This document shows positions 1 through 52,278 of a DNA stretch of 52,278 nucleotides, one piece after another. Positions within the stretch are counted from its first letter, which is position 1; each line of letters opens with the position of its first letter. The notes beneath the pieces are model-generated. The model was not told the DNA's origin and made no database searches. It saw only the letters and a list, made by a program, of their open reading frames with translations. Source of the stretch: an uncultured SAR86 cluster bacterium (GTDB lineage Bacteria; Pseudomonadota; Gammaproteobacteria; Magnimaribacterales; AG-339-G14); assembly GCA_902514645.1 (NCBI GenBank), contig CABXRO010000008.1, positions 1 to 52,278 on the forward strand, given 5' to 3'. Both the position numbers and the translations under genes were made by a program.

Positions 1-1
1 A

Positions 2-1279
2 TGTGGCTTAACCCCATATGATGATGTGCATATTGGACATGCCAGAACTTTCATAAACTTTGACGTTATTGTTAAATTTTTTAAATTTTTAGGTTTTAAA
101 GTTAGATATATAAGAAACATAACAGATGTTGATGACAAAATTATAGATCGTGCCAAAGAAGAAGGAATCCCTGCTTTAGATTTCTCAAAAAAATACATTA
201 ACGAAATGCATGATGATTTCTTATCTTTAGGAATTGAGTCTCCTGATGTTGAGCCAAAAGTATCAGATCATATCGATGATATTATTTCCATGATTCAATC
301 TCTAGAAGATAGAGGATATGCCTACAGAAAAAAAGAATCTGACGTCTTTTTTGATGTTAAAAAATTTAAAGATTATGGCAAATTAGCAAATCGAAGTTTA
401 GAACAACTGACTGCTGCAGAAAGAACCATTACAGATTTAAATAAAAATCATGAGGCAGATTTTGTTCTATGGAAAGTTGATACGGATGGCGTCACATGGC
501 CATCCCCCTGGGGGAAAGGACGACCAGGTTGGCATATCGAGTGTTCTGCGATGAGTATCAAATACTTGGGAGAAGAGTTTGATATTCATGGAGGAGGCTT
601 AGATCTAAAATTTCCTCATCATGAAAACGAAATTGCTCAAGCCAAATGTGCAACTGATAAGAAATTTGCTTCTTTTTGGATGCATACAGGACCGCTAAGA
701 ATAGATGATAAAAAAATGTCGAAGTCTTTGAAAAATTTTATAACTGTCAAAGACATATTAAAAAAATTTCATCCAGAGGTTTTAAGATTATTTTTTCTTT
801 TGACTCATTATAGAAGTCCGATAACTTATTCAAAAGATGGTCTTGAAAATGCTAAAAGAATACTAGACAAACTTTACACATTTTTAAGTGAAACAAAAAT
901 TCCTAATAAATTTTCTGAAGACAAAATATTTAAAGAAAGTTTTATTTCTAGCTTGAAAGATGATTTCAATACCCCTAAAGCCATAAATCAGATACAAACT
1001 TATGCCAAAACTATTGAGAAAAAAGGGGAAATTGAAAAATTTGGAACTCTAAAGTTAGTTTTAAATTCTTTGGGATTATTAGCTGATAAAAAAGAAAACT
1101 ATTTTAAATATGGCGAACTTGATCTTTCAGATAATGAAATTGAAAGCTTAATAGAGCGGAGAAATCAGGCAAGAAATATCAAAGATTTTACTACCGCAGA
1201 CAATATTAGGGATGAATTATTGACGAAAGGAATAGTTTTAGAGGATTTGAATGGAAAGACTATTTGGAAAAAAAATTAA
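2..1279 (+). CDS. cysS: Cysteinyl-tRNA synthetase, 5'-truncated by window edge
   Basis: Cysteine-tRNA ligase, a cytoplasmic class I synthetase that charges tRNA-Cys. The reading frame is open to base 2 and begins CGLTPYDDVHIGH, the conserved Zn-Cys/HIGH region that normally lies about 30 residues into the protein, so the true start is outside the window; the first ATG at 26 falls inside this motif and is not the start. Later landmarks are the HIECSAMS and HHENE zinc-ligand segments and the KMSKS loop (KKMSKSLKNF). The C-terminal helical domain is complete and the frame ends at TAA 1277-1279. The last 4 bases overlap the converging antiporter gene. Confidence 0.96.
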   Translation, partial: CGLTPYDDVHIGHARTFINFDVIVKFFKFLGFKVRYIRNITDVDDKIIDRAKEEGIPALDFSKKYINEMHDDFLSLGIESPDVEPKVSDHIDDIISMIQSLEDRGYAYRKKESDVFFDVKKFKDYGKLANRSLEQLTAAERTITDLNKNHEADFVLWKVDTDGVTWPSPWGKGRPGWHIECSAMSIKYLGEEFDIHGGGLDLKFPHHENEIAQAKCATDKKFASFWMHTGPLRIDDKKMSKSLKNFITVKDILKKFHPEVLRLFFLLTHYRSPITYSKDGLENAKRILDKLYTFLSETKIPNKFSEDKIFKESFISSLKDDFNTPKAINQIQTYAKTIEKKGEIEKFGTLKLVLNSLGLLADKKENYFKYGELDLSDNEIESLIERRNQARNIKDFTTADNIRDELLTKGIVLEDLNGKTIWKKN

Positions 1280-2217
1280 AACAAACTTGCCAAATAAAAA
1301 CCTATTGAAATAAACATACCAATTCCAAAGACCGGATTAAAAATCTTTTTTAAATTTCCTTCCTGACGTCCTATTGTTATTAATAAAATAAATGCCGCAG
1401 TAAACACGCTCATTACCATAAAATCTCTACTAAAGATTTCTTCATCAAAAACAGCTTTAGATCCAATTCCTATGATTGGAAAAATTAAGACAATATTTAG
1501 AATATTTGATCCGACAATATTTCCGACAACCATGTTTCCCTTACTTCGTCTCAATGCAGATATTGAAGCAGCTAATTCAGGAAGACTCGTTCCTATTGCA
1601 ACCATTGTCAAGCCTATTACAGCATCGGGAATTCCTAAGCCAGTTGCTAAGTCTACTCCTCCTCTAACAGTAAGTTCTGAACCTACACCCAGGAGAATTA
1701 AGCTTAAAATAATAAGTGAGGAAACTTTCAACAAGGACTCATCTTTGTATTTATTCTCAGAAGGCTCCTCGGGTTTTTCTCTAAAAAGATTCAGTACAAA
1801 TAAAATAAATAAAGATATAAATACAATAGAATCACTAACTGTAATCGTTAGATCATATAGAGACCATCCAGCAATCAAAACGCTCAAAATTAAAATAAAA
1901 ATATTTCTTAAGCTTATGTTTAATGTCTTTGAAGCTAACCAAAAGAGACTAACGCCGTAAATGATTGCAATGTTGCTTATGTTTGATCCTAAAGAGTTCC
2001 CTAAGGCAATTGCAGGTGCGTCATTAATAATGGAAGAAACACTTACAAAAATTTCTGGAATGGATGTTCCAAGAGCAACTAATGTGATGCCTATTACAAC
2101 GTCGCTTAATCCTAATTTTGCTCCAAGTTGGGAACTGTGATGAATAAAAATTTCAGCACCTGTTATTAGAACTCCTAACCCAATAAAAAAAACTATAGTT
2201 GCATATAAAATTTCCAT
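1276..2217 (-). CDS. Calcium/sodium antiporter, CaCA family (YrbG-like)
   Basis: Inner-membrane cation antiporter of the CaCA superfamily, 313 aa with about ten hydrophobic helices in two homologous halves. Both alpha-repeats are visible: GTSIPE at residues 50-55 followed by the GNSLGSNISN segment, and GTSLPE at 209-214 followed by GNIVGSNILN. These acidic and polar residues form the ion site in this family. A charged cytoplasmic linker around residues 146-162 separates the halves. The gene lies 4 nt downstream of the nuclease-like gene on the same strand, so the two probably share a transcript. Exact ion preference (Ca2+/Na+ or Ca2+/H+) cannot be read from the sequence. Confidence 0.9.
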   Translation of the reverse strand: MEILYATIVFFIGLGVLITGAEIFIHHSSQLGAKLGLSDVVIGITLVALGTSIPEIFVSVSSIINDAPAIALGNSLGSNISNIAIIYGVSLFWLASKTLNISLRNIFILILSVLIAGWSLYDLTITVSDSIVFISLFILFVLNLFREKPEEPSENKYKDESLLKVSSLIILSLILLGVGSELTVRGGVDLATGLGIPDAVIGLTMVAIGTSLPELAASISALRRSKGNMVVGNIVGSNILNIVLIFPIIGIGSKAVFDEEIFSRDFMVMSVFTAAFILLITIGRQEGNLKKIFNPVFGIGMFISIGFYLASLF

Positions 2218-2221
2218 GTTT

Positions 2222-2938
2222 TCATAAATTTGCTTTAGTTAAATATCTACAATATTCACATTCAGAATCTGCATTCGGAATAGTATCATTATCTAAGATC
2301 TTTTTAATCTCTCTTGTGACAGGATCGATCCAATCAGTATTTCCCTTGTAACTTATGATTTTAGTTTTGAACTCTAAAGTATTATTAAAAAAAGGCTTAT
2401 CCCGTCTCCCATTGCAGTAAACGAAATAGGATATATCTTCAACATCGAAACCATTTTTTCTAAAAAGCCACTGATAAATTTCTATTTGCCTTTTATAGCT
2501 AATTTGCCAGGGTGCATCTAATGACACTTCTCCTTTTTTTGAAGTAGCTTTATAGTCTACTAAGATTAATTTTTCATTAATTGTGCTAATCCAGACATCG
2601 TCTACAAGACCATAGAAAAATAAATTTGTCTCAATATCAAGGAATCCTATTCCTTTATTTCTTGTTCTCCAATTTTCAATCTCGGGATGCTCAAATGGTT
2701 TTGCATCTATTCCGTTTTTCGTAATCAAAGGATGATTTTCTTCAGTTCCTCTATAATTATCAAATTCTATTTTAAGTAGTTCATCTACTGCGTTATTAAG
2801 ATTAAAGGGAAACTGAGATGGTCGTGATATTCCCATCTTTTCTTCTAAATAAAAACACTTTTTACATCTGCAGAAGTTCTCAATACGAGAGCGGCTCAAT
2901 TTGTAAGGATCTTTTAAATCACTAGAATAAATAGGCAT
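2222..2938 (-). CDS. Solo PD-(D/E)XK (RecB/Cas4-type) nuclease-like protein
   Basis: 238 aa, cytoplasmic. The PD-(D/E)XK core is recognisable as LVDDVW (D113/D114), LVDYK (D128, K130) and a following helix with Q151-I-E-I-Y-Q, the usual layout of RecB/AddB/Cas4-type exonuclease domains. Cysteines flank the core: C23, C25 and C28 near the N-terminus, and C227-E-Y-C230 at the C-terminus. This resembles the Fe-S clasp of AddB and Cas4, where one upstream and several downstream Cys bind a 4Fe-4S cluster. No helicase or cas gene is nearby. The gene begins 7 nt downstream of tRNA-Asn on the same strand. The DNA-processing role is inferred from the fold only. Confidence 0.75.
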   Translation of the reverse strand: MPIYSSDLKDPYKLSRSRIENFCRCKKCFYLEEKMGISRPSQFPFNLNNAVDELLKIEFDNYRGTEENHPLITKNGIDAKPFEHPEIENWRTRNKGIGFLDIETNLFFYGLVDDVWISTINEKLILVDYKATSKKGEVSLDAPWQISYKRQIEIYQWLFRKNGFDVEDISYFVYCNGRRDKPFFNNTLEFKTKIISYKGNTDWIDPVTREIKKILDNDTIPNADSECEYCRYLTKANL

Positions 2939-2945
2939 TATAATT

Positions 2946-3021
<76 letters not shown>

Positions 3022-3055
3022 AAAAGGTATGTATTATAAGCAAAAAAATTAAATA

Positions 3056-5053
3056 ATGAGCAAATCATTTAAAATTAAATCAAATTTTGGACCTTCTGGA
3101 GACCAACCACAGGCAATCCAGAAGATTGTAAAAGGTCTAAAGTCTGGTCTCTTAAATCAAACTCTGAAAGGCGTTACTGGATCAGGAAAGACTTTTGCCA
3201 TGGCAAATGTTATTGAAAATTTGCAGAGACCAGCAATTATCATGTCTCATAATAAAACTCTTGCTGCTCAACTTTACGGAGAATTTAAAGAGTTTTTTCC
3301 GGAAAATGCTGTTGAGTATTTTGTTTCTTATTATGATTACTATCAGCCTGAGGCTTACGTTCCTTCCTCAGATGTTTTTATAGAAAAAGATGCTTCTATA
3401 AATGAACATATTGAACAAATGAGATTGTCTGCTACAAAAGCAGTACTCGAAAGAAGAGATGTGATTATAGTTGCAACAGTATCAGCAATATATGGTCTAG
3501 GAGATCCCAAATCTTACTTGAAGATGGTTTTGCATTTGGATAGGGGAGATGAATTAGAACTTGGAAAACTATTGTTAAGGCTTGCAGAACTCCAATATAC
3601 GAGAAATGATATTGAATTTAAAAGGGCTACCTATCGAGTGAAAGGAGATGTTGTTGATATTTTCCCCGCAGAGTCTGAAAAAGAAGCCTTGAGAGTTGAA
3701 TTTTTCGATAAAGAAATTGAATCCTTAAAATTTTTTGATCCTTTAACTGGTGAGATTTTTAGAGATGTACCTCGAGCTACGATCTTTCCAAAAACTCATT
3801 ATGTAACTTCCAGAGATATCATGCTTTCTGCTATGAAAAAAATACGCTCTGAAATGAAACAAAGAGTGAAATTTTTTAAAAAAAATGAAAAATTTATCGA
3901 AGCTCAAAGAATCGAGGAAAGAACAAAATTTGATTTGGAGATGATTAAAGAACTTGGCTATTGTTCGGGAATAGAGAATTATTCTAGATATTTATCTGGA
4001 AGAAATGAAGGTGAAGCCCCACCAACTTTATATGATTATCTTTCTGAAGATACCATTGTGTTCGTTGATGAATCTCACGTCTCACTTCCTCAGATTAAGG
4101 GTATGTACAGAGGAGACAGATCTAGAAAAGAAACTTTAGCTGACTATGGTTTTAGATTGCCTAGTGCCCTTGATAATCGCCCCTTACGCTTTGATGAGTG
4201 GGAATCAATGTCTGGACAAAAGGTTTTTGTTTCGGCAACTCCTGGCGAATATGAGGACAATCACTTAGATCAATTAATCGAGATGATAGCAAGGCCAACA
4301 GGTTTATTAGATCCCTCTATTGAAATTAGACCCGCAACAAATCAAGTTGATGATTTAATCTCTGAAATTAAAAAGAAAGTAGAAAAAAAAGAAAGAGTAC
4401 TTGCTACTGTTTTGACAAAAAGAATGGCTGAAGACTTAAGTCAATATCTATTTGAAAGGGATATCAATGTTAGATATTTGCATTCAGATATTGATACGGT
4501 TGAAAGAGTAGAAATTTTGAGAGAATTAAGAATTGGTAATTTTGATGTTCTAGTTGGAATAAATCTTTTAAGAGAAGGATTAGACCTGCCTGAAGTATCT
4601 CTAGTTGCGATCCTAGATGCTGACAAAGAAGGTTTTTTGAGATCAGAAACGAGTATGATTCAAACTATTGGTAGAGCAGCAAGACACGAAAGAGGCCATG
4701 CAATTTTATATGCAGATTCGATAACGGGATCTATACAAAGAACCCTTGATGAAACTGAAAGAAGAAGAAAGATTCAAGAAGGATTTAACAAGAAAAATAA
4801 TATAAAACCTCAAGGAATTTATAAGCCAATTACTGATATTTTGGAAGGATCAAAAATTTCTTCCAAAAAACAATTTATAAAAAAAGTTGAAGATAAACTT
4901 GACGAAGAATATTTAAACCCTAAAGATTTATCAGCAAAAATCGATGACTTAGAAAAATTGATGCTTAGCCATGCAAATAATTTAGAATTTGAAGAAGCAG
5001 CGTCTCTTAGAGATAAAATAACAAACCTCAAAGAAAAATTATTACTAAGCTGA
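3056..5053 (+). CDS. uvrB: Excinuclease ABC subunit B
   Basis: Damage-verification subunit of UvrABC nucleotide excision repair. 665 aa, close to the usual 670. Visible parts are Walker A GVTGSGKT (39-46), the beta-hairpin region [12 protein letters not shown] that clamps damaged DNA, the DESHV Walker B motif, the helicase motif [20 protein letters not shown] and QTIGRAARH (motif VI), and a C-terminal UVR domain ([11 protein letters not shown]) for UvrA/UvrC contact. The ATG at 3056 has no Shine-Dalgarno; a TATTAT hexamer lies at 3032-3037, so the leader may be very short. tRNA-Asn is transcribed divergently just upstream. Confidence 0.98.
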
Positions 5054-5075
5054 AAATAACATTCTTGTTTTGAGG

Positions 5076-5081
5076 TATAAT
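5076..5081 (+). promoter_or_regulatory. Candidate -10 box upstream of purL
   Basis: A perfect TATAAT lies 13 nt before the purL ATG in the 41-nt gap after uvrB. No good -35 is seen at 16-18 nt spacing. If used, the mRNA leader would be about 7 nt and could not hold a Shine-Dalgarno. Confidence 0.35.
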
Positions 5082-5094
5082 TCTTCTTTTTTGG

Positions 5095-8000
5095 ATGTCT
5101 TTTAAAGTATTAAATTCCAAGACAGTAATTATTGCTGGCGAACAGCTACTCTCAGAAGATAGGCTAAAGTCATTAATACCTCCTACTTCAAAAAAGAGTT
5201 CCAAAGTTTTTTCTTTGAATTATTTTTATCTACTATCTTTAAATAAGGCTTGGAAAGATATTCAAATTCATAAGGTTGAAAAAATTTATGAGTTGTTGAA
5301 TGTTAATCATAACTATCCGTTAGGGTTTTCAAAAAATACAATTTTTCTTTCACCGAGAAATAGCTCTCAATCACCTTGGTCTTCTAAAACAGAGGATATT
5401 TTTGCTTCTTGTGGTTTAAATGAAATTCAAAGAGTAGAAAGAATAAAAGTTTTAAAAACAGAATGCTTTTCTGAAAATTTATTAAAAAAAGAAAATTTTC
5501 CTTTTGATTTCCTTACTGAGGAGTTTTCAATCGGTTTAAAAAGTGTTGAATCTTTTTTTACAAAACAAAATAAGAATTCATTTGTATTCAAACATTTAAA
5601 AAATAATCATCAAAGTTACATTGATGCAAATAAAAAATTTGGTTTTGGCTTGAATGATCAAGAGATTAATTATTTATTAAATAGCTACAAATCCCTTAAA
5701 AGAAACCCAACAGATGTTGAGCTTATGATGTTTTCCCAAGCAAACTCTGAACACTGCCGTCATAAGTTTTTTAATGCTTCATGGAAAAGTCTAACCGAAG
5801 GAAGTGAACCGAGTTTGTTTCACCAGATAAAATCTACTCATAAAAATTTTAAAGACGGAGTTCTTGTCGCCTATGATGATAATGCAGCAGTAATTGAATC
5901 GGCAAGTTCAGAAAAGTTTCATTTAGATACAGTGAAGAAAGAATATCAAACTAAAAGTTCAAAACACAATATTTGCATCAAAGTAGAGACTCATAATCAT
6001 CCAACGGCAGTTTCTCCTTTCGAGGGAGCTGCTACAGGATCTGGCGGAGAAATAAGAGATGAAGGGGCAACAGGAATTGGGGCGCAACCAAAAGCAGGTT
6101 TAACAGGCTATTCTGTATCTTACTTAAGGCTGAAAAACTTAAAAGAAAAATGGGAATTTAAAGAAGATCGACCTGAAAGAATTTCTTCTCCAAAAAAAAT
6201 AATGATTGAAGGACCTCTAGGTGCTGCTTCATTTAATAATGAATTTGGAAGACCAAATTTAAATGGGTATTTCAGATCTTTTGAACAAAAAAATAATGGA
6301 AATCATTATGGATTTCACAAGCCAATAATGATTGCTGGAGGATTAGGAAGCATTAGTTCAAATAATACGTTCAAAAAAAAGGTTAAACCTGGAACAAAGA
6401 TTATTGTTTTAGGAGGGCCTGGTTATTTAATTGGACTAGGTGGAGGTTCTGCCTCTTCAGTCCAAGCAGGTTCTTCTGATGAGTCTTTAGATTATGCTTC
6501 AGTCCAAAGATCCAATCCTGAAATGCAAAGAAGATGCCAAGAAGTCATCAATTTATGTTCTCTGAAAAAAGCAAAAAATCCTATTTTATTTATTCATGAC
6601 GTTGGAGCTGGCGGCCTTTCAAATGCAATTCCTGAGTTAGCAAAAGATTGCAATATGGGTGCCAGTATTAATTTAAGAAAGATTCCTCTAGCTGATTTTT
6701 CTATGTCAGCTTTAGAAATATGGTCTAACGAATCTCAAGAAAGATATGTTTTAGCGGTCGAAAAAGATTCTTTAAAAGAATTCAAAACATATTGTGACAG
6801 AGAAAAATGTCCTTATGCGGTTGTAGGGACTTTAACAGCTAAAAAAATTTTTAAACTCAAAGATAGCAAAACCAGAAAATTTCCAATCCATCTTCCTATG
6901 GATACTATCTTTGGATATAGAGAAGAAAACATTCACGAAATTATCTCAGATGAAAAGATAAACTTCTTTGATAAACCCAAAAAAATAAACTTAAAAAAAA
7001 TTATTTTAGATGTGCTGAGACACCCCACTGTAGGCTCAAAAAGTTTTTTGATTAATATTGGAGATCGTAGTGTAGGAGGCTTAACTTACAGGGATCAATT
7101 TGTCGGCCCATATCAAGTTCCTGTAGCTGACCATGCAATTACATTATCGGATTTTAATACAAATTCTGGAGAAGCTATGGCAATGGGAGAGAAATCTCCC
7201 ATTGCGATTTCTAATCCAGTTGCAGCTGGAAAATTAGCTCTTGCCGAGGCTTTAATTAATCTCTTATCGTCTGGAGTATCTAAACTATCCGATATAAAAA
7301 TATCTGCAAATTGGATGGCATGTCCAGATGATCCCCAAAGAAAAACAGATTTATTCAATACGGTAAAAGAACTAACTCAAAAAGTATGTAATCCTTGGAG
7401 AATAGCAGTTCCTGTAGGAAAAGATTCGCTATCAATGAAAACAATATGGCGTGACGAAAAAAAAATTAATTTATCTCCTCAAAGTTTGATAATTAGCGCA
7501 TTTACAAAAATAAAAAATGTTAAAAAAAGTATTACACCTCAATTGATTGACAATAATGAGCTGATATTAGTCTACTTGGACCTTTCGAAAACAAAAAAAC
7601 GCTTGGGCGGTTCTATTCTTTCAGAAGTTACTCAACAAACAAATCTTGAAACTCCTGATTTAGAGTGCTTAGATGAGTTTCCAAAAATTTATAATTATTT
7701 TGCTGCCAATATTAATAAAAAAAGAATATTCTCTTTTCACGATATTTCAGACGGCGGCTTAATCATTTCTGCAATTGAAATGATGCTAGCAGGAGGGTGC
7801 GGCTTAAATCTTGATCTTTCTAAAATTTCCTTCTTGAAAGAATCTAGTAATTTATTTTCTGAAGAGCTAGGCATGCTTTTTCAGATTAACAAAAAAGATT
7901 TTTCTAAATTTAAAAAAAATTTTACAAAACTTGGTTTAAAGAATTCTTTTTTTAATATTGGTTCAACTAGTAATACAAATGATCTTTTCCTTAAAACTTC

Positions 8001-8958
8001 TAGCCAAAGTTTGAGAATAAGTCACAAAGTTTTAATGCACGCATGGTCAAGCGTTTCATACAACATCAAATTACTTCGAGACAATGAAGAAACAACAAAA
8101 CAAGAGCATAGATTTTTGCTTGATAGAAAAAGATCAAAGCTTACTCAAAAATTTAATTTTACATTGAATAAAAGACCTCTAAGTAGAACCCCAAAAATAG
8201 CTATCATGAGGGATCAAGGAGTTAATTCCCATTTAGAAATGGCAGCAGCTTTTTCTCAAGCTGGTTTCAAAGTTATTGATGTTCACATGCAAGATCTTTT
8301 AAACAATTCAAGTTCTTTGGATGATTTTCAAGGACTTGCTTTTCCAGGAGGTTTTTCTTATGGCGATATCCTTGGAGCAGGAAGAGGCTGGGCACAATCA
8401 ATAAAATCAAATCTAAGACTTAAAGATAAATTTTCTGAATTTTTTCACCGACAAGATACTTTTGCATTGGGGATCTGTAATGGATGTCAGGTTATGTCAG
8501 AGCTTAAAGAATTAATTCCAGGTTCTGAGCATTGGCCGAAACTTGAAAGGAATAATAGCAATAGATTCGAAGCCAGAATGGTTCAAGTAAAAATAAACAA
8601 ATCAAATTCAAATTTTTTTAAGGGCATGGAAGGTTCTCAGCTTTTAGTTCCTGTAAATCATGGAGAAGGAAAAATGATTTTTCCTGAACAAGTAAGCGCA
8701 AAAAAATTAATCTCTGATAATTTGGTACCAATACAATTTTGTACAAATAAAGGTAAAGAATCTATAAAATTCCCAGAAAATCCTAATGGCTCCATGCATG
8801 GTATTACAGCAGTTACAAACGAAGATGGAAGGTTTTTAATTATGATGCCGCACCCTGAAAGAAGTTTTTTAAATAATCAATTGTCTTGGACCAATGAAAG
8901 AGGAAAGCATAGCCCTTGGTTCAAATTATTTTTAAATGCAAGAAATTTTTACAGTTAA
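5095..8958 (+). CDS. purL: Phosphoribosylformylglycinamidine synthase (FGAM synthetase, large fused form)
   Basis: Fourth step of purine synthesis: FGAR + ATP + glutamine to FGAM. At 1287 aa it is the large gammaproteobacterial form. It has an N-terminal domain, the FGAM synthase catalytic core (SQANSEHCRHKFFNASW and VETHNHPTAVSPFEGAATG), a second half with structural nucleotide-binding features, and a C-terminal class I glutaminase domain. The glutaminase carries the nucleophile Cys in GICNGCQVMSEL and the His/Glu pair in MMPHPERS. Its stop lies 1 nt from the stop of the converging Nudix gene. It is a single-gene unit with a possible promoter at 5076. Confidence 0.98.
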   Translation: MSFKVLNSKTVIIAGEQLLSEDRLKSLIPPTSKKSSKVFSLNYFYLLSLNKAWKDIQIHKVEKIYELLNVNHNYPLGFSKNTIFLSPRNSSQSPWSSKTEDIFASCGLNEIQRVERIKVLKTECFSENLLKKENFPFDFLTEEFSIGLKSVESFFTKQNKNSFVFKHLKNNHQSYIDANKKFGFGLNDQEINYLLNSYKSLKRNPTDVELMMFSQANSEHCRHKFFNASWKSLTEGSEPSLFHQIKSTHKNFKDGVLVAYDDNAAVIESASSEKFHLDTVKKEYQTKSSKHNICIKVETHNHPTAVSPFEGAATGSGGEIRDEGATGIGAQPKAGLTGYSVSYLRLKNLKEKWEFKEDRPERISSPKKIMIEGPLGAASFNNEFGRPNLNGYFRSFEQKNNGNHYGFHKPIMIAGGLGSISSNNTFKKKVKPGTKIIVLGGPGYLIGLGGGSASSVQAGSSDESLDYASVQRSNPEMQRRCQEVINLCSLKKAKNPILFIHDVGAGGLSNAIPELAKDCNMGASINLRKIPLADFSMSALEIWSNESQERYVLAVEKDSLKEFKTYCDREKCPYAVVGTLTAKKIFKLKDSKTRKFPIHLPMDTIFGYREENIHEIISDEKINFFDKPKKINLKKIILDVLRHPTVGSKSFLINIGDRSVGGLTYRDQFVGPYQVPVADHAITLSDFNTNSGEAMAMGEKSPIAISNPVAAGKLALAEALINLLSSGVSKLSDIKISANWMACPDDPQRKTDLFNTVKELTQKVCNPWRIAVPVGKDSLSMKTIWRDEKKINLSPQSLIISAFTKIKNVKKSITPQLIDNNELILVYLDLSKTKKRLGGSILSEVTQQTNLETPDLECLDEFPKIYNYFAANINKKRIFSFHDISDGGLIISAIEMMLAGGCGLNLDLSKISFLKESSNLFSEELGMLFQINKKDFSKFKKNFTKLGLKNSFFNIGSTSNTNDLFLKTSSQSLRISHKVLMHAWSSVSYNIKLLRDNEETTKQEHRFLLDRKRSKLTQKFNFTLNKRPLSRTPKIAIMRDQGVNSHLEMAAAFSQAGFKVIDVHMQDLLNNSSSLDDFQGLAFPGGFSYGDILGAGRGWAQSIKSNLRLKDKFSEFFHRQDTFALGICNGCQVMSELKELIPGSEHWPKLERNNSNRFEARMVQVKINKSNSNFFKGMEGSQLLVPVNHGEGKMIFPEQVSAKKLISDNLVPIQFCTNKGKESIKFPENPNGSMHGITAVTNEDGRFLIMMPHPERSFLNNQLSWTNERGKHSPWFKLFLNARNFYS

Positions 8959-8959
8959 A

Positions 8960-9493
8960 TTATTTCTTAACCAACTCTCTGATTCTAAGAGGGAAGTATC
9001 CCTCGCTTAAATCCTCATAAAATTGTTCGAGAGCAATGGGTACAAAAGGAAAAGCTAGTTCTTCCCAAGGTATTTCATCATAGGCAAACAATTCAACTTC
9101 AAGACTTTCCGTTGTTGGGGAATAAGAATTTTCTTCTATAGAAGCTTTATAAAGAACATAAAATTGTCCAATTTGAGGAATATCAAACATAAAATAAATA
9201 TCATCTATTTTTACAGTTGAGTTAGTTTCCTCTTTAGTTTCTCTAAGGGCTCCTTCTTGTAATGTTTCTCCCAACTCCAAAAAACCCGCAGGTAAGGTCC
9301 ACATACCTTTTCTTGGCTCTATCCCTCTTTTACACAAAAGAACTTTATCCCCGCAGTAGGGCAAAGTTCCTACGACTGCATTTGGATTGTGATAGTGAAT
9401 ATATCCACAATCATCACACACATATCTTTCTCTATTGTCATCTTGAGGTATCTTTTTGGATACTTTACCTCCGCATTGGGTACAAAATTTCAA
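8960..9493 (-). CDS. Nudix hydrolase with N-terminal zinc ribbon
   Basis: 177-aa pyrophosphohydrolase. The N-terminus is a zinc ribbon (C4-x2-C7 and C26-x2-C29), followed by a canonical Nudix box: G70-x5-E76-x7-R84-E85-T-K-E88-E89. The arrangement matches COG1051-type ADP-ribose/nucleotide-sugar or NADH pyrophosphatases; the substrate cannot be fixed from sequence. The start codon is TTG at 9493, supported by the family-typical start MKFCTQCG and by a GGAA sequence about 8 nt upstream. It converges tail-to-tail with purL. Confidence 0.85.
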   Translation of the reverse strand: MKFCTQCGGKVSKKIPQDDNRERYVCDDCGYIHYHNPNAVVGTLPYCGDKVLLCKRGIEPRKGMWTLPAGFLELGETLQEGALRETKEETNSTVKIDDIYFMFDIPQIGQFYVLYKASIEENSYSPTTESLEVELFAYDEIPWEELAFPFVPIALEQFYEDLSEGYFPLRIRELVKK

Positions 9494-9523
9494 AGTTTTT
9501 CCTGCTTAAATTAAGTAAGCAAG

Positions 9524-9529
9524 TATAAT
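9524..9529 (+). promoter_or_regulatory. Candidate -10 box upstream of nudL
   Basis: TATAAT in the 57-nt divergent gap between the two Nudix genes, 21 nt before the ATG at 9551. The -35 region is not convincing. Confidence 0.3.
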
Positions 9530-9550
9530 TCAATACCTTTTATAAACATA

Positions 9551-10138
9551 ATGATCCCTCTTATAGAAAAAAGACTAAATAATTTGAGTCCGAAGCAGTC
9601 GGATGAAAAATTACCCCAAGCAGCAGTATTAATTTTAATAACTGATAATGACAATGATTTTTCAATTGTTTTTACAGAAAGATCTAAAAAATTACCTTCC
9701 CATGCAGGAGAGGTTTCATTTCCCGGCGGAAAAAAAGAAGACGAAGACAGAAACCTAATCGAAACTGTTTTAAGAGAAACACATGAAGAGATAGGGATAG
9801 AACATAATTTAATTAGAATACTTGGTCGGATGGATCCTCAAGAATCAAGATTTGGAATAAGTGTCACGCCTTATGTAGGTTACGCAGCAGGAAGTTTAAA
9901 GTTTAAAAAGGATCCCAAAGAGGTAGAGACGATTTTTTCCGTTCCCTTGAACTATCTCAAAAAAGATCCTTTGATATCAAACGAAATAACTAATGCTAGT
10001 GGAGAAACCTTTGAGACGCCTGTTATAAATTATGAAAACCAGAAAATTTGGGGATTAACTTTAGGTTTTACATTACAATTTCTCGAGTTAATGGAAATAG
10101 ATATTGATATAGATGATTTATACTTTAGATCAGCATAG
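9551..10138 (+). CDS. nudL: Nudix CoA pyrophosphatase (NudL-type)
   Basis: 195 aa. CoA pyrophosphatases of this family cleave CoA and acyl-CoA to 3',5'-ADP and (acyl-)phosphopantetheine. The diagnostic NudL/UPF0035 element is present, FTERSKKLPSHAGEVSFPGG (residues 41-60), followed by the Nudix helix with R75-E76-T-H-E79-E80-I-G. It is the first gene of a plus-strand run continuing through a gamma-carbonic anhydrase homologue and a dienelactone hydrolase, overlapping the next gene by 26 bp. A CoA-recycling enzyme fits an organism rich in acyl-CoA genes, but that link is inference. Confidence 0.85.
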   Translation: MIPLIEKRLNNLSPKQSDEKLPQAAVLILITDNDNDFSIVFTERSKKLPSHAGEVSFPGGKKEDEDRNLIETVLRETHEEIGIEHNLIRILGRMDPQESRFGISVTPYVGYAAGSLKFKKDPKEVETIFSVPLNYLKKDPLISNEITNASGETFETPVINYENQKIWGLTLGFTLQFLELMEIDIDIDDLYFRSA

Positions 10139-10637
10139 AGTTAAAACGGTAGGAGATAATTTCTATATAGCTCCAAATGCCACTGTTCTGGGTCAAGTTG
10201 AACTTGGAGAAGATGTAAGTGTTTGGTTTGGAGCGGTAATCAGAGGGGATGTGGAAAAAATTATCATCGGTAAACGTTCAAACATTCAAGATTTATCAGT
10301 TTTGCATGTCGATCCTGGAAGCCCGATAATTATTGGTGAAAATGTCACGGTAGGTCATAAAGTCATGCTTCATGGCTGCACTATAGGAAACAATTCGTTA
10401 ATAGGTATTAATTCAGTCATTTTAAACAATGTAGAAATTGGAAGTAACTGTTTAATCGGTGCAAATACTCTGCTTACAGAGGGAACAAAAATTCCAGACA
10501 ATTCGCTTGTTATGGGATCTCCAGGAAAGGTCAAGAAAGAGGTTGATGAGAATTTAAAGATTATTTTAAAAGGCTCTGCAGAACATTATGCAGAAAATGG
10601 AAAAAGATTTAAGTCAGGTTTAAAGGAGGAAAATTAA
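10113..10637 (+). CDS. Gamma-carbonic anhydrase family hexapeptide-repeat protein
   Basis: 174-aa left-handed beta-helix protein (YrdA/CaiE/PaaY class) made of imperfect hexapeptide repeats such as ATVLGQVELGEDVSVWFG. The three zinc-ligand histidines of gamma-carbonic anhydrases are conserved as H65, H82 and H87 (LHVD, GHKVMLHG). Proteins of this class act as trimers; many lack strong anhydrase activity or hydrolyse CoA thioesters. The start overlaps nudL by 26 bp and the stop shares one base with the next ATG, so it is translationally coupled on both sides. Confidence 0.85.
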   Translation: MIYTLDQHRVKTVGDNFYIAPNATVLGQVELGEDVSVWFGAVIRGDVEKIIIGKRSNIQDLSVLHVDPGSPIIIGENVTVGHKVMLHGCTIGNNSLIGINSVILNNVEIGSNCLIGANTLLTEGTKIPDNSLVMGSPGKVKKEVDENLKIILKGSAEHYAENGKRFKSGLKEEN

Positions 10638-11344
10638 TGAATACCGAACTTGTATCATATGAAATAAATTCTAGGACATTTGAGGGTTTGCATGTAAAGC
10701 CAGAGGCTCGAAACGCTCCATGTGTTCTTATTGCTCACACTTGGGCCGGAAGAGATGAATTTGTTGAAGGCATAGCAAATAAGCTTGCTGAAGATGGATA
10801 TAATGCATTTGCTGTTGATATGTATGGAGACGGAAAAATAGGTAAAACTAACGACGAGAATCAATCAATGATGCAACCTTTGTTGGATGATAGAAAAAAT
10901 CTGTCTCAAATTATTGTTGGTGCATATGAGGCAGCAAAAGAACTCGATGGAATTGATACTTCAAAAATTGCGATTATGGGGTACTGTTTTGGTGGCTTAG
11001 TTTCTCTGGACCTTGCAAGAAGCGGAGTGGATTTAAAAGGAGCTATTAGTTTTCATGGGTTTTTATCTGGTTCGGAAGACCTTGAAGATAAAGATATTAG
11101 TGCAAAACTATTAGTTCTTCATGGCCACTTAGATCCTATGGTAGGCCAAGATCAGATAGATTCTTTTTCTGAGGAAATGACTAAAAAAAGTGTTGATTGG
11201 CAATTACATTCTTTTGGGAATGCCATGCATGCTTTTACAAATCCTGATGCCAATGATTCAAGTTTCGGAACGGTTTATTCGCAAGATGCTGATCAGAGAT
11301 CTTGGAAAATCTTTAAAGATTTTTTATCAGAAATATTTAGTTAA
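10637..11344 (+). CDS. Dienelactone hydrolase family alpha/beta-hydrolase
   Basis: 235-aa cytoplasmic alpha/beta-hydrolase. The Cys-His-Asp triad of dienelactone hydrolases is visible: nucleophile C117 in GYCFGG, D166 in HGHLDPM and H198 in MHAF. The substrate is unknown; no aromatic ring-cleavage pathway is present here, so a general esterase or lactonase role is as likely. It has the clearest Shine-Dalgarno in this part of the window (AAGGAGGA, 10623-10630). Its ATG overlaps the preceding TAA by one base, and alaS follows 5 nt after its stop. Confidence 0.85.
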   Translation: MNTELVSYEINSRTFEGLHVKPEARNAPCVLIAHTWAGRDEFVEGIANKLAEDGYNAFAVDMYGDGKIGKTNDENQSMMQPLLDDRKNLSQIIVGAYEAAKELDGIDTSKIAIMGYCFGGLVSLDLARSGVDLKGAISFHGFLSGSEDLEDKDISAKLLVLHGHLDPMVGQDQIDSFSEEMTKKSVDWQLHSFGNAMHAFTNPDANDSSFGTVYSQDADQRSWKIFKDFLSEIFS

Positions 11345-11349
11345 ATAAC

Positions 11350-13941
11350 GTGAAGTCATCTGAAGTAAGAAAGACTTTCTTAGATTTTTTTGTTCAGAAG
11401 GGACATAAAGAAGTAGTGAGTTCTGGCCTTGTTCCCATCAATGACCCCACTTTAATGTTTTCTAATTCTGGAATGAATCAGTTTAAAGATGTATTCCTTG
11501 GTACTGAAAAAGTTGATTTTGATAAAGCAACTTCATCTCAAAAATGTGTGAGAGCAGGGGGAAAGCATAACGACTTAGATAATGTTGGTTTTACTCTTAG
11601 ACATCATACTTTCTTTGAAATGCTTGGAAATTTTAGCTTCGGGGACTACTTCAAAGAGAAAGCCATAGAGTTAGCGTGGGAACTTCTCACAGAAAAATTT
11701 AAACTTGATAAAGATAAACTTTGGGTAACAGTTCATGTTGATGATAAAGAGTCTGAAGATATTTGGCTTAAAAAAATAAAGTTTCCTGCTACAAGGCTTT
11801 CAAGACTTAATGAAGATAATTTCTGGTCTATGGGAGATACGGGCCCATGCGGTCCATGTTCAGAAATATTCTATGATCACGGTGAAGGTCTACCGGGAGA
11901 AGCGCCTCAAGAAGGGGGAGATACCGGAGATAGATTTGTAGAGATTTATAATCTAGTTTTTATGCAATATAACCGAGACCATAATGGAAAACTTTCAAAT
12001 CTTCCAAAACAATGTGTTGATACTGGGATGGGCTTAGAAAGAATCACTGCAGTTATGCAAAATACTAGTGATAACTACGAAACAGATATTTTTAGAGAAA
12101 CTGTTAATGAAATTGCTAAACAATTAGGTGAAAAAAATCTTAAAAACCCTTCTTTGAGGGTTATTGCTGATCACTTAAGATCCAGCGTATTCCTTATTTC
12201 TGATGGAGTAAGTCCAAGCAACGAAGGAAGAGGTTATGTTTTAAGAAGAATTATAAGAAGAGCTCTCAGACATGCGTATAAAGTCAATAGTAAAAAAGAT
12301 TTTTCCTTCTCTAATATTTATGATTCTTTAGGAGAGTCTTTATTTGATGCTTATCCTGACATAAAAACAAACAAAACTTTTATTTTACTGGAGCTTAAAT
12401 CCGAAGAAGATCAATTCAGAGAAACTTTGAAACAAGGAATGAGGCTTTTTGAAGAGGAATTAAAAAAATCGAAAAATAAAAAGATTACAGGTGAAGCTAT
12501 TTTCAAACTTTATGATACTTATGGATTTCCTGTTGATTTAACAAGTGATTTAGCGAAAGAAAATAATCTTGAACTAGACCTTGAAGAATACGAAAATTTG
12601 ATGAGTATTCAGAGAAAAAATGCTCAGAAAAATAGCAGATTTGAAGCTCTTCTGCCTTCTGCAATAAATCTAGAGGAAGAAACTATATTTCTAGGATATA
12701 AACTTGAATCAACAGAATCAGTAGTAAAACTAATTTTTCAAAATGGCGAAAAAGTAGATTCTGTAGATAGCGGAGATTGCGTTATTATTCTTGATAAAAC
12801 TCCTTTCTATGCAGAATCTGGTGGGCAAGTTGGAGATTCAGGAAAATTGATATCTAAAAATCATGAGCTTCATGTTTCCGATACTCAAAAAGTGGGAAAT
12901 TTCTATTTACATATTTGTCACATTGAAAAGGGAGAAGTAAGAGTAAACCAAATACTCAATGCAGAGATAAATAAAAATCGTAGAGACGCAATAACTTCTA
13001 ATCACTCGGCAACACACCTAATGCATTCAGCTTTGAGAAATAATCTAGGTATGCACGTTCAACAAAAAGGATCTCTTGTAAGCGAAGAAAAGCTTAGATT
13101 TGATTTTTCCCACAAACAAAAGGTCACTTCTGAAGAAATCTCAAAAATAGAGCAGGAAGTGAATAATGAGATTATCTCTGCTAAGGACACTCAAGTAATC
13201 GAAACAACTTATGAAGAATCTCAAAAATTAGGCGCTCTGGCTTTTTTCGGAGAAAAGTATGGTAAAAAAGTAAGGATCTTAAAGATTTGCGATGATTATT
13301 CTGTAGAACTGTGTGGCGGAACTCACGTAAAAAATAGTTCAGAAATTAAAAGTTTTAAAATAATATCTGAAACAAGCATATCTTCCGGAGTGAGAAGGAT
13401 AGAGGCTATTTCTGGAGATCTTGCAATTAAAAATAAAGCTGAAAGTAAGACAGAATTAATCAATACTGCTAAAACTTTCAGTGTTTCTGTAAAAGACTTG
13501 CCTAGTTATTTAGAGGATAAATCAAAAATATTAAACGCCCATAACCAAAATCTTAAAAAAATAGAACAAAAAATTATCCAAAGGTTATTAGAAGAAATGA
13601 AATCAAGCACTAAATCTTTGGGTGATATAAAAACAATTATTAAGCGAATAGATAATTTTAATTTATCCAAACTAAGAGGCAGTTTAGACAGTCTAAAAAA
13701 AGAATTAAGCAATCTAATTATTATTCTTATCGGATCTATGGAAGACAAATCAACAATATTAGTTTCAGTATCAAACGATATTACTGCTACTTATGATGCA
13801 AGAAATTTGCTAGACTCGCTTTCCAAAATTATAGGAGCGAAAGGAGGAGGAAAGCCGGACTTTGCACAAGCAGGCGGACCAGCTTCAAATAAACTTGATG
13901 AAATATTAATTTCTGCTGAGAAAATTCTAACTGAGATTTAA
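11350..13941 (+). CDS. alaS: Alanyl-tRNA synthetase
   Basis: Charges and proofreads tRNA-Ala. 863 aa, near the normal length. The class II catalytic core (HHTFFEMLGNFSFGDYFK, GPCGPCSEIFYDHG) is followed by the editing domain with its zinc motif HSATHLMH and ELCGGTHV. The C-Ala domain ends GAKGGGKPDFAQAGGP. The start codon is GTG at 11350; it begins the family-typical MKSSEVRKTFLDFF, so no upstream start is needed. lysC follows 8 nt later, as in Pseudomonas-type alaS-lysC loci. Confidence 0.98.
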   Translation: MKSSEVRKTFLDFFVQKGHKEVVSSGLVPINDPTLMFSNSGMNQFKDVFLGTEKVDFDKATSSQKCVRAGGKHNDLDNVGFTLRHHTFFEMLGNFSFGDYFKEKAIELAWELLTEKFKLDKDKLWVTVHVDDKESEDIWLKKIKFPATRLSRLNEDNFWSMGDTGPCGPCSEIFYDHGEGLPGEAPQEGGDTGDRFVEIYNLVFMQYNRDHNGKLSNLPKQCVDTGMGLERITAVMQNTSDNYETDIFRETVNEIAKQLGEKNLKNPSLRVIADHLRSSVFLISDGVSPSNEGRGYVLRRIIRRALRHAYKVNSKKDFSFSNIYDSLGESLFDAYPDIKTNKTFILLELKSEEDQFRETLKQGMRLFEEELKKSKNKKITGEAIFKLYDTYGFPVDLTSDLAKENNLELDLEEYENLMSIQRKNAQKNSRFEALLPSAINLEEETIFLGYKLESTESVVKLIFQNGEKVDSVDSGDCVIILDKTPFYAESGGQVGDSGKLISKNHELHVSDTQKVGNFYLHICHIEKGEVRVNQILNAEINKNRRDAITSNHSATHLMHSALRNNLGMHVQQKGSLVSEEKLRFDFSHKQKVTSEEISKIEQEVNNEIISAKDTQVIETTYEESQKLGALAFFGEKYGKKVRILKICDDYSVELCGGTHVKNSSEIKSFKIISETSISSGVRRIEAISGDLAIKNKAESKTELINTAKTFSVSVKDLPSYLEDKSKILNAHNQNLKKIEQKIIQRLLEEMKSSTKSLGDIKTIIKRIDNFNLSKLRGSLDSLKKELSNLIIILIGSMEDKSTILVSVSNDITATYDARNLLDSLSKIIGAKGGGKPDFAQAGGPASNKLDEILISAEKILTEI

Positions 13942-13949
13942 AAATACCA

Positions 13950-15164
13950 ATGTCTAATATAGTTGTCCAAAAATTTGGCGGAACTTCGCTTGCTGATACT
14001 GACAGATTTAAAGCCGTAGCGAAAATTATCAAAGATACATCTAAAAAAGGAAAAAAAGTTGTTGCCGTTGTATCAGCCATGGCAGGTGAAACGCAAAGAC
14101 TGATTGATTTAGCAAAAGAAGTTCAAGAAATTCCTGATCCTAGAGAATACGACGCATTGATTTCTTCAGGAGAGCAGGTGTCAGTAGCTTTATTAGCTAT
14201 GACATTAAGAAATGAAAAAGTTAACTCAAAATCTTATACTGCTTTTCAACTTGGTCTCAGAACAGATGACTATCATGGCAAAGCTAGAATTAATTCGATT
14301 GATACAAAAAATATTCTTGAAGATATATCTGCAGACATAACACCTGTTATAACTGGTTTTCAGGGAATCAATGAAGAAGGAGACATTACCACGCTAGGAA
14401 GAGGCGGCTCTGATACTTCGGCAGTTGCTTTAGCTGTTGCTTTGAAAGCAGAAGAATGTCAGATATACACTGATGTGGATGGTGTATATACAACTGACCC
14501 TAATGTTTATGAAAAAGCCAAAAAGATAGATAAATTAACTTTTGAAGAAATGTTGGAATTATCAAGCTTAGGCGCTAAAGTCTTACAAATTAGATCTGTG
14601 GAATTTGCCAGTAAATATAATATGCCAATAAGAGTAAAATCTAGTTTTACTAATGATGAAGGAACACTTATCAATGGAGAAGAAAACATGGAAGATGCTT
14701 TAATTTCTGGAGTAACGCATACCAGCGATGATGCTAAGTTAACTATTAGAAAAGTACCTGATATTCCAGGTATTGCGGCAAAGATTTTAGACCCCATTAG
14801 CTCAAAAGGCATTGAGGTGGATATTATTATTCAAAACGTTTCTGAAGATAAAACTACAGATTTTACTTTCACTGTAAAGCGTGAAAAGTCTCAAGAAACA
14901 AAAAATATTCTTTCAAATTTATCTAAAGAATTTGGAGGTGGAGAAATTGAATTGAACGAAGACATTAGTAAAGTTTCTTTAGTTGGGGTTGGGATGAAAT
15001 CGCATGCTGGAGTTGCTGCCACTATGTTTAAAACTCTGGCTGAAAAAGATATAAATATTGAAATGATTTCAACTTCTGAGATTAAAATATCAGTAGTGGT
15101 TAAAGAAGATCTGGCGCATGAGGCAGTGAAGTCTCTGCATGACGCTTTTAATCTTGAAAAGTAA
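13950..15164 (+). CDS. lysC: Aspartate kinase
   Basis: First step of lysine/threonine/methionine synthesis, phosphorylating aspartate. 404 aa, the single-function form. The N-terminal amino-acid-kinase motif is VQKFGGTSLAD, with TTLGRGGSDTSAVALA in the active site, and a C-terminal ACT-domain pair covers residues about 265-404 (VSLVGVGMKSHAG), the site of lysine/threonine feedback in relatives. It sits between alaS and tRNA-Ser(GCT); its stop is only 2 nt from the tRNA, leaving no room for the csrA gene often found at this position. Confidence 0.97.
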   Translation: MSNIVVQKFGGTSLADTDRFKAVAKIIKDTSKKGKKVVAVVSAMAGETQRLIDLAKEVQEIPDPREYDALISSGEQVSVALLAMTLRNEKVNSKSYTAFQLGLRTDDYHGKARINSIDTKNILEDISADITPVITGFQGINEEGDITTLGRGGSDTSAVALAVALKAEECQIYTDVDGVYTTDPNVYEKAKKIDKLTFEEMLELSSLGAKVLQIRSVEFASKYNMPIRVKSSFTNDEGTLINGEENMEDALISGVTHTSDDAKLTIRKVPDIPGIAAKILDPISSKGIEVDIIIQNVSEDKTTDFTFTVKREKSQETKNILSNLSKEFGGGEIELNEDISKVSLVGVGMKSHAGVAATMFKTLAEKDINIEMISTSEIKISVVVKEDLAHEAVKSLHDAFNLEK

Positions 15165-15166
15165 TA

Positions 15167-15257
15167 GGAGAGGTGGCTGAGTGGTTGAAAGCGCTCCCCT
15201 GCTAAGGGAGTATGTGGTAATCCTGCATCGAGGGTTCGAATCCCTCCCTCTCCGCCA
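15167..15257 (+). tRNA. tRNA-Ser (GCT)
   Basis: 91-nt class II tRNA with a long variable arm. The acceptor stem is GGAGAGG/CCTCTCC with discriminator G and encoded CCA. The anticodon loop CTGCTAA gives anticodon GCT (reads AGC/AGU), and the T arm contains GGTTCGAATC. It starts 2 nt after the lysC stop codon, so it is probably excised from the alaS-lysC transcript. Confidence 0.98.
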
Positions 15258-15283
15258 CATAAATTGATAGAGTAGTTAGAAAA

Positions 15284-16501
15284 ATGAAATTAAATCAAAA
15301 AAAATCCGACAAACTTTTTTTAAAGGCTCAACAATTAATTCCAGGTGGAATTTTTGGTCATTATAAGTATGCAGTCAGAGAAGAGGGTCCAAAATTCTTT
15401 TCAAAAGCAAAAGATGCATATTTTTGGGATGTAGATGGAAATAAGTATTTAGATTTAATTTGTGGCTGGGGTCCAATGATTCTTGGGTATAACAATCCAA
15501 AAATAGATAATGCTGCACGAACACAATACAACTTAGGAAACACGGTAAGTGTAGCTTCTCCGATAATGATAGAGCTAGCTGAGACGTTAACAGATATGAT
15601 CGATATCGCTGACTGGGCTCTTTTTGGAAAAAATGGAGGGGATAGCACCCAATTAGCTGTCATGGTCGCGAGAGCGGAAACTGGTAAATCAAAAATTCTA
15701 AAAATAAAAAATGGTTATCATGGAGCCAGCGGCTGGATGCAAAATAGTAATAACCCTGGGATTATTGATTCAGACATCGATGAAGTCCTTTCAATTGAAT
15801 GGAACAGTACCGAAGAATTTGATGAGATGATTTCATCTTTTGGTAGTGACATTGCATGTTTTATTTCCAGTCCATATGATCATCCAACTTCAAAGGATAA
15901 CACTCTTCCTGATGATGGATATTGGGAACACATTCAAAAAAAGTGCAGTGAACATAATATTATTATCATAGTTGATGACGTTAGAACTGGATTTCGAATT
16001 GATCTTCATGGCTCGCATAATGCTTTTGGGTTTAGCCCAGATTTGGTTTGTTTAGGTAAGGCTATGGCTAATGGTTATCCAATTTCTGCTCTAGTTGGTA
16101 AAGATTCTTTAAAAGATGCCGCAAACAAAGTTTATTTTAGTGGAACACAATTTTTCAATTCGGCTCCTATGGCTGCATCCAAGGCTACATTAGAAGAACT
16201 GCAAAAAGTAAATGCTATAGAAATCATGAACACTCATGGAGAAAAGTTAAAGAAAGATCTGATTTCAAATGCAAAAGATTTTGGACTAAAAATTAAAATC
16301 ACTGGTGTTCCGTCAATGCCTTATTTTAGAATTGAAGGTGAAAATAAAGATTTTCATGTTCAATGGACAGATGAATGTCTTGCGCGTGGGCTATATCTTA
16401 CAAGTTATCATAATCACTTTTTATCTGTTTCTCATGGCGAGAAAGAAATAGATGAAATTGTTAGGATTGCTTCAAATGCTTTTGAAGCAGTGGTCTCTTA
16501 G
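15284..16501 (+). CDS. Class III PLP aminotransferase, glutamate-1-semialdehyde aminomutase-like
   Basis: 405 aa, fold type I PLP enzyme of the class III (HemL/omega-aminotransferase) group. The N-terminus resembles HemL (LIPGGIFGH, YFWDVDGNKYLDLICGWGPMILGY). The cofactor site shows VDDVRTGF (D231/D232) and the Schiff-base lysine K259 in CLGKAMANGYP. It departs from classical HemL in the later active-site segment (FSGTQFFNSAPMAA, where HemL has a GTLSGNP-type stretch), so a different amino donor or acceptor is likely. It stands alone after tRNA-Ser with a weak TAGAG 12-17 nt upstream of its ATG. Physiological substrate unknown. Confidence 0.8.
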   Translation: MKLNQKKSDKLFLKAQQLIPGGIFGHYKYAVREEGPKFFSKAKDAYFWDVDGNKYLDLICGWGPMILGYNNPKIDNAARTQYNLGNTVSVASPIMIELAETLTDMIDIADWALFGKNGGDSTQLAVMVARAETGKSKILKIKNGYHGASGWMQNSNNPGIIDSDIDEVLSIEWNSTEEFDEMISSFGSDIACFISSPYDHPTSKDNTLPDDGYWEHIQKKCSEHNIIIIVDDVRTGFRIDLHGSHNAFGFSPDLVCLGKAMANGYPISALVGKDSLKDAANKVYFSGTQFFNSAPMAASKATLEELQKVNAIEIMNTHGEKLKKDLISNAKDFGLKIKITGVPSMPYFRIEGENKDFHVQWTDECLARGLYLTSYHNHFLSVSHGEKEIDEIVRIASNAFEAVVS

Positions 16502-16558
16502 TTTAGAAATAAATTTATAATTAATTAAAATCTTTTAATAAACTGACTGTTCTTTTTT

Positions 16559-16564
16559 TATAAT
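16559..16564 (+). promoter_or_regulatory. Candidate -10 box for a leaderless mRNA
   Basis: TATAAT ends 5 nt before the ATG at 16570, so transcription would start at about the first base of the start codon. A convincing -35 is not seen. Confidence 0.35.
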
Positions 16565-16569
16565 GAGAG

Positions 16570-16857
16570 ATGGATGCTTTTGAATTACAAGAACTTAAAA
16601 CTGCTCTTCTTGATGAAATTCAAAATGCTTTTAAGGATAAAAAAAACCCTAAGCTTTCAGAGTATGAAGAGCAGACAGAAAATCTTTTGGTTTTAGCTGA
16701 GTTGATGTTGAAAGAAAAAGATTTAATGCCACAAGAAAATTTTGATCTTACGATGGGTCAAGATTATGTAATTCTGCAACTTGAAAGATGGATTGAAGAT
16801 AATCAAAAGATAATTTCACATTGGAATAATAATGAAGAAAGCCTCAAAAAACATTGA
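16570..16857 (+). CDS. Small acidic hypothetical protein
   Basis: 95 aa, not recognised. It is hydrophilic and strongly predicted helical by eye (ELQELKTALLDEIQ, YEEQTENLLVLAELML, IEDNQKIISHW), with no signal peptide, membrane span, cysteine or known motif. It overlaps the DUF2805 gene by 26 bp, so the two are probably made together. A TATAAT lies just ahead of its ATG. Function unknown; a partner of the DUF2805 protein is a guess based only on coupling. Confidence 0.6.
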   Translation: MDAFELQELKTALLDEIQNAFKDKKNPKLSEYEEQTENLLVLAELMLKEKDLMPQENFDLTMGQDYVILQLERWIEDNQKIISHWNNNEESLKKH

Positions 16858-17101
16858 TTTAGAAAGCATAAACAGAATCATTGAAATGGCTTGGGAAGAC
16901 AGGACACCTTTCGAAGTCATTGAAAAAGAATTTCAGATAACTCATGGCGAACTAATCTCTATTATGAGGAATCATTTAAAGCCTTCTAGCTTTAAACTTT
17001 GGAGAAAAAGAGTCAATGGAAGGAAAACGAAGCATGGAGGGATTAGAAATTTCAAAGTAGGTCGTCACAGATGTGATAGACAAGGAAAACTGGGGCGATA
17101 A
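16832..17101 (+). CDS. DUF2805 / TIGR03643 family protein
   Basis: 89-aa basic protein. The family core is clear: INRIIEMAWEDRTPFEVIE, then LMR/IMR-type helix and LKPSSFKLWRKRVNGRKTKH. The first half looks like a helix-turn-helix-type tri-helix and the second half is rich in Arg/Lys, which suggests nucleic-acid binding; the family has no established function. From memory, marine genomes often carry this gene near photolyase-related and DUF2256 genes, and here those two are adjacent to each other at 41.4-43.1 kb. A terminator hairpin overlaps its stop codon. Confidence 0.8.
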   Translation: MKKASKNIDLESINRIIEMAWEDRTPFEVIEKEFQITHGELISIMRNHLKPSSFKLWRKRVNGRKTKHGGIRNFKVGRHRCDRQGKLGR

Positions 17102-17119
17102 CTCGCCCTAGTTTTCTTT
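17086..17119 (+). terminator. Rho-independent terminator, probably bidirectional
   Basis: A 13-bp stem (17086-17098 with 17103-17115, one G-U) with a 4-nt loop is followed by TTTTCTTT on the plus strand and by TTTTCC on the minus strand. It sits between two converging genes and includes the stop codon of the DUF2805 gene, so it can end both transcripts. Confidence 0.8.
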
Positions 17120-17142
17120 ATAGCATTTAAAAAAATAGAAGA

Positions 17143-18576
17143 TTATTTTGCTGCGTATCCCATTACCGCTTTTATCTCTAAGAATTCTTCAAAGCCAAAC
17201 TCACCCCATTCTCTTCCGTTACCAGATTGTTTGAATCCTCCAAAAGGAGCATCAATTCCAGTAGGCTTATTATTTATGTGGACATTTCCACTTCTAATTT
17301 TTCTTGCAACATTGAGAGCACGTTCTGGATCTTCTGAAGATACATATCCAGATAATCCATAAGGGGTATCGTTTGCAATCTTTATTGCATCATCCTCATC
17401 TTGGTAAGGAATAATACACAAAACAGGGCCAAAGATTTCTTCCCTTGCTATAGTCATGTCATTAGAAACGTTTGCAAAAACAGTAGGCTTGACAAAATAA
17501 CCTTGGTTTAAACCTTCAGGTTTTCCTGGTCCTCCCACAACAACTTCAGCACCTTCTTCTATTCCTTTTTCAATAAGACCTTGTATTTTATTAAATTGAA
17601 CATCACTAACCACAGGACCCATATTAGTTGATTCATTGGAAGGATCTCCAACAACTATTCCTTCGGCGACTGCTTTAGCAGCTTCTTTAGCTTCATCTTG
17701 CCTTGCCGCAGGAACAAGCATTCTAGACGGAGCATTACAAGATTGCCCAGTATTATTAAACATGTGAGCTGTGCCTTTTGAAACCGCTTTACTAAAGTCT
17801 GCATCATCTAAAATAATATTTGCAGATTTGCCTCCTAATTCTTGATGAACTCTTTTTACAGTATCTGCTGAGCCCTTAGCAACAGCGACTCCAGCTCGAG
17901 TAGAACCTGTAAACGACATCATATCTATTTTAGGATGGGCAGACATTGCTTCTCCAACAGTAGGCCCATCACCGTTAACTAAGTTAAATACTCCTTTAGG
18001 AACTCCAGCTTCATGAAGAACTTCAGCTAAGAGAATTGCATTAAATGGCGCAATTTCAGTTGGTTTTAAGACCATCGTACAACCGGCAGCAATCGCAGGT
18101 CCTACTTTGCAGGAAATTTGGTTTATAGGCCAATTCCATGGCGTAATCATTCCAACTACGCCAATGGGCTCTTTTCTTATAAGGGCGGAACCTTTTACTT
18201 CCTCAAATTTATAATTTTTTAAAGTTTCCAAAGCAGTACTAAAATGACCTAAACCAGTTGCTGCCTGTGCAGCTTTTGACAAGCCGATAGGCGCACCCAT
18301 TTCAGAAGAGATTGTTTCTGCAATCTCATCATATTTACCCTGATAAACTTCCAGTATTTTTTCAAGCAAACTAATTCTTTCTTCAACTGAACTAAAGCCA
18401 AAAGTTTCAAAAGCAGAGTAAGCAGCTTCCACTGCTGCATCCACATCATCTTTGTCCCCTAAAGCAATTCTGCCAAAAACTTCTTCTGTTGCAGGGTTAA
18501 TGACGTCTAAAGTTTTTAAACCGTTTATAGGTTTAACCCATTCACCATTTATATAAAACTCTTCATAAACTTTCAT
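17143..18576 (-). CDS. NAD(P)-dependent aldehyde dehydrogenase family protein
   Basis: 477-aa ALDH. The fold is complete: TPWNWP cofactor-entry motif, FTGSTRAG Rossmann turn, general base E246 in ELGGKSANI, nucleophile C280 in GQSCNAPSR and the C-terminal EEIFGPVL and PFGGFKQSGNGRE motifs. It oxidises an aldehyde to the acid; the substrate is not deducible. It is the last gene of a minus-strand operon after an enoyl-CoA hydratase and a carboxyltransferase, 16 nt behind the latter with Shine-Dalgarno GAGGAAG. The context suggests catabolism of a branched or unsaturated acyl substrate. Confidence 0.92.
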   Translation of the reverse strand: MKVYEEFYINGEWVKPINGLKTLDVINPATEEVFGRIALGDKDDVDAAVEAAYSAFETFGFSSVEERISLLEKILEVYQGKYDEIAETISSEMGAPIGLSKAAQAATGLGHFSTALETLKNYKFEEVKGSALIRKEPIGVVGMITPWNWPINQISCKVGPAIAAGCTMVLKPTEIAPFNAILLAEVLHEAGVPKGVFNLVNGDGPTVGEAMSAHPKIDMMSFTGSTRAGVAVAKGSADTVKRVHQELGGKSANIILDDADFSKAVSKGTAHMFNNTGQSCNAPSRMLVPAARQDEAKEAAKAVAEGIVVGDPSNESTNMGPVVSDVQFNKIQGLIEKGIEEGAEVVVGGPGKPEGLNQGYFVKPTVFANVSNDMTIAREEIFGPVLCIIPYQDEDDAIKIANDTPYGLSGYVSSEDPERALNVARKIRSGNVHINNKPTGIDAPFGGFKQSGNGREWGEFGFEEFLEIKAVMGYAAK

Positions 18577-18592
18577 ATTCTTCCTCGTTAAT

Positions 18593-20131
18593 TTATTTAT
18601 CTAATAATTTTACTTGCAAACTTTTTTGAACTCTACTGATCCATGAGCAAAGATACTGCCTTGTGTCTTTCGGGTCAATAATTTCATGAACTGAAAAAGC
18701 TTCTGCTCTGGGAAAAGGACTTTGGGATTTAGCTAATTTTTCTTCAATTTCTTTTCTTTTTTTCTCTGGATCTTTAGCTTTTGCAATCTCTTTCCCAAAA
18801 GCAACAGCAACTCCTCCTTCCAAAGGCAAAGCTCCTGCTTCAGAAGATGGCCAAGCTAAAACATATGGATCTTCTCCGAAGTGAGCAGCAGCAGCGACCC
18901 CAAAAGATTTTCTTACCAGAAGGGTACACCAAGGAATAGTTGAATCTGCAGCAGCCAGAACTGCCTCAGTACCATGAAGAATAGTTGCATCCTCTTCAGC
19001 TTCCTTACCAATTAAAAAACCAGGCTCATCTACAATGGTTAAAATTGGGATATTAAATTGATTACATAATTTGATAAAGCGAGTGGTTTTTTTTGCATTA
19101 TCGGCCGTCATTGAGCCAGCATAGAAATTACTATCATTTGCAAAAATACCAACTGGAAATCCATTAAGACGCGCAAAACCTGTAATAATTCCTCTTCCAA
19201 AAAAATTAGACATTTCAAAAAAATCTTTATCGTCAACTACCATTTCGATGAGATTTCTCATTTCATATGTTTTTTTTCTATCTTTAGGAATTATATCTTC
19301 AAGAAGTTTTTCGGATCTGGAGACGTCATCATTTGTCTCTTTTTTTGGCGGAAGTTCGTAAATATTAGATGGAAAGAAAGATAGAAATCTTTTGATTTGA
19401 TTGAATGCATCCTCTTCAGACTCTGCAATGTTGTCCGTTACTCCATTTTTTTTATGAACCTCTGAACCCCCAAGCTCCTCCTTCGTAAAATCTTTGCCAA
19501 AAGCTCTAGAGACTACTGCAGGGCCCGCTACTAAAATTTGAGCATTTTTTTTAACCATTATTCTAAAGTGAGAACCTACATAACGAGAAGCAGGAAGTCC
19601 TGCTACAGGCCCTAAAGCAGCTGACACAACTGGCACCTCTTTGAGAGTTTGAGCAACAGATTTAAATCTTGATCTAGCAAAAACTGGATCACCCCCATAA
19701 CCTTTTTTTTCTTTACTTGGTCCAGCAACAGAGCCTCCACCTCCTTCATGAAGTCTGACTAACGGAAATTTATGTTTTACTGCAAGATCTTCCGTATAAA
19801 CACTTTTTCTTAGTCCTGCTGCATTTGGCGAACCTCCTTTAACAGTAAAATCTTCACCGCCAATAATCACGTCTTGCCCATCAATTTTTCCGAATCCTAA
19901 AATAAAATTTGCAGGAGTTAAAGAAAACAGATTTCCTTCGTCATCATACTCAGCTCCGCCTGCAACTTTTCCAATTTCATCAAAAGATTCATGATCCAAC
20001 AAAAGGTCAATTCGTTCGCGTAAGGTAAGACGTCCTTTATCGTGCTGCACTTTTACAGCTTCAGACCCCCCTTGTTGTTTAGCTAGTTTTTCTCTGAGTT
20101 TTATTTGAGAGATTTCTTTTTTCCAAGACAT
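18593..20131 (-). CDS. Acyl-CoA carboxylase carboxyltransferase (beta) subunit, orphan
   Basis: 512 aa with both crotonase-like halves of biotin-dependent acyl-CoA carboxylase beta subunits (propionyl-, methylcrotonyl- or geranyl-CoA carboxylase class). The N-half has KGRLTLRERIDLLLDHESF and the oxyanion-forming Gly-rich RLHEGGGGSVAG. The C-half has the biotin-side FANDSNFYAGSMTADNAKK and DEPGFLIGKEAEE. The C-terminal IIDPKDTRQYL is typical. No biotin carboxylase or biotin carrier gene lies in the window, so a partner subunit must be elsewhere or the protein acts differently. Its ATG overlaps the upstream hydratase stop by one base. Confidence 0.88.
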   Translation of the reverse strand: MSWKKEISQIKLREKLAKQQGGSEAVKVQHDKGRLTLRERIDLLLDHESFDEIGKVAGGAEYDDEGNLFSLTPANFILGFGKIDGQDVIIGGEDFTVKGGSPNAAGLRKSVYTEDLAVKHKFPLVRLHEGGGGSVAGPSKEKKGYGGDPVFARSRFKSVAQTLKEVPVVSAALGPVAGLPASRYVGSHFRIMVKKNAQILVAGPAVVSRAFGKDFTKEELGGSEVHKKNGVTDNIAESEEDAFNQIKRFLSFFPSNIYELPPKKETNDDVSRSEKLLEDIIPKDRKKTYEMRNLIEMVVDDKDFFEMSNFFGRGIITGFARLNGFPVGIFANDSNFYAGSMTADNAKKTTRFIKLCNQFNIPILTIVDEPGFLIGKEAEEDATILHGTEAVLAAADSTIPWCTLLVRKSFGVAAAAHFGEDPYVLAWPSSEAGALPLEGGVAVAFGKEIAKAKDPEKKRKEIEEKLAKSQSPFPRAEAFSVHEIIDPKDTRQYLCSWISRVQKSLQVKLLDK

Positions 20132-20988
20132 TATTTGAACTCTTTATCATCCCACCAAGGATAAAATTCAGGCAAATCTTTGCTTACCTTCCCAGGAAAA
20201 TTAGGTTCTCTTTTCTCTAAAAAAGACATAACACCTTCACTTGCTTCTCCAGTTTTACCGAGTGAATAAACACCTCGTGAATCAATTTTATGGGCCTCCA
20301 TAGGATGATCGGCTCCCAACATCTTCCATAACATTTGTCTAATTAAAGTGACTGATAGACTCGAAGTCGCCTCTACAAATTCTGCAGCTATTTCTTCTGC
20401 TCTTACAAGTAATTTATTTTCAGAAGTAATTTCTGTTACCAACCCTTTATTCAAAGCTTCTTCAGGCATAAAAATTTTTCCTGACAAACACCACTGTAGA
20501 GCGTTAGAAATTCCTACAATTTTAGGAAGAAACCAACTTGAACATGCTTCAGGAACAATACCTCTTTTAGCAAAAACAAAACCAAATTTAGCTTTATCTG
20601 AGCAAATCCTCACATCCATCGGCAAGGTCATAGTTACGCCAACACCTACAGCTGCTCCATTTATTGCTGCGATTAATGGTTTTTTGAAGTCAAATAATCT
20701 TAAAGTAAGTATCCCTCCGGTATCTCTTTTTACATCAGTATCTGACTTAGCTTTATCGGACATATCGAACGTATCCTCGCCTGATGATAAGTCTGCTCCA
20801 GCACAAAAGGCTTTTCCAGATCCAGTAAAAATAACTGCTCGAATATCATCATCTTTTTCAGCCTCATCAAGAAGCTCCAAAATGTCTTTCAACATCTGAC
20901 CCGAGAAAGTATTCATTTCTTTTGGCCTATTGAAGACTACTGTTAAAACTTTATTTTTTAATATAGTTTTTAAACTTTCTAAATCTTT
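20131..20988 (-). CDS. Enoyl-CoA hydratase/isomerase family protein
   Basis: Crotonase-fold enzyme, 285 aa from the chosen start. The oxyanion-hole segments FCAGADLSSGEDTF and AAINGAAVGVGVT are clear, and IVPEACSSWFLP carries the catalytic Glu. The frame is open to an ATG at 21030, but the first 14 codons would overlap the likely metY promoter and start 4 nt from the riboswitch. The ATG at 20988 follows a purine-rich AAGAGA stretch and begins MKDLESLKTI, closer to family starts, so it is preferred. It is the first gene of the operon with the carboxyltransferase and aldehyde dehydrogenase. The substrate is unknown. Confidence 0.88.
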   Translation of the reverse strand, partial: KDLESLKTILKNKVLTVVFNRPKEMNTFSGQMLKDILELLDEAEKDDDIRAVIFTGSGKAFCAGADLSSGEDTFDMSDKAKSDTDVKRDTGGILTLRLFDFKKPLIAAINGAAVGVGVTMTLPMDVRICSDKAKFGFVFAKRGIVPEACSSWFLPKIVGISNALQWCLSGKIFMPEEALNKGLVTEITSENKLLVRAEEIAAEFVEATSSLSVTLIRQMLWKMLGADHPMEAHKIDSRGVYSLGKTGEASEGVMSFLEKREPNFPGKVSKDLPEFYPWWDDKEFK

Positions 20989-21020
20989 CATTTTTTTTTC
21001 TCTTTTTTGGTATTTTTGTG

Positions 21021-21026
21021 TATATT
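21021..21026 (+). promoter_or_regulatory. Candidate -10 box for the metY riboswitch transcript
   Basis: TATATT at 21021-21026 places a transcription start at about 21033, directly at the 5' edge of the SAM-II aptamer. The -35 is not clear. Its position supports the shorter start for the divergent enoyl-CoA hydratase. Confidence 0.4.
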
Positions 21027-21033
21027 GCATTTA

Positions 21034-21086
21034 TAGCGTTGATTTAACCGACTTGCAAACGCTTTATAAATTTTGCTAAATAGGAT
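21034..21086 (+). ncRNA. SAM-II riboswitch aptamer controlling metY
   Basis: The segment matches the SAM-II aptamer known from marine metX/metY leaders: P1 stem AGCGT (21035-21039) with ACGCT (21059-21063), the invariant loop TGATTTAACCG...TTGCAA (21040-21058), the linker TTTATAAA, and the 3' pseudoknot strand GCTAAATAGG (21075-21084). It binds S-adenosylmethionine. The downstream gene makes homocysteine, so SAM should switch it off. The pseudoknot strand can alternatively pair with 21094-21103 as an antiterminator (see the terminator entry). SAM-V shares this core; the single aptamer plus terminator fits SAM-II better. Confidence 0.92.
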
Positions 21087-21091
21087 TTTTT

Positions 21092-21125
21092 AACCTGTTT
21101 AGCGAAAGCAAACAGGTTTTTTTTT
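21092..21125 (+). terminator. Riboswitch expression-platform terminator with competing antiterminator
   Basis: The stem 21092-21100 pairs with 21110-21118, continues as GC/GC around a GAAA tetraloop with one bulged A, and is followed by a run of nine T (21117-21125). The 5' arm (CCTGTTTAGC, 21094-21103) is complementary over 10 bp, with one G-U, to the aptamer strand GCTAAATAGG (21075-21084). SAM binding should hold that strand in the pseudoknot and free the terminator; without SAM the antiterminator can form. Confidence 0.85.
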
Positions 21126-21147
21126 AAATAATTTATGGAGATTAATT

Positions 21148-22455
21148 ATGGCATATGAAGGAAAAAATTTAGAGACAATAGCTCTGCATGCAGGTTGGAG
21201 AAATGATGAAACTACTGGATCAGTAGCTGTTCCTATCCACCAAACTACAAGTTATCAGTTTAATGATACTGCTCATGCAGCAAGCCTTTTTGGTTTGCAA
21301 GAATTCGGAAACATTTATACCCGAATTATGAACCCTACTTGTGACGTACTTGAGCAGAGAATGGCAGCTTTAGATGGAGCAGCAGCAGGACTGGCTGTCT
21401 CTTCAGGACAAACAGCTTCAGCTTATTCGATTCAAAACGTTGCGAGAGCAGGAGATAATATTGTTTCTTCATCACATTTGTACGGCGGAACATATAACCA
21501 GTTTAAAAATAACCTAAAAGAAATGGGAATTGAAGTTAGATTTGTTGACCCAACAGATCCAGCTAATTTTGAAAAAGCTACTGATGACAAGACCAGAGCT
21601 TATTTTGCAGAAACTCTGCCTAATCCCAAGCTTCAGATATTTCCAATAGGCGAAGTCGCAGAAATAGGTAGAAAGCATGGCATTCCTTTAATCGTAGATA
21701 ACACTGCTGCTCCAGTGCTTTGTCGTCCATTTGACCATGGTGCTGCAATTACAACTTATTCAACTACGAAATATATTGGCGGACATGGAACAACTATCGG
21801 AGGTCTTATCCTTGACGGTGGTAATTTTGATTGGGGTGAAGCTGGAGCTGATAGACAGCCAGCGTTAAATACTCCTGATCCATGTTACGGTGGAGTTGTC
21901 TGGGATGAACAGGTAACTAAAAACATGGGTTTACCCTTTGCATATCTACTTAAGCTAAGAACAACACTTCTTAGAGACCTAGGTGGAGCTATGAGTCCTT
22001 TCAACGCTTGGATGTTTATTCAAGGATTGGAGACACTTCCTTTGAGAATGCGCGAACATGCTAATAATGCTCAAAAAGTTGCTGAATTTTTAGCTTCTAA
22101 CAAAAAAGTTCAATCAGTGACTTATCCTGGTCTCTTTGAAGGCGCTGAAAAGGAAAAAGCAGATAAATACATGACCGGCGGGTATGGTGCTCTTATTGGA
22201 TTTGAGTTACCCGGTGGAAAAGAAGCAGGAAGTAAATTTATTGATTCTTTAGAGCTTCTTTATCACGTTGCTAATATTGGAGATTCAAGATCACTTGCAA
22301 TTCATCCAGCAACCACAACTCACAGTCAACTTGCTCCAGAGGAGCAGTTGTCTGCTGGTGTAACTCCCGGATATGTAAGATTATCTATAGGTATTGAAAA
22401 TGCTGAAGATATCATTGCAGATATTTCTCAAGCTATAGATAAAGCTTCAAAATAA
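21148..22455 (+). CDS. metY: O-acetylhomoserine aminocarboxypropyltransferase (sulfhydrylase)
   Basis: 435-aa PLP enzyme of the Cys/Met metabolism family, making homocysteine from O-acetyl-homoserine and sulfide. The start resembles other MetY proteins (LETIALHAGWRNDETTGSVAVPI). PLP-binding segments are YTRIMNPT and SSGQTA, and the Schiff-base lysine is K208 in YSTTKYIGGHG. The length of about 430 residues separates MetY from the shorter MetB/MetZ enzymes. Shine-Dalgarno TGGAG lies 9-13 nt ahead of the ATG. The SAM-II riboswitch upstream gives feedback by the pathway end product, and a strong terminator follows, so it is monocistronic. Confidence 0.95.
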   Translation: MAYEGKNLETIALHAGWRNDETTGSVAVPIHQTTSYQFNDTAHAASLFGLQEFGNIYTRIMNPTCDVLEQRMAALDGAAAGLAVSSGQTASAYSIQNVARAGDNIVSSSHLYGGTYNQFKNNLKEMGIEVRFVDPTDPANFEKATDDKTRAYFAETLPNPKLQIFPIGEVAEIGRKHGIPLIVDNTAAPVLCRPFDHGAAITTYSTTKYIGGHGTTIGGLILDGGNFDWGEAGADRQPALNTPDPCYGGVVWDEQVTKNMGLPFAYLLKLRTTLLRDLGGAMSPFNAWMFIQGLETLPLRMREHANNAQKVAEFLASNKKVQSVTYPGLFEGAEKEKADKYMTGGYGALIGFELPGGKEAGSKFIDSLELLYHVANIGDSRSLAIHPATTTHSQLAPEEQLSAGVTPGYVRLSIGIENAEDIIADISQAIDKASK

Positions 22456-22463
22456 ATCAAATC

Positions 22464-22498
22464 ATTATCCCTCTTGGAATCAAGAGGGATAATCTTTC
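22464..22498 (+). terminator. Rho-independent terminator after metY
   Basis: A perfect 13-bp stem (22464-22476 with 22481-22493) closed by a GAAT loop and followed by CTTT. The T tract is short but the stem is long. It begins 8 nt after the metY stop codon. Confidence 0.75.
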
Positions 22499-22589
22499 CA
22501 GTTATATACATGTATCCTTCAGAAAACTTTTCAAATAAAACTGATAAAAACTTTTTTTTAGTATCTAATGCATGTTTCGGAAGGTATTT

Positions 22590-22829
22590 ATGAAATTATA
22601 TGTAGGAAATCTCCCTTGGAGTGTAGACAATTCTCAATTAGAAGATCTATTTTCTGATTTTGGCAGCGTCATATCAGCAAACGTTATTACTGACAGAGAT
22701 TCTAAAAGATCAAGAGGTTTTGGTTTTGTTGAATTAGAGTCTGGAGGGCCAGAAGCTATCGAAGCTATGAATGACTTTGATCTTGAAGGTAGAAAGCTAA
22801 CAGTTAACGAAGCTAAACCTAGAAATTAA
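22590..22829 (+). CDS. RRM-domain RNA-binding protein
   Basis: 79-aa single RNA-recognition-motif protein of the bacterial/cyanobacterial Rbp type. RNP2 is LYVGNL (residues 3-8) and RNP1 is RGFGFVEL (42-49), with the two aromatic side chains that stack on RNA. It lacks the Gly-rich tail of many relatives. An upstream in-frame ATG at 22572 exists, but the ATG at 22590 has GGAAGG just ahead of it and starts MKLYVGNLPW as in the family. The 135-nt upstream gap holds the metY terminator and an unassigned T-rich stretch; such genes are often cold-induced, not shown here. Confidence 0.92.
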   Translation: MKLYVGNLPWSVDNSQLEDLFSDFGSVISANVITDRDSKRSRGFGFVELESGGPEAIEAMNDFDLEGRKLTVNEAKPRN

Positions 22830-22841
22830 TATTTCACGATT

Positions 22842-22917
22842 TGGTGCCCCTGCCAGGAATCGAACCTGGAGCTGCCACTTAGGAGGCGGCCGTTTTATCC
22901 GATTAAACTACAAGGGC
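22842..22917 (-). tRNA. tRNA-Arg (CCT)
   Basis: 76-nt cloverleaf on the minus strand: acceptor GCCCTTG/CAGGGGC with one G-U, encoded CCA at 22842-22844, anticodon stem GCCGC/GTGGC with loop CTCCTAA (anticodon CCT, reads AGG), and T arm GGTTCGATTC. It lies 5 nt after the hisI stop, so it is probably processed from the hisI transcript. Confidence 0.97.
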
Positions 22918-22922
22918 TAAAT

Positions 22923-23375
22923 TTAAAGTTTGGTAGGATTTTCTTGTCCTTTGTAGACATCCTCTGGATCAAATAATTTCTCTTCTTCTACAAACTCTAA
23001 ATCTTTCAGATTCTCTACTGATCTGTAGAAACAGGATTTATATCCAACGTGACAACTTGCTCCTGAACCTTCAACTTCTACTTTAAAAATCACGCAATCT
23101 TGGTCATCGTCAACAAGAATTTCCTTAATATTTTGATAAAGACCGCTTGTTTCGCCTTTTTTCCATAACTGCTCTCTACTTCTGCTCCAATAATGAGCTT
23201 GCTTGTTCTCAATAGATAGTTTTAGAGCCTCTTTGTTGAGATAACCATGCATCAAGACCAGATTTGAACCTTCTTCCATGGTTATTACTGGAATAAGCCC
23301 TCGATCATCAAACTTAGGCATGAATTCATTACCTTCCTCTACGGCTTCTATACTTATTCTCTTTCCAAAGTCCAT
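22923..23375 (-). CDS. hisI: Phosphoribosyl-AMP cyclohydrolase
   Basis: Third step of histidine synthesis, opening the purine ring of PR-AMP. 150 aa, the stand-alone HisI form without the HisE domain. Family motifs are MHGYLNKEALKLS, HYWSRSREQLWKKGETSG and the metal-binding VDDDQD. The zinc Cys/His cluster is GASCHVGYKSCF. No other his gene is in the window. It is divergent from ccmA across an 83-nt gap and is followed directly by tRNA-Arg(CCT). Confidence 0.95.
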   Translation of the reverse strand: MDFGKRISIEAVEEGNEFMPKFDDRGLIPVITMEEGSNLVLMHGYLNKEALKLSIENKQAHYWSRSREQLWKKGETSGLYQNIKEILVDDDQDCVIFKVEVEGSGASCHVGYKSCFYRSVENLKDLEFVEEEKLFDPEDVYKGQENPTKL

Positions 23376-23409
23376 ATTTAATACTCAAATTTTCAATAGA
23401 TATTATAGT

Positions 23410-23415
23410 TATAAT
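23410..23415 (+). promoter_or_regulatory. Candidate -10 box in the hisI-ccmA divergent gap
   Basis: TATAAT lies 43 nt upstream of the ccmA ATG in an extremely AT-rich divergent intergenic region. The -35 is weak (AAATTT at 17-nt spacing). Confidence 0.3.
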
Positions 23416-23458
23416 AACGACCAAATTTAATTAATTTTAGTAATAACTGCATATTTAG

Positions 23459-24037
23459 ATGCTAAAAACAGCAAATTTATCATACAAGTTTGATGATAAA
23501 TATATTTTTTCAAATCTGAGCTTTGAATTCGCAAACGATAGTGTTTTTAAGCTTGTAGGTGACAATGGTACTGGCAAATCTACTTTGCTAAAGATTCTTT
23601 CAGGCATCTATAAAAATTACGAAGGAGACTTATCTTTTTCAGAGGATGATTTCGTATTTTATTCGGGTCATAAAACTGGATTAAAAAATAATTTAACAGC
23701 TAGAGAGAATATTTATTTTGATATCAGACTACCTAAAATTTCTCATTCTCAGATTAATTCTGTTCTCGAACAATTAGATCTTATTGATTATTCTGATATT
23801 CAGTCGGTATATCTTTCAGAAGGGCAAAAGCGAAAAATCAATATTGCAAGTTTCATGCTTTCAAAAGCTAATCTCTATCTTCTTGATGAGCCTTTTAATA
23901 ATTTAGATCCTAAAACAACTATTTTTCTGCAGGAAATCTTTGATATGAAAATTAATGCCGGAGCAAAAATTATCTTTTCCTCTCATGATAGATCTAAAGA
24001 TAATTTTCCTGTAATTGATATGAATCTCTTTAACTAA
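23459..24037 (+). CDS. ccmA: Cytochrome c maturation heme exporter ATP-binding protein CcmA
   Basis: 192-aa ABC ATPase of the CcmABCD complex, which uses ATP to release holo-CcmE from CcmC/D. Walker A is GDNGTGKS (34-41), the signature is YLSEGQKRKINIA, Walker B is LYLLDEPFNNLD, and the switch His is in FSSHDRS. It heads a nine-gene ccm operon in the order A-B-C-D-E-F-G-H-I. Its TAA shares one base with the ccmB ATG. Confidence 0.95.
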   Translation: MLKTANLSYKFDDKYIFSNLSFEFANDSVFKLVGDNGTGKSTLLKILSGIYKNYEGDLSFSEDDFVFYSGHKTGLKNNLTARENIYFDIRLPKISHSQINSVLEQLDLIDYSDIQSVYLSEGQKRKINIASFMLSKANLYLLDEPFNNLDPKTTIFLQEIFDMKINAGAKIIFSSHDRSKDNFPVIDMNLFN

Positions 24038-24696
24038 TGATTTACTTTATAAAAATACTTAAAAAGGAATTTCTTATCTATTCAAGAAAGTCTTCTTCTT
24101 TCATCAGCCCAGTGGTCTTTTTTTTGATTTCTATTTCTTTATATCCAATTGGAATTTCCAACGATCCAGGCATTTTAAAAAATTTAGCTCCCGGCTTAAT
24201 TTGGATTACTGTGCTGTTATCGACTTTGATATCTTTTCAAAATATTTTTTCTGAAGATTATGAGGATGGAAGTATCGAGCTTTTATTGGCTTCTGGACAA
24301 AATCTTTCATTGATTGTTTTGATAAAAATTTTTGTGAATTGGATTTTTAGTTGTTTACCAATCATCATCCTTTCTGTTTTGTCTGTTTTTTTGCTTTATT
24401 TTCCTCAGGAAGGCTTAAAACCTTTAATCATAAGTTTGTTAATTGGAACTCCCACCATTTGTCTTTTTGGGGCACTAGCTGGAGCACTTTCTCTTGGAAA
24501 AAACAGTATCACTGGACCTGCGCTAATGCTACCTTTGAGTTTACCAGTCTTAATATTAGGTACTCAGGCGATTAATTACTCATTGAACGGCATTAACTTT
24601 TCTTCAAACATTTTGCTACTTACAGCAATACTTGTTTTTTTGTTGCCAATTATTTTGTTTGCTTCAGTAGGGGCATTGAAACTTCATTTTAATTAG
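24037..24696 (+). CDS. ccmB: Heme exporter membrane protein CcmB
   Basis: 219-aa inner-membrane protein with about six helices, partner of the CcmA ATPase. The family segments LAPGLIWITVLLSTLISFQNIF, here seen in part as LAPGLIWITVLL, and EDYEDGSIELLLASG are conserved. It is coupled to ccmA by a one-base stop/start overlap and to ccmC by a 2-nt gap. Confidence 0.94.
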   Translation: MIYFIKILKKEFLIYSRKSSSFISPVVFFLISISLYPIGISNDPGILKNLAPGLIWITVLLSTLISFQNIFSEDYEDGSIELLLASGQNLSLIVLIKIFVNWIFSCLPIIILSVLSVFLLYFPQEGLKPLIISLLIGTPTICLFGALAGALSLGKNSITGPALMLPLSLPVLILGTQAINYSLNGINFSSNILLLTAILVFLLPIILFASVGALKLHFN

Positions 24697-24698
24697 AT

Positions 24699-25448
24699 AT
24701 GTTTCAGACATTAAAGAATTTTTATCACAAACTTGGATCTTATCCTTGGTTTTACAAAATCTCTGGCAAAGTAATTCCATTTGTTGGAGTCTTAAGTATT
24801 TCTCTGATAGTCATTTCTTCTATTTGGGGTTTATTTTTCTCTCCTATTGATGCGGTTCAAGGAGATGTTTATAGAATAATATATTTTCACGTTCCAGCGG
24901 TATCTGTATCTCAAGTCATTTATTATTCAATGTCTGTTGCGGCAGCAGTTTTTTTAATATGGCGTATGAAAATGGCAGGAGTCTATATTAAAAGCCTTGC
25001 CCCGATAGGTGCAGCTTTTACTTTTATTGGATTGCTAAGCGGAGCTATCTGGGGACAGCCAACTTGGGGAACTTGGTGGGTATGGGATGCACGTCTAACC
25101 TCTACTTTAGTACTTTTTTTATTTTATTTGGCTATCATCGGCATGCAATCAACTTTTGCCTCTAGAAAGTCTGCCGATACCGCGGTTTCTATAATAACTC
25201 TAGTTGGAGTTGTAAATCTTCCGATAGTAAAAAAATCAGTTGACTGGTGGAATACCCTTCATCAGCCTGCATCAATATCTATTTCCGGTGAGTCGTCTAT
25301 TTCCAATGAAATGCTTATCCCGTTATTGCTCTCAATTTTAGGCGTTTATTTTTTTGTTTTTTTTACTGGATTGCTTTTTATGAGAGCAGAAATATCTACC
25401 AGAGAGCAAAACAAAGAATGGTTCAAAAAACTTTCAAGCAATAATTAA
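24699..25448 (+). CDS. ccmC: Heme-handling protein CcmC
   Basis: 249-aa polytopic membrane protein that positions heme and delivers it to CcmE. The periplasmic Trp-rich heme motif is WGTWWVWDARLTS. The flanking family segments are IYFHVPAVSVS, with its His, and LHQPASI, with the second conserved His. About six transmembrane helices are present. Length is normal for the family. Confidence 0.96.
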   Translation: MFQTLKNFYHKLGSYPWFYKISGKVIPFVGVLSISLIVISSIWGLFFSPIDAVQGDVYRIIYFHVPAVSVSQVIYYSMSVAAAVFLIWRMKMAGVYIKSLAPIGAAFTFIGLLSGAIWGQPTWGTWWVWDARLTSTLVLFLFYLAIIGMQSTFASRKSADTAVSIITLVGVVNLPIVKKSVDWWNTLHQPASISISGESSISNEMLIPLLLSILGVYFFVFFTGLLFMRAEISTREQNKEWFKKLSSNN

Positions 25449-25450
25449 CT

Positions 25451-25588
25451 ATGGATTTTGGAGAATTTAATATTCATGTCTGGTCGGTTGTTTCAATAAC
25501 GGGATTTATTTGCTTGCTTTTAATTTATTTGCCACTGGTAAAAATAAAAAAGAACGAATCCAAGATAAAAAATAATGAAACAACATAG
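25451..25588 (+). CDS. ccmD: Heme exporter subunit CcmD
   Basis: A 45-codon ORF, too short for standard ORF lists, sits exactly where ccmD belongs. It has a short polar start (MDFGEFNIHVW), one transmembrane helix (about residues 12-30, ending LLLIYLPLV) and a Lys-rich cytoplasmic tail (KIKKNESKIKNN). CcmD stabilises the CcmC-CcmE interaction. It begins 2 nt after ccmC and overlaps ccmE by 14 bp in another frame. Sequence conservation in this family is low, so the call rests on topology and position. Confidence 0.9.
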   Translation: MDFGEFNIHVWSVVSITGFICLLLIYLPLVKIKKNESKIKNNETT

Positions 25589-25997
25589 ATTAAAAAGACT
25601 TTATGGAGTTCTGTTCATAGTTTTTTGTTCAGCCCTTGCTTTTGTTTTGGTTTATTTTGCTATCAGAGACAATGTTAATTTATTCTACTCACCGTCAGAT
25701 TTGTTTGAGAATCCACCTCAAGGAAGAAATGCAATTAGAGCAGGAGGTTTGGTTAAAATTGGAAGTTTAAGGAGATCAACAGACTCTTTAGAAATAGAAT
25801 TCATAATTACTGACTTAAAAAAATCTATTGCAGTAAATTACACAGGCATTCTTCCAGATTTATTTAAAGAAAATGCTGGAGTAGTTGCAACAGGCTACTT
25901 TAATAAAAGCAAAATGAGTCTTGATGCTTATCAAATTTTAGCTAAGCATGATGAAAACTATGTTCCAAAAGAAGTAAAAAAGGCTCTTGAAAAATGA
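25575..25997 (+). CDS. ccmE: Periplasmic heme chaperone CcmE
   Basis: 140 aa: one N-terminal membrane anchor (about 8-30) and a periplasmic OB-fold. The covalent heme-binding His is H125 in the conserved LAKHDENYVP motif, with Y129 as the heme ligand (H130 and Y134 in E. coli). It receives heme from CcmC/D and passes it to CcmF/H. The start overlaps ccmD, and the TGA stop overlaps the ccmF ATG (ATGA). Confidence 0.96.
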   Translation: MKQHRLKRLYGVLFIVFCSALAFVLVYFAIRDNVNLFYSPSDLFENPPQGRNAIRAGGLVKIGSLRRSTDSLEIEFIITDLKKSIAVNYTGILPDLFKENAGVVATGYFNKSKMSLDAYQILAKHDENYVPKEVKKALEK

Positions 25998-27853
25998 TTC
26001 CAGAAATAGGTTTATTATTTTTAGTTCTAGCTTTTACTATTTCTAGTTTTTATGTTTTTGGCAACTCTTTCTCGTTTTATAGAAATAACAATTTCATTAT
26101 TTCTCCTAAAATAGTTTATCTATTCTCTTTCAGTGTTCTATTGAGTTTTACATGTCTTGAAATAAGTTTTTTAACTGACGATTTTAGCGTTTTGTATGTG
26201 GCAAATAACTCGAATGAAAATCTGCCTGATTATTATAAATTTGCTGCTCTATGGGGTGGTCATGAAGGTTCTATGCTTTTGTATCTTTTATTTCTTAGTC
26301 TTTGGACTTTGATTTTCTACTTAAAATCTCAATCTCGTTTTGGCATATTTTTTCTATTCGTCATATTTTCACTTTTTTCAGGTTTTGTCATCTTTACTTC
26401 AAATCCTTTCGAAAGACTACTTCCTTTCTCTCCCGAAGGAGGTTTGGATTTAAATCCTTTGCTGCAAGATTTTGCTTTTACCATTCATCCACCGACTCTT
26501 TATCTAGGCTATACCTCTCTGACTTTACCATTTGCTATTGCTATGGCGCGTTGCACAGACCCAAGTTATAAAAATTGGGCAAGTGATTTAAAAAATTGGT
26601 CAGTAATTTCTTGGTCATTTTTAACTTTGGGTATAGCGCTCGGCAGTTGGTGGGCTTACTATGAACTCGGTTGGGGAGGTTGGTGGTTTTGGGATCCAGT
26701 TGAAAATTCCTCTTTAATACCTTGGCTTATTGCAACAGCTTTAATTCATTCTGCAATAGCCACCTCTAAGAGAAATATTTTTTCTAAGTGGACGGTGCTT
26801 TTATCTTTAGGCGCAATTTTATCTAGCTACATTGGCTTATTTTTAGTGAGGTCCGGGATTGTAACTTCAGTTCACACTTTTGCCCTAGACCCTGAAAGAG
26901 GTTTGATTCTTCTTTTTATAATTTTATTTGTTTTGATTTTTTCTTTGATTATTTATTCAAGCTCAAAACTAACCGATTTTAGTTATACATATGGATCTAT
27001 TCTTTCTAGAGAATTTTTCTTTTTAATCAATAACGTTTTTTTAATTATTATGGCGGTTGCTATTCTTTTTGGGACTATTTATCCAATAATCTATGAAATC
27101 TTTTCTGGAGGAAAAGATATTTCTGTGGGCAAGCCTTATTTTGATTCAGTAACCGTTCCCATTGCATTCTTTTTGGCTTTTTTTCAGGGATTTGGAATTC
27201 TTAGTAACTGGTCTTCAAGAACAACCAAACCTAAGACTTTGTTCGTTTACTTTGCAATCTTAATTTTATTGACTGTTAGTTTGAGTGCACTTTTTTTAAA
27301 TAATATTTCAGTATCAATCACAGTAACGAACTTAATGATTTCTAGTATTTTGGCAGGTCTAATCTATTATGCTTTTTTACAAATAAAAAATTCTAGAAAA
27401 GTGAATTTATCAATGGGATTTTCACATTTTGGAATAGCAGTAATGATTTTAGGAATAGGACTTGTTTCATCTTTAGAATCTCAAAAAGAGTTAATTGCTT
27501 TCAAGAAAAAGCCTTTTGAATTAGAAGATTATAAAATCACTTATCTTGGAGAAGAAAAAAACATTGCTCAAAATTTCTCTTCAGATGAGGTAAGTTTTAG
27601 AGTGGAAAATTTAAACCAGGAATTTAATTTGATCGCTGAGAAAAGGTATTATCCGGTTTCAAAATCAATAATGACTGAAGCGGCAATACATTTTTCTATC
27701 AAAGAAGATCTGTATATTTCTATTGGAGACCAGGTTGAAGAGGGTTGGGTGGTAAAGGCGCAATTGAAGCCTTTTGTTAGACTCATTTGGCTGGGAGCTT
27801 TGATAATGGCTTTTGGAGGATTTTTAAGTTTGTTTAGATTCAAAAGCTTATGA
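25994..27853 (+). CDS. ccmF: Cytochrome c heme lyase subunit CcmF
   Basis: 619-aa polytopic membrane protein, core of the heme ligation complex with CcmH. The Trp-rich signature is WGGWWFWDPVENSSLIPW. Heme-ligand histidines occur in the LWGGHEGSML, TIHPPTLYLGY and TSVHTFALDP segments. A periplasmic C-terminal domain precedes the last helix. Length is somewhat below the E. coli 647. It is coupled by ATGA overlaps to ccmE upstream and ccmG downstream. Confidence 0.96.
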   Translation: MIPEIGLLFLVLAFTISSFYVFGNSFSFYRNNNFIISPKIVYLFSFSVLLSFTCLEISFLTDDFSVLYVANNSNENLPDYYKFAALWGGHEGSMLLYLLFLSLWTLIFYLKSQSRFGIFFLFVIFSLFSGFVIFTSNPFERLLPFSPEGGLDLNPLLQDFAFTIHPPTLYLGYTSLTLPFAIAMARCTDPSYKNWASDLKNWSVISWSFLTLGIALGSWWAYYELGWGGWWFWDPVENSSLIPWLIATALIHSAIATSKRNIFSKWTVLLSLGAILSSYIGLFLVRSGIVTSVHTFALDPERGLILLFIILFVLIFSLIIYSSSKLTDFSYTYGSILSREFFFLINNVFLIIMAVAILFGTIYPIIYEIFSGGKDISVGKPYFDSVTVPIAFFLAFFQGFGILSNWSSRTTKPKTLFVYFAILILLTVSLSALFLNNISVSITVTNLMISSILAGLIYYAFLQIKNSRKVNLSMGFSHFGIAVMILGIGLVSSLESQKELIAFKKKPFELEDYKITYLGEEKNIAQNFSSDEVSFRVENLNQEFNLIAEKRYYPVSKSIMTEAAIHFSIKEDLYISIGDQVEEGWVVKAQLKPFVRLIWLGALIMAFGGFLSLFRFKSL

Positions 27854-28359
27854 AAATCACAAGATATATTAGTTTTTTTTCTTTAATTTTAACTTTATTT
27901 ATCTTCTCTATTTTTTTTGTAAATCTTTTTAAAGAGAGTGAGGTTAATTTTCCAGAAAAAAATCTTCCCTCAGGAGAGATAAAAACTTTTGATGGAAATC
28001 TTCTGGATGTAAGTTTATTAAAAAAGAATGAATTTTCTTTATTAAACGTTTGGGCTACATGGTGTATTAATTGTAAGTTAGAACATGGATTTCTGATGGC
28101 AAAAAAAACCGAAGGTTGGAACATTGTTGGTTTGAACTATAAAGATGATTTAGAAAAAGCTTTTAAATGGTTAGATCAATATGGAAATCCTTATTCCATA
28201 AATCTTTATGATCAAGACGGCACATATGGCTTTAATCTAGGAGTATCTGGAGCACCGGAAACTTATCTTCTTAGAGAGGATAAAATTTTACAAAAACATA
28301 TCGGCATCATGTCTGAAAAAGTTTGGAAAGATAAATTTACCCCCCTAATCAACAACTAA
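27850..28359 (+). CDS. ccmG: Thiol:disulfide interchange protein CcmG/DsbE
   Basis: 169-aa membrane-anchored periplasmic thioredoxin that reduces apocytochrome CXXCH cysteines. There is one N-terminal anchor (about 8-29) and an active site NVWATWCINCKLEHGFL. The dipeptide between the cysteines is I-N, where most CcmG have P-T or similar. The cis-Pro segment is GVSGAPETYLL, typical of CcmG. It overlaps ccmF by 4 bp. Confidence 0.93.
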   Translation: MKITRYISFFSLILTLFIFSIFFVNLFKESEVNFPEKNLPSGEIKTFDGNLLDVSLLKKNEFSLLNVWATWCINCKLEHGFLMAKKTEGWNIVGLNYKDDLEKAFKWLDQYGNPYSINLYDQDGTYGFNLGVSGAPETYLLREDKILQKHIGIMSEKVWKDKFTPLINN

Positions 28360-28361
28360 AA

Positions 28362-28730
28362 ATGTTGTTCTTGATACCAGTTTTTTTTCTATCTTTTTCT
28401 TTAGAAGCGAAGAATATTTATGAGTTTTCAAATGAAAATTTAGAAAAAGATTTTATTGAGTTATCACAGGAAGTAAGTTGTCCTCTTTGTGCAGGATCCT
28501 CTATTGCAGAGTCTGATTCAGACATTGCAAATGATTTGAAAAACGTCATTTTTATTGAGCTTGAAAATGGCAAAACTCCCAGAGAAATTAAAAGTAATTT
28601 AATTAAACTTTATGGAGAGGGTATTTTGTTTATGCCAGAAAATAAAATATCAATTTTAATTTTATATGGATTTCCTTTATTGCTAATTTGTATTGGAATT
28701 TTCTTTCTTTTCAATTTTTCAAAAAAATGA
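28362..28730 (+). CDS. ccmH: Cytochrome c maturation protein CcmH (CcmL-type)
   Basis: 122 aa with a signal peptide, a periplasmic three-helix domain and a C-terminal membrane helix (about 97-118). The redox motif is C40-P-L-C43 in SCPLCAGSSIAES, the counterpart of the usual RCxxC. The following GKTPREIKSNLIKLYGEGILFMP is family-typical in its GxTPxEI and LYG elements. It is the short form, with the TPR part (ccmI) as the separate next gene. Its TGA overlaps the next ATG. Confidence 0.92.
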   Translation: MLFLIPVFFLSFSLEAKNIYEFSNENLEKDFIELSQEVSCPLCAGSSIAESDSDIANDLKNVIFIELENGKTPREIKSNLIKLYGEGILFMPENKISILILYGFPLLLICIGIFFLFNFSKK

Positions 28731-29275
28731 ATTTTAAAGTTATTAGCTACTTCACAATCATTATTTTTTCTTTTTTTCTTTTTTTTCTGATACAAGGTTA
28801 TGGCTCTTTAAAAAAATTCTCATTTCAAGATGATTACTTTGCGTTTCTTACTTCGGATGAGTTGCGTGATATTCAGATAGATTTTAAATACTTGAATGCA
28901 TCAGAAGTAATGCTCTCTGGAAAGAGATTTTTTTATGATGAAAAATTTAAATTAGCAATTAAAAGTTTTAATTTTTTGGTAGATGAATATCCAGATTTGA
29001 TTGACTCTAGCGTACATTCTTTTCTTGCAGAGTCATATTACGAATCACAAGGTAAATTTAGTAGCGAAGTCACCAACCATGTAGAAAAATCTTTATATTT
29101 AAATCCGTCCGATACAAGAGCTCTATCACTTCAAGGTTTGAATTATTTTCAACAAAATAACTTTGAAGAAGCCCTCAAAAGCTGGTCAATAGCCCTTGAA
29201 AATTCTACTAATAATAAAGAAAAAGAATCCTTGATTATTGCAATGAATCTTGCATTGAAAGAGCTTAAAAATTAG
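28727..29275 (+). CDS. ccmI: CcmI-like TPR protein
   Basis: 182 aa from the ATG at 28727, which overlaps the ccmH stop (ATGA). An in-frame ATG at 28688 would place 13 extra residues inside ccmH and is rejected. There is one N-terminal membrane helix (about 5-22) and at least two TPR-like helical repeats (FAIKSFNFLVDEYPD-like unit near 75 and ALSLQGLNYFQQNNFEEAL near 130). CcmI presents apocytochrome C-termini to CcmF/H. Sequence similarity to classical CcmI is weak, so the name rests on TPR content and operon position. Confidence 0.75.
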   Translation: MNFKVISYFTIIIFSFFLFFLIQGYGSLKKFSFQDDYFAFLTSDELRDIQIDFKYLNASEVMLSGKRFFYDEKFKLAIKSFNFLVDEYPDLIDSSVHSFLAESYYESQGKFSSEVTNHVEKSLYLNPSDTRALSLQGLNYFQQNNFEEALKSWSIALENSTNNKEKESLIIAMNLALKELKN

Positions 29276-29306
29276 AAAAAATAGGGCTTTAAAAGCTTAA
29301 ATCGGT

Positions 29307-29312
29307 TAAAAT
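29307..29312 (+). promoter_or_regulatory. Candidate -10 box upstream of smc
   Basis: TAAAAT lies 12 nt before the smc ATG in the 49-nt gap after ccmI. A short AAGG precedes the ATG. No clear -35. Confidence 0.3.
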
Positions 29313-29324
29313 ATTCATCCAAGG

Positions 29325-31756
29325 ATGAGATTAAAAAACATCAGCCTATCTGGTTTTAAATCTTTCGTGGACCCCACGAAAATTTCCTTCCCCAGCAGTA
29401 TGAGCGGAGTAGTCGGGCCTAACGGTTGCGGTAAATCTAATATTATTGACGCTGTTAGATGGGTCATGGGAGAAATATCTGCTAAAAATTTAAGAGGCGA
29501 AAATATGGCTGATGTTATTTTTAGCGGATCATCATCCAGAGCGCCATCGAGTCGTGCTTCTGTAGAACTTTTATTTGATAATTCTTTGGGAAAATTAGGA
29601 GGAGAATATTCAAGCTATTCAGAAATTTCTGTCAAACGAGTTTTAGAAATTGATGGGAGATCTATCTACTTTTTAAACGGCTCAGAATGCAGAAGAAAAG
29701 ATATTACAGATATATTTCTCGGTACTGGTCTCGGACCTAGAAGTTATGCAGTCATTGAACAAGAAATGGCAACTAAGCTAATAAGCTCTAAACCCGAAGA
29801 ACTCAGAATGTACATTGAAGAGGTTGCAGGTATTTCAGTTTATCGCGAAAGAAAAAAAGAAACCGAATCAAGAATTAAGAAAACTAAAGAGAATCTCAGT
29901 AGAGTTAAAGATCTTAAGGATGAGATTGAAAGACAGCTTTTAAAACTTAAAAGGCAGGTAAAGTCAGCTGAAAGATACGAAGCATTAAAAGCTGAAGAAA
30001 AGTCAAAAAAAGGCCTTTTGAAAGCAATATCATGGCAAACAAGAAAAGAAAAAATTTCAAATATAGATTTATCAATCAAAGAACTTGAATCAAGCCTTGA
30101 AAAAGAAAGAACTCTTAAAATCTCACTTAACTCTGAAATAGATAAATCCAAAGTAACTCAATCTGAAATTCAACAAAAAATAGATAAAGTTCAACAGGAT
30201 TACTATTCTAGTGGCGCGGACCTTACTAGTTCTGAACAAGAATTATCTTTATTGAAAGAAAAGAGAAAAGATCTACTTTTAGAAAAGGACCAAATGGAAG
30301 AGACCTTAAATAGTTTTTCTTTCGAAAAAGATAATTTATCAAAAGAGTTGTCTGAAGCTGAATTAGAACTTTCAAAAAAAGAACCAAAACTTCAAGCCCT
30401 AGACGAAAGCTTTTCTAAACTTGAGGGGGCAATGTCTCCAGATTTTCTAGTAGAAAAAATCTTTCTTGATGTATCTAATCTAACGGTTTCTTTAGAAGAG
30501 ACTACAAGGGATTTCTCAACAAAAACAATGAGCGATATCCAAGAAATTCATTCTTTTGTTCTTGAGATTAAGAACAAGCTAGAAAAACTAAAGGAATCAA
30601 TTAAACATCAATCTCAATATCAAGAAGAAAAGTTTAAGGCTCAAAAAACTGAACTCCTTTCTTTGAGTTCAGAAATAACGTCTTTCAAAGTAAAAATAGC
30701 TGAAATTAAAAGTAAATTATCTTCAATCGAAAGTTCCAAGCTGAATACTATTACTGCAAAAAACTCTCTTGAAGAAAAGCTTCACGAGATTGAAGGCCCG
30801 ATACAAAAAATTGAAGCAGATATTAAGCCTTTATTAGACTCTAGAATAGACGTAGAGGGAAACCTATCAAAACTAAGAGAACATTTTAATGATTTAAACG
30901 AAAACATAAGAGCCAACGAGCGAAGAATTCATGAAACCGATCTCAGTCTTGAAGACTTTAATAAAGATATTCAAAAATATAAATTAGAAAGACAAGGATT
31001 TATTTCTGAATCAGCAATTTTTGAAGAACAACTTAAAAACGATAATTATGAAATTCAAGGATTGCTAGATGAAATTACTGAAAATATGACCGAGGAGTCA
31101 TTGGTAGAAGAAATTTCAAAAATTGAAACTTCAATAGAAAGAATCGGTCCGATAAATTTAGCTGCAGCAGAAGAATACAAATTAGAAGAAGAAAGAAACT
31201 CTGAAATTGATACTCAAATGTCTGAATTGAATAGTGCGTTGGAAACCTTGCAAGGGGCGATTAAGAAAATTGATTTGGAATCAAGAACAAAATTTAAGGA
31301 CACATTGGACAAGCTAAATATTAAATTAGGTGAGCTTTTTCCAAAATTATTTGGCGGTGGTTTCGCAAAATTAGAATTAACTGAAAGAGATTTATTAGAA
31401 TCCGGAGTACTTTTCAAGGCTATGCCTCCAGGAAAAAAGAATGTAAATGTTTCTCAGTTGTCGGGCGGAGAAAAAGCCTTATCGTCTATAGCATTGGTAT
31501 TTAGCTTTTTTTCTCTCAATCCAGCGCCTTTTTGTATTCTTGATGAGATAGATGCTCCATTGGATGACTTTAATACTTCAAGATTTATCAATATGGTTGA
31601 TGAAATGTCTGAAAAGGTTCAATTTATTTTCGTAACGCACAATAAAATTTCAATGGAAAAAAGTAAACACCTCATGGGCGTTACTATGCAGGAACCAGGT
31701 GTATCAAGATTGGTTTCTGTGGATGTCGATGAAGCTCTAAAAATGGCCGCAAGTTA

Positions 31757-31757
<1 letters not shown>
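29325..31757 (+). CDS. smc: Chromosome segregation SMC-type ATPase, short and apparently hingeless
   Basis: 810 aa against roughly 1150-1190 for usual bacterial SMC. Both ATPase half-domains are intact and gammaproteobacterial in sequence: N-terminal Walker A GPNGCGKSN (31-39), VRWVMGE and LRGENMADVIFSGS; C-terminal GPINLAAAEEY, LFGGGFAKLEL, signature LSGGEKAL (712 on), Walker B ILDEIDAPLDD and D-loop. Residues about 165-590 read as nearly continuous Lys/Glu-rich coiled coil, and I see neither the Gly-rich globular hinge nor a CxxC zinc hook. It is one uninterrupted frame, so not a frameshift. It heads smc-zipA-ligA. Confidence 0.9.
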
Positions 31758-35052
<3,295 letters not shown>

Positions 35053-35056
<4 letters not shown>

Positions 35057-36297
35057 TTCTTAGAACCTGTAGGTATTTCGTTAAACGGAACGTTCTTATC
35101 TACCCTTATATCTTGCGGCATTCCAAGTACTTGCTCTGCAATAATATTCTTGAGTACTTCATCAGTTCCACCTGCAATTCTTATAAGAGGCGCTCCAAGC
35201 AAGCTTCCTTGAAAAATAGCAGTTTCTTCATCTCTTGCGATAGAGGCATTATCCATTAGATCCATACCATAGTTCGCAATATCTTGAAGTTTATTTGCAC
35301 TAACTATCTTAGTTATAGAAGCTTCAGGACCAGGAGTACTTCCTTGTGATAAGGCTGAGATATTTCTCATTTTTGTGTACTTCAAACCGGATTGCTCACA
35401 ATACCAATCTGCAAGTTTTTCCCTGACTGCACCATTTGAAATCGCAGTATCACCATTGAAATCCTGATCTTTAGCAAGCTCGAAAATTTCTTGAAAATCT
35501 ACTCCGGATGCATCACCGACAGCAAGTCTCTCATTCATTAAAGTTGTCAAGGAAACCTTCCATCCGTCACCAACTTCACCAAGACGTTGTGAATCAGGAA
35601 TTTTTACATCGGTAAAATAAACTTCATTAAAGTTAGCTCCGCCTGTAATTTGTTTGATAGGTCTAACTTCAACTCCAGGAGATTTCATGTCTAGGAAGAA
35701 GTAGGTAAGGCCTTTATGTTTAGGGGCTGAGAAATCACTTCTAGTTACAATGATTCCATAATCACTGTAATGGGCTCCAGAGGTCCATACTTTTTGTCCA
35801 TTAATAGTCCAAGTATCACCATCCAATTCAGCTTTAGTTTTAATACCCGCTAAATCAGAACCAGCTCCGGGCTCACTAAACAACTGACACCAAATTTCTT
35901 CACCCTTAGCCATAGGAGGAAGGTATCTTTTTTTCTGTTCTTCTGTTGCATAAAGCATCAATACTGGACCAGCCATACCTTGTCCGATCTCAAAAAAACC
36001 ACCTGGTACTTTGAATTTAGATTCTTCTTGTCCCCAAATTACTCTTTCCATTGGGGCCGCATCACGTCCGCCATAATCTTTAGGCCAGTGAAGACATGCC
36101 CAACCAGCATCGTATTTCTTAGCTTGCCAAGCTTTTGCATCTTTAAGAGCGCTTGATTCTCCAGATTCACTCTCGCCACTCATTTCAGCAGGGCGGTAAA
36201 TGTCTTTTGCGTGCTCTTTTTTATCTGCATTAGCAGACAACCAAGAACTTACCTCGTCTCTAAACTTTGCTTCGTCTTTAGTATCGTTAAAATCCAT
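35053..36297 (-). CDS. Acyl-CoA dehydrogenase family protein (large partner)
   Basis: 414-aa FAD enzyme introducing a trans-2,3 double bond in an acyl-CoA. Family segments are QLFSEPGAGSDLAGIKT, WTINGQKVWTSGAHY, FNEVYFTDVKIPD and the C-terminal RIAGGTDEVLKNIIAEQVLG. It follows a second, more divergent dehydrogenase gene by 25 nt with a strong GGAGG Shine-Dalgarno. Such adjacent unequal pairs form alpha2beta2 heterotetramers in actinobacterial steroid side-chain degradation (FadE/ChsE type). Here the pairing is inferred and the substrate unknown. Confidence 0.92.
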
Positions 36298-36322
36298 ATA
36301 TATCCTCCGATTTATTATTATT

Positions 36323-37435
36323 TTAAGTTGGTGAATTACTTTTTTCTAGTGATGTAATTAATTTATCTTTCCATATTCCTTGACTGCCTATATTGCTAGA
36401 AAGCAATCTTGCTCTTCTATAGAAAAGATGACAGTCAAATTCCCATGTAGCTCCCATTCCTCCATGAGTTTGAATATTTTCTTTTGAGCATTCATAAAAC
36501 GCCTTTGTAGCACTTACTCGAGCAGTAGCTGCAGCAGTTGGCAGTTCAGGCGCATCATTACTCAAAGCCCAGGCACCGTAGTAACAGTTAGAACGAGCCA
36601 ATTGAAGTGAAATATACATATCAGCTACTTTGTGTTTGATAGCTTGAAAAGAAGCAATAGCTCTTCCGAAAGCATATCTTCCCATAGCATAATCTTTAGC
36701 TTGGTTCATTGCCGCTTCAGCACCACCTACTTGTTCAAAAGCGAATAGCACTGCAGATTGATCCAGAAGTTTTTCTATGTCTTCCCAAGCATCTGTGCTC
36801 AGCTCTTGTGCAGGAGTATTTTTAAAAGAGATATCAGCATGAGATCTAGAAGGATCAAAAGTCTCTAAAGAATCGATTTCCACACCATCTGCAGAAAGGT
36901 CAACTAAATAAAGGCCAATTTTATTTTTATCTGAAGTTGCAGATACCAGAGCAAAATTAGCTATATCACCATCAGGTACAGCAACTTTTTTTCCAGATAT
37001 TTTTCCAGATTTAGCAGCAACACTGATTCCAGATTCACTTGGAAATGTTGTTTTCTCTGAATGCGCAAAAGTACCTATAATTTCGCCGCTAGCCAATTTC
37101 GGAAGAAATTCTTTTTTAACATCTTCATTTGAGGAATTGAGAATTGCTGTAGTAGCTAAATAAACGCTTGAAGAGAAGGGAACTGGAGCTATTCCTCTTC
37201 CAAGTTCTTCAGCAATGACACACAATTCTAGAAAGCCCATGCCTATTCCGCCATACTCTTCAGGAATAGTAGTCGCAGTTAAGCCCATTTGAACTAGCTG
37301 GTTCCAAAGCTCTTTATCAAACTTTTCTTCTCCCTCTAAAATATTCCTATTTCTTTTTACAGAATTCTCTTTATCAAGAAGTTTTTTCACCTCTTCTTTC
37401 ATCAACAATTGATCTTCAGTAAAATTAAAATTCAT
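36323..37435 (-). CDS. Acyl-CoA dehydrogenase family protein (small partner)
   Basis: 370 aa. The N-terminal helical domain (FNFTEDQLLMKEEVKKLL), the middle beta domain and the C-terminal helical domain (RYAFGRAIASFQAIKHKVADM, IQTHGGMGATWEFDCHLFYRR) are all present. It lacks the Gly-Gly-Thr-Asp-Glu type C-terminal active-site segment of its neighbour, as expected for the non-identical partner in heteromeric dehydrogenases. It is the promoter-proximal gene of the pair, with Shine-Dalgarno AAAGGAG. It is divergent from the coiled-coil gene at 37509. Confidence 0.9.
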   Translation of the reverse strand: MNFNFTEDQLLMKEEVKKLLDKENSVKRNRNILEGEEKFDKELWNQLVQMGLTATTIPEEYGGIGMGFLELCVIAEELGRGIAPVPFSSSVYLATTAILNSSNEDVKKEFLPKLASGEIIGTFAHSEKTTFPSESGISVAAKSGKISGKKVAVPDGDIANFALVSATSDKNKIGLYLVDLSADGVEIDSLETFDPSRSHADISFKNTPAQELSTDAWEDIEKLLDQSAVLFAFEQVGGAEAAMNQAKDYAMGRYAFGRAIASFQAIKHKVADMYISLQLARSNCYYGAWALSNDAPELPTAAATARVSATKAFYECSKENIQTHGGMGATWEFDCHLFYRRARLLSSNIGSQGIWKDKLITSLEKSNSPT

Positions 37436-37508
37436 TTGTTCTCCTTTAAATAATAGCTTTCTATTCTAACCATGAATTAAAATAAACAAAATAACCAATC
37501 TCAAGTAA

Positions 37509-38141
37509 ATGAAAAAAAATCCAATTTCAACTAGAAGAATATTTCCCTCCAGTCAGGTGCCGCCAAGTTCAGTAATATCTTACGGAGTATTTCTTTTGGT
37601 TTTTATTTTATTGATTTCCTTTATGTTATTTAGAACTTCTTCTCAGCAAGAAAATCTCATAAACATGAACTCAAGGTTGATAGATTTAGAACAACAGGTT
37701 CAACAATCTGTTCAGTCGTCAGAAGTTACTGTTGAAACTCTTTCAGATGACCTTAAGGAAGTTAATAGAGAGATTAGGAAGTTATGGGATTTAAGTAATA
37801 AAAGAAACAAACAGAGAATTGCTACTCTTGAAGATCAGCTCAAGTCAATTGATGGCTCGATCAAAGAAATTTTTACTCAATCTCAAGAAATAAGATTGAT
37901 TTCAAAAGAATTTTCCAAATCTATTTCCGATATAAAAACCAGAGTCGCTAAAATAGATACATCCTCTTTAAGCTCTCCTGATTATGAGCTGCGCTTAAAA
38001 GATTTAGAGGAAGCAGTGAATTCTATGGATTCTTTTAGAAGGCAAACGAACCAATCTATTCTCAAGTTAAAAGACGAGCTTTCAAAATCTATTTCTAATC
38101 AGAAGAACTCAGAAAGTAATTCCTTGCCAATAGAAAACTAA
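37509..38141 (+). CDS. Membrane-anchored coiled-coil protein of unknown function
   Basis: 210 aa, not recognised. A short cytoplasmic, Pro/Ser-rich basic start (MKKNPISTRRIFPSSQVPPS) is followed by one membrane helix (about 23-42, FLLVFILLISFMLF). The remaining roughly 165 residues are polar helix with regular heptads (LIDLEQQVQQSV, LEDQLKSIDGSIKEIF, LRLKDLEEAVNSMDSF). Topology suggests a periplasmic coiled-coil stalk or scaffold. No catalytic motif or cysteine is present. It stands alone between the divergent dehydrogenases and tRNA-Leu. Function unknown. Confidence 0.65.
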   Translation: MKKNPISTRRIFPSSQVPPSSVISYGVFLLVFILLISFMLFRTSSQQENLINMNSRLIDLEQQVQQSVQSSEVTVETLSDDLKEVNREIRKLWDLSNKRNKQRIATLEDQLKSIDGSIKEIFTQSQEIRLISKEFSKSISDIKTRVAKIDTSSLSSPDYELRLKDLEEAVNSMDSFRRQTNQSILKLKDELSKSISNQKNSESNSLPIEN

Positions 38142-38161
38142 TCAATATACTTATTTTTCAA

Positions 38162-38246
38162 GCGGATATGGTGGAACTGGTAGACACGCTAGATTTAGGT
38201 TCTAGTGCCGAAAGGTGTGGGGGTTCGACTCCCTCTATCCGCACCA
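38162..38246 (+). tRNA. tRNA-Leu (TAG)
   Basis: 85-nt class II tRNA: acceptor GCGGATA/TATCCGC, discriminator A, encoded CCA (38244-38246), anticodon stem CTAGA/TCTAG with loop TTTAGGT (anticodon TAG, reads CUA family codons), and T arm GGTTCGACTC. It lies 20 nt after the coiled-coil gene and 4 nt from the stop of the converging VOC gene. Confidence 0.98.
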
Positions 38247-38250
38247 AAAA

Positions 38251-39096
38251 TTAACTCTTTAGATGCTCAATCAACAAAGTAGGAATATCTAAACAATGAG
38301 ATTTAATTGTTGCAACAAGAGTATTAGGTTTTCTACCATCTTTGATATTTGTAATACTTACACCGGCATCAACTAATCTCTTATGAGTTTTTTTTATATC
38401 TTTTGTTGTCCAAGCTAAACCCCATAACGAATCTTCTGCTGGACCATCTTTTTTTATACCAATTGCTTCAATAGTAGTATTGTCAGTTCTAAAAAAAAGC
38501 ATCCTACCTCCCCATTTCTCCACAAATTGGTCTAAAGCCAACCTGATCCCAAATTTATCCTTATAAAGATCGACTAAACCATCGGGATCATTAGAGTTAA
38601 CCACCACATGATCCATTCTTGAAATATTTGATCCTTCAGAAAGCTCATACTTTTTAAGTGTTCCTTTTGTATGCTCGATCAAAAGAATGAATATTCCTCT
38701 CGAAAAATTTTTTGGAATTAAAATGGTTCTCCAGTATCTTTCATCCTTTGAAATAGTATTTACACCTTTTCCGTCTGAAATTTCTAAATCGATATCAAAG
38801 CTTAACGAAAGTTCTTTTTTAGCTTTCTCAATATCATCTGTTTCCAAGGCTAGCCCAAAAATACTTTCTCCATTTTTTTCTAGATGTTCACTAATAGTCT
38901 TTGCAAAAGGACCTTCATCATTCTTGGCAATTAATTCAAAATACATATTATCTAGAGGAAATAGAGCATTTTTTGTTCCTAAAGCAGAGTGAGTTCCTTG
39001 CCAAGTTGGAGCAAAACCAAAAATTAAAGAGTAGTTTTTTATTGCTTTATCTAAATCCTTTACGGCAACTATAATGTGATCGATGGATTTAATCAT
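38251..39096 (-). CDS. VOC (glyoxalase/dioxygenase superfamily) protein
   Basis: 281 aa with two vicinal-oxygen-chelate modules. The first starts IDHIIVAVKDLDKAIKNYS and has H/E-type metal-ligand positions near FELIAKNDEG. The second starts MDHVVVNSNDPDGLVDLYKDKFGIRL and ends LLIEH. The layout matches uncharacterised glyoxalase-like proteins found near acyl-CoA genes; candidates include an epimerase- or dioxygenase-like reaction, not resolvable here. It is divergent from the dehydrogenase at 39181 across an 84-nt gap that contains a palindrome. Confidence 0.8.
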   Translation of the reverse strand: MIKSIDHIIVAVKDLDKAIKNYSLIFGFAPTWQGTHSALGTKNALFPLDNMYFELIAKNDEGPFAKTISEHLEKNGESIFGLALETDDIEKAKKELSLSFDIDLEISDGKGVNTISKDERYWRTILIPKNFSRGIFILLIEHTKGTLKKYELSEGSNISRMDHVVVNSNDPDGLVDLYKDKFGIRLALDQFVEKWGGRMLFFRTDNTTIEAIGIKKDGPAEDSLWGLAWTTKDIKKTHKRLVDAGVSITNIKDGRKPNTLVATIKSHCLDIPTLLIEHLKS

Positions 39097-39110
39097 ACGA
39101 GATGTATTAT

Positions 39111-39131
39111 TTTGACATATAGGGTGTCAAA
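39111..39131. promoter_or_regulatory. Inverted repeat, candidate operator over a -35 element
   Basis: TTTGACA (39111-39117), 7 nt, TGTCAAA (39125-39131): a perfect 7-bp inverted repeat in the divergent gap between the VOC and acyl-CoA dehydrogenase genes. Its left arm contains the consensus -35 TTGACA (39112-39117), with TTTAAA as a weak -10 at 39135-39140. A regulator bound here would block the promoter. The regulator is unknown. Confidence 0.5.
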
Positions 39132-39180
39132 TTTTTTAAAAACTTGTTAATATTTTTTTTCTTAATTCAAGAGGATATAT

Positions 39181-40437
39181 ATGGAATTTCAACACACGGA
39201 TAAAGTTAAAGACTTATTAGAAAGAGTCACAAAGTTTATGGATGATAATGTCTATGAAGGCGAAAAAGTTTATGCAGATCAAATGAAGGAATTTAGAGAA
39301 CAAGGAAATCCTTGGCAAGTTCCTCCAGTATTAGATGAACTTAAAGCAAAAGCCAAAGCTGAAGGCCTGTGGAACTTATTTTTACCTGACTCTCAATGGG
39401 GACCAGGACTGACTAACCTAGAATATGCTCCTTTATCAGAGCAAATGGGCAGATGTGGAATCGCATCAGAAGTATTTAATTGTTCAGCTCCAGATACTGG
39501 AAACATGGAAGTAATAGATAAATATGGTAACCCTGAACAGCAAGAACAATGGCTTAAACCTCTTCTAGATGGAGAAATTAGATCGGCATTTGGAATGACT
39601 GAGCCTAATGTAGCTTCGTCTGATGCAACTAATATCGGTAGCACAATTGAAGACAAAGGAGACAGATACGTCATCAATGGTGAAAAGTGGTGGACCTCTG
39701 GAGCTGGAGATCCTCGTTGTAAAATAATTATATTTATGGGTGTTACCAACCCAGATAATCCTAAACATCAAAGACAGTCTCAAATTCTTGTCCCAATGGA
39801 TACTCCTGGAGTAGAAGTTCTAAGAATGATGACAGTTTTTGGTAGCGATGATGCTCCTCACGGTCATGCTCATATGAGATTTACAAATGTTGAGGTGCCA
39901 AAAGAAAATCTTCTTTTGGGTGAAGGTAGAGGTTTTGAGATTGCTCAAGGTCGACTGGGCCCTGGAAGGATTCATCACTGCATGAGAACGATTGGATCTG
40001 CTGAGAGAGCTTTAGATTTATTATGTAAGAGATCTCTAAATAGAACGGCATTCGGTAAAACACTATCTGAATTGGGTGGAAATTACGATGTCATTGCTGA
40101 TTGCAGAATAGAAATTGATATGTGCAGACTACTTACTTTAAAAGCTGCATATATGATGGATACAGTTGGAAATAAAATTGCTAAGAGTGAAATAGCTCAA
40201 ATTAAAGTAGCTGTTCCGAATATGGCACTTCGTGTAATTGATAAAGCGATTCAAATACATGGTGGAGAAGGAGTATCTCAAGATACACCTTTGGCAAGAC
40301 TTTATGCAGGAATGAGAACACTCCGTTTAGCTGATGGCCCTGATGAAGTTCACAGAAGAACTGTTGCTAGGCTAGAGCTTGGAAAACATCAAGCTGATAA
40401 AGCAAAAGCGGAAGAATATATCGGCAGACCTAGCTAA
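39181..40437 (+). CDS. Acyl-CoA dehydrogenase family protein (ACAD10/11-like)
   Basis: 418-aa FAD-dependent acyl-CoA dehydrogenase. Key parts are [80 protein letters not shown] and the C-terminal [19 protein letters not shown]. The length and the GPDEVH active-site end resemble the ACAD10/ACAD11 type, which handles long or branched acyl chains; that assignment is inference. It has Shine-Dalgarno GAGGA 5 nt before the ATG and is the best-supported conventional promoter in the window. A quinone-reductase-like gene follows 6 nt later. Confidence 0.93.
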
Positions 40438-40443
40438 TTTTTA

Positions 40444-41451
40444 ATGACTGATCATACAACGTATGGATTAGTCTGTTCTGAGCTCTCCGAAGATTTGTCA
40501 AAGACAAATTTAGGAGAACTCAAATTAGATTCCTTTAAGGATAATACGGTTAAAATAAAAATTAAGGCCGCCTCCCTTAACTTCCCTGATTTACTTATGA
40601 CACAGGGTAAATATCAAAACAAACCCAATCTTCCTTTTGCTCTTGGCATGGAGGGCGCAGGAATAGTTGAAAAAATTGGAAATGGAGTTTCTTCTTTGAA
40701 AGAAGGCGATGAAGTTATGTTTGGCGGTTGGGGCCATGGAGCAATTGCAGAATCAATTATTCTTCCAGAAAGTTTGGTCTCCATAAAACCAAAAAAGCTT
40801 AATTTTTCAGAAGCAGCTTCCTATAAAACAGCTTATTTGACTGCTTATGTCGGTTTAATAAGAAGAGGCGAGTTAAAAAAAGACGAGACATTACTTGTTC
40901 ATGGTGCTTCAGGTGGTGTAGGTATGGCTGCGGTTCAAATGGGGAAACTTTATGGCGCAAGGGTGATTGCAAGCGGTACTTCAGATGAAAAATTAAAAAT
41001 TGTTAAGACTTGGGGTGCAGATGAAACTATCAATACTGGATATGAGGGCTCAGTTTCGTTTCGTGAAGAGGTAAAAGATCTTACGGATGGAAAAGGGGCA
41101 GATGTAATTTACGACCCAGTTGGTGGAGATGTATTTGATGAATCTATTCGATGTATAAATTGGGGAGGTAGATTGCTAATAATTGGTTTTACTAGCGGTA
41201 GGATCCCAATAGTCCCAGTAAATTATCCTTTGATTAAAGGTTTTTCAGTTATCGGTGTAAGAGCAGGTGAATTTGGTAGAAGAGATCCTAAAAAAGGAAA
41301 AGAAAATAATGAAATCATTATGGAGTTAGCCGAATCGGGAAAACTTAAACCTCATATTTGTAAGGAATTTTCCTTAGAAAATTCTAAGGAAGGCCTTGAG
41401 TATTTAAGGGACCGAAAATTAGTAGGAAAAGTAACAGTTACAATGTCTTAG
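40444..41451 (+). CDS. Quinone oxidoreductase-like MDR-family dehydrogenase
   Basis: 335-aa medium-chain dehydrogenase/reductase of the zinc-independent quinone-reductase branch. The N-terminal GroES-like domain has [14 protein letters not shown] and [15 protein letters not shown]. The Rossmann domain has [21 protein letters not shown] and [19 protein letters not shown]. No structural zinc cysteine cluster is present. It is likely to reduce an activated double bond or a quinone with NADPH. It is cotranscribed with the dehydrogenase upstream. Its last 14 bases overlap the DUF2256 gene on the other strand. Confidence 0.9.
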
Positions 41452-41572
41452 TTTTATTTCTTTTACAGCGTTCACTGCAATACAAGACATTTTCCCAATC
41501 TCTTTCCCATTTTTTTCGCCATGAAAAAGGTTTTTTACATTTTTTACAAATTTTTTCTTCTTTATTTTTCAC
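41438..41572 (-). CDS. DUF2256 zinc-ribbon microprotein
   Basis: A 44-codon gene below usual ORF cutoffs. It starts at GTG 41572, which overlaps the photolyase TGA (GTGA), and ends at TAA 41438-41440. The cysteines are C9-x2-C12 and C32-x3-C36, flanking [18 protein letters not shown], the unmistakable DUF2256 core rich in Trp and basic residues. It is probably a zinc-binding, nucleic-acid-interacting protein; the family has no known function. Translational coupling ties it to the photolyase-related gene. Its 3' end runs 14 bp into the converging quinone-reductase-like gene. Confidence 0.9.
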
Positions 41573-43056
41573 TGAGAATTTTTCTTAATAAAGTCATCTG
41601 CAAGACCAAAGATTCTTTCCTTTCGAACCGGATCCATTTTATCAAGTGAACGAGTTAAAATTGTTAATCTAGGATTTGATTCATAGAAATCACGATGTTT
41701 CTCCGTAAACCTCCAATAAAGGCCATCCAAAACTTCACACCAAGCCCCCTTTTTATAATTACTCATTTTTAAAACATAGTTCGAGCCACAGGTGTAAGGT
41801 TTAGTTGACATTACCCCTCCATCAGCAAAAGTTCCCATACCAAATACATTTGGTACCATCACCCACTCAGAAGAGTCGACAAACATTTCCATAAACCATT
41901 TATAAGTTTCTCTTGGGTCGATTTCACAAAGAGTGAAAACATTAGAAAGAACCATCAATCTAGGGATGTGATGAGTATAACCATATTTATTCACCATTCT
42001 TATCACGTCGTCTAAAGGATCGAGACCTGTAGTGCCGTCGTACCAGTTCGAATTAATTCTATTTTTATGATTCCAATAATTACTTTTAAATTCAAACTCA
42101 CTTTTTTCTTGATAAACACCTCTTATAAACTCTCGCCAACCTATTATCTGCCTTATGAAACCTTCTAAAGAATTCAATGGAATGTCATTAGAATCTGCAT
42201 AATTTAAAGCAGAGTCTATAACCTCTTTGGGAGTTAAAAGCCCGATATTTAATAGAGGTGATAACATACTATGAAATAAAAAATTTTCTTGTTCTTGCAT
42301 GGCATCTTCATAGGTTCCAAAAAATTTAAATCTTTGTTCTAAAAATTTTTTTAAACTCTTCTTAGCATCCTTTCTGTTATCAGGTAACCAAGAATTCAAC
42401 TCTCCAGGATGTTTACCAAAATATTTTTTAACATCATCCTTTATATCTTCTCCATGAATATTTTTTGAGAATATTTCTATTTGTGGAAGCTCCAAGCCCT
42501 TTGGAATTTTTTTTCTATTTTCTTCATCGTAGGACCATTTTCCTCCCAAAGGTTTACCGTCTGAAATTAAGATATCCAAATCTTTTCGCATTAATTGATA
42601 AAAACTAACCATTCTGAGGTTTTTTTTATTTTGAGCGAATTTATTAAATTTATCTCTAGAACAAAGAAACATTGGCGATTGGATAACTTCAAAATCAATA
42701 TTTTTTTGGATCAAATAATCAAATATTTTTTTTTCGAAGAATTTATCTTCTATTTCAAAAAATTTAAGAGTTTTAAATTTATTTTTAGCTAAAAATTCAT
42801 CAAGAAGACCAATGAAATCCTTACTATTATTTTTTTCATCAAGCTTGTTATAAAAAACTTTGTATCCAAAAATAGACATTTCATCTTTGAAAGAACGCAT
42901 TGCACTTAGAAAGAAGAATATTTTTTGTTTATGATATTTTTCTTCAGTGCATAGTCCGAAATCTTCAGCCATGAAAATATTTTTCGTATTTGCTGTAGAA
43001 ATATATTTTTTATCAAAAAGTTGATTGCCAAGAATTATTAATAAAGTATCATCCAT
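41569..43056 (-). CDS. Cryptochrome/photolyase-related protein (PhrB / FeS-BCP lineage)
   Basis: 495-aa flavoprotein of the prokaryotic (6-4) photolyase-related group (COG3046). The N-terminal alpha/beta domain starts [10 protein letters not shown]. The FAD-binding helical half contains [10 protein letters not shown], the [13 protein letters not shown] segment, [17 protein letters not shown] and [12 protein letters not shown]. In characterised members four Cys bind a 4Fe-4S cluster. Here C377 and C440 (and a C423) are present, but the usual Cys-x2-Cys pair after the KMSNY segment is replaced by KKGA, so the cluster is probably absent. It is likely to repair UV photoproducts or act as a light sensor. 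Coupled to the DUF2256 gene. Confidence 0.9.
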
Positions 43057-43111
43057 TCTTTTAATTTACTTTATTTAGGATTTTTTTAATCAATTAATAA
43101 CTAATCATTAT

Positions 43112-43117
43112 TAAAAT
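43112..43117 (+). promoter_or_regulatory. Candidate -10 box for a leaderless mRNA
   Basis: TAAAAT ends 4 nt before the thioesterase ATG at 43122, so the start codon would lie at or next to the transcription start. No convincing -35. Confidence 0.3.
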
Positions 43118-43121
43118 AGCT

Positions 43122-43592
43122 ATGAAAAACAAATTCCCTTATCCAGGCATTGCAAAAAAGGTCACCGAAGAAATGTGCGATCTAAATGGTCATATGAATG
43201 TGACTTTTTATACAAAAATTTTTGAAGAGGGTTCCTATGAAATGTTCAATCAACTTGGAATGGGATTCGATTACATAAACTCCGGTTTCAGTACTTTTAC
43301 CCTTGAACAAAATCTTAGATATGTAAAAGAAAATTTATTAGGAGACAAAATTTCTACTCATTACAGGATAGTCAATGTAAATAGAAAGTTAATCCATCAT
43401 GTAGGTATTCTTCTCAATAACGATAATGAACTCAGTGCTATTGAAGAAATTCTTCTTATTCACATCGACATGAAAAAAAGGAAGTCATGCCCTATGCCAG
43501 ATGAGTCTTTCAACAAAGTACTTCAGATGAAAGAAGAAAATGATTCTCTTGGCGAATTGGATTTCGACTTGAGGTTTAAGATTAAAACTTAA
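43122..43592 (+). CDS. Hotdog-fold acyl-CoA thioesterase
   Basis: 156 aa of the 4-hydroxybenzoyl-CoA thioesterase-like group. The N-terminal signature is MCDLNGHMNVTFYTKIFEEGSY, where D-x-N-G-H-M-N matches the catalytic Asp segment of this family, followed by FTLEQNLRYVKENLLGDKI. The substrate is some acyl-CoA, not identifiable from sequence. The 3' end overlaps the converging enoyl-CoA hydratase gene by 4 bp. No Shine-Dalgarno is present ahead of the ATG. Confidence 0.82.
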   Translation: MKNKFPYPGIAKKVTEEMCDLNGHMNVTFYTKIFEEGSYEMFNQLGMGFDYINSGFSTFTLEQNLRYVKENLLGDKISTHYRIVNVNRKLIHHVGILLNNDNELSAIEEILLIHIDMKKRKSCPMPDESFNKVLQMKEENDSLGELDFDLRFKIKT

Positions 43593-44356
43593 TTACCAGT
43601 AAATTCAGGATCTCTTCTTTCTAGGGAAGCTTTGATTCCCTCTTGAAAGTCAGCAGTTTCTCTTAATCTGTTCTGCTCAGAAAGTTCCCATTTGACTATT
43701 TCTTCTATTTTTTCAACGGAGTCGCCTTTGACAGTCTCTCTTATAGCTTGCACTCCTAAAGGGCCTGCAGCATTTATTTCCTTTGCAAGTTCTTCTGCTT
43801 TAGACATAAGTTCACTTTGAGGAACAAGAAAGTCAGCAAGGCCTATTTCTAGAGCTTCCTTACCTTTCAATCTAGCACTGGTGAGCAGCATCCATTTTGC
43901 TTTTTGATTACCAACGACTCGTGGGAGAGTTACTGTAGTACCAAATCCTTGATGAAAAGCTAATTTTGAAAAATTTGCACTGAATCTAGATTCTTCACAA
44001 GCTATTCTAAAGTCGGCAGAAAGGGCTACTCCCAATCCGCCTCCTACTGCTGCTCCTTGAATGGTCGCTATGACAGGCTTTTTAGTTTTAAAAAGCCTCA
44101 CTGCCTCTTGATACAACCTTTCGTAAGGATCTGATTCTTCCTTGTAAGATGATCTTGTAAAGTCAGCTCCAGCACAAAAATGTTTCCCTTCCGAAGATAA
44201 AATAATACTTCTACATTCACTTTCGTTATCCATTTCTTCAAGGAAGTCTGCAATTTGACTAATAAGTTCTGCATCAAAATGGTTATTGGGCGGTCTATTG
44301 ATTGAGACATAACCAATATGATTTTCTAATTTAGTTTTTAAGTCTTTATTGCTCAT
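43589..44356 (-). CDS. Enoyl-CoA hydratase/isomerase family protein
   Basis: 255-aa crotonase-fold enzyme. The oxyanion-hole segments are KHFCAGADFT and IQGAAVGGGLGVALSADFRIA. The later SKLAFHQGFGTTVTLPRVVG has Gln-Gly where true hydratases carry Glu, so it may be an isomerase, thioesterase- or decarboxylase-type crotonase instead of a hydratase. The C-terminus RRDPEFTG is common in this family. It is monocistronic, converging on the thioesterase gene and divergent from the beta-helix gene. Confidence 0.88.
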   Translation of the reverse strand: MSNKDLKTKLENHIGYVSINRPPNNHFDAELISQIADFLEEMDNESECRSIILSSEGKHFCAGADFTRSSYKEESDPYERLYQEAVRLFKTKKPVIATIQGAAVGGGLGVALSADFRIACEESRFSANFSKLAFHQGFGTTVTLPRVVGNQKAKWMLLTSARLKGKEALEIGLADFLVPQSELMSKAEELAKEINAAGPLGVQAIRETVKGDSVEKIEEIVKWELSEQNRLRETADFQEGIKASLERRDPEFTGN

Positions 44357-44389
44357 AGTAAAAATAAGTCTACCACGAAGAAATTAAAG

Positions 44390-44395
44390 TAAAAT
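44390..44395 (+). promoter_or_regulatory. Candidate -10 box for a leaderless mRNA
   Basis: TAAAAT ends 6 nt before the ATG at 44402, which puts the expected start site on the A of the start codon of the five-gene beta-helix/cytochrome operon. No clear -35. Confidence 0.35.
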
Positions 44396-44401
44396 AAGCC
44401 A

Positions 44402-45628
44402 ATGTATTTTTTACATAAAAAGATTTCAATTCTTACTTGTTTAATTGTCTCCTCTTTGATTTTTTCTGAGGAATGGAAAATATCTCCAGGTATTTCAGCT
44501 CAAGATGAAATTCAATCTGCGATGATTTTAGCTCAAGAAGGAGATACCATTTTTTTGTCTGCAGGAATCTATAATTTGAATCACGGTTTATCTCTTGATG
44601 TTGACAACATTACTCTGAAAGGAGAGGGTCACAAAAAAACAGTTTTGAACTTTTCAGAACAAAAGACTGGAGCACAAGGTCTTCTTGTAACTTCCAATAA
44701 TGTAATTTTAAAAGATTTTGCTGTGGAAAATGCTAAAGGTGATGCGATAAAGTCCAAAGGTTCTAAAAATATTAAATTTTTAAACCTCAGAACCGAATGG
44801 ACAAATGGACCAGATACTAGAAATGGTGCTTATGGTCTCTATCCTGTCGAATCGGAGGACGTGCTTATTGATGGTTGTGTCGCTATAGGAGCATCTGACG
44901 CTGGTGTATATGTCGGACAATCTGAAAATATAATAGTTAGAAATACTGAAGCTTATTTTAATGTTGCAGGAATCGAGATTGAAAATTCTTACTATGCCGA
45001 TGTTTATGACAATATAGCTAAAAATAATACTGCGGGTATTTTGGTCTTCGATTTACCTGATTTGCCTAAGCAGGGTGGAAAATTTGTCAGAGTCTTTAAT
45101 AATATTGCATCAAACAATAATACGGAAAATTTTGCTCCTGAAGGAAATATTGTTGGACAAGTACCAAAAGGAACTGGATTAGTCATTAGAGCTAATCGTC
45201 ATGTAGAAGTTTTTAAGAATACTTTTGAAAACAATTCAACAATCGGCATCGCCTTGGTTGCTGGAGATCTAGAGTCTGGAGACGATTCTTACGATCCTTA
45301 TCCAAGAAATATTCAAATTTATAATAATTATTTTAAAAATTCTGGTTACGACCCAGACTTTAACCGAGGTGAGCTATCTCCCTTCTTGGTAGAAATCTCC
45401 AATGGCTTTCAACCAGATATTATGTGGGATGGTATTTTACCTTTTTGGCAAAACGTCTTTGGTCAAAATAAAGAAGAAAGACTTGTTCTTGATTCAAATA
45501 ATGATGCTAAGTTTTTGAATCTTGATTTATTTTGGTACTTTGTGATGTCTTTTTTTCACAGCCCAGAATTCGATGGAAAGCAATATTTCTCAGATGTAAA
45601 AAACCTTGATCCAATTACTGAATGGTAA
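44402..45628 (+). CDS. Secreted right-handed parallel beta-helix protein (TIGR03805-like)
   Basis: 408 aa with an N-terminal signal peptide (about 1-22). A parallel beta-helix follows from about residue 45 to 310, with repeated N-N-x-(I/V) ladders such as NVILKDFAVENA, IRNTEA-type turns, YADVYDNIAKNN and VRVFNNIASNNNT. This kind of protein is known to pair with the SO2930-type diheme cytochrome that follows directly here (overlap 7 bp). Carbohydrate or surface binding is typical of the fold, but no catalytic residues can be named. It is the first gene of a five-gene coupled operon. Confidence 0.85.
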   Translation: MYFLHKKISILTCLIVSSLIFSEEWKISPGISAQDEIQSAMILAQEGDTIFLSAGIYNLNHGLSLDVDNITLKGEGHKKTVLNFSEQKTGAQGLLVTSNNVILKDFAVENAKGDAIKSKGSKNIKFLNLRTEWTNGPDTRNGAYGLYPVESEDVLIDGCVAIGASDAGVYVGQSENIIVRNTEAYFNVAGIEIENSYYADVYDNIAKNNTAGILVFDLPDLPKQGGKFVRVFNNIASNNNTENFAPEGNIVGQVPKGTGLVIRANRHVEVFKNTFENNSTIGIALVAGDLESGDDSYDPYPRNIQIYNNYFKNSGYDPDFNRGELSPFLVEISNGFQPDIMWDGILPFWQNVFGQNKEERLVLDSNNDAKFLNLDLFWYFVMSFFHSPEFDGKQYFSDVKNLDPITEW

Positions 45629-46644
45629 AAATATTTCTCTTTATAATTGCATTTGTATCGCAATTGATTTTTGCAGTTAATGATGGAGCTATTCTCTCTA
45701 AAAAACCTGAAGCAAAGCTTTCAGAATATAATTTTTTCAAATCTCCTAAAGAGCAAATTCCCAATGACAATGTTCACAAGTATTTTCTTCAAACTCCTTT
45801 GTTTTCTGACTACTCTCTAAAAGACAGATTTGTTTATATTCCTGAAGAAAAAAAAGCAATTCATTCTTTTGACAAGGTTTACAAGTTTCCAATTGGATCC
45901 GCATTAGTTAAAACTTTTTCCTACCAGATGACATTAAACAAAAATAAAGTTTTGTTGGAAACCAGATTACTTCTTTTACAAGAAACGGGTTGGTCTGCTC
46001 ATACTTATGTTTGGGACAAAAATCAGGAGGAAGCATTTCTTAAGGTCTCTGGAAAAACTATTGAAGGAATTGAATTTCTTCATGATGGGAAATTAAAAAA
46101 AGTAGATTATCGAGTTCCTAATCAAAATCAATGTAAGGAATGTCATTTGTCTGATAACAAAATTATGCCGATTGGACCAAAATCTAGAAATCTAAATTTT
46201 GAGATAATTCAGCATAATGATAGCGTCAATCAAATTGATTATTGGATAGAAAATGGACTTGTTGAAAACCATGATCCACAAAAAGTAGTTGCTGATTGGA
46301 AAAATAGAGAAGAATCTTTAGATGACAGAGCTAGGGCTTATCTGGACGTGAATTGTGGACATTGCCATATGCCAGGAGGCTCAGCGGATACTACTGGTTT
46401 ATATCTAACAGTTAATGAAAAAGATATTAGAAAACTTGGAGTAAATAAACCTCCAGTAGCAGCTGGTCGAGCGAGTGGAAATTTGATGTATTCAATTGTT
46501 CCGGGTAAGCCAGAAAAATCTATATTGTTATATCGAATGAAATCTCAAGACCCAGGTATCATGATGCCTGAATCTGGGAGGACTCTTGCACATAATGAAG
46601 GAATAAGGCTCATTGAAACTTGGATAAAAAACTATAAAAAATGA
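45622..46644 (+). CDS. SO2930-family diheme c-type cytochrome
   Basis: 340 aa with a signal peptide (about 1-18, IIAFVSQLIFA). Two c-heme sites are present: C171-K-E-C174-H175 and C245-G-H-C248-H249. Between and after them are family segments (IMPIGPKSRNLNFE, LDVNCGHCHMPGGSADTTGL) and a distal Met candidate in PGIMMPESGR. It is a periplasmic electron carrier or oxidoreductase subunit of unknown reaction (TIGR03806-like), matured by the Ccm system encoded at 23.4-29.3 kb. It overlaps both neighbours (7 bp and 4 bp), showing tight coupling. Confidence 0.88.
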   Translation: MVKIFLFIIAFVSQLIFAVNDGAILSKKPEAKLSEYNFFKSPKEQIPNDNVHKYFLQTPLFSDYSLKDRFVYIPEEKKAIHSFDKVYKFPIGSALVKTFSYQMTLNKNKVLLETRLLLLQETGWSAHTYVWDKNQEEAFLKVSGKTIEGIEFLHDGKLKKVDYRVPNQNQCKECHLSDNKIMPIGPKSRNLNFEIIQHNDSVNQIDYWIENGLVENHDPQKVVADWKNREESLDDRARAYLDVNCGHCHMPGGSADTTGLYLTVNEKDIRKLGVNKPPVAAGRASGNLMYSIVPGKPEKSILLYRMKSQDPGIMMPESGRTLAHNEGIRLIETWIKNYKK

Positions 46645-46850
46645 AACTTTTTAAAAACATTATTTCGAAAATAGACATAACTCTCTGGATTATCTATGGC
46701 TTTATGGGATTAGGTAGCATATACGCAGCAAGCTACATAAGGAGCATTACAAAACTAAACATTTGGGCTGAATTACTGATTTGCTTTTTAATAATTTCTC
46801 CAATTTATTTTCTTGTGAGAGTTCTTAAAAAAAAATACTTTAATCAATGA
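46641..46850 (+). CDS. Small two-helix membrane protein
   Basis: 69 aa, not recognised. Two hydrophobic helices (about 13-31, LWIIYGFMGLGSIYAASYI, and 42-61, AELLICFLIISPIYFLVRVL) are joined by a short loop, and the protein ends in a basic tail (KKKYFNQ). Both its start and its stop form 4-bp ATGA overlaps with the neighbours, which is strong evidence that it is translated. It may be a membrane subunit for the diheme cytochrome. Function unknown. Confidence 0.7.
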   Translation: MKLFKNIISKIDITLWIIYGFMGLGSIYAASYIRSITKLNIWAELLICFLIISPIYFLVRVLKKKYFNQ

Positions 46851-47065
46851 TTAGAATTCTGATTATTTCTCTTTTCTTGATTGGAGTAATTTTAATCTTT
46901 TCTTACTTAACAACTTACTTGGTGCAAAAATTTGGAAGATTGATTGCCATCTCTTCTATTATTTCTGTAGGCATCATATTGAGTGCAATAATTCTTGCTC
47001 ATGAAGATGGTTGTGTCACTGAAGTTGAGGGCTTGGAAGCTGCAAAGGTTTGTTGGTTTAAATGA
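46847..47065 (+). CDS. Small two-helix membrane protein with a Cys-bearing tail
   Basis: 72 aa, not recognised. Two membrane helices (about 3-25 and 33-51) are followed by a 20-residue tail containing two cysteines, C56 and C69 (HEDGCVTEVEGLEAAKVC). They could form a disulfide or metal site if the tail is periplasmic. It is coupled by ATGA overlaps to the previous membrane protein and to the rhodanese gene. The link between a two-Cys tail and a sulfur-handling rhodanese is suggestive only. Confidence 0.68.
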   Translation: MIRILIISLFLIGVILIFSYLTTYLVQKFGRLIAISSIISVGIILSAIILAHEDGCVTEVEGLEAAKVCWFK

Positions 47066-47418
47066 AAAATTTTCAAGACTTAGTTCAAGAAGCTTTAAAA
47101 AATATTCCAGAAGTTGACATTTATCAACTTAAGGAAAAAATAGAAAGTAATAAACAAATAAGACTAATCGATATTAGAGAAGATCGAGAATGGGTTTCTG
47201 GTAGAATTCCTTCATCTTATCATATAGGTAGAGGCGTTCTTGAGAAAGGTATCTCACAAATTGCTGATAGTGAAGATGAAATTATTTTGTACTGTGCAAG
47301 TGGTTTTAGGTCGGTTTTAGGTTCTAAATCTTTAAAAGAAATGGGATTTAATAATGTTTACTCTTTGAAAGGAGGAATTAACGACTGGATTTCTGCCGGT
47401 TTTGAGATTGAAGAATAA
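47062..47418 (+). CDS. Rhodanese-like domain protein
   Basis: 118-aa single rhodanese domain without a signal peptide, so cytoplasmic. The substrate-entry motif is LIDIREDREWVSGRIP and the active-site loop is YCASGFRS with catalytic C78. The domain ends YSLKGGINDWISAGFEI. It carries persulfide sulfur in relatives. It is the last gene of the beta-helix/cytochrome operon and starts by a 4-bp ATGA overlap. Partner and acceptor are unknown. Confidence 0.88.
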   Translation: MKNFQDLVQEALKNIPEVDIYQLKEKIESNKQIRLIDIREDREWVSGRIPSSYHIGRGVLEKGISQIADSEDEIILYCASGFRSVLGSKSLKEMGFNNVYSLKGGINDWISAGFEIEE

Positions 47419-47441
47419 TTTCAAAAGAAAAAATAAGGATT

Positions 47442-47447
47442 TATAAT
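47442..47447 (+). promoter_or_regulatory. Candidate -10 box for a leaderless mRNA
   Basis: TATAAT ends 6 nt before the flavin monooxygenase ATG at 47454, placing the expected transcription start on the start codon itself. At 17-nt spacing the -35 reads TTTCAA, a partial match. Confidence 0.4.
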
Positions 47448-47453
47448 ATATTT

Positions 47454-48917
47454 ATGAAAGAAGAAATTTTAGATGTGTTAATTGTTGGATCTGGTATCTC
47501 TGGTATTGGCGCTGGAGCTCATTTAAGTATGAAGTGTCCTAATAAAAAGTACTTAATTCTAGAGGGAAGAGAAAATTTTGGAGGTACATGGGACCTATTT
47601 AAATATCCTGGCATAAGATCTGATTCGGATATGCATACTCTAGGTTTTAGCTTCAAGCCCTGGGTTCATAAAAAATCCATAGCAGATGGTTCATCCATTA
47701 TGGACTATTTAGAAGAAACCATTAAGGAGTATGAACTCACAGATAAAATAAGATACAAGCATCATGTTCATCAGGCTGAATGGTCTTCGTCAGAAAATCT
47801 TTGGACATTAAGAGTCGAAGATAAAAATTCTGGAGAAACCAAGCTATTTAAATCATCTTTTTTATATATGTGTGCAGGCTACTACAGCTACAAAGGCGGA
47901 CACTTGCCAGAATTCAAAGGAAGAGAAGATTTTCAAGGCGATATCGTTCACCCTCAGGAGTGGCCAGAAAATTTTGATTATGAGGGAAAAAATATAGTTG
48001 TAATAGGAAGCGGCGCTACTGCAGCAACGATAGTTCCTGAAATGTCCAAGAAAGCCAAACATGTAACAATGTTGCAAAGATCTCCTACTTATTATGCATC
48101 TGCTCCAGATGAGGATGCTGTGGCTATTTTTCTTAATAAGTTTCTTCCAAGACGCTTTGTATACAGCCTTATAAGGCTTAGAAATGTTCTTTTTCAACAA
48201 TGGATGTATAAAAGAGCAAGAAGTCGTCCTGAAAAGGTCAAGGAATTCTTATTAGACAGGGTTAAAGAAGAACTTCCCAATTATAATATACAAAAACATT
48301 TCACGCCTTCCTATAATCCTTGGGAACAACGCATGTGTTTGGTTCCTAACAGCGATTTATTTGAGGCCATCAGACAAAATGATGTATCCATAGTTACTGA
48401 TCATATTGAAAAATTTACCAAAGAGGGAATTGAGCTTAAATCCGGAGAAGTTTTAAAAACCGATGTAATAATTACCGCAACAGGTATTGTTCTTGAAAAC
48501 TTTGGTGGAATAGAGGTTAAAGTTGATGATTCTTTAGTCAAGATCTCAAATACTATGACATACAAAAGTATGATGTATAGCGGCATACCTAATTTTGTAA
48601 ATTCATTCGGGTATATCAATGCGTCTTGGACCTTGAAAGCAGACATCACAAGCGAGTATGTTTGTCGTTTGATCAAACATATGGATAAAAATAATTTTAA
48701 AAAATGTTGTCCAGAAATACCTTCCGATGTTGAGGAATCTAAAGATTGGCTAGAAGATTGGTCTTCGGGATATATTCAAAGATCAATTCATAAGTTTGCA
48801 AAACAGGGAAATAAAAAACCTTGGGTAAATTATCAAGATTATTTAAAAGATTGGTTTGACGTAAAGTTTGGAAAAATGGAGGATGGTAACCTTCAATTTT
48901 CCAATAAAAAATCTTAA
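47454..48917 (+). CDS. Baeyer-Villiger-type flavin-containing monooxygenase
   Basis: 487 aa. The FAD-binding GSGISGIGAG lies at residues 12-21, and the NADPH-binding GSGATAATIVPEM follows in the second Rossmann fold. Between them is FQGDIVHPQEWP, which fits the Baeyer-Villiger fingerprint FxGxxxHxxxWP exactly. GGTWDLFKYPGIRSDSDMHT is also family-typical. It is likely to convert a ketone to an ester or oxidise a heteroatom; the substrate is unknown. It follows the rhodanese gene by 35 nt with its own -10-like box. Confidence 0.92.
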   Translation: MKEEILDVLIVGSGISGIGAGAHLSMKCPNKKYLILEGRENFGGTWDLFKYPGIRSDSDMHTLGFSFKPWVHKKSIADGSSIMDYLEETIKEYELTDKIRYKHHVHQAEWSSSENLWTLRVEDKNSGETKLFKSSFLYMCAGYYSYKGGHLPEFKGREDFQGDIVHPQEWPENFDYEGKNIVVIGSGATAATIVPEMSKKAKHVTMLQRSPTYYASAPDEDAVAIFLNKFLPRRFVYSLIRLRNVLFQQWMYKRARSRPEKVKEFLLDRVKEELPNYNIQKHFTPSYNPWEQRMCLVPNSDLFEAIRQNDVSIVTDHIEKFTKEGIELKSGEVLKTDVIITATGIVLENFGGIEVKVDDSLVKISNTMTYKSMMYSGIPNFVNSFGYINASWTLKADITSEYVCRLIKHMDKNNFKKCCPEIPSDVEESKDWLEDWSSGYIQRSIHKFAKQGNKKPWVNYQDYLKDWFDVKFGKMEDGNLQFSNKKS

Positions 48918-48931
48918 AAGAAACTAGCTCT

Positions 48932-51900
48932 ATGCTAGTCAAAAATCTTCTTAGTAGTTTTTTCATTGTAATATTTTTACTTTCATGTGGTGGAGGTGGA
49001 AATTCTGGTTCTTCCAGTGAAGAAAACTTCACTTTTCAAAAGCTTCTTAATGGATTAGTTGTCGATGGTTATATAAAGAATGCTGAAGTTTGGATTGAAA
49101 CAACTAACGATTTTTCAAGTTTTGGAGAAATAAAGACAATTTCAAATCAGTTGGGAAGCTTTAATCTATCTACCAAAGAAACAAATTTTAGAGTTCAATC
49201 TTCTGGAGGTTTTGACCTAGACACTAACAACAGTCTTGATGACCTAATTTTAGTGAATCATAAAATTAATAATTTCGTATCTAATTCTCAACAACCTTTA
49301 ATAGTTTCGCCATTAACAACTTCAGATTTTTTTCTATCCCTATCTCTTGCAAAACTTAACAATCCTTTTTCTGTAACAATAAATAATCTTTTGGGCTTAG
49401 ATCAAAGCCTTAACATCAATATAGTTGATCATGTTAAAAATATAAATAATGGCTACAAATTTTCCGAAGCTTATGAAAAAGCTAATCAACTAACGATACT
49501 CGCTTTGTCTTTAACAAAGGTAGTAAATAATATAAGAGGTTTTGAGATAAAAAGTAATGAAATTTTTCAAATAATACTTGATGAAATGGTTTCTTCTTAT
49601 CAGATTTCTCAAAGTGAAGTAAATATTGAATCAAGGGCGATACTGGATTCAATCATTGAGAAAGTTAATTTTACGTTTTCTTTATCTCTTCAAAACGAAA
49701 CTAGAGAAAAAGTATCAAATATGCTTGAAAAGTTCTTACCCTTGATACAGGTGAAACCAAATTTAGCTACTACCCATGCGTTATTCGATTTTGCTACAGA
49801 CAACTTCTTTATAGATCTCATAACAGTTGCTTCAGGCAATGATATGCAGAATATCTATTCTAGATACGACTCAGATTTAGTAACTTACGTTTCAGAAATT
49901 TCTGGCGAAACAGAAGCGAATTTAGCTTTTTCTATCAAGGCAAACATTGATTTCATTAATTCTTTTGAAGATCAAGTATTCAATATCGATGTTTTAGCAA
50001 ATGATGATTTTGATAATCAAGCACTATTTAATATTAGTTTTACGCAGCCAATAAACGGAACAATAACCAAAAACAGTTCTAATATTTTAGTCTACCAACC
50101 AAATACAGATTTCAATGGAAATGATTCTTTTACTTATACCCTTGAACAAGGATCTTTAAGCTCTTTGGCGACTGTTAATATATCGGTAGCTTCTTTACCG
50201 GATGCTCCTATCATTTCTTCCACACCAGATAATATATTAACTCCAGAGAATCAGCTCGATGTTATAACTATACTTGCCAGCGATGCTGATGGAGATCCTT
50301 TAAGTTTTTTACTTTCAGGACTTGATGCATCTTATTTTAGTATTTCAAATACAGGTCAGTTAGTATTTCAAGATCTTCCAGATTATGAATCAAAGTCCAG
50401 CTTTAACATCACAATTACAGTAAGCGATGGCTCTTTATCTAACTCAGTAAACTTAACTGTAAGTATTATTGATATTTCCTATGGTATAGATCTTTTGGTC
50501 TATTACGCTCCGGATATGCTTTCTTTTTATGGATCAGAGTCGGCTGTAAGAACTAAAGTCCTTTATTTGATTACATCTGCAAACAGTGCATTAAACAGAA
50601 GTAAGGCAGAAATTCAGTTTAATCTTCTGAAACTTTTACCATATGACTTAGATGTTAACAATCAATCTAGTAATGTCATTTTCTCTAACTTAGTAGAGAG
50701 AGAAAAGATAAAAAGAGATCAGGTTCTATACGGAGCAGATTATTTTATTCTTCTTTCCCGATGGGATAATGCAAAAGTAGATCAAGATGGAGACGCAATT
50801 GGAGGCACTGCTTATATAGATTTTAATATTGGTGAAAATGATTGGGATGCAGCCCATGGCTATTTATCTGCTTGGTCTGTTGATCCAAACTGGAGCGAAA
50901 TTGGATGCAATCCGTGCTTTCCTGACAAAGTTTTTGCTCACGAGTTAGGACATAATTTAGGTTCAGGACATTGGCCGGGTTCTAATGGACAATCCTATGC
51001 TTATGGGCACCGAGTTGATGGAAATACTGACGGAGATTTTAATGATAGTTTCGATTGGGGGACAGTGATGAGTTACAGTGATTTTTCACCAGATTTTTTT
51101 TCAAATCCAAATGTTACGTGTAAAAATAATTCTCCTTGTGGTGTGTTTAATCAGAGTGATAATTCTAAATGGTATAACAGCTATGGAATAAGATATTCAA
51201 ATATATTACCTGCTAGCGCACTAGATAATTCAAATGCCTCCAACAAAATAAATATTAAAAATATTTTCCCTAGCATATCCGGAGGAGTCTCTACTTTTTC
51301 AAATGCCGGTTCATCAAGAAATTTTGTAATAACAGAGTTTTCCGATGTAGTTTTAAATGGCTCAACTTATAAAAGTTTTAAATGGGAGAATACTTTGAAT
51401 GGAACTCCAAAGATGGCATATCATTTCTATGAATTAGGTAATAAATATTATATCAATCGAACAGATTATGAAGACGGCTACAAATTTTCTAATCAGGATG
51501 AATATACTCTTTACAACAATAATGATTTATGTGTTTTTTTTGATTCATTTCAAAGTATTGGCAACTATTTATCTAGAGAATGTAGCAATGCTCATCATGG
51601 AAACCCCCCTATTTATAACAATGTCTATCATTTCAATCATTTTATAAAAAATGAAAATATAACCGTACCTTATGGAAATTTTGATGCGATTAAGTACGTT
51701 TTTACGATATGGGATAACAATTCGAGTCCCTATAGTGCAGATGCATATTTAATGCACACAATTTTTTGGATGAATGATGATATGGGAATAGTTCAGTATA
51801 GAGATCACTTAGGGAGAATATGGAAATTAGAAAGTACTGACACAGATGGCGATGGAATCGATAACAAATCAGACAATGATGATGATAATGACGGAGTATT

Positions 51901-51973
51901 AGATATTTATGATGCTTTTAAATTAGATCCAACATCTTCTATCGATTCAAATCAAGACGGAATTCCGGATTAG
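48932..51973 (+). CDS. Secreted metzincin metalloprotease lipoprotein with cadherin-like and Ca-binding repeats
   Basis: 1013 aa. A lipoprotein signal ends in LLSC followed by GGGGNSGSSS. Residues about 35-330 are a domain of unknown function (LVVDGYIKNAEVWIE). An Ig/cadherin-like domain (DVLANDDFD...NDSFTY, about 345-415) and a cadherin-like repeat (about 425-515) follow. The catalytic unit has HELGHNLGSGH at 670-680, the full HExxHxxGxxH zinc motif, with Met-turn VMSY (M713). The C-terminus carries Asp-rich thrombospondin-type-3-like calcium repeats (DTDGDGIDNKSDNDDDND). The catalytic domain resembles bacterial M12-type (reprolysin-like) peptidases. No Shine-Dalgarno; the ATG sits in a small hairpin. 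Confidence 0.9.
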   Translation: MLVKNLLSSFFIVIFLLSCGGGGNSGSSSEENFTFQKLLNGLVVDGYIKNAEVWIETTNDFSSFGEIKTISNQLGSFNLSTKETNFRVQSSGGFDLDTNNSLDDLILVNHKINNFVSNSQQPLIVSPLTTSDFFLSLSLAKLNNPFSVTINNLLGLDQSLNINIVDHVKNINNGYKFSEAYEKANQLTILALSLTKVVNNIRGFEIKSNEIFQIILDEMVSSYQISQSEVNIESRAILDSIIEKVNFTFSLSLQNETREKVSNMLEKFLPLIQVKPNLATTHALFDFATDNFFIDLITVASGNDMQNIYSRYDSDLVTYVSEISGETEANLAFSIKANIDFINSFEDQVFNIDVLANDDFDNQALFNISFTQPINGTITKNSSNILVYQPNTDFNGNDSFTYTLEQGSLSSLATVNISVASLPDAPIISSTPDNILTPENQLDVITILASDADGDPLSFLLSGLDASYFSISNTGQLVFQDLPDYESKSSFNITITVSDGSLSNSVNLTVSIIDISYGIDLLVYYAPDMLSFYGSESAVRTKVLYLITSANSALNRSKAEIQFNLLKLLPYDLDVNNQSSNVIFSNLVEREKIKRDQVLYGADYFILLSRWDNAKVDQDGDAIGGTAYIDFNIGENDWDAAHGYLSAWSVDPNWSEIGCNPCFPDKVFAHELGHNLGSGHWPGSNGQSYAYGHRVDGNTDGDFNDSFDWGTVMSYSDFSPDFFSNPNVTCKNNSPCGVFNQSDNSKWYNSYGIRYSNILPASALDNSNASNKINIKNIFPSISGGVSTFSNAGSSRNFVITEFSDVVLNGSTYKSFKWENTLNGTPKMAYHFYELGNKYYINRTDYEDGYKFSNQDEYTLYNNNDLCVFFDSFQSIGNYLSRECSNAHHGNPPIYNNVYHFNHFIKNENITVPYGNFDAIKYVFTIWDNNSSPYSADAYLMHTIFWMNDDMGIVQYRDHLGRIWKLESTDTDGDGIDNKSDNDDDNDGVLDIYDAFKLDPTSSIDSNQDGIPD

Positions 51974-51977
51974 ATAG

Positions 51978-52277
51978 TTAATTTTCTCTTACAGAGTAAT
52001 CTTCGTCGCTAAATTGAGGAATCATTAAATCTGCATCTGAAGTGTTAATAATGTAAGAAAGTCTAGAATCTCTTTTTAAGAGAAAAACTTTTTCATTGAA
52101 GTGAATCTTCCCAAAAGAGACATCTTCTCCAATAATGAAAAAAGATTCATTTTCATTTTCTTTAGATACTGTCGTAATTATTTTATTTTGATTAGATTTT
52201 TTTACTGATTTAATTTCTTTTTGAAAGTTATTTCCGAATAAATTTATATTTAAAATATCTCCAGAGATTATATCTGC
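51978..52277 (-). CDS. Unidentified protein, C-terminal 99 residues (runs off window)
   Basis: An open minus-strand frame enters from the window end and stops at TAA 51978-51980, 4 nt from the metzincin stop. The visible 99 residues begin ADIISGDILNINLFGNNF, continue with IIGEDVSFGKIHFNEKVFLLKR and end with DEDYSVREN. Alternating beta-rich segments resemble, to my eye, the prodomain-like region that precedes M12-type bacterial metallopeptidases, but no protease domain follows. The start, full length and identity cannot be determined here. Confidence 0.6.
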   Translation of the reverse strand, partial: ADIISGDILNINLFGNNFQKEIKSVKKSNQNKIITTVSKENENESFFIIGEDVSFGKIHFNEKVFLLKRDSRLSYIINTSDADLMIPQFSDEDYSVREN

Positions 52278-52278
52278 A

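Follow-up and report, generated by a model that had tools for sequence, protein, structure and literature searches.

The window, by which we mean the whole stretch of DNA that was analyzed (52,278 nt), comes from a SAR86-group genome (G000) that is about 70% complete in 36 contigs, and the nearest relatives of its metY gene are annotated as belonging to SAR86 cluster bacteria. The putative switch lies in an intergenic region of 156 bp, flanked by an enoyl-CoA hydratase gene (minus strand) and metY (plus strand). The features of this region, with the evidence for each, are:

Start codon (ATG) near 20991, minus strand: enoyl-CoA hydratase gene (PRK08260 family)
21021-21026, plus strand: predicted -10-like box, TATATT (sequence)
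21035-21084, plus strand: SAM-II aptamer (RF00521)
21035-21063, plus strand: P1 stem of 6 bp (21035-21040 paired to 21058-21063) and the loop it closes, which carries conserved GATTT and CTTGC (RF00521; covariation)
21075-21084, plus strand: GCTAAATAGG, which provides both the 3' strand of pseudoknot P2 and the 5' half of the predicted antiterminator (P2b covariation, antiterminator pairing)
21094-21103, plus strand: CCTGTTTAGC, shared by the terminator (as its 5' arm) and the predicted antiterminator (as its 3' half) (pairing, folding, conservation)
21094-21125, plus strand: predicted intrinsic terminator, consisting of a hairpin (21094-21116) and a U-tract (21117-21125) (folding, conservation)
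21137-21140, plus strand: Shine-Dalgarno sequence of metY, GGAG, outside the switch (sequence)
21148-22455, plus strand: metY, encoding O-acetylhomoserine aminocarboxypropyltransferase (homocysteine synthase), 435 aa (TIGR01326, 598 bits; cutoff, 495)

The window, scanned against Rfam at default settings, gave four tRNAs only, with no entry at the metY leader. When the Rfam scan was run with an E-value threshold, the covariance model RF00521 (SAM_alpha, the SAM-II class) matched positions 21026-21100 of the plus strand over its whole length (E = 2.7e-6), with a score of 33.9 bits that is slightly under the gathering score of 36 bits. In a search of the entire G000 genome with this model, the metY leader was the only match better than an E value of 0.4. 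An earlier note, made from the sequence alone, had assigned the leader to SAM-II, named metY as its target, and proposed a comparison of the SAM_alpha and SAM_V models. Both assignments held: SAM_alpha matched, and metY, which exceeds the TIGR01326 cutoff, is a methionine-related gene directly downstream of the aptamer. The SAM-V model gave no match at E ≤ 10 in positions 20950-21200, and we rejected that identity. We also rejected the SAM-II long loop (RF01726), which scored 22.3 bits (cutoff, 44; E = 0.035), below RF00521. The region's remaining weak Rfam hits (JA04, STnc480, PyrR, and snoRNAs) fell far below their own cutoffs. We found no second aptamer in tandem within the window. Positions 21075-21084 find their pseudoknot partners at 21053-21056 (P2a) and 21048-21049 (P2b). 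The GATTT, TTGC, and GCTAAA elements of the family consensus are all present, and they are invariant or nearly so across SAR86 leaders.

The sequence suggests that transcription starts near 21033, two bases before P1, in line with what has been described for SAM-II leaders in general (PMC1273637). The earlier note had placed a -10 box at the edge of the aptamer. TATATT is indeed present there, and the block around it, TGTGTATATT/TGTGTATCAT, recurs upstream of P1 in close relatives, but the window has no consensus -35 element and a promoter scan reported no site. In more distant relatives, -35-like sequences (TTGATA/TTGAAT) occur at suitable spacing.

Downstream of the aptamer, the hairpin CCTGTTTAGCGAAAGCAAACAGG (21094-21116; -10.4 kcal/mol) has a CCTGTTT/AAACAGG stem plus GC/GC, a single bulged A, and a GAAA loop; nine T residues (21117-21125) come directly after it. 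A simple consensus scan did not list a terminator at 21094-21125; the bulge, which breaks the continuity of the stem, is the probable reason. The 5' arm of this hairpin is also complementary to the 3' strand of P2. Specifically, GCTAAATAGG (21075-21084) and CCTGTTTAGC (21094-21103) can form 10 contiguous pairs, nine Watson-Crick and one U-G, and the predicted antiterminator helix extends to 13 to 14 pairs. Hairpin, U-tract, and a mutually exclusive antiterminator together make up a predicted intrinsic-terminator platform. The Shine-Dalgarno sequence lies beyond the predicted structures, and in the metY leaders of relatives a GGAG-type site is likewise found 3' of the U-tract. The 10-bp complementarity (exact in its coordinates) and the position of the ribosome site outside the switch were thus both as the earlier note had described them. 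A 10-pair run, G-U pairs allowed, arose in 273 of 20,000 dinucleotide shuffles of positions 21085-21147 (1.4%), so the single sequence is only moderate evidence for the antiterminator, and conservation over 34 leaders, described below, is the stronger argument.

We then folded the leader, which is more stable than its shuffles (z = -3.0). The minimum free energy (MFE) structure of the whole free leader contains P1 and the antiterminator (-21.3 kcal/mol). When positions 21075-21084 were kept unpaired, as a proxy for a ligand-stabilized P2, the leader instead folded into P1 and the terminator (-18.4 kcal/mol). These calculations include neither pseudoknots nor SAM, so the energies back the logic of the switch rather than measure it. 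To that extent they bear out in silico the claim that ligand binding favors termination. In stepwise folding, the antiterminator became possible from base 21103, 13 bases ahead of the complete terminator, whose 3' arm ends at 21116.

These two competing pairings suggest how the leader may operate. At low SAM, the free 21075-21084 strand would pair with 21094-21103 once that segment had been synthesized; the terminator would thereby lose its 5' arm to the antiterminator, and polymerase would read through into metY. At high SAM, the bound ligand would lock 21075-21084 into pseudoknot P2 and leave 21094-21103 free to pair with 21110-21116, so that polymerase would halt in the U-tract (21117-21125) and yield a terminated RNA of ~90 nt. 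On the basis of the covariance-model match, the folding, and the conservation, we consider it highly likely that the leader is a SAM-II riboswitch that switches metY off through intrinsic termination.

To characterize conservation, we aligned 34 metY-family leaders, namely, that of the window and those of 33 relatives, one of them from a record labeled Gemmatimonadales. P1 was paired in 100% of cells, with double-sided changes at three of its six pairs. One of the two P2b pairs covaried (C-G to U-A in five leaders), while P2a was invariant; P1 and the pseudoknot therefore both show the covariation expected of SAM-II. One pair of the terminator stem changed on both sides, from U-A to C-G, in 10 leaders, and every leader carried at least seven T residues in the U-tract. 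For both paired cells and covariation score, the combined structure ranked above all shuffled and all slid controls, a comparison to be read with caution since the sequences are related. Complementarity between the P2 strand and the terminator arm was retained in all 34 leaders (8 to 10 of 10 pairs), and 93.2% of antiterminator cells were paired, versus 18 to 53% when the helix was slid.

The antiterminator showed no double (compensatory) change across the 34 leaders. Such covariation is hardly possible, because each of its strands has a second partner: the aptamer constrains the 5' strand, and the terminator constrains the 3' strand. The antiterminator is therefore unproven by covariation and is suggested by complementarity, by the order of synthesis, and by one conserved feature, TTAGC. 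In the L053-L060 clade, AGC is unpaired in the terminator loop, yet TTAGC is kept in nearly all members, as would be expected if it serves the antiterminator. Holding the P2 strand led to the terminator in 34 of 34 leaders, but the antiterminator pair that we examined was missing from the full-length MFE in ~20 of the 34, and in those leaders the antiterminator could work only kinetically. The missing pair, the absence of compensatory change, and the score under gathering all count against regulation by SAM-dependent termination. A kinetic mechanism may be the more general reading across the 34 leaders. That the SAR86 metY switch is purely kinetic, with an antiterminator that is frequently less stable than another fold and an outcome set by the time taken to transcribe the ~19 nt that separate the aptamer's end from that of the antiterminator, is possible, although we hold this version only tentatively.

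Not every leader conforms to the SAR86 architecture. At least one metY leader from the SAR86 order (L130) has an aptamer without an evident terminator, and the platform is therefore not universal. The leader from the Gemmatimonadales-labeled record (L073; DEAF01000027.1) is of the SAR86 type with a duplicated terminator tail and precedes a metY with 81% identity; this record is probably a misbinned SAR86 contig. Meanwhile, alphaproteobacterial metY leaders (L071-L072, L074-L080, and L093) use a different SAM-II platform, in which CTGGGAGA-like and TCTCCCAG-like arms enclose a small terminator.

It is conceivable that the aptamer works mainly on translation or RNA stability and that the hairpin and U-tract form a constitutive attenuator. 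The crystallized SAM-II RNA from the Sargasso Sea is thought to act on the Shine-Dalgarno sequence, and SAM-II RNAs of S. meliloti are stabilized under high SAM (PMC9373788); an antiterminator that lacks covariation and is missing from the MFE of many relatives would fit as well. However, the GGAG site lies ~50 nt past the aptamer and outside the predicted structures, and every leader keeps a P2 strand that can pair with the terminator arm (8 to 10 of 10 pairs), which makes this explanation improbable. Less probable still is a degenerate or non-SAM relative of SAM-II with another ligand or none. The score slightly below gathering would be consistent with such an RNA, but scores of about 30 to 40 bits characterize the SAR86 metY leaders as a group, the GATTT, TTGC, and GCTAAA elements are kept nearly invariant, and the product of the downstream metY, homocysteine, is a methionine precursor. 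Finally, an ordinary terminator-like hairpin that lies beside a SAM-II-like sequence by chance, for which the 1.4% of shuffles with a 10-pair run could be cited, is contradicted by an architecture that recurs with covarying stems in 34 leaders, and we give it almost no credence.

Searching 199 genomes of the order with RF00521, we found matches at E ≤ 1e-3 in about 109 (manual count of the table), while only 14 passed the gathering score, so annotation at the gathering cutoff misses most SAR86 SAM-II copies. Some genomes of the order, but not G000, carry a distinct SAM-II-like RNA, TCGTGATTTGATCCTATTGCCGCGA...GCTAAAACGGAA...TTCC.AGGATTTAA (L124, L127-L129, L132-L137, L167, and L170-L195). This variant reaches only 25 to 34 bits with RF00521, has no U-tract, and occurs as an exact pattern in 23 of the 199 genomes; its loop ATCCT is complementary to both GGA(A) and a downstream AGGAT. 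It precedes homocysteine-methyltransferase-family genes, metH, and a membrane desaturase/hydroxylase-like gene (PF00487). Paired, near-identical copies of the variant, 108 to 112 nt apart, stand before the desaturase-like gene in L118 (1337-1411 and 1445-1519) and L119 (1310-1384 and 1422-1496); double SAM-II arrangements are already known (PMC9481103). In eight genomes, a coordinate comparison placed SAM-I/IV on the same strand no more than about 60 nt downstream of SAM-II (L120 and L122, and coordinates in G033, G037, G069, G108, G128, and G147). The L120 and L122 tandems precede a small membrane-protein-like gene that looks OmpW-like by eye. Seven such tandems were reported earlier (PMC9481103).

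The SAM-II class (metA element, SAM_alpha, RF00521) was first described in 2005 (Corbino et al., PMC1273637), and that description includes intrinsic terminators after many aptamers as well as transcription that begins a few bases upstream of P1. The earlier note had contrasted a transcriptional SAM-II switch with the known ones. That contrast does not stand: terminators commonly follow SAM-II aptamers and already figured in the first account of the class (PMC1273637), and the Shine-Dalgarno mechanism is that of the crystallized Sargasso Sea RNA (PMC9373788). Like the elements of Corbino et al., the SAR86 leader combines P1, pseudoknot P2, the loop segments, and a predicted start a few bases before P1 with an intrinsic terminator between P2 and an open reading frame for sulfur amino acid metabolism; it differs in its gammaproteobacterial rather than alphaproteobacterial host and in its score slightly under gathering. 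A transcriptional case has been studied at S. meliloti metZ, where Northern blots detected a terminated RNA of ~100 nt (PMC9373788). There, too, SAM-II and an intrinsic terminator precede a gene for a homocysteine-forming enzyme, and the terminated RNA is about as short as the one predicted for SAR86, but the organism and terminator sequence are different, and the Northern-blot support belongs to metZ. In "Ca. Pelagibacter," also a marine oligotroph, SAM-II and a terminator precede a methionine gene in SAM-II/SAM-V tandems (PMC2704228, PMC11508383, PMC9481103), whereas no SAM-V or other second aptamer follows the SAR86 metY SAM-II.

The SAR86 metY leader is a textbook-clear further example of an already described type of switch. 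Through it, transcription of metY, a gene for methionine synthesis, would very probably be stopped when S-adenosylmethionine is sufficient. The leader provides a compact, fully readable SAM-II transcriptional switch from an abundant, mostly uncultured marine group, and it is short enough to make a simple model for studying how SAM-II switches during transcription.
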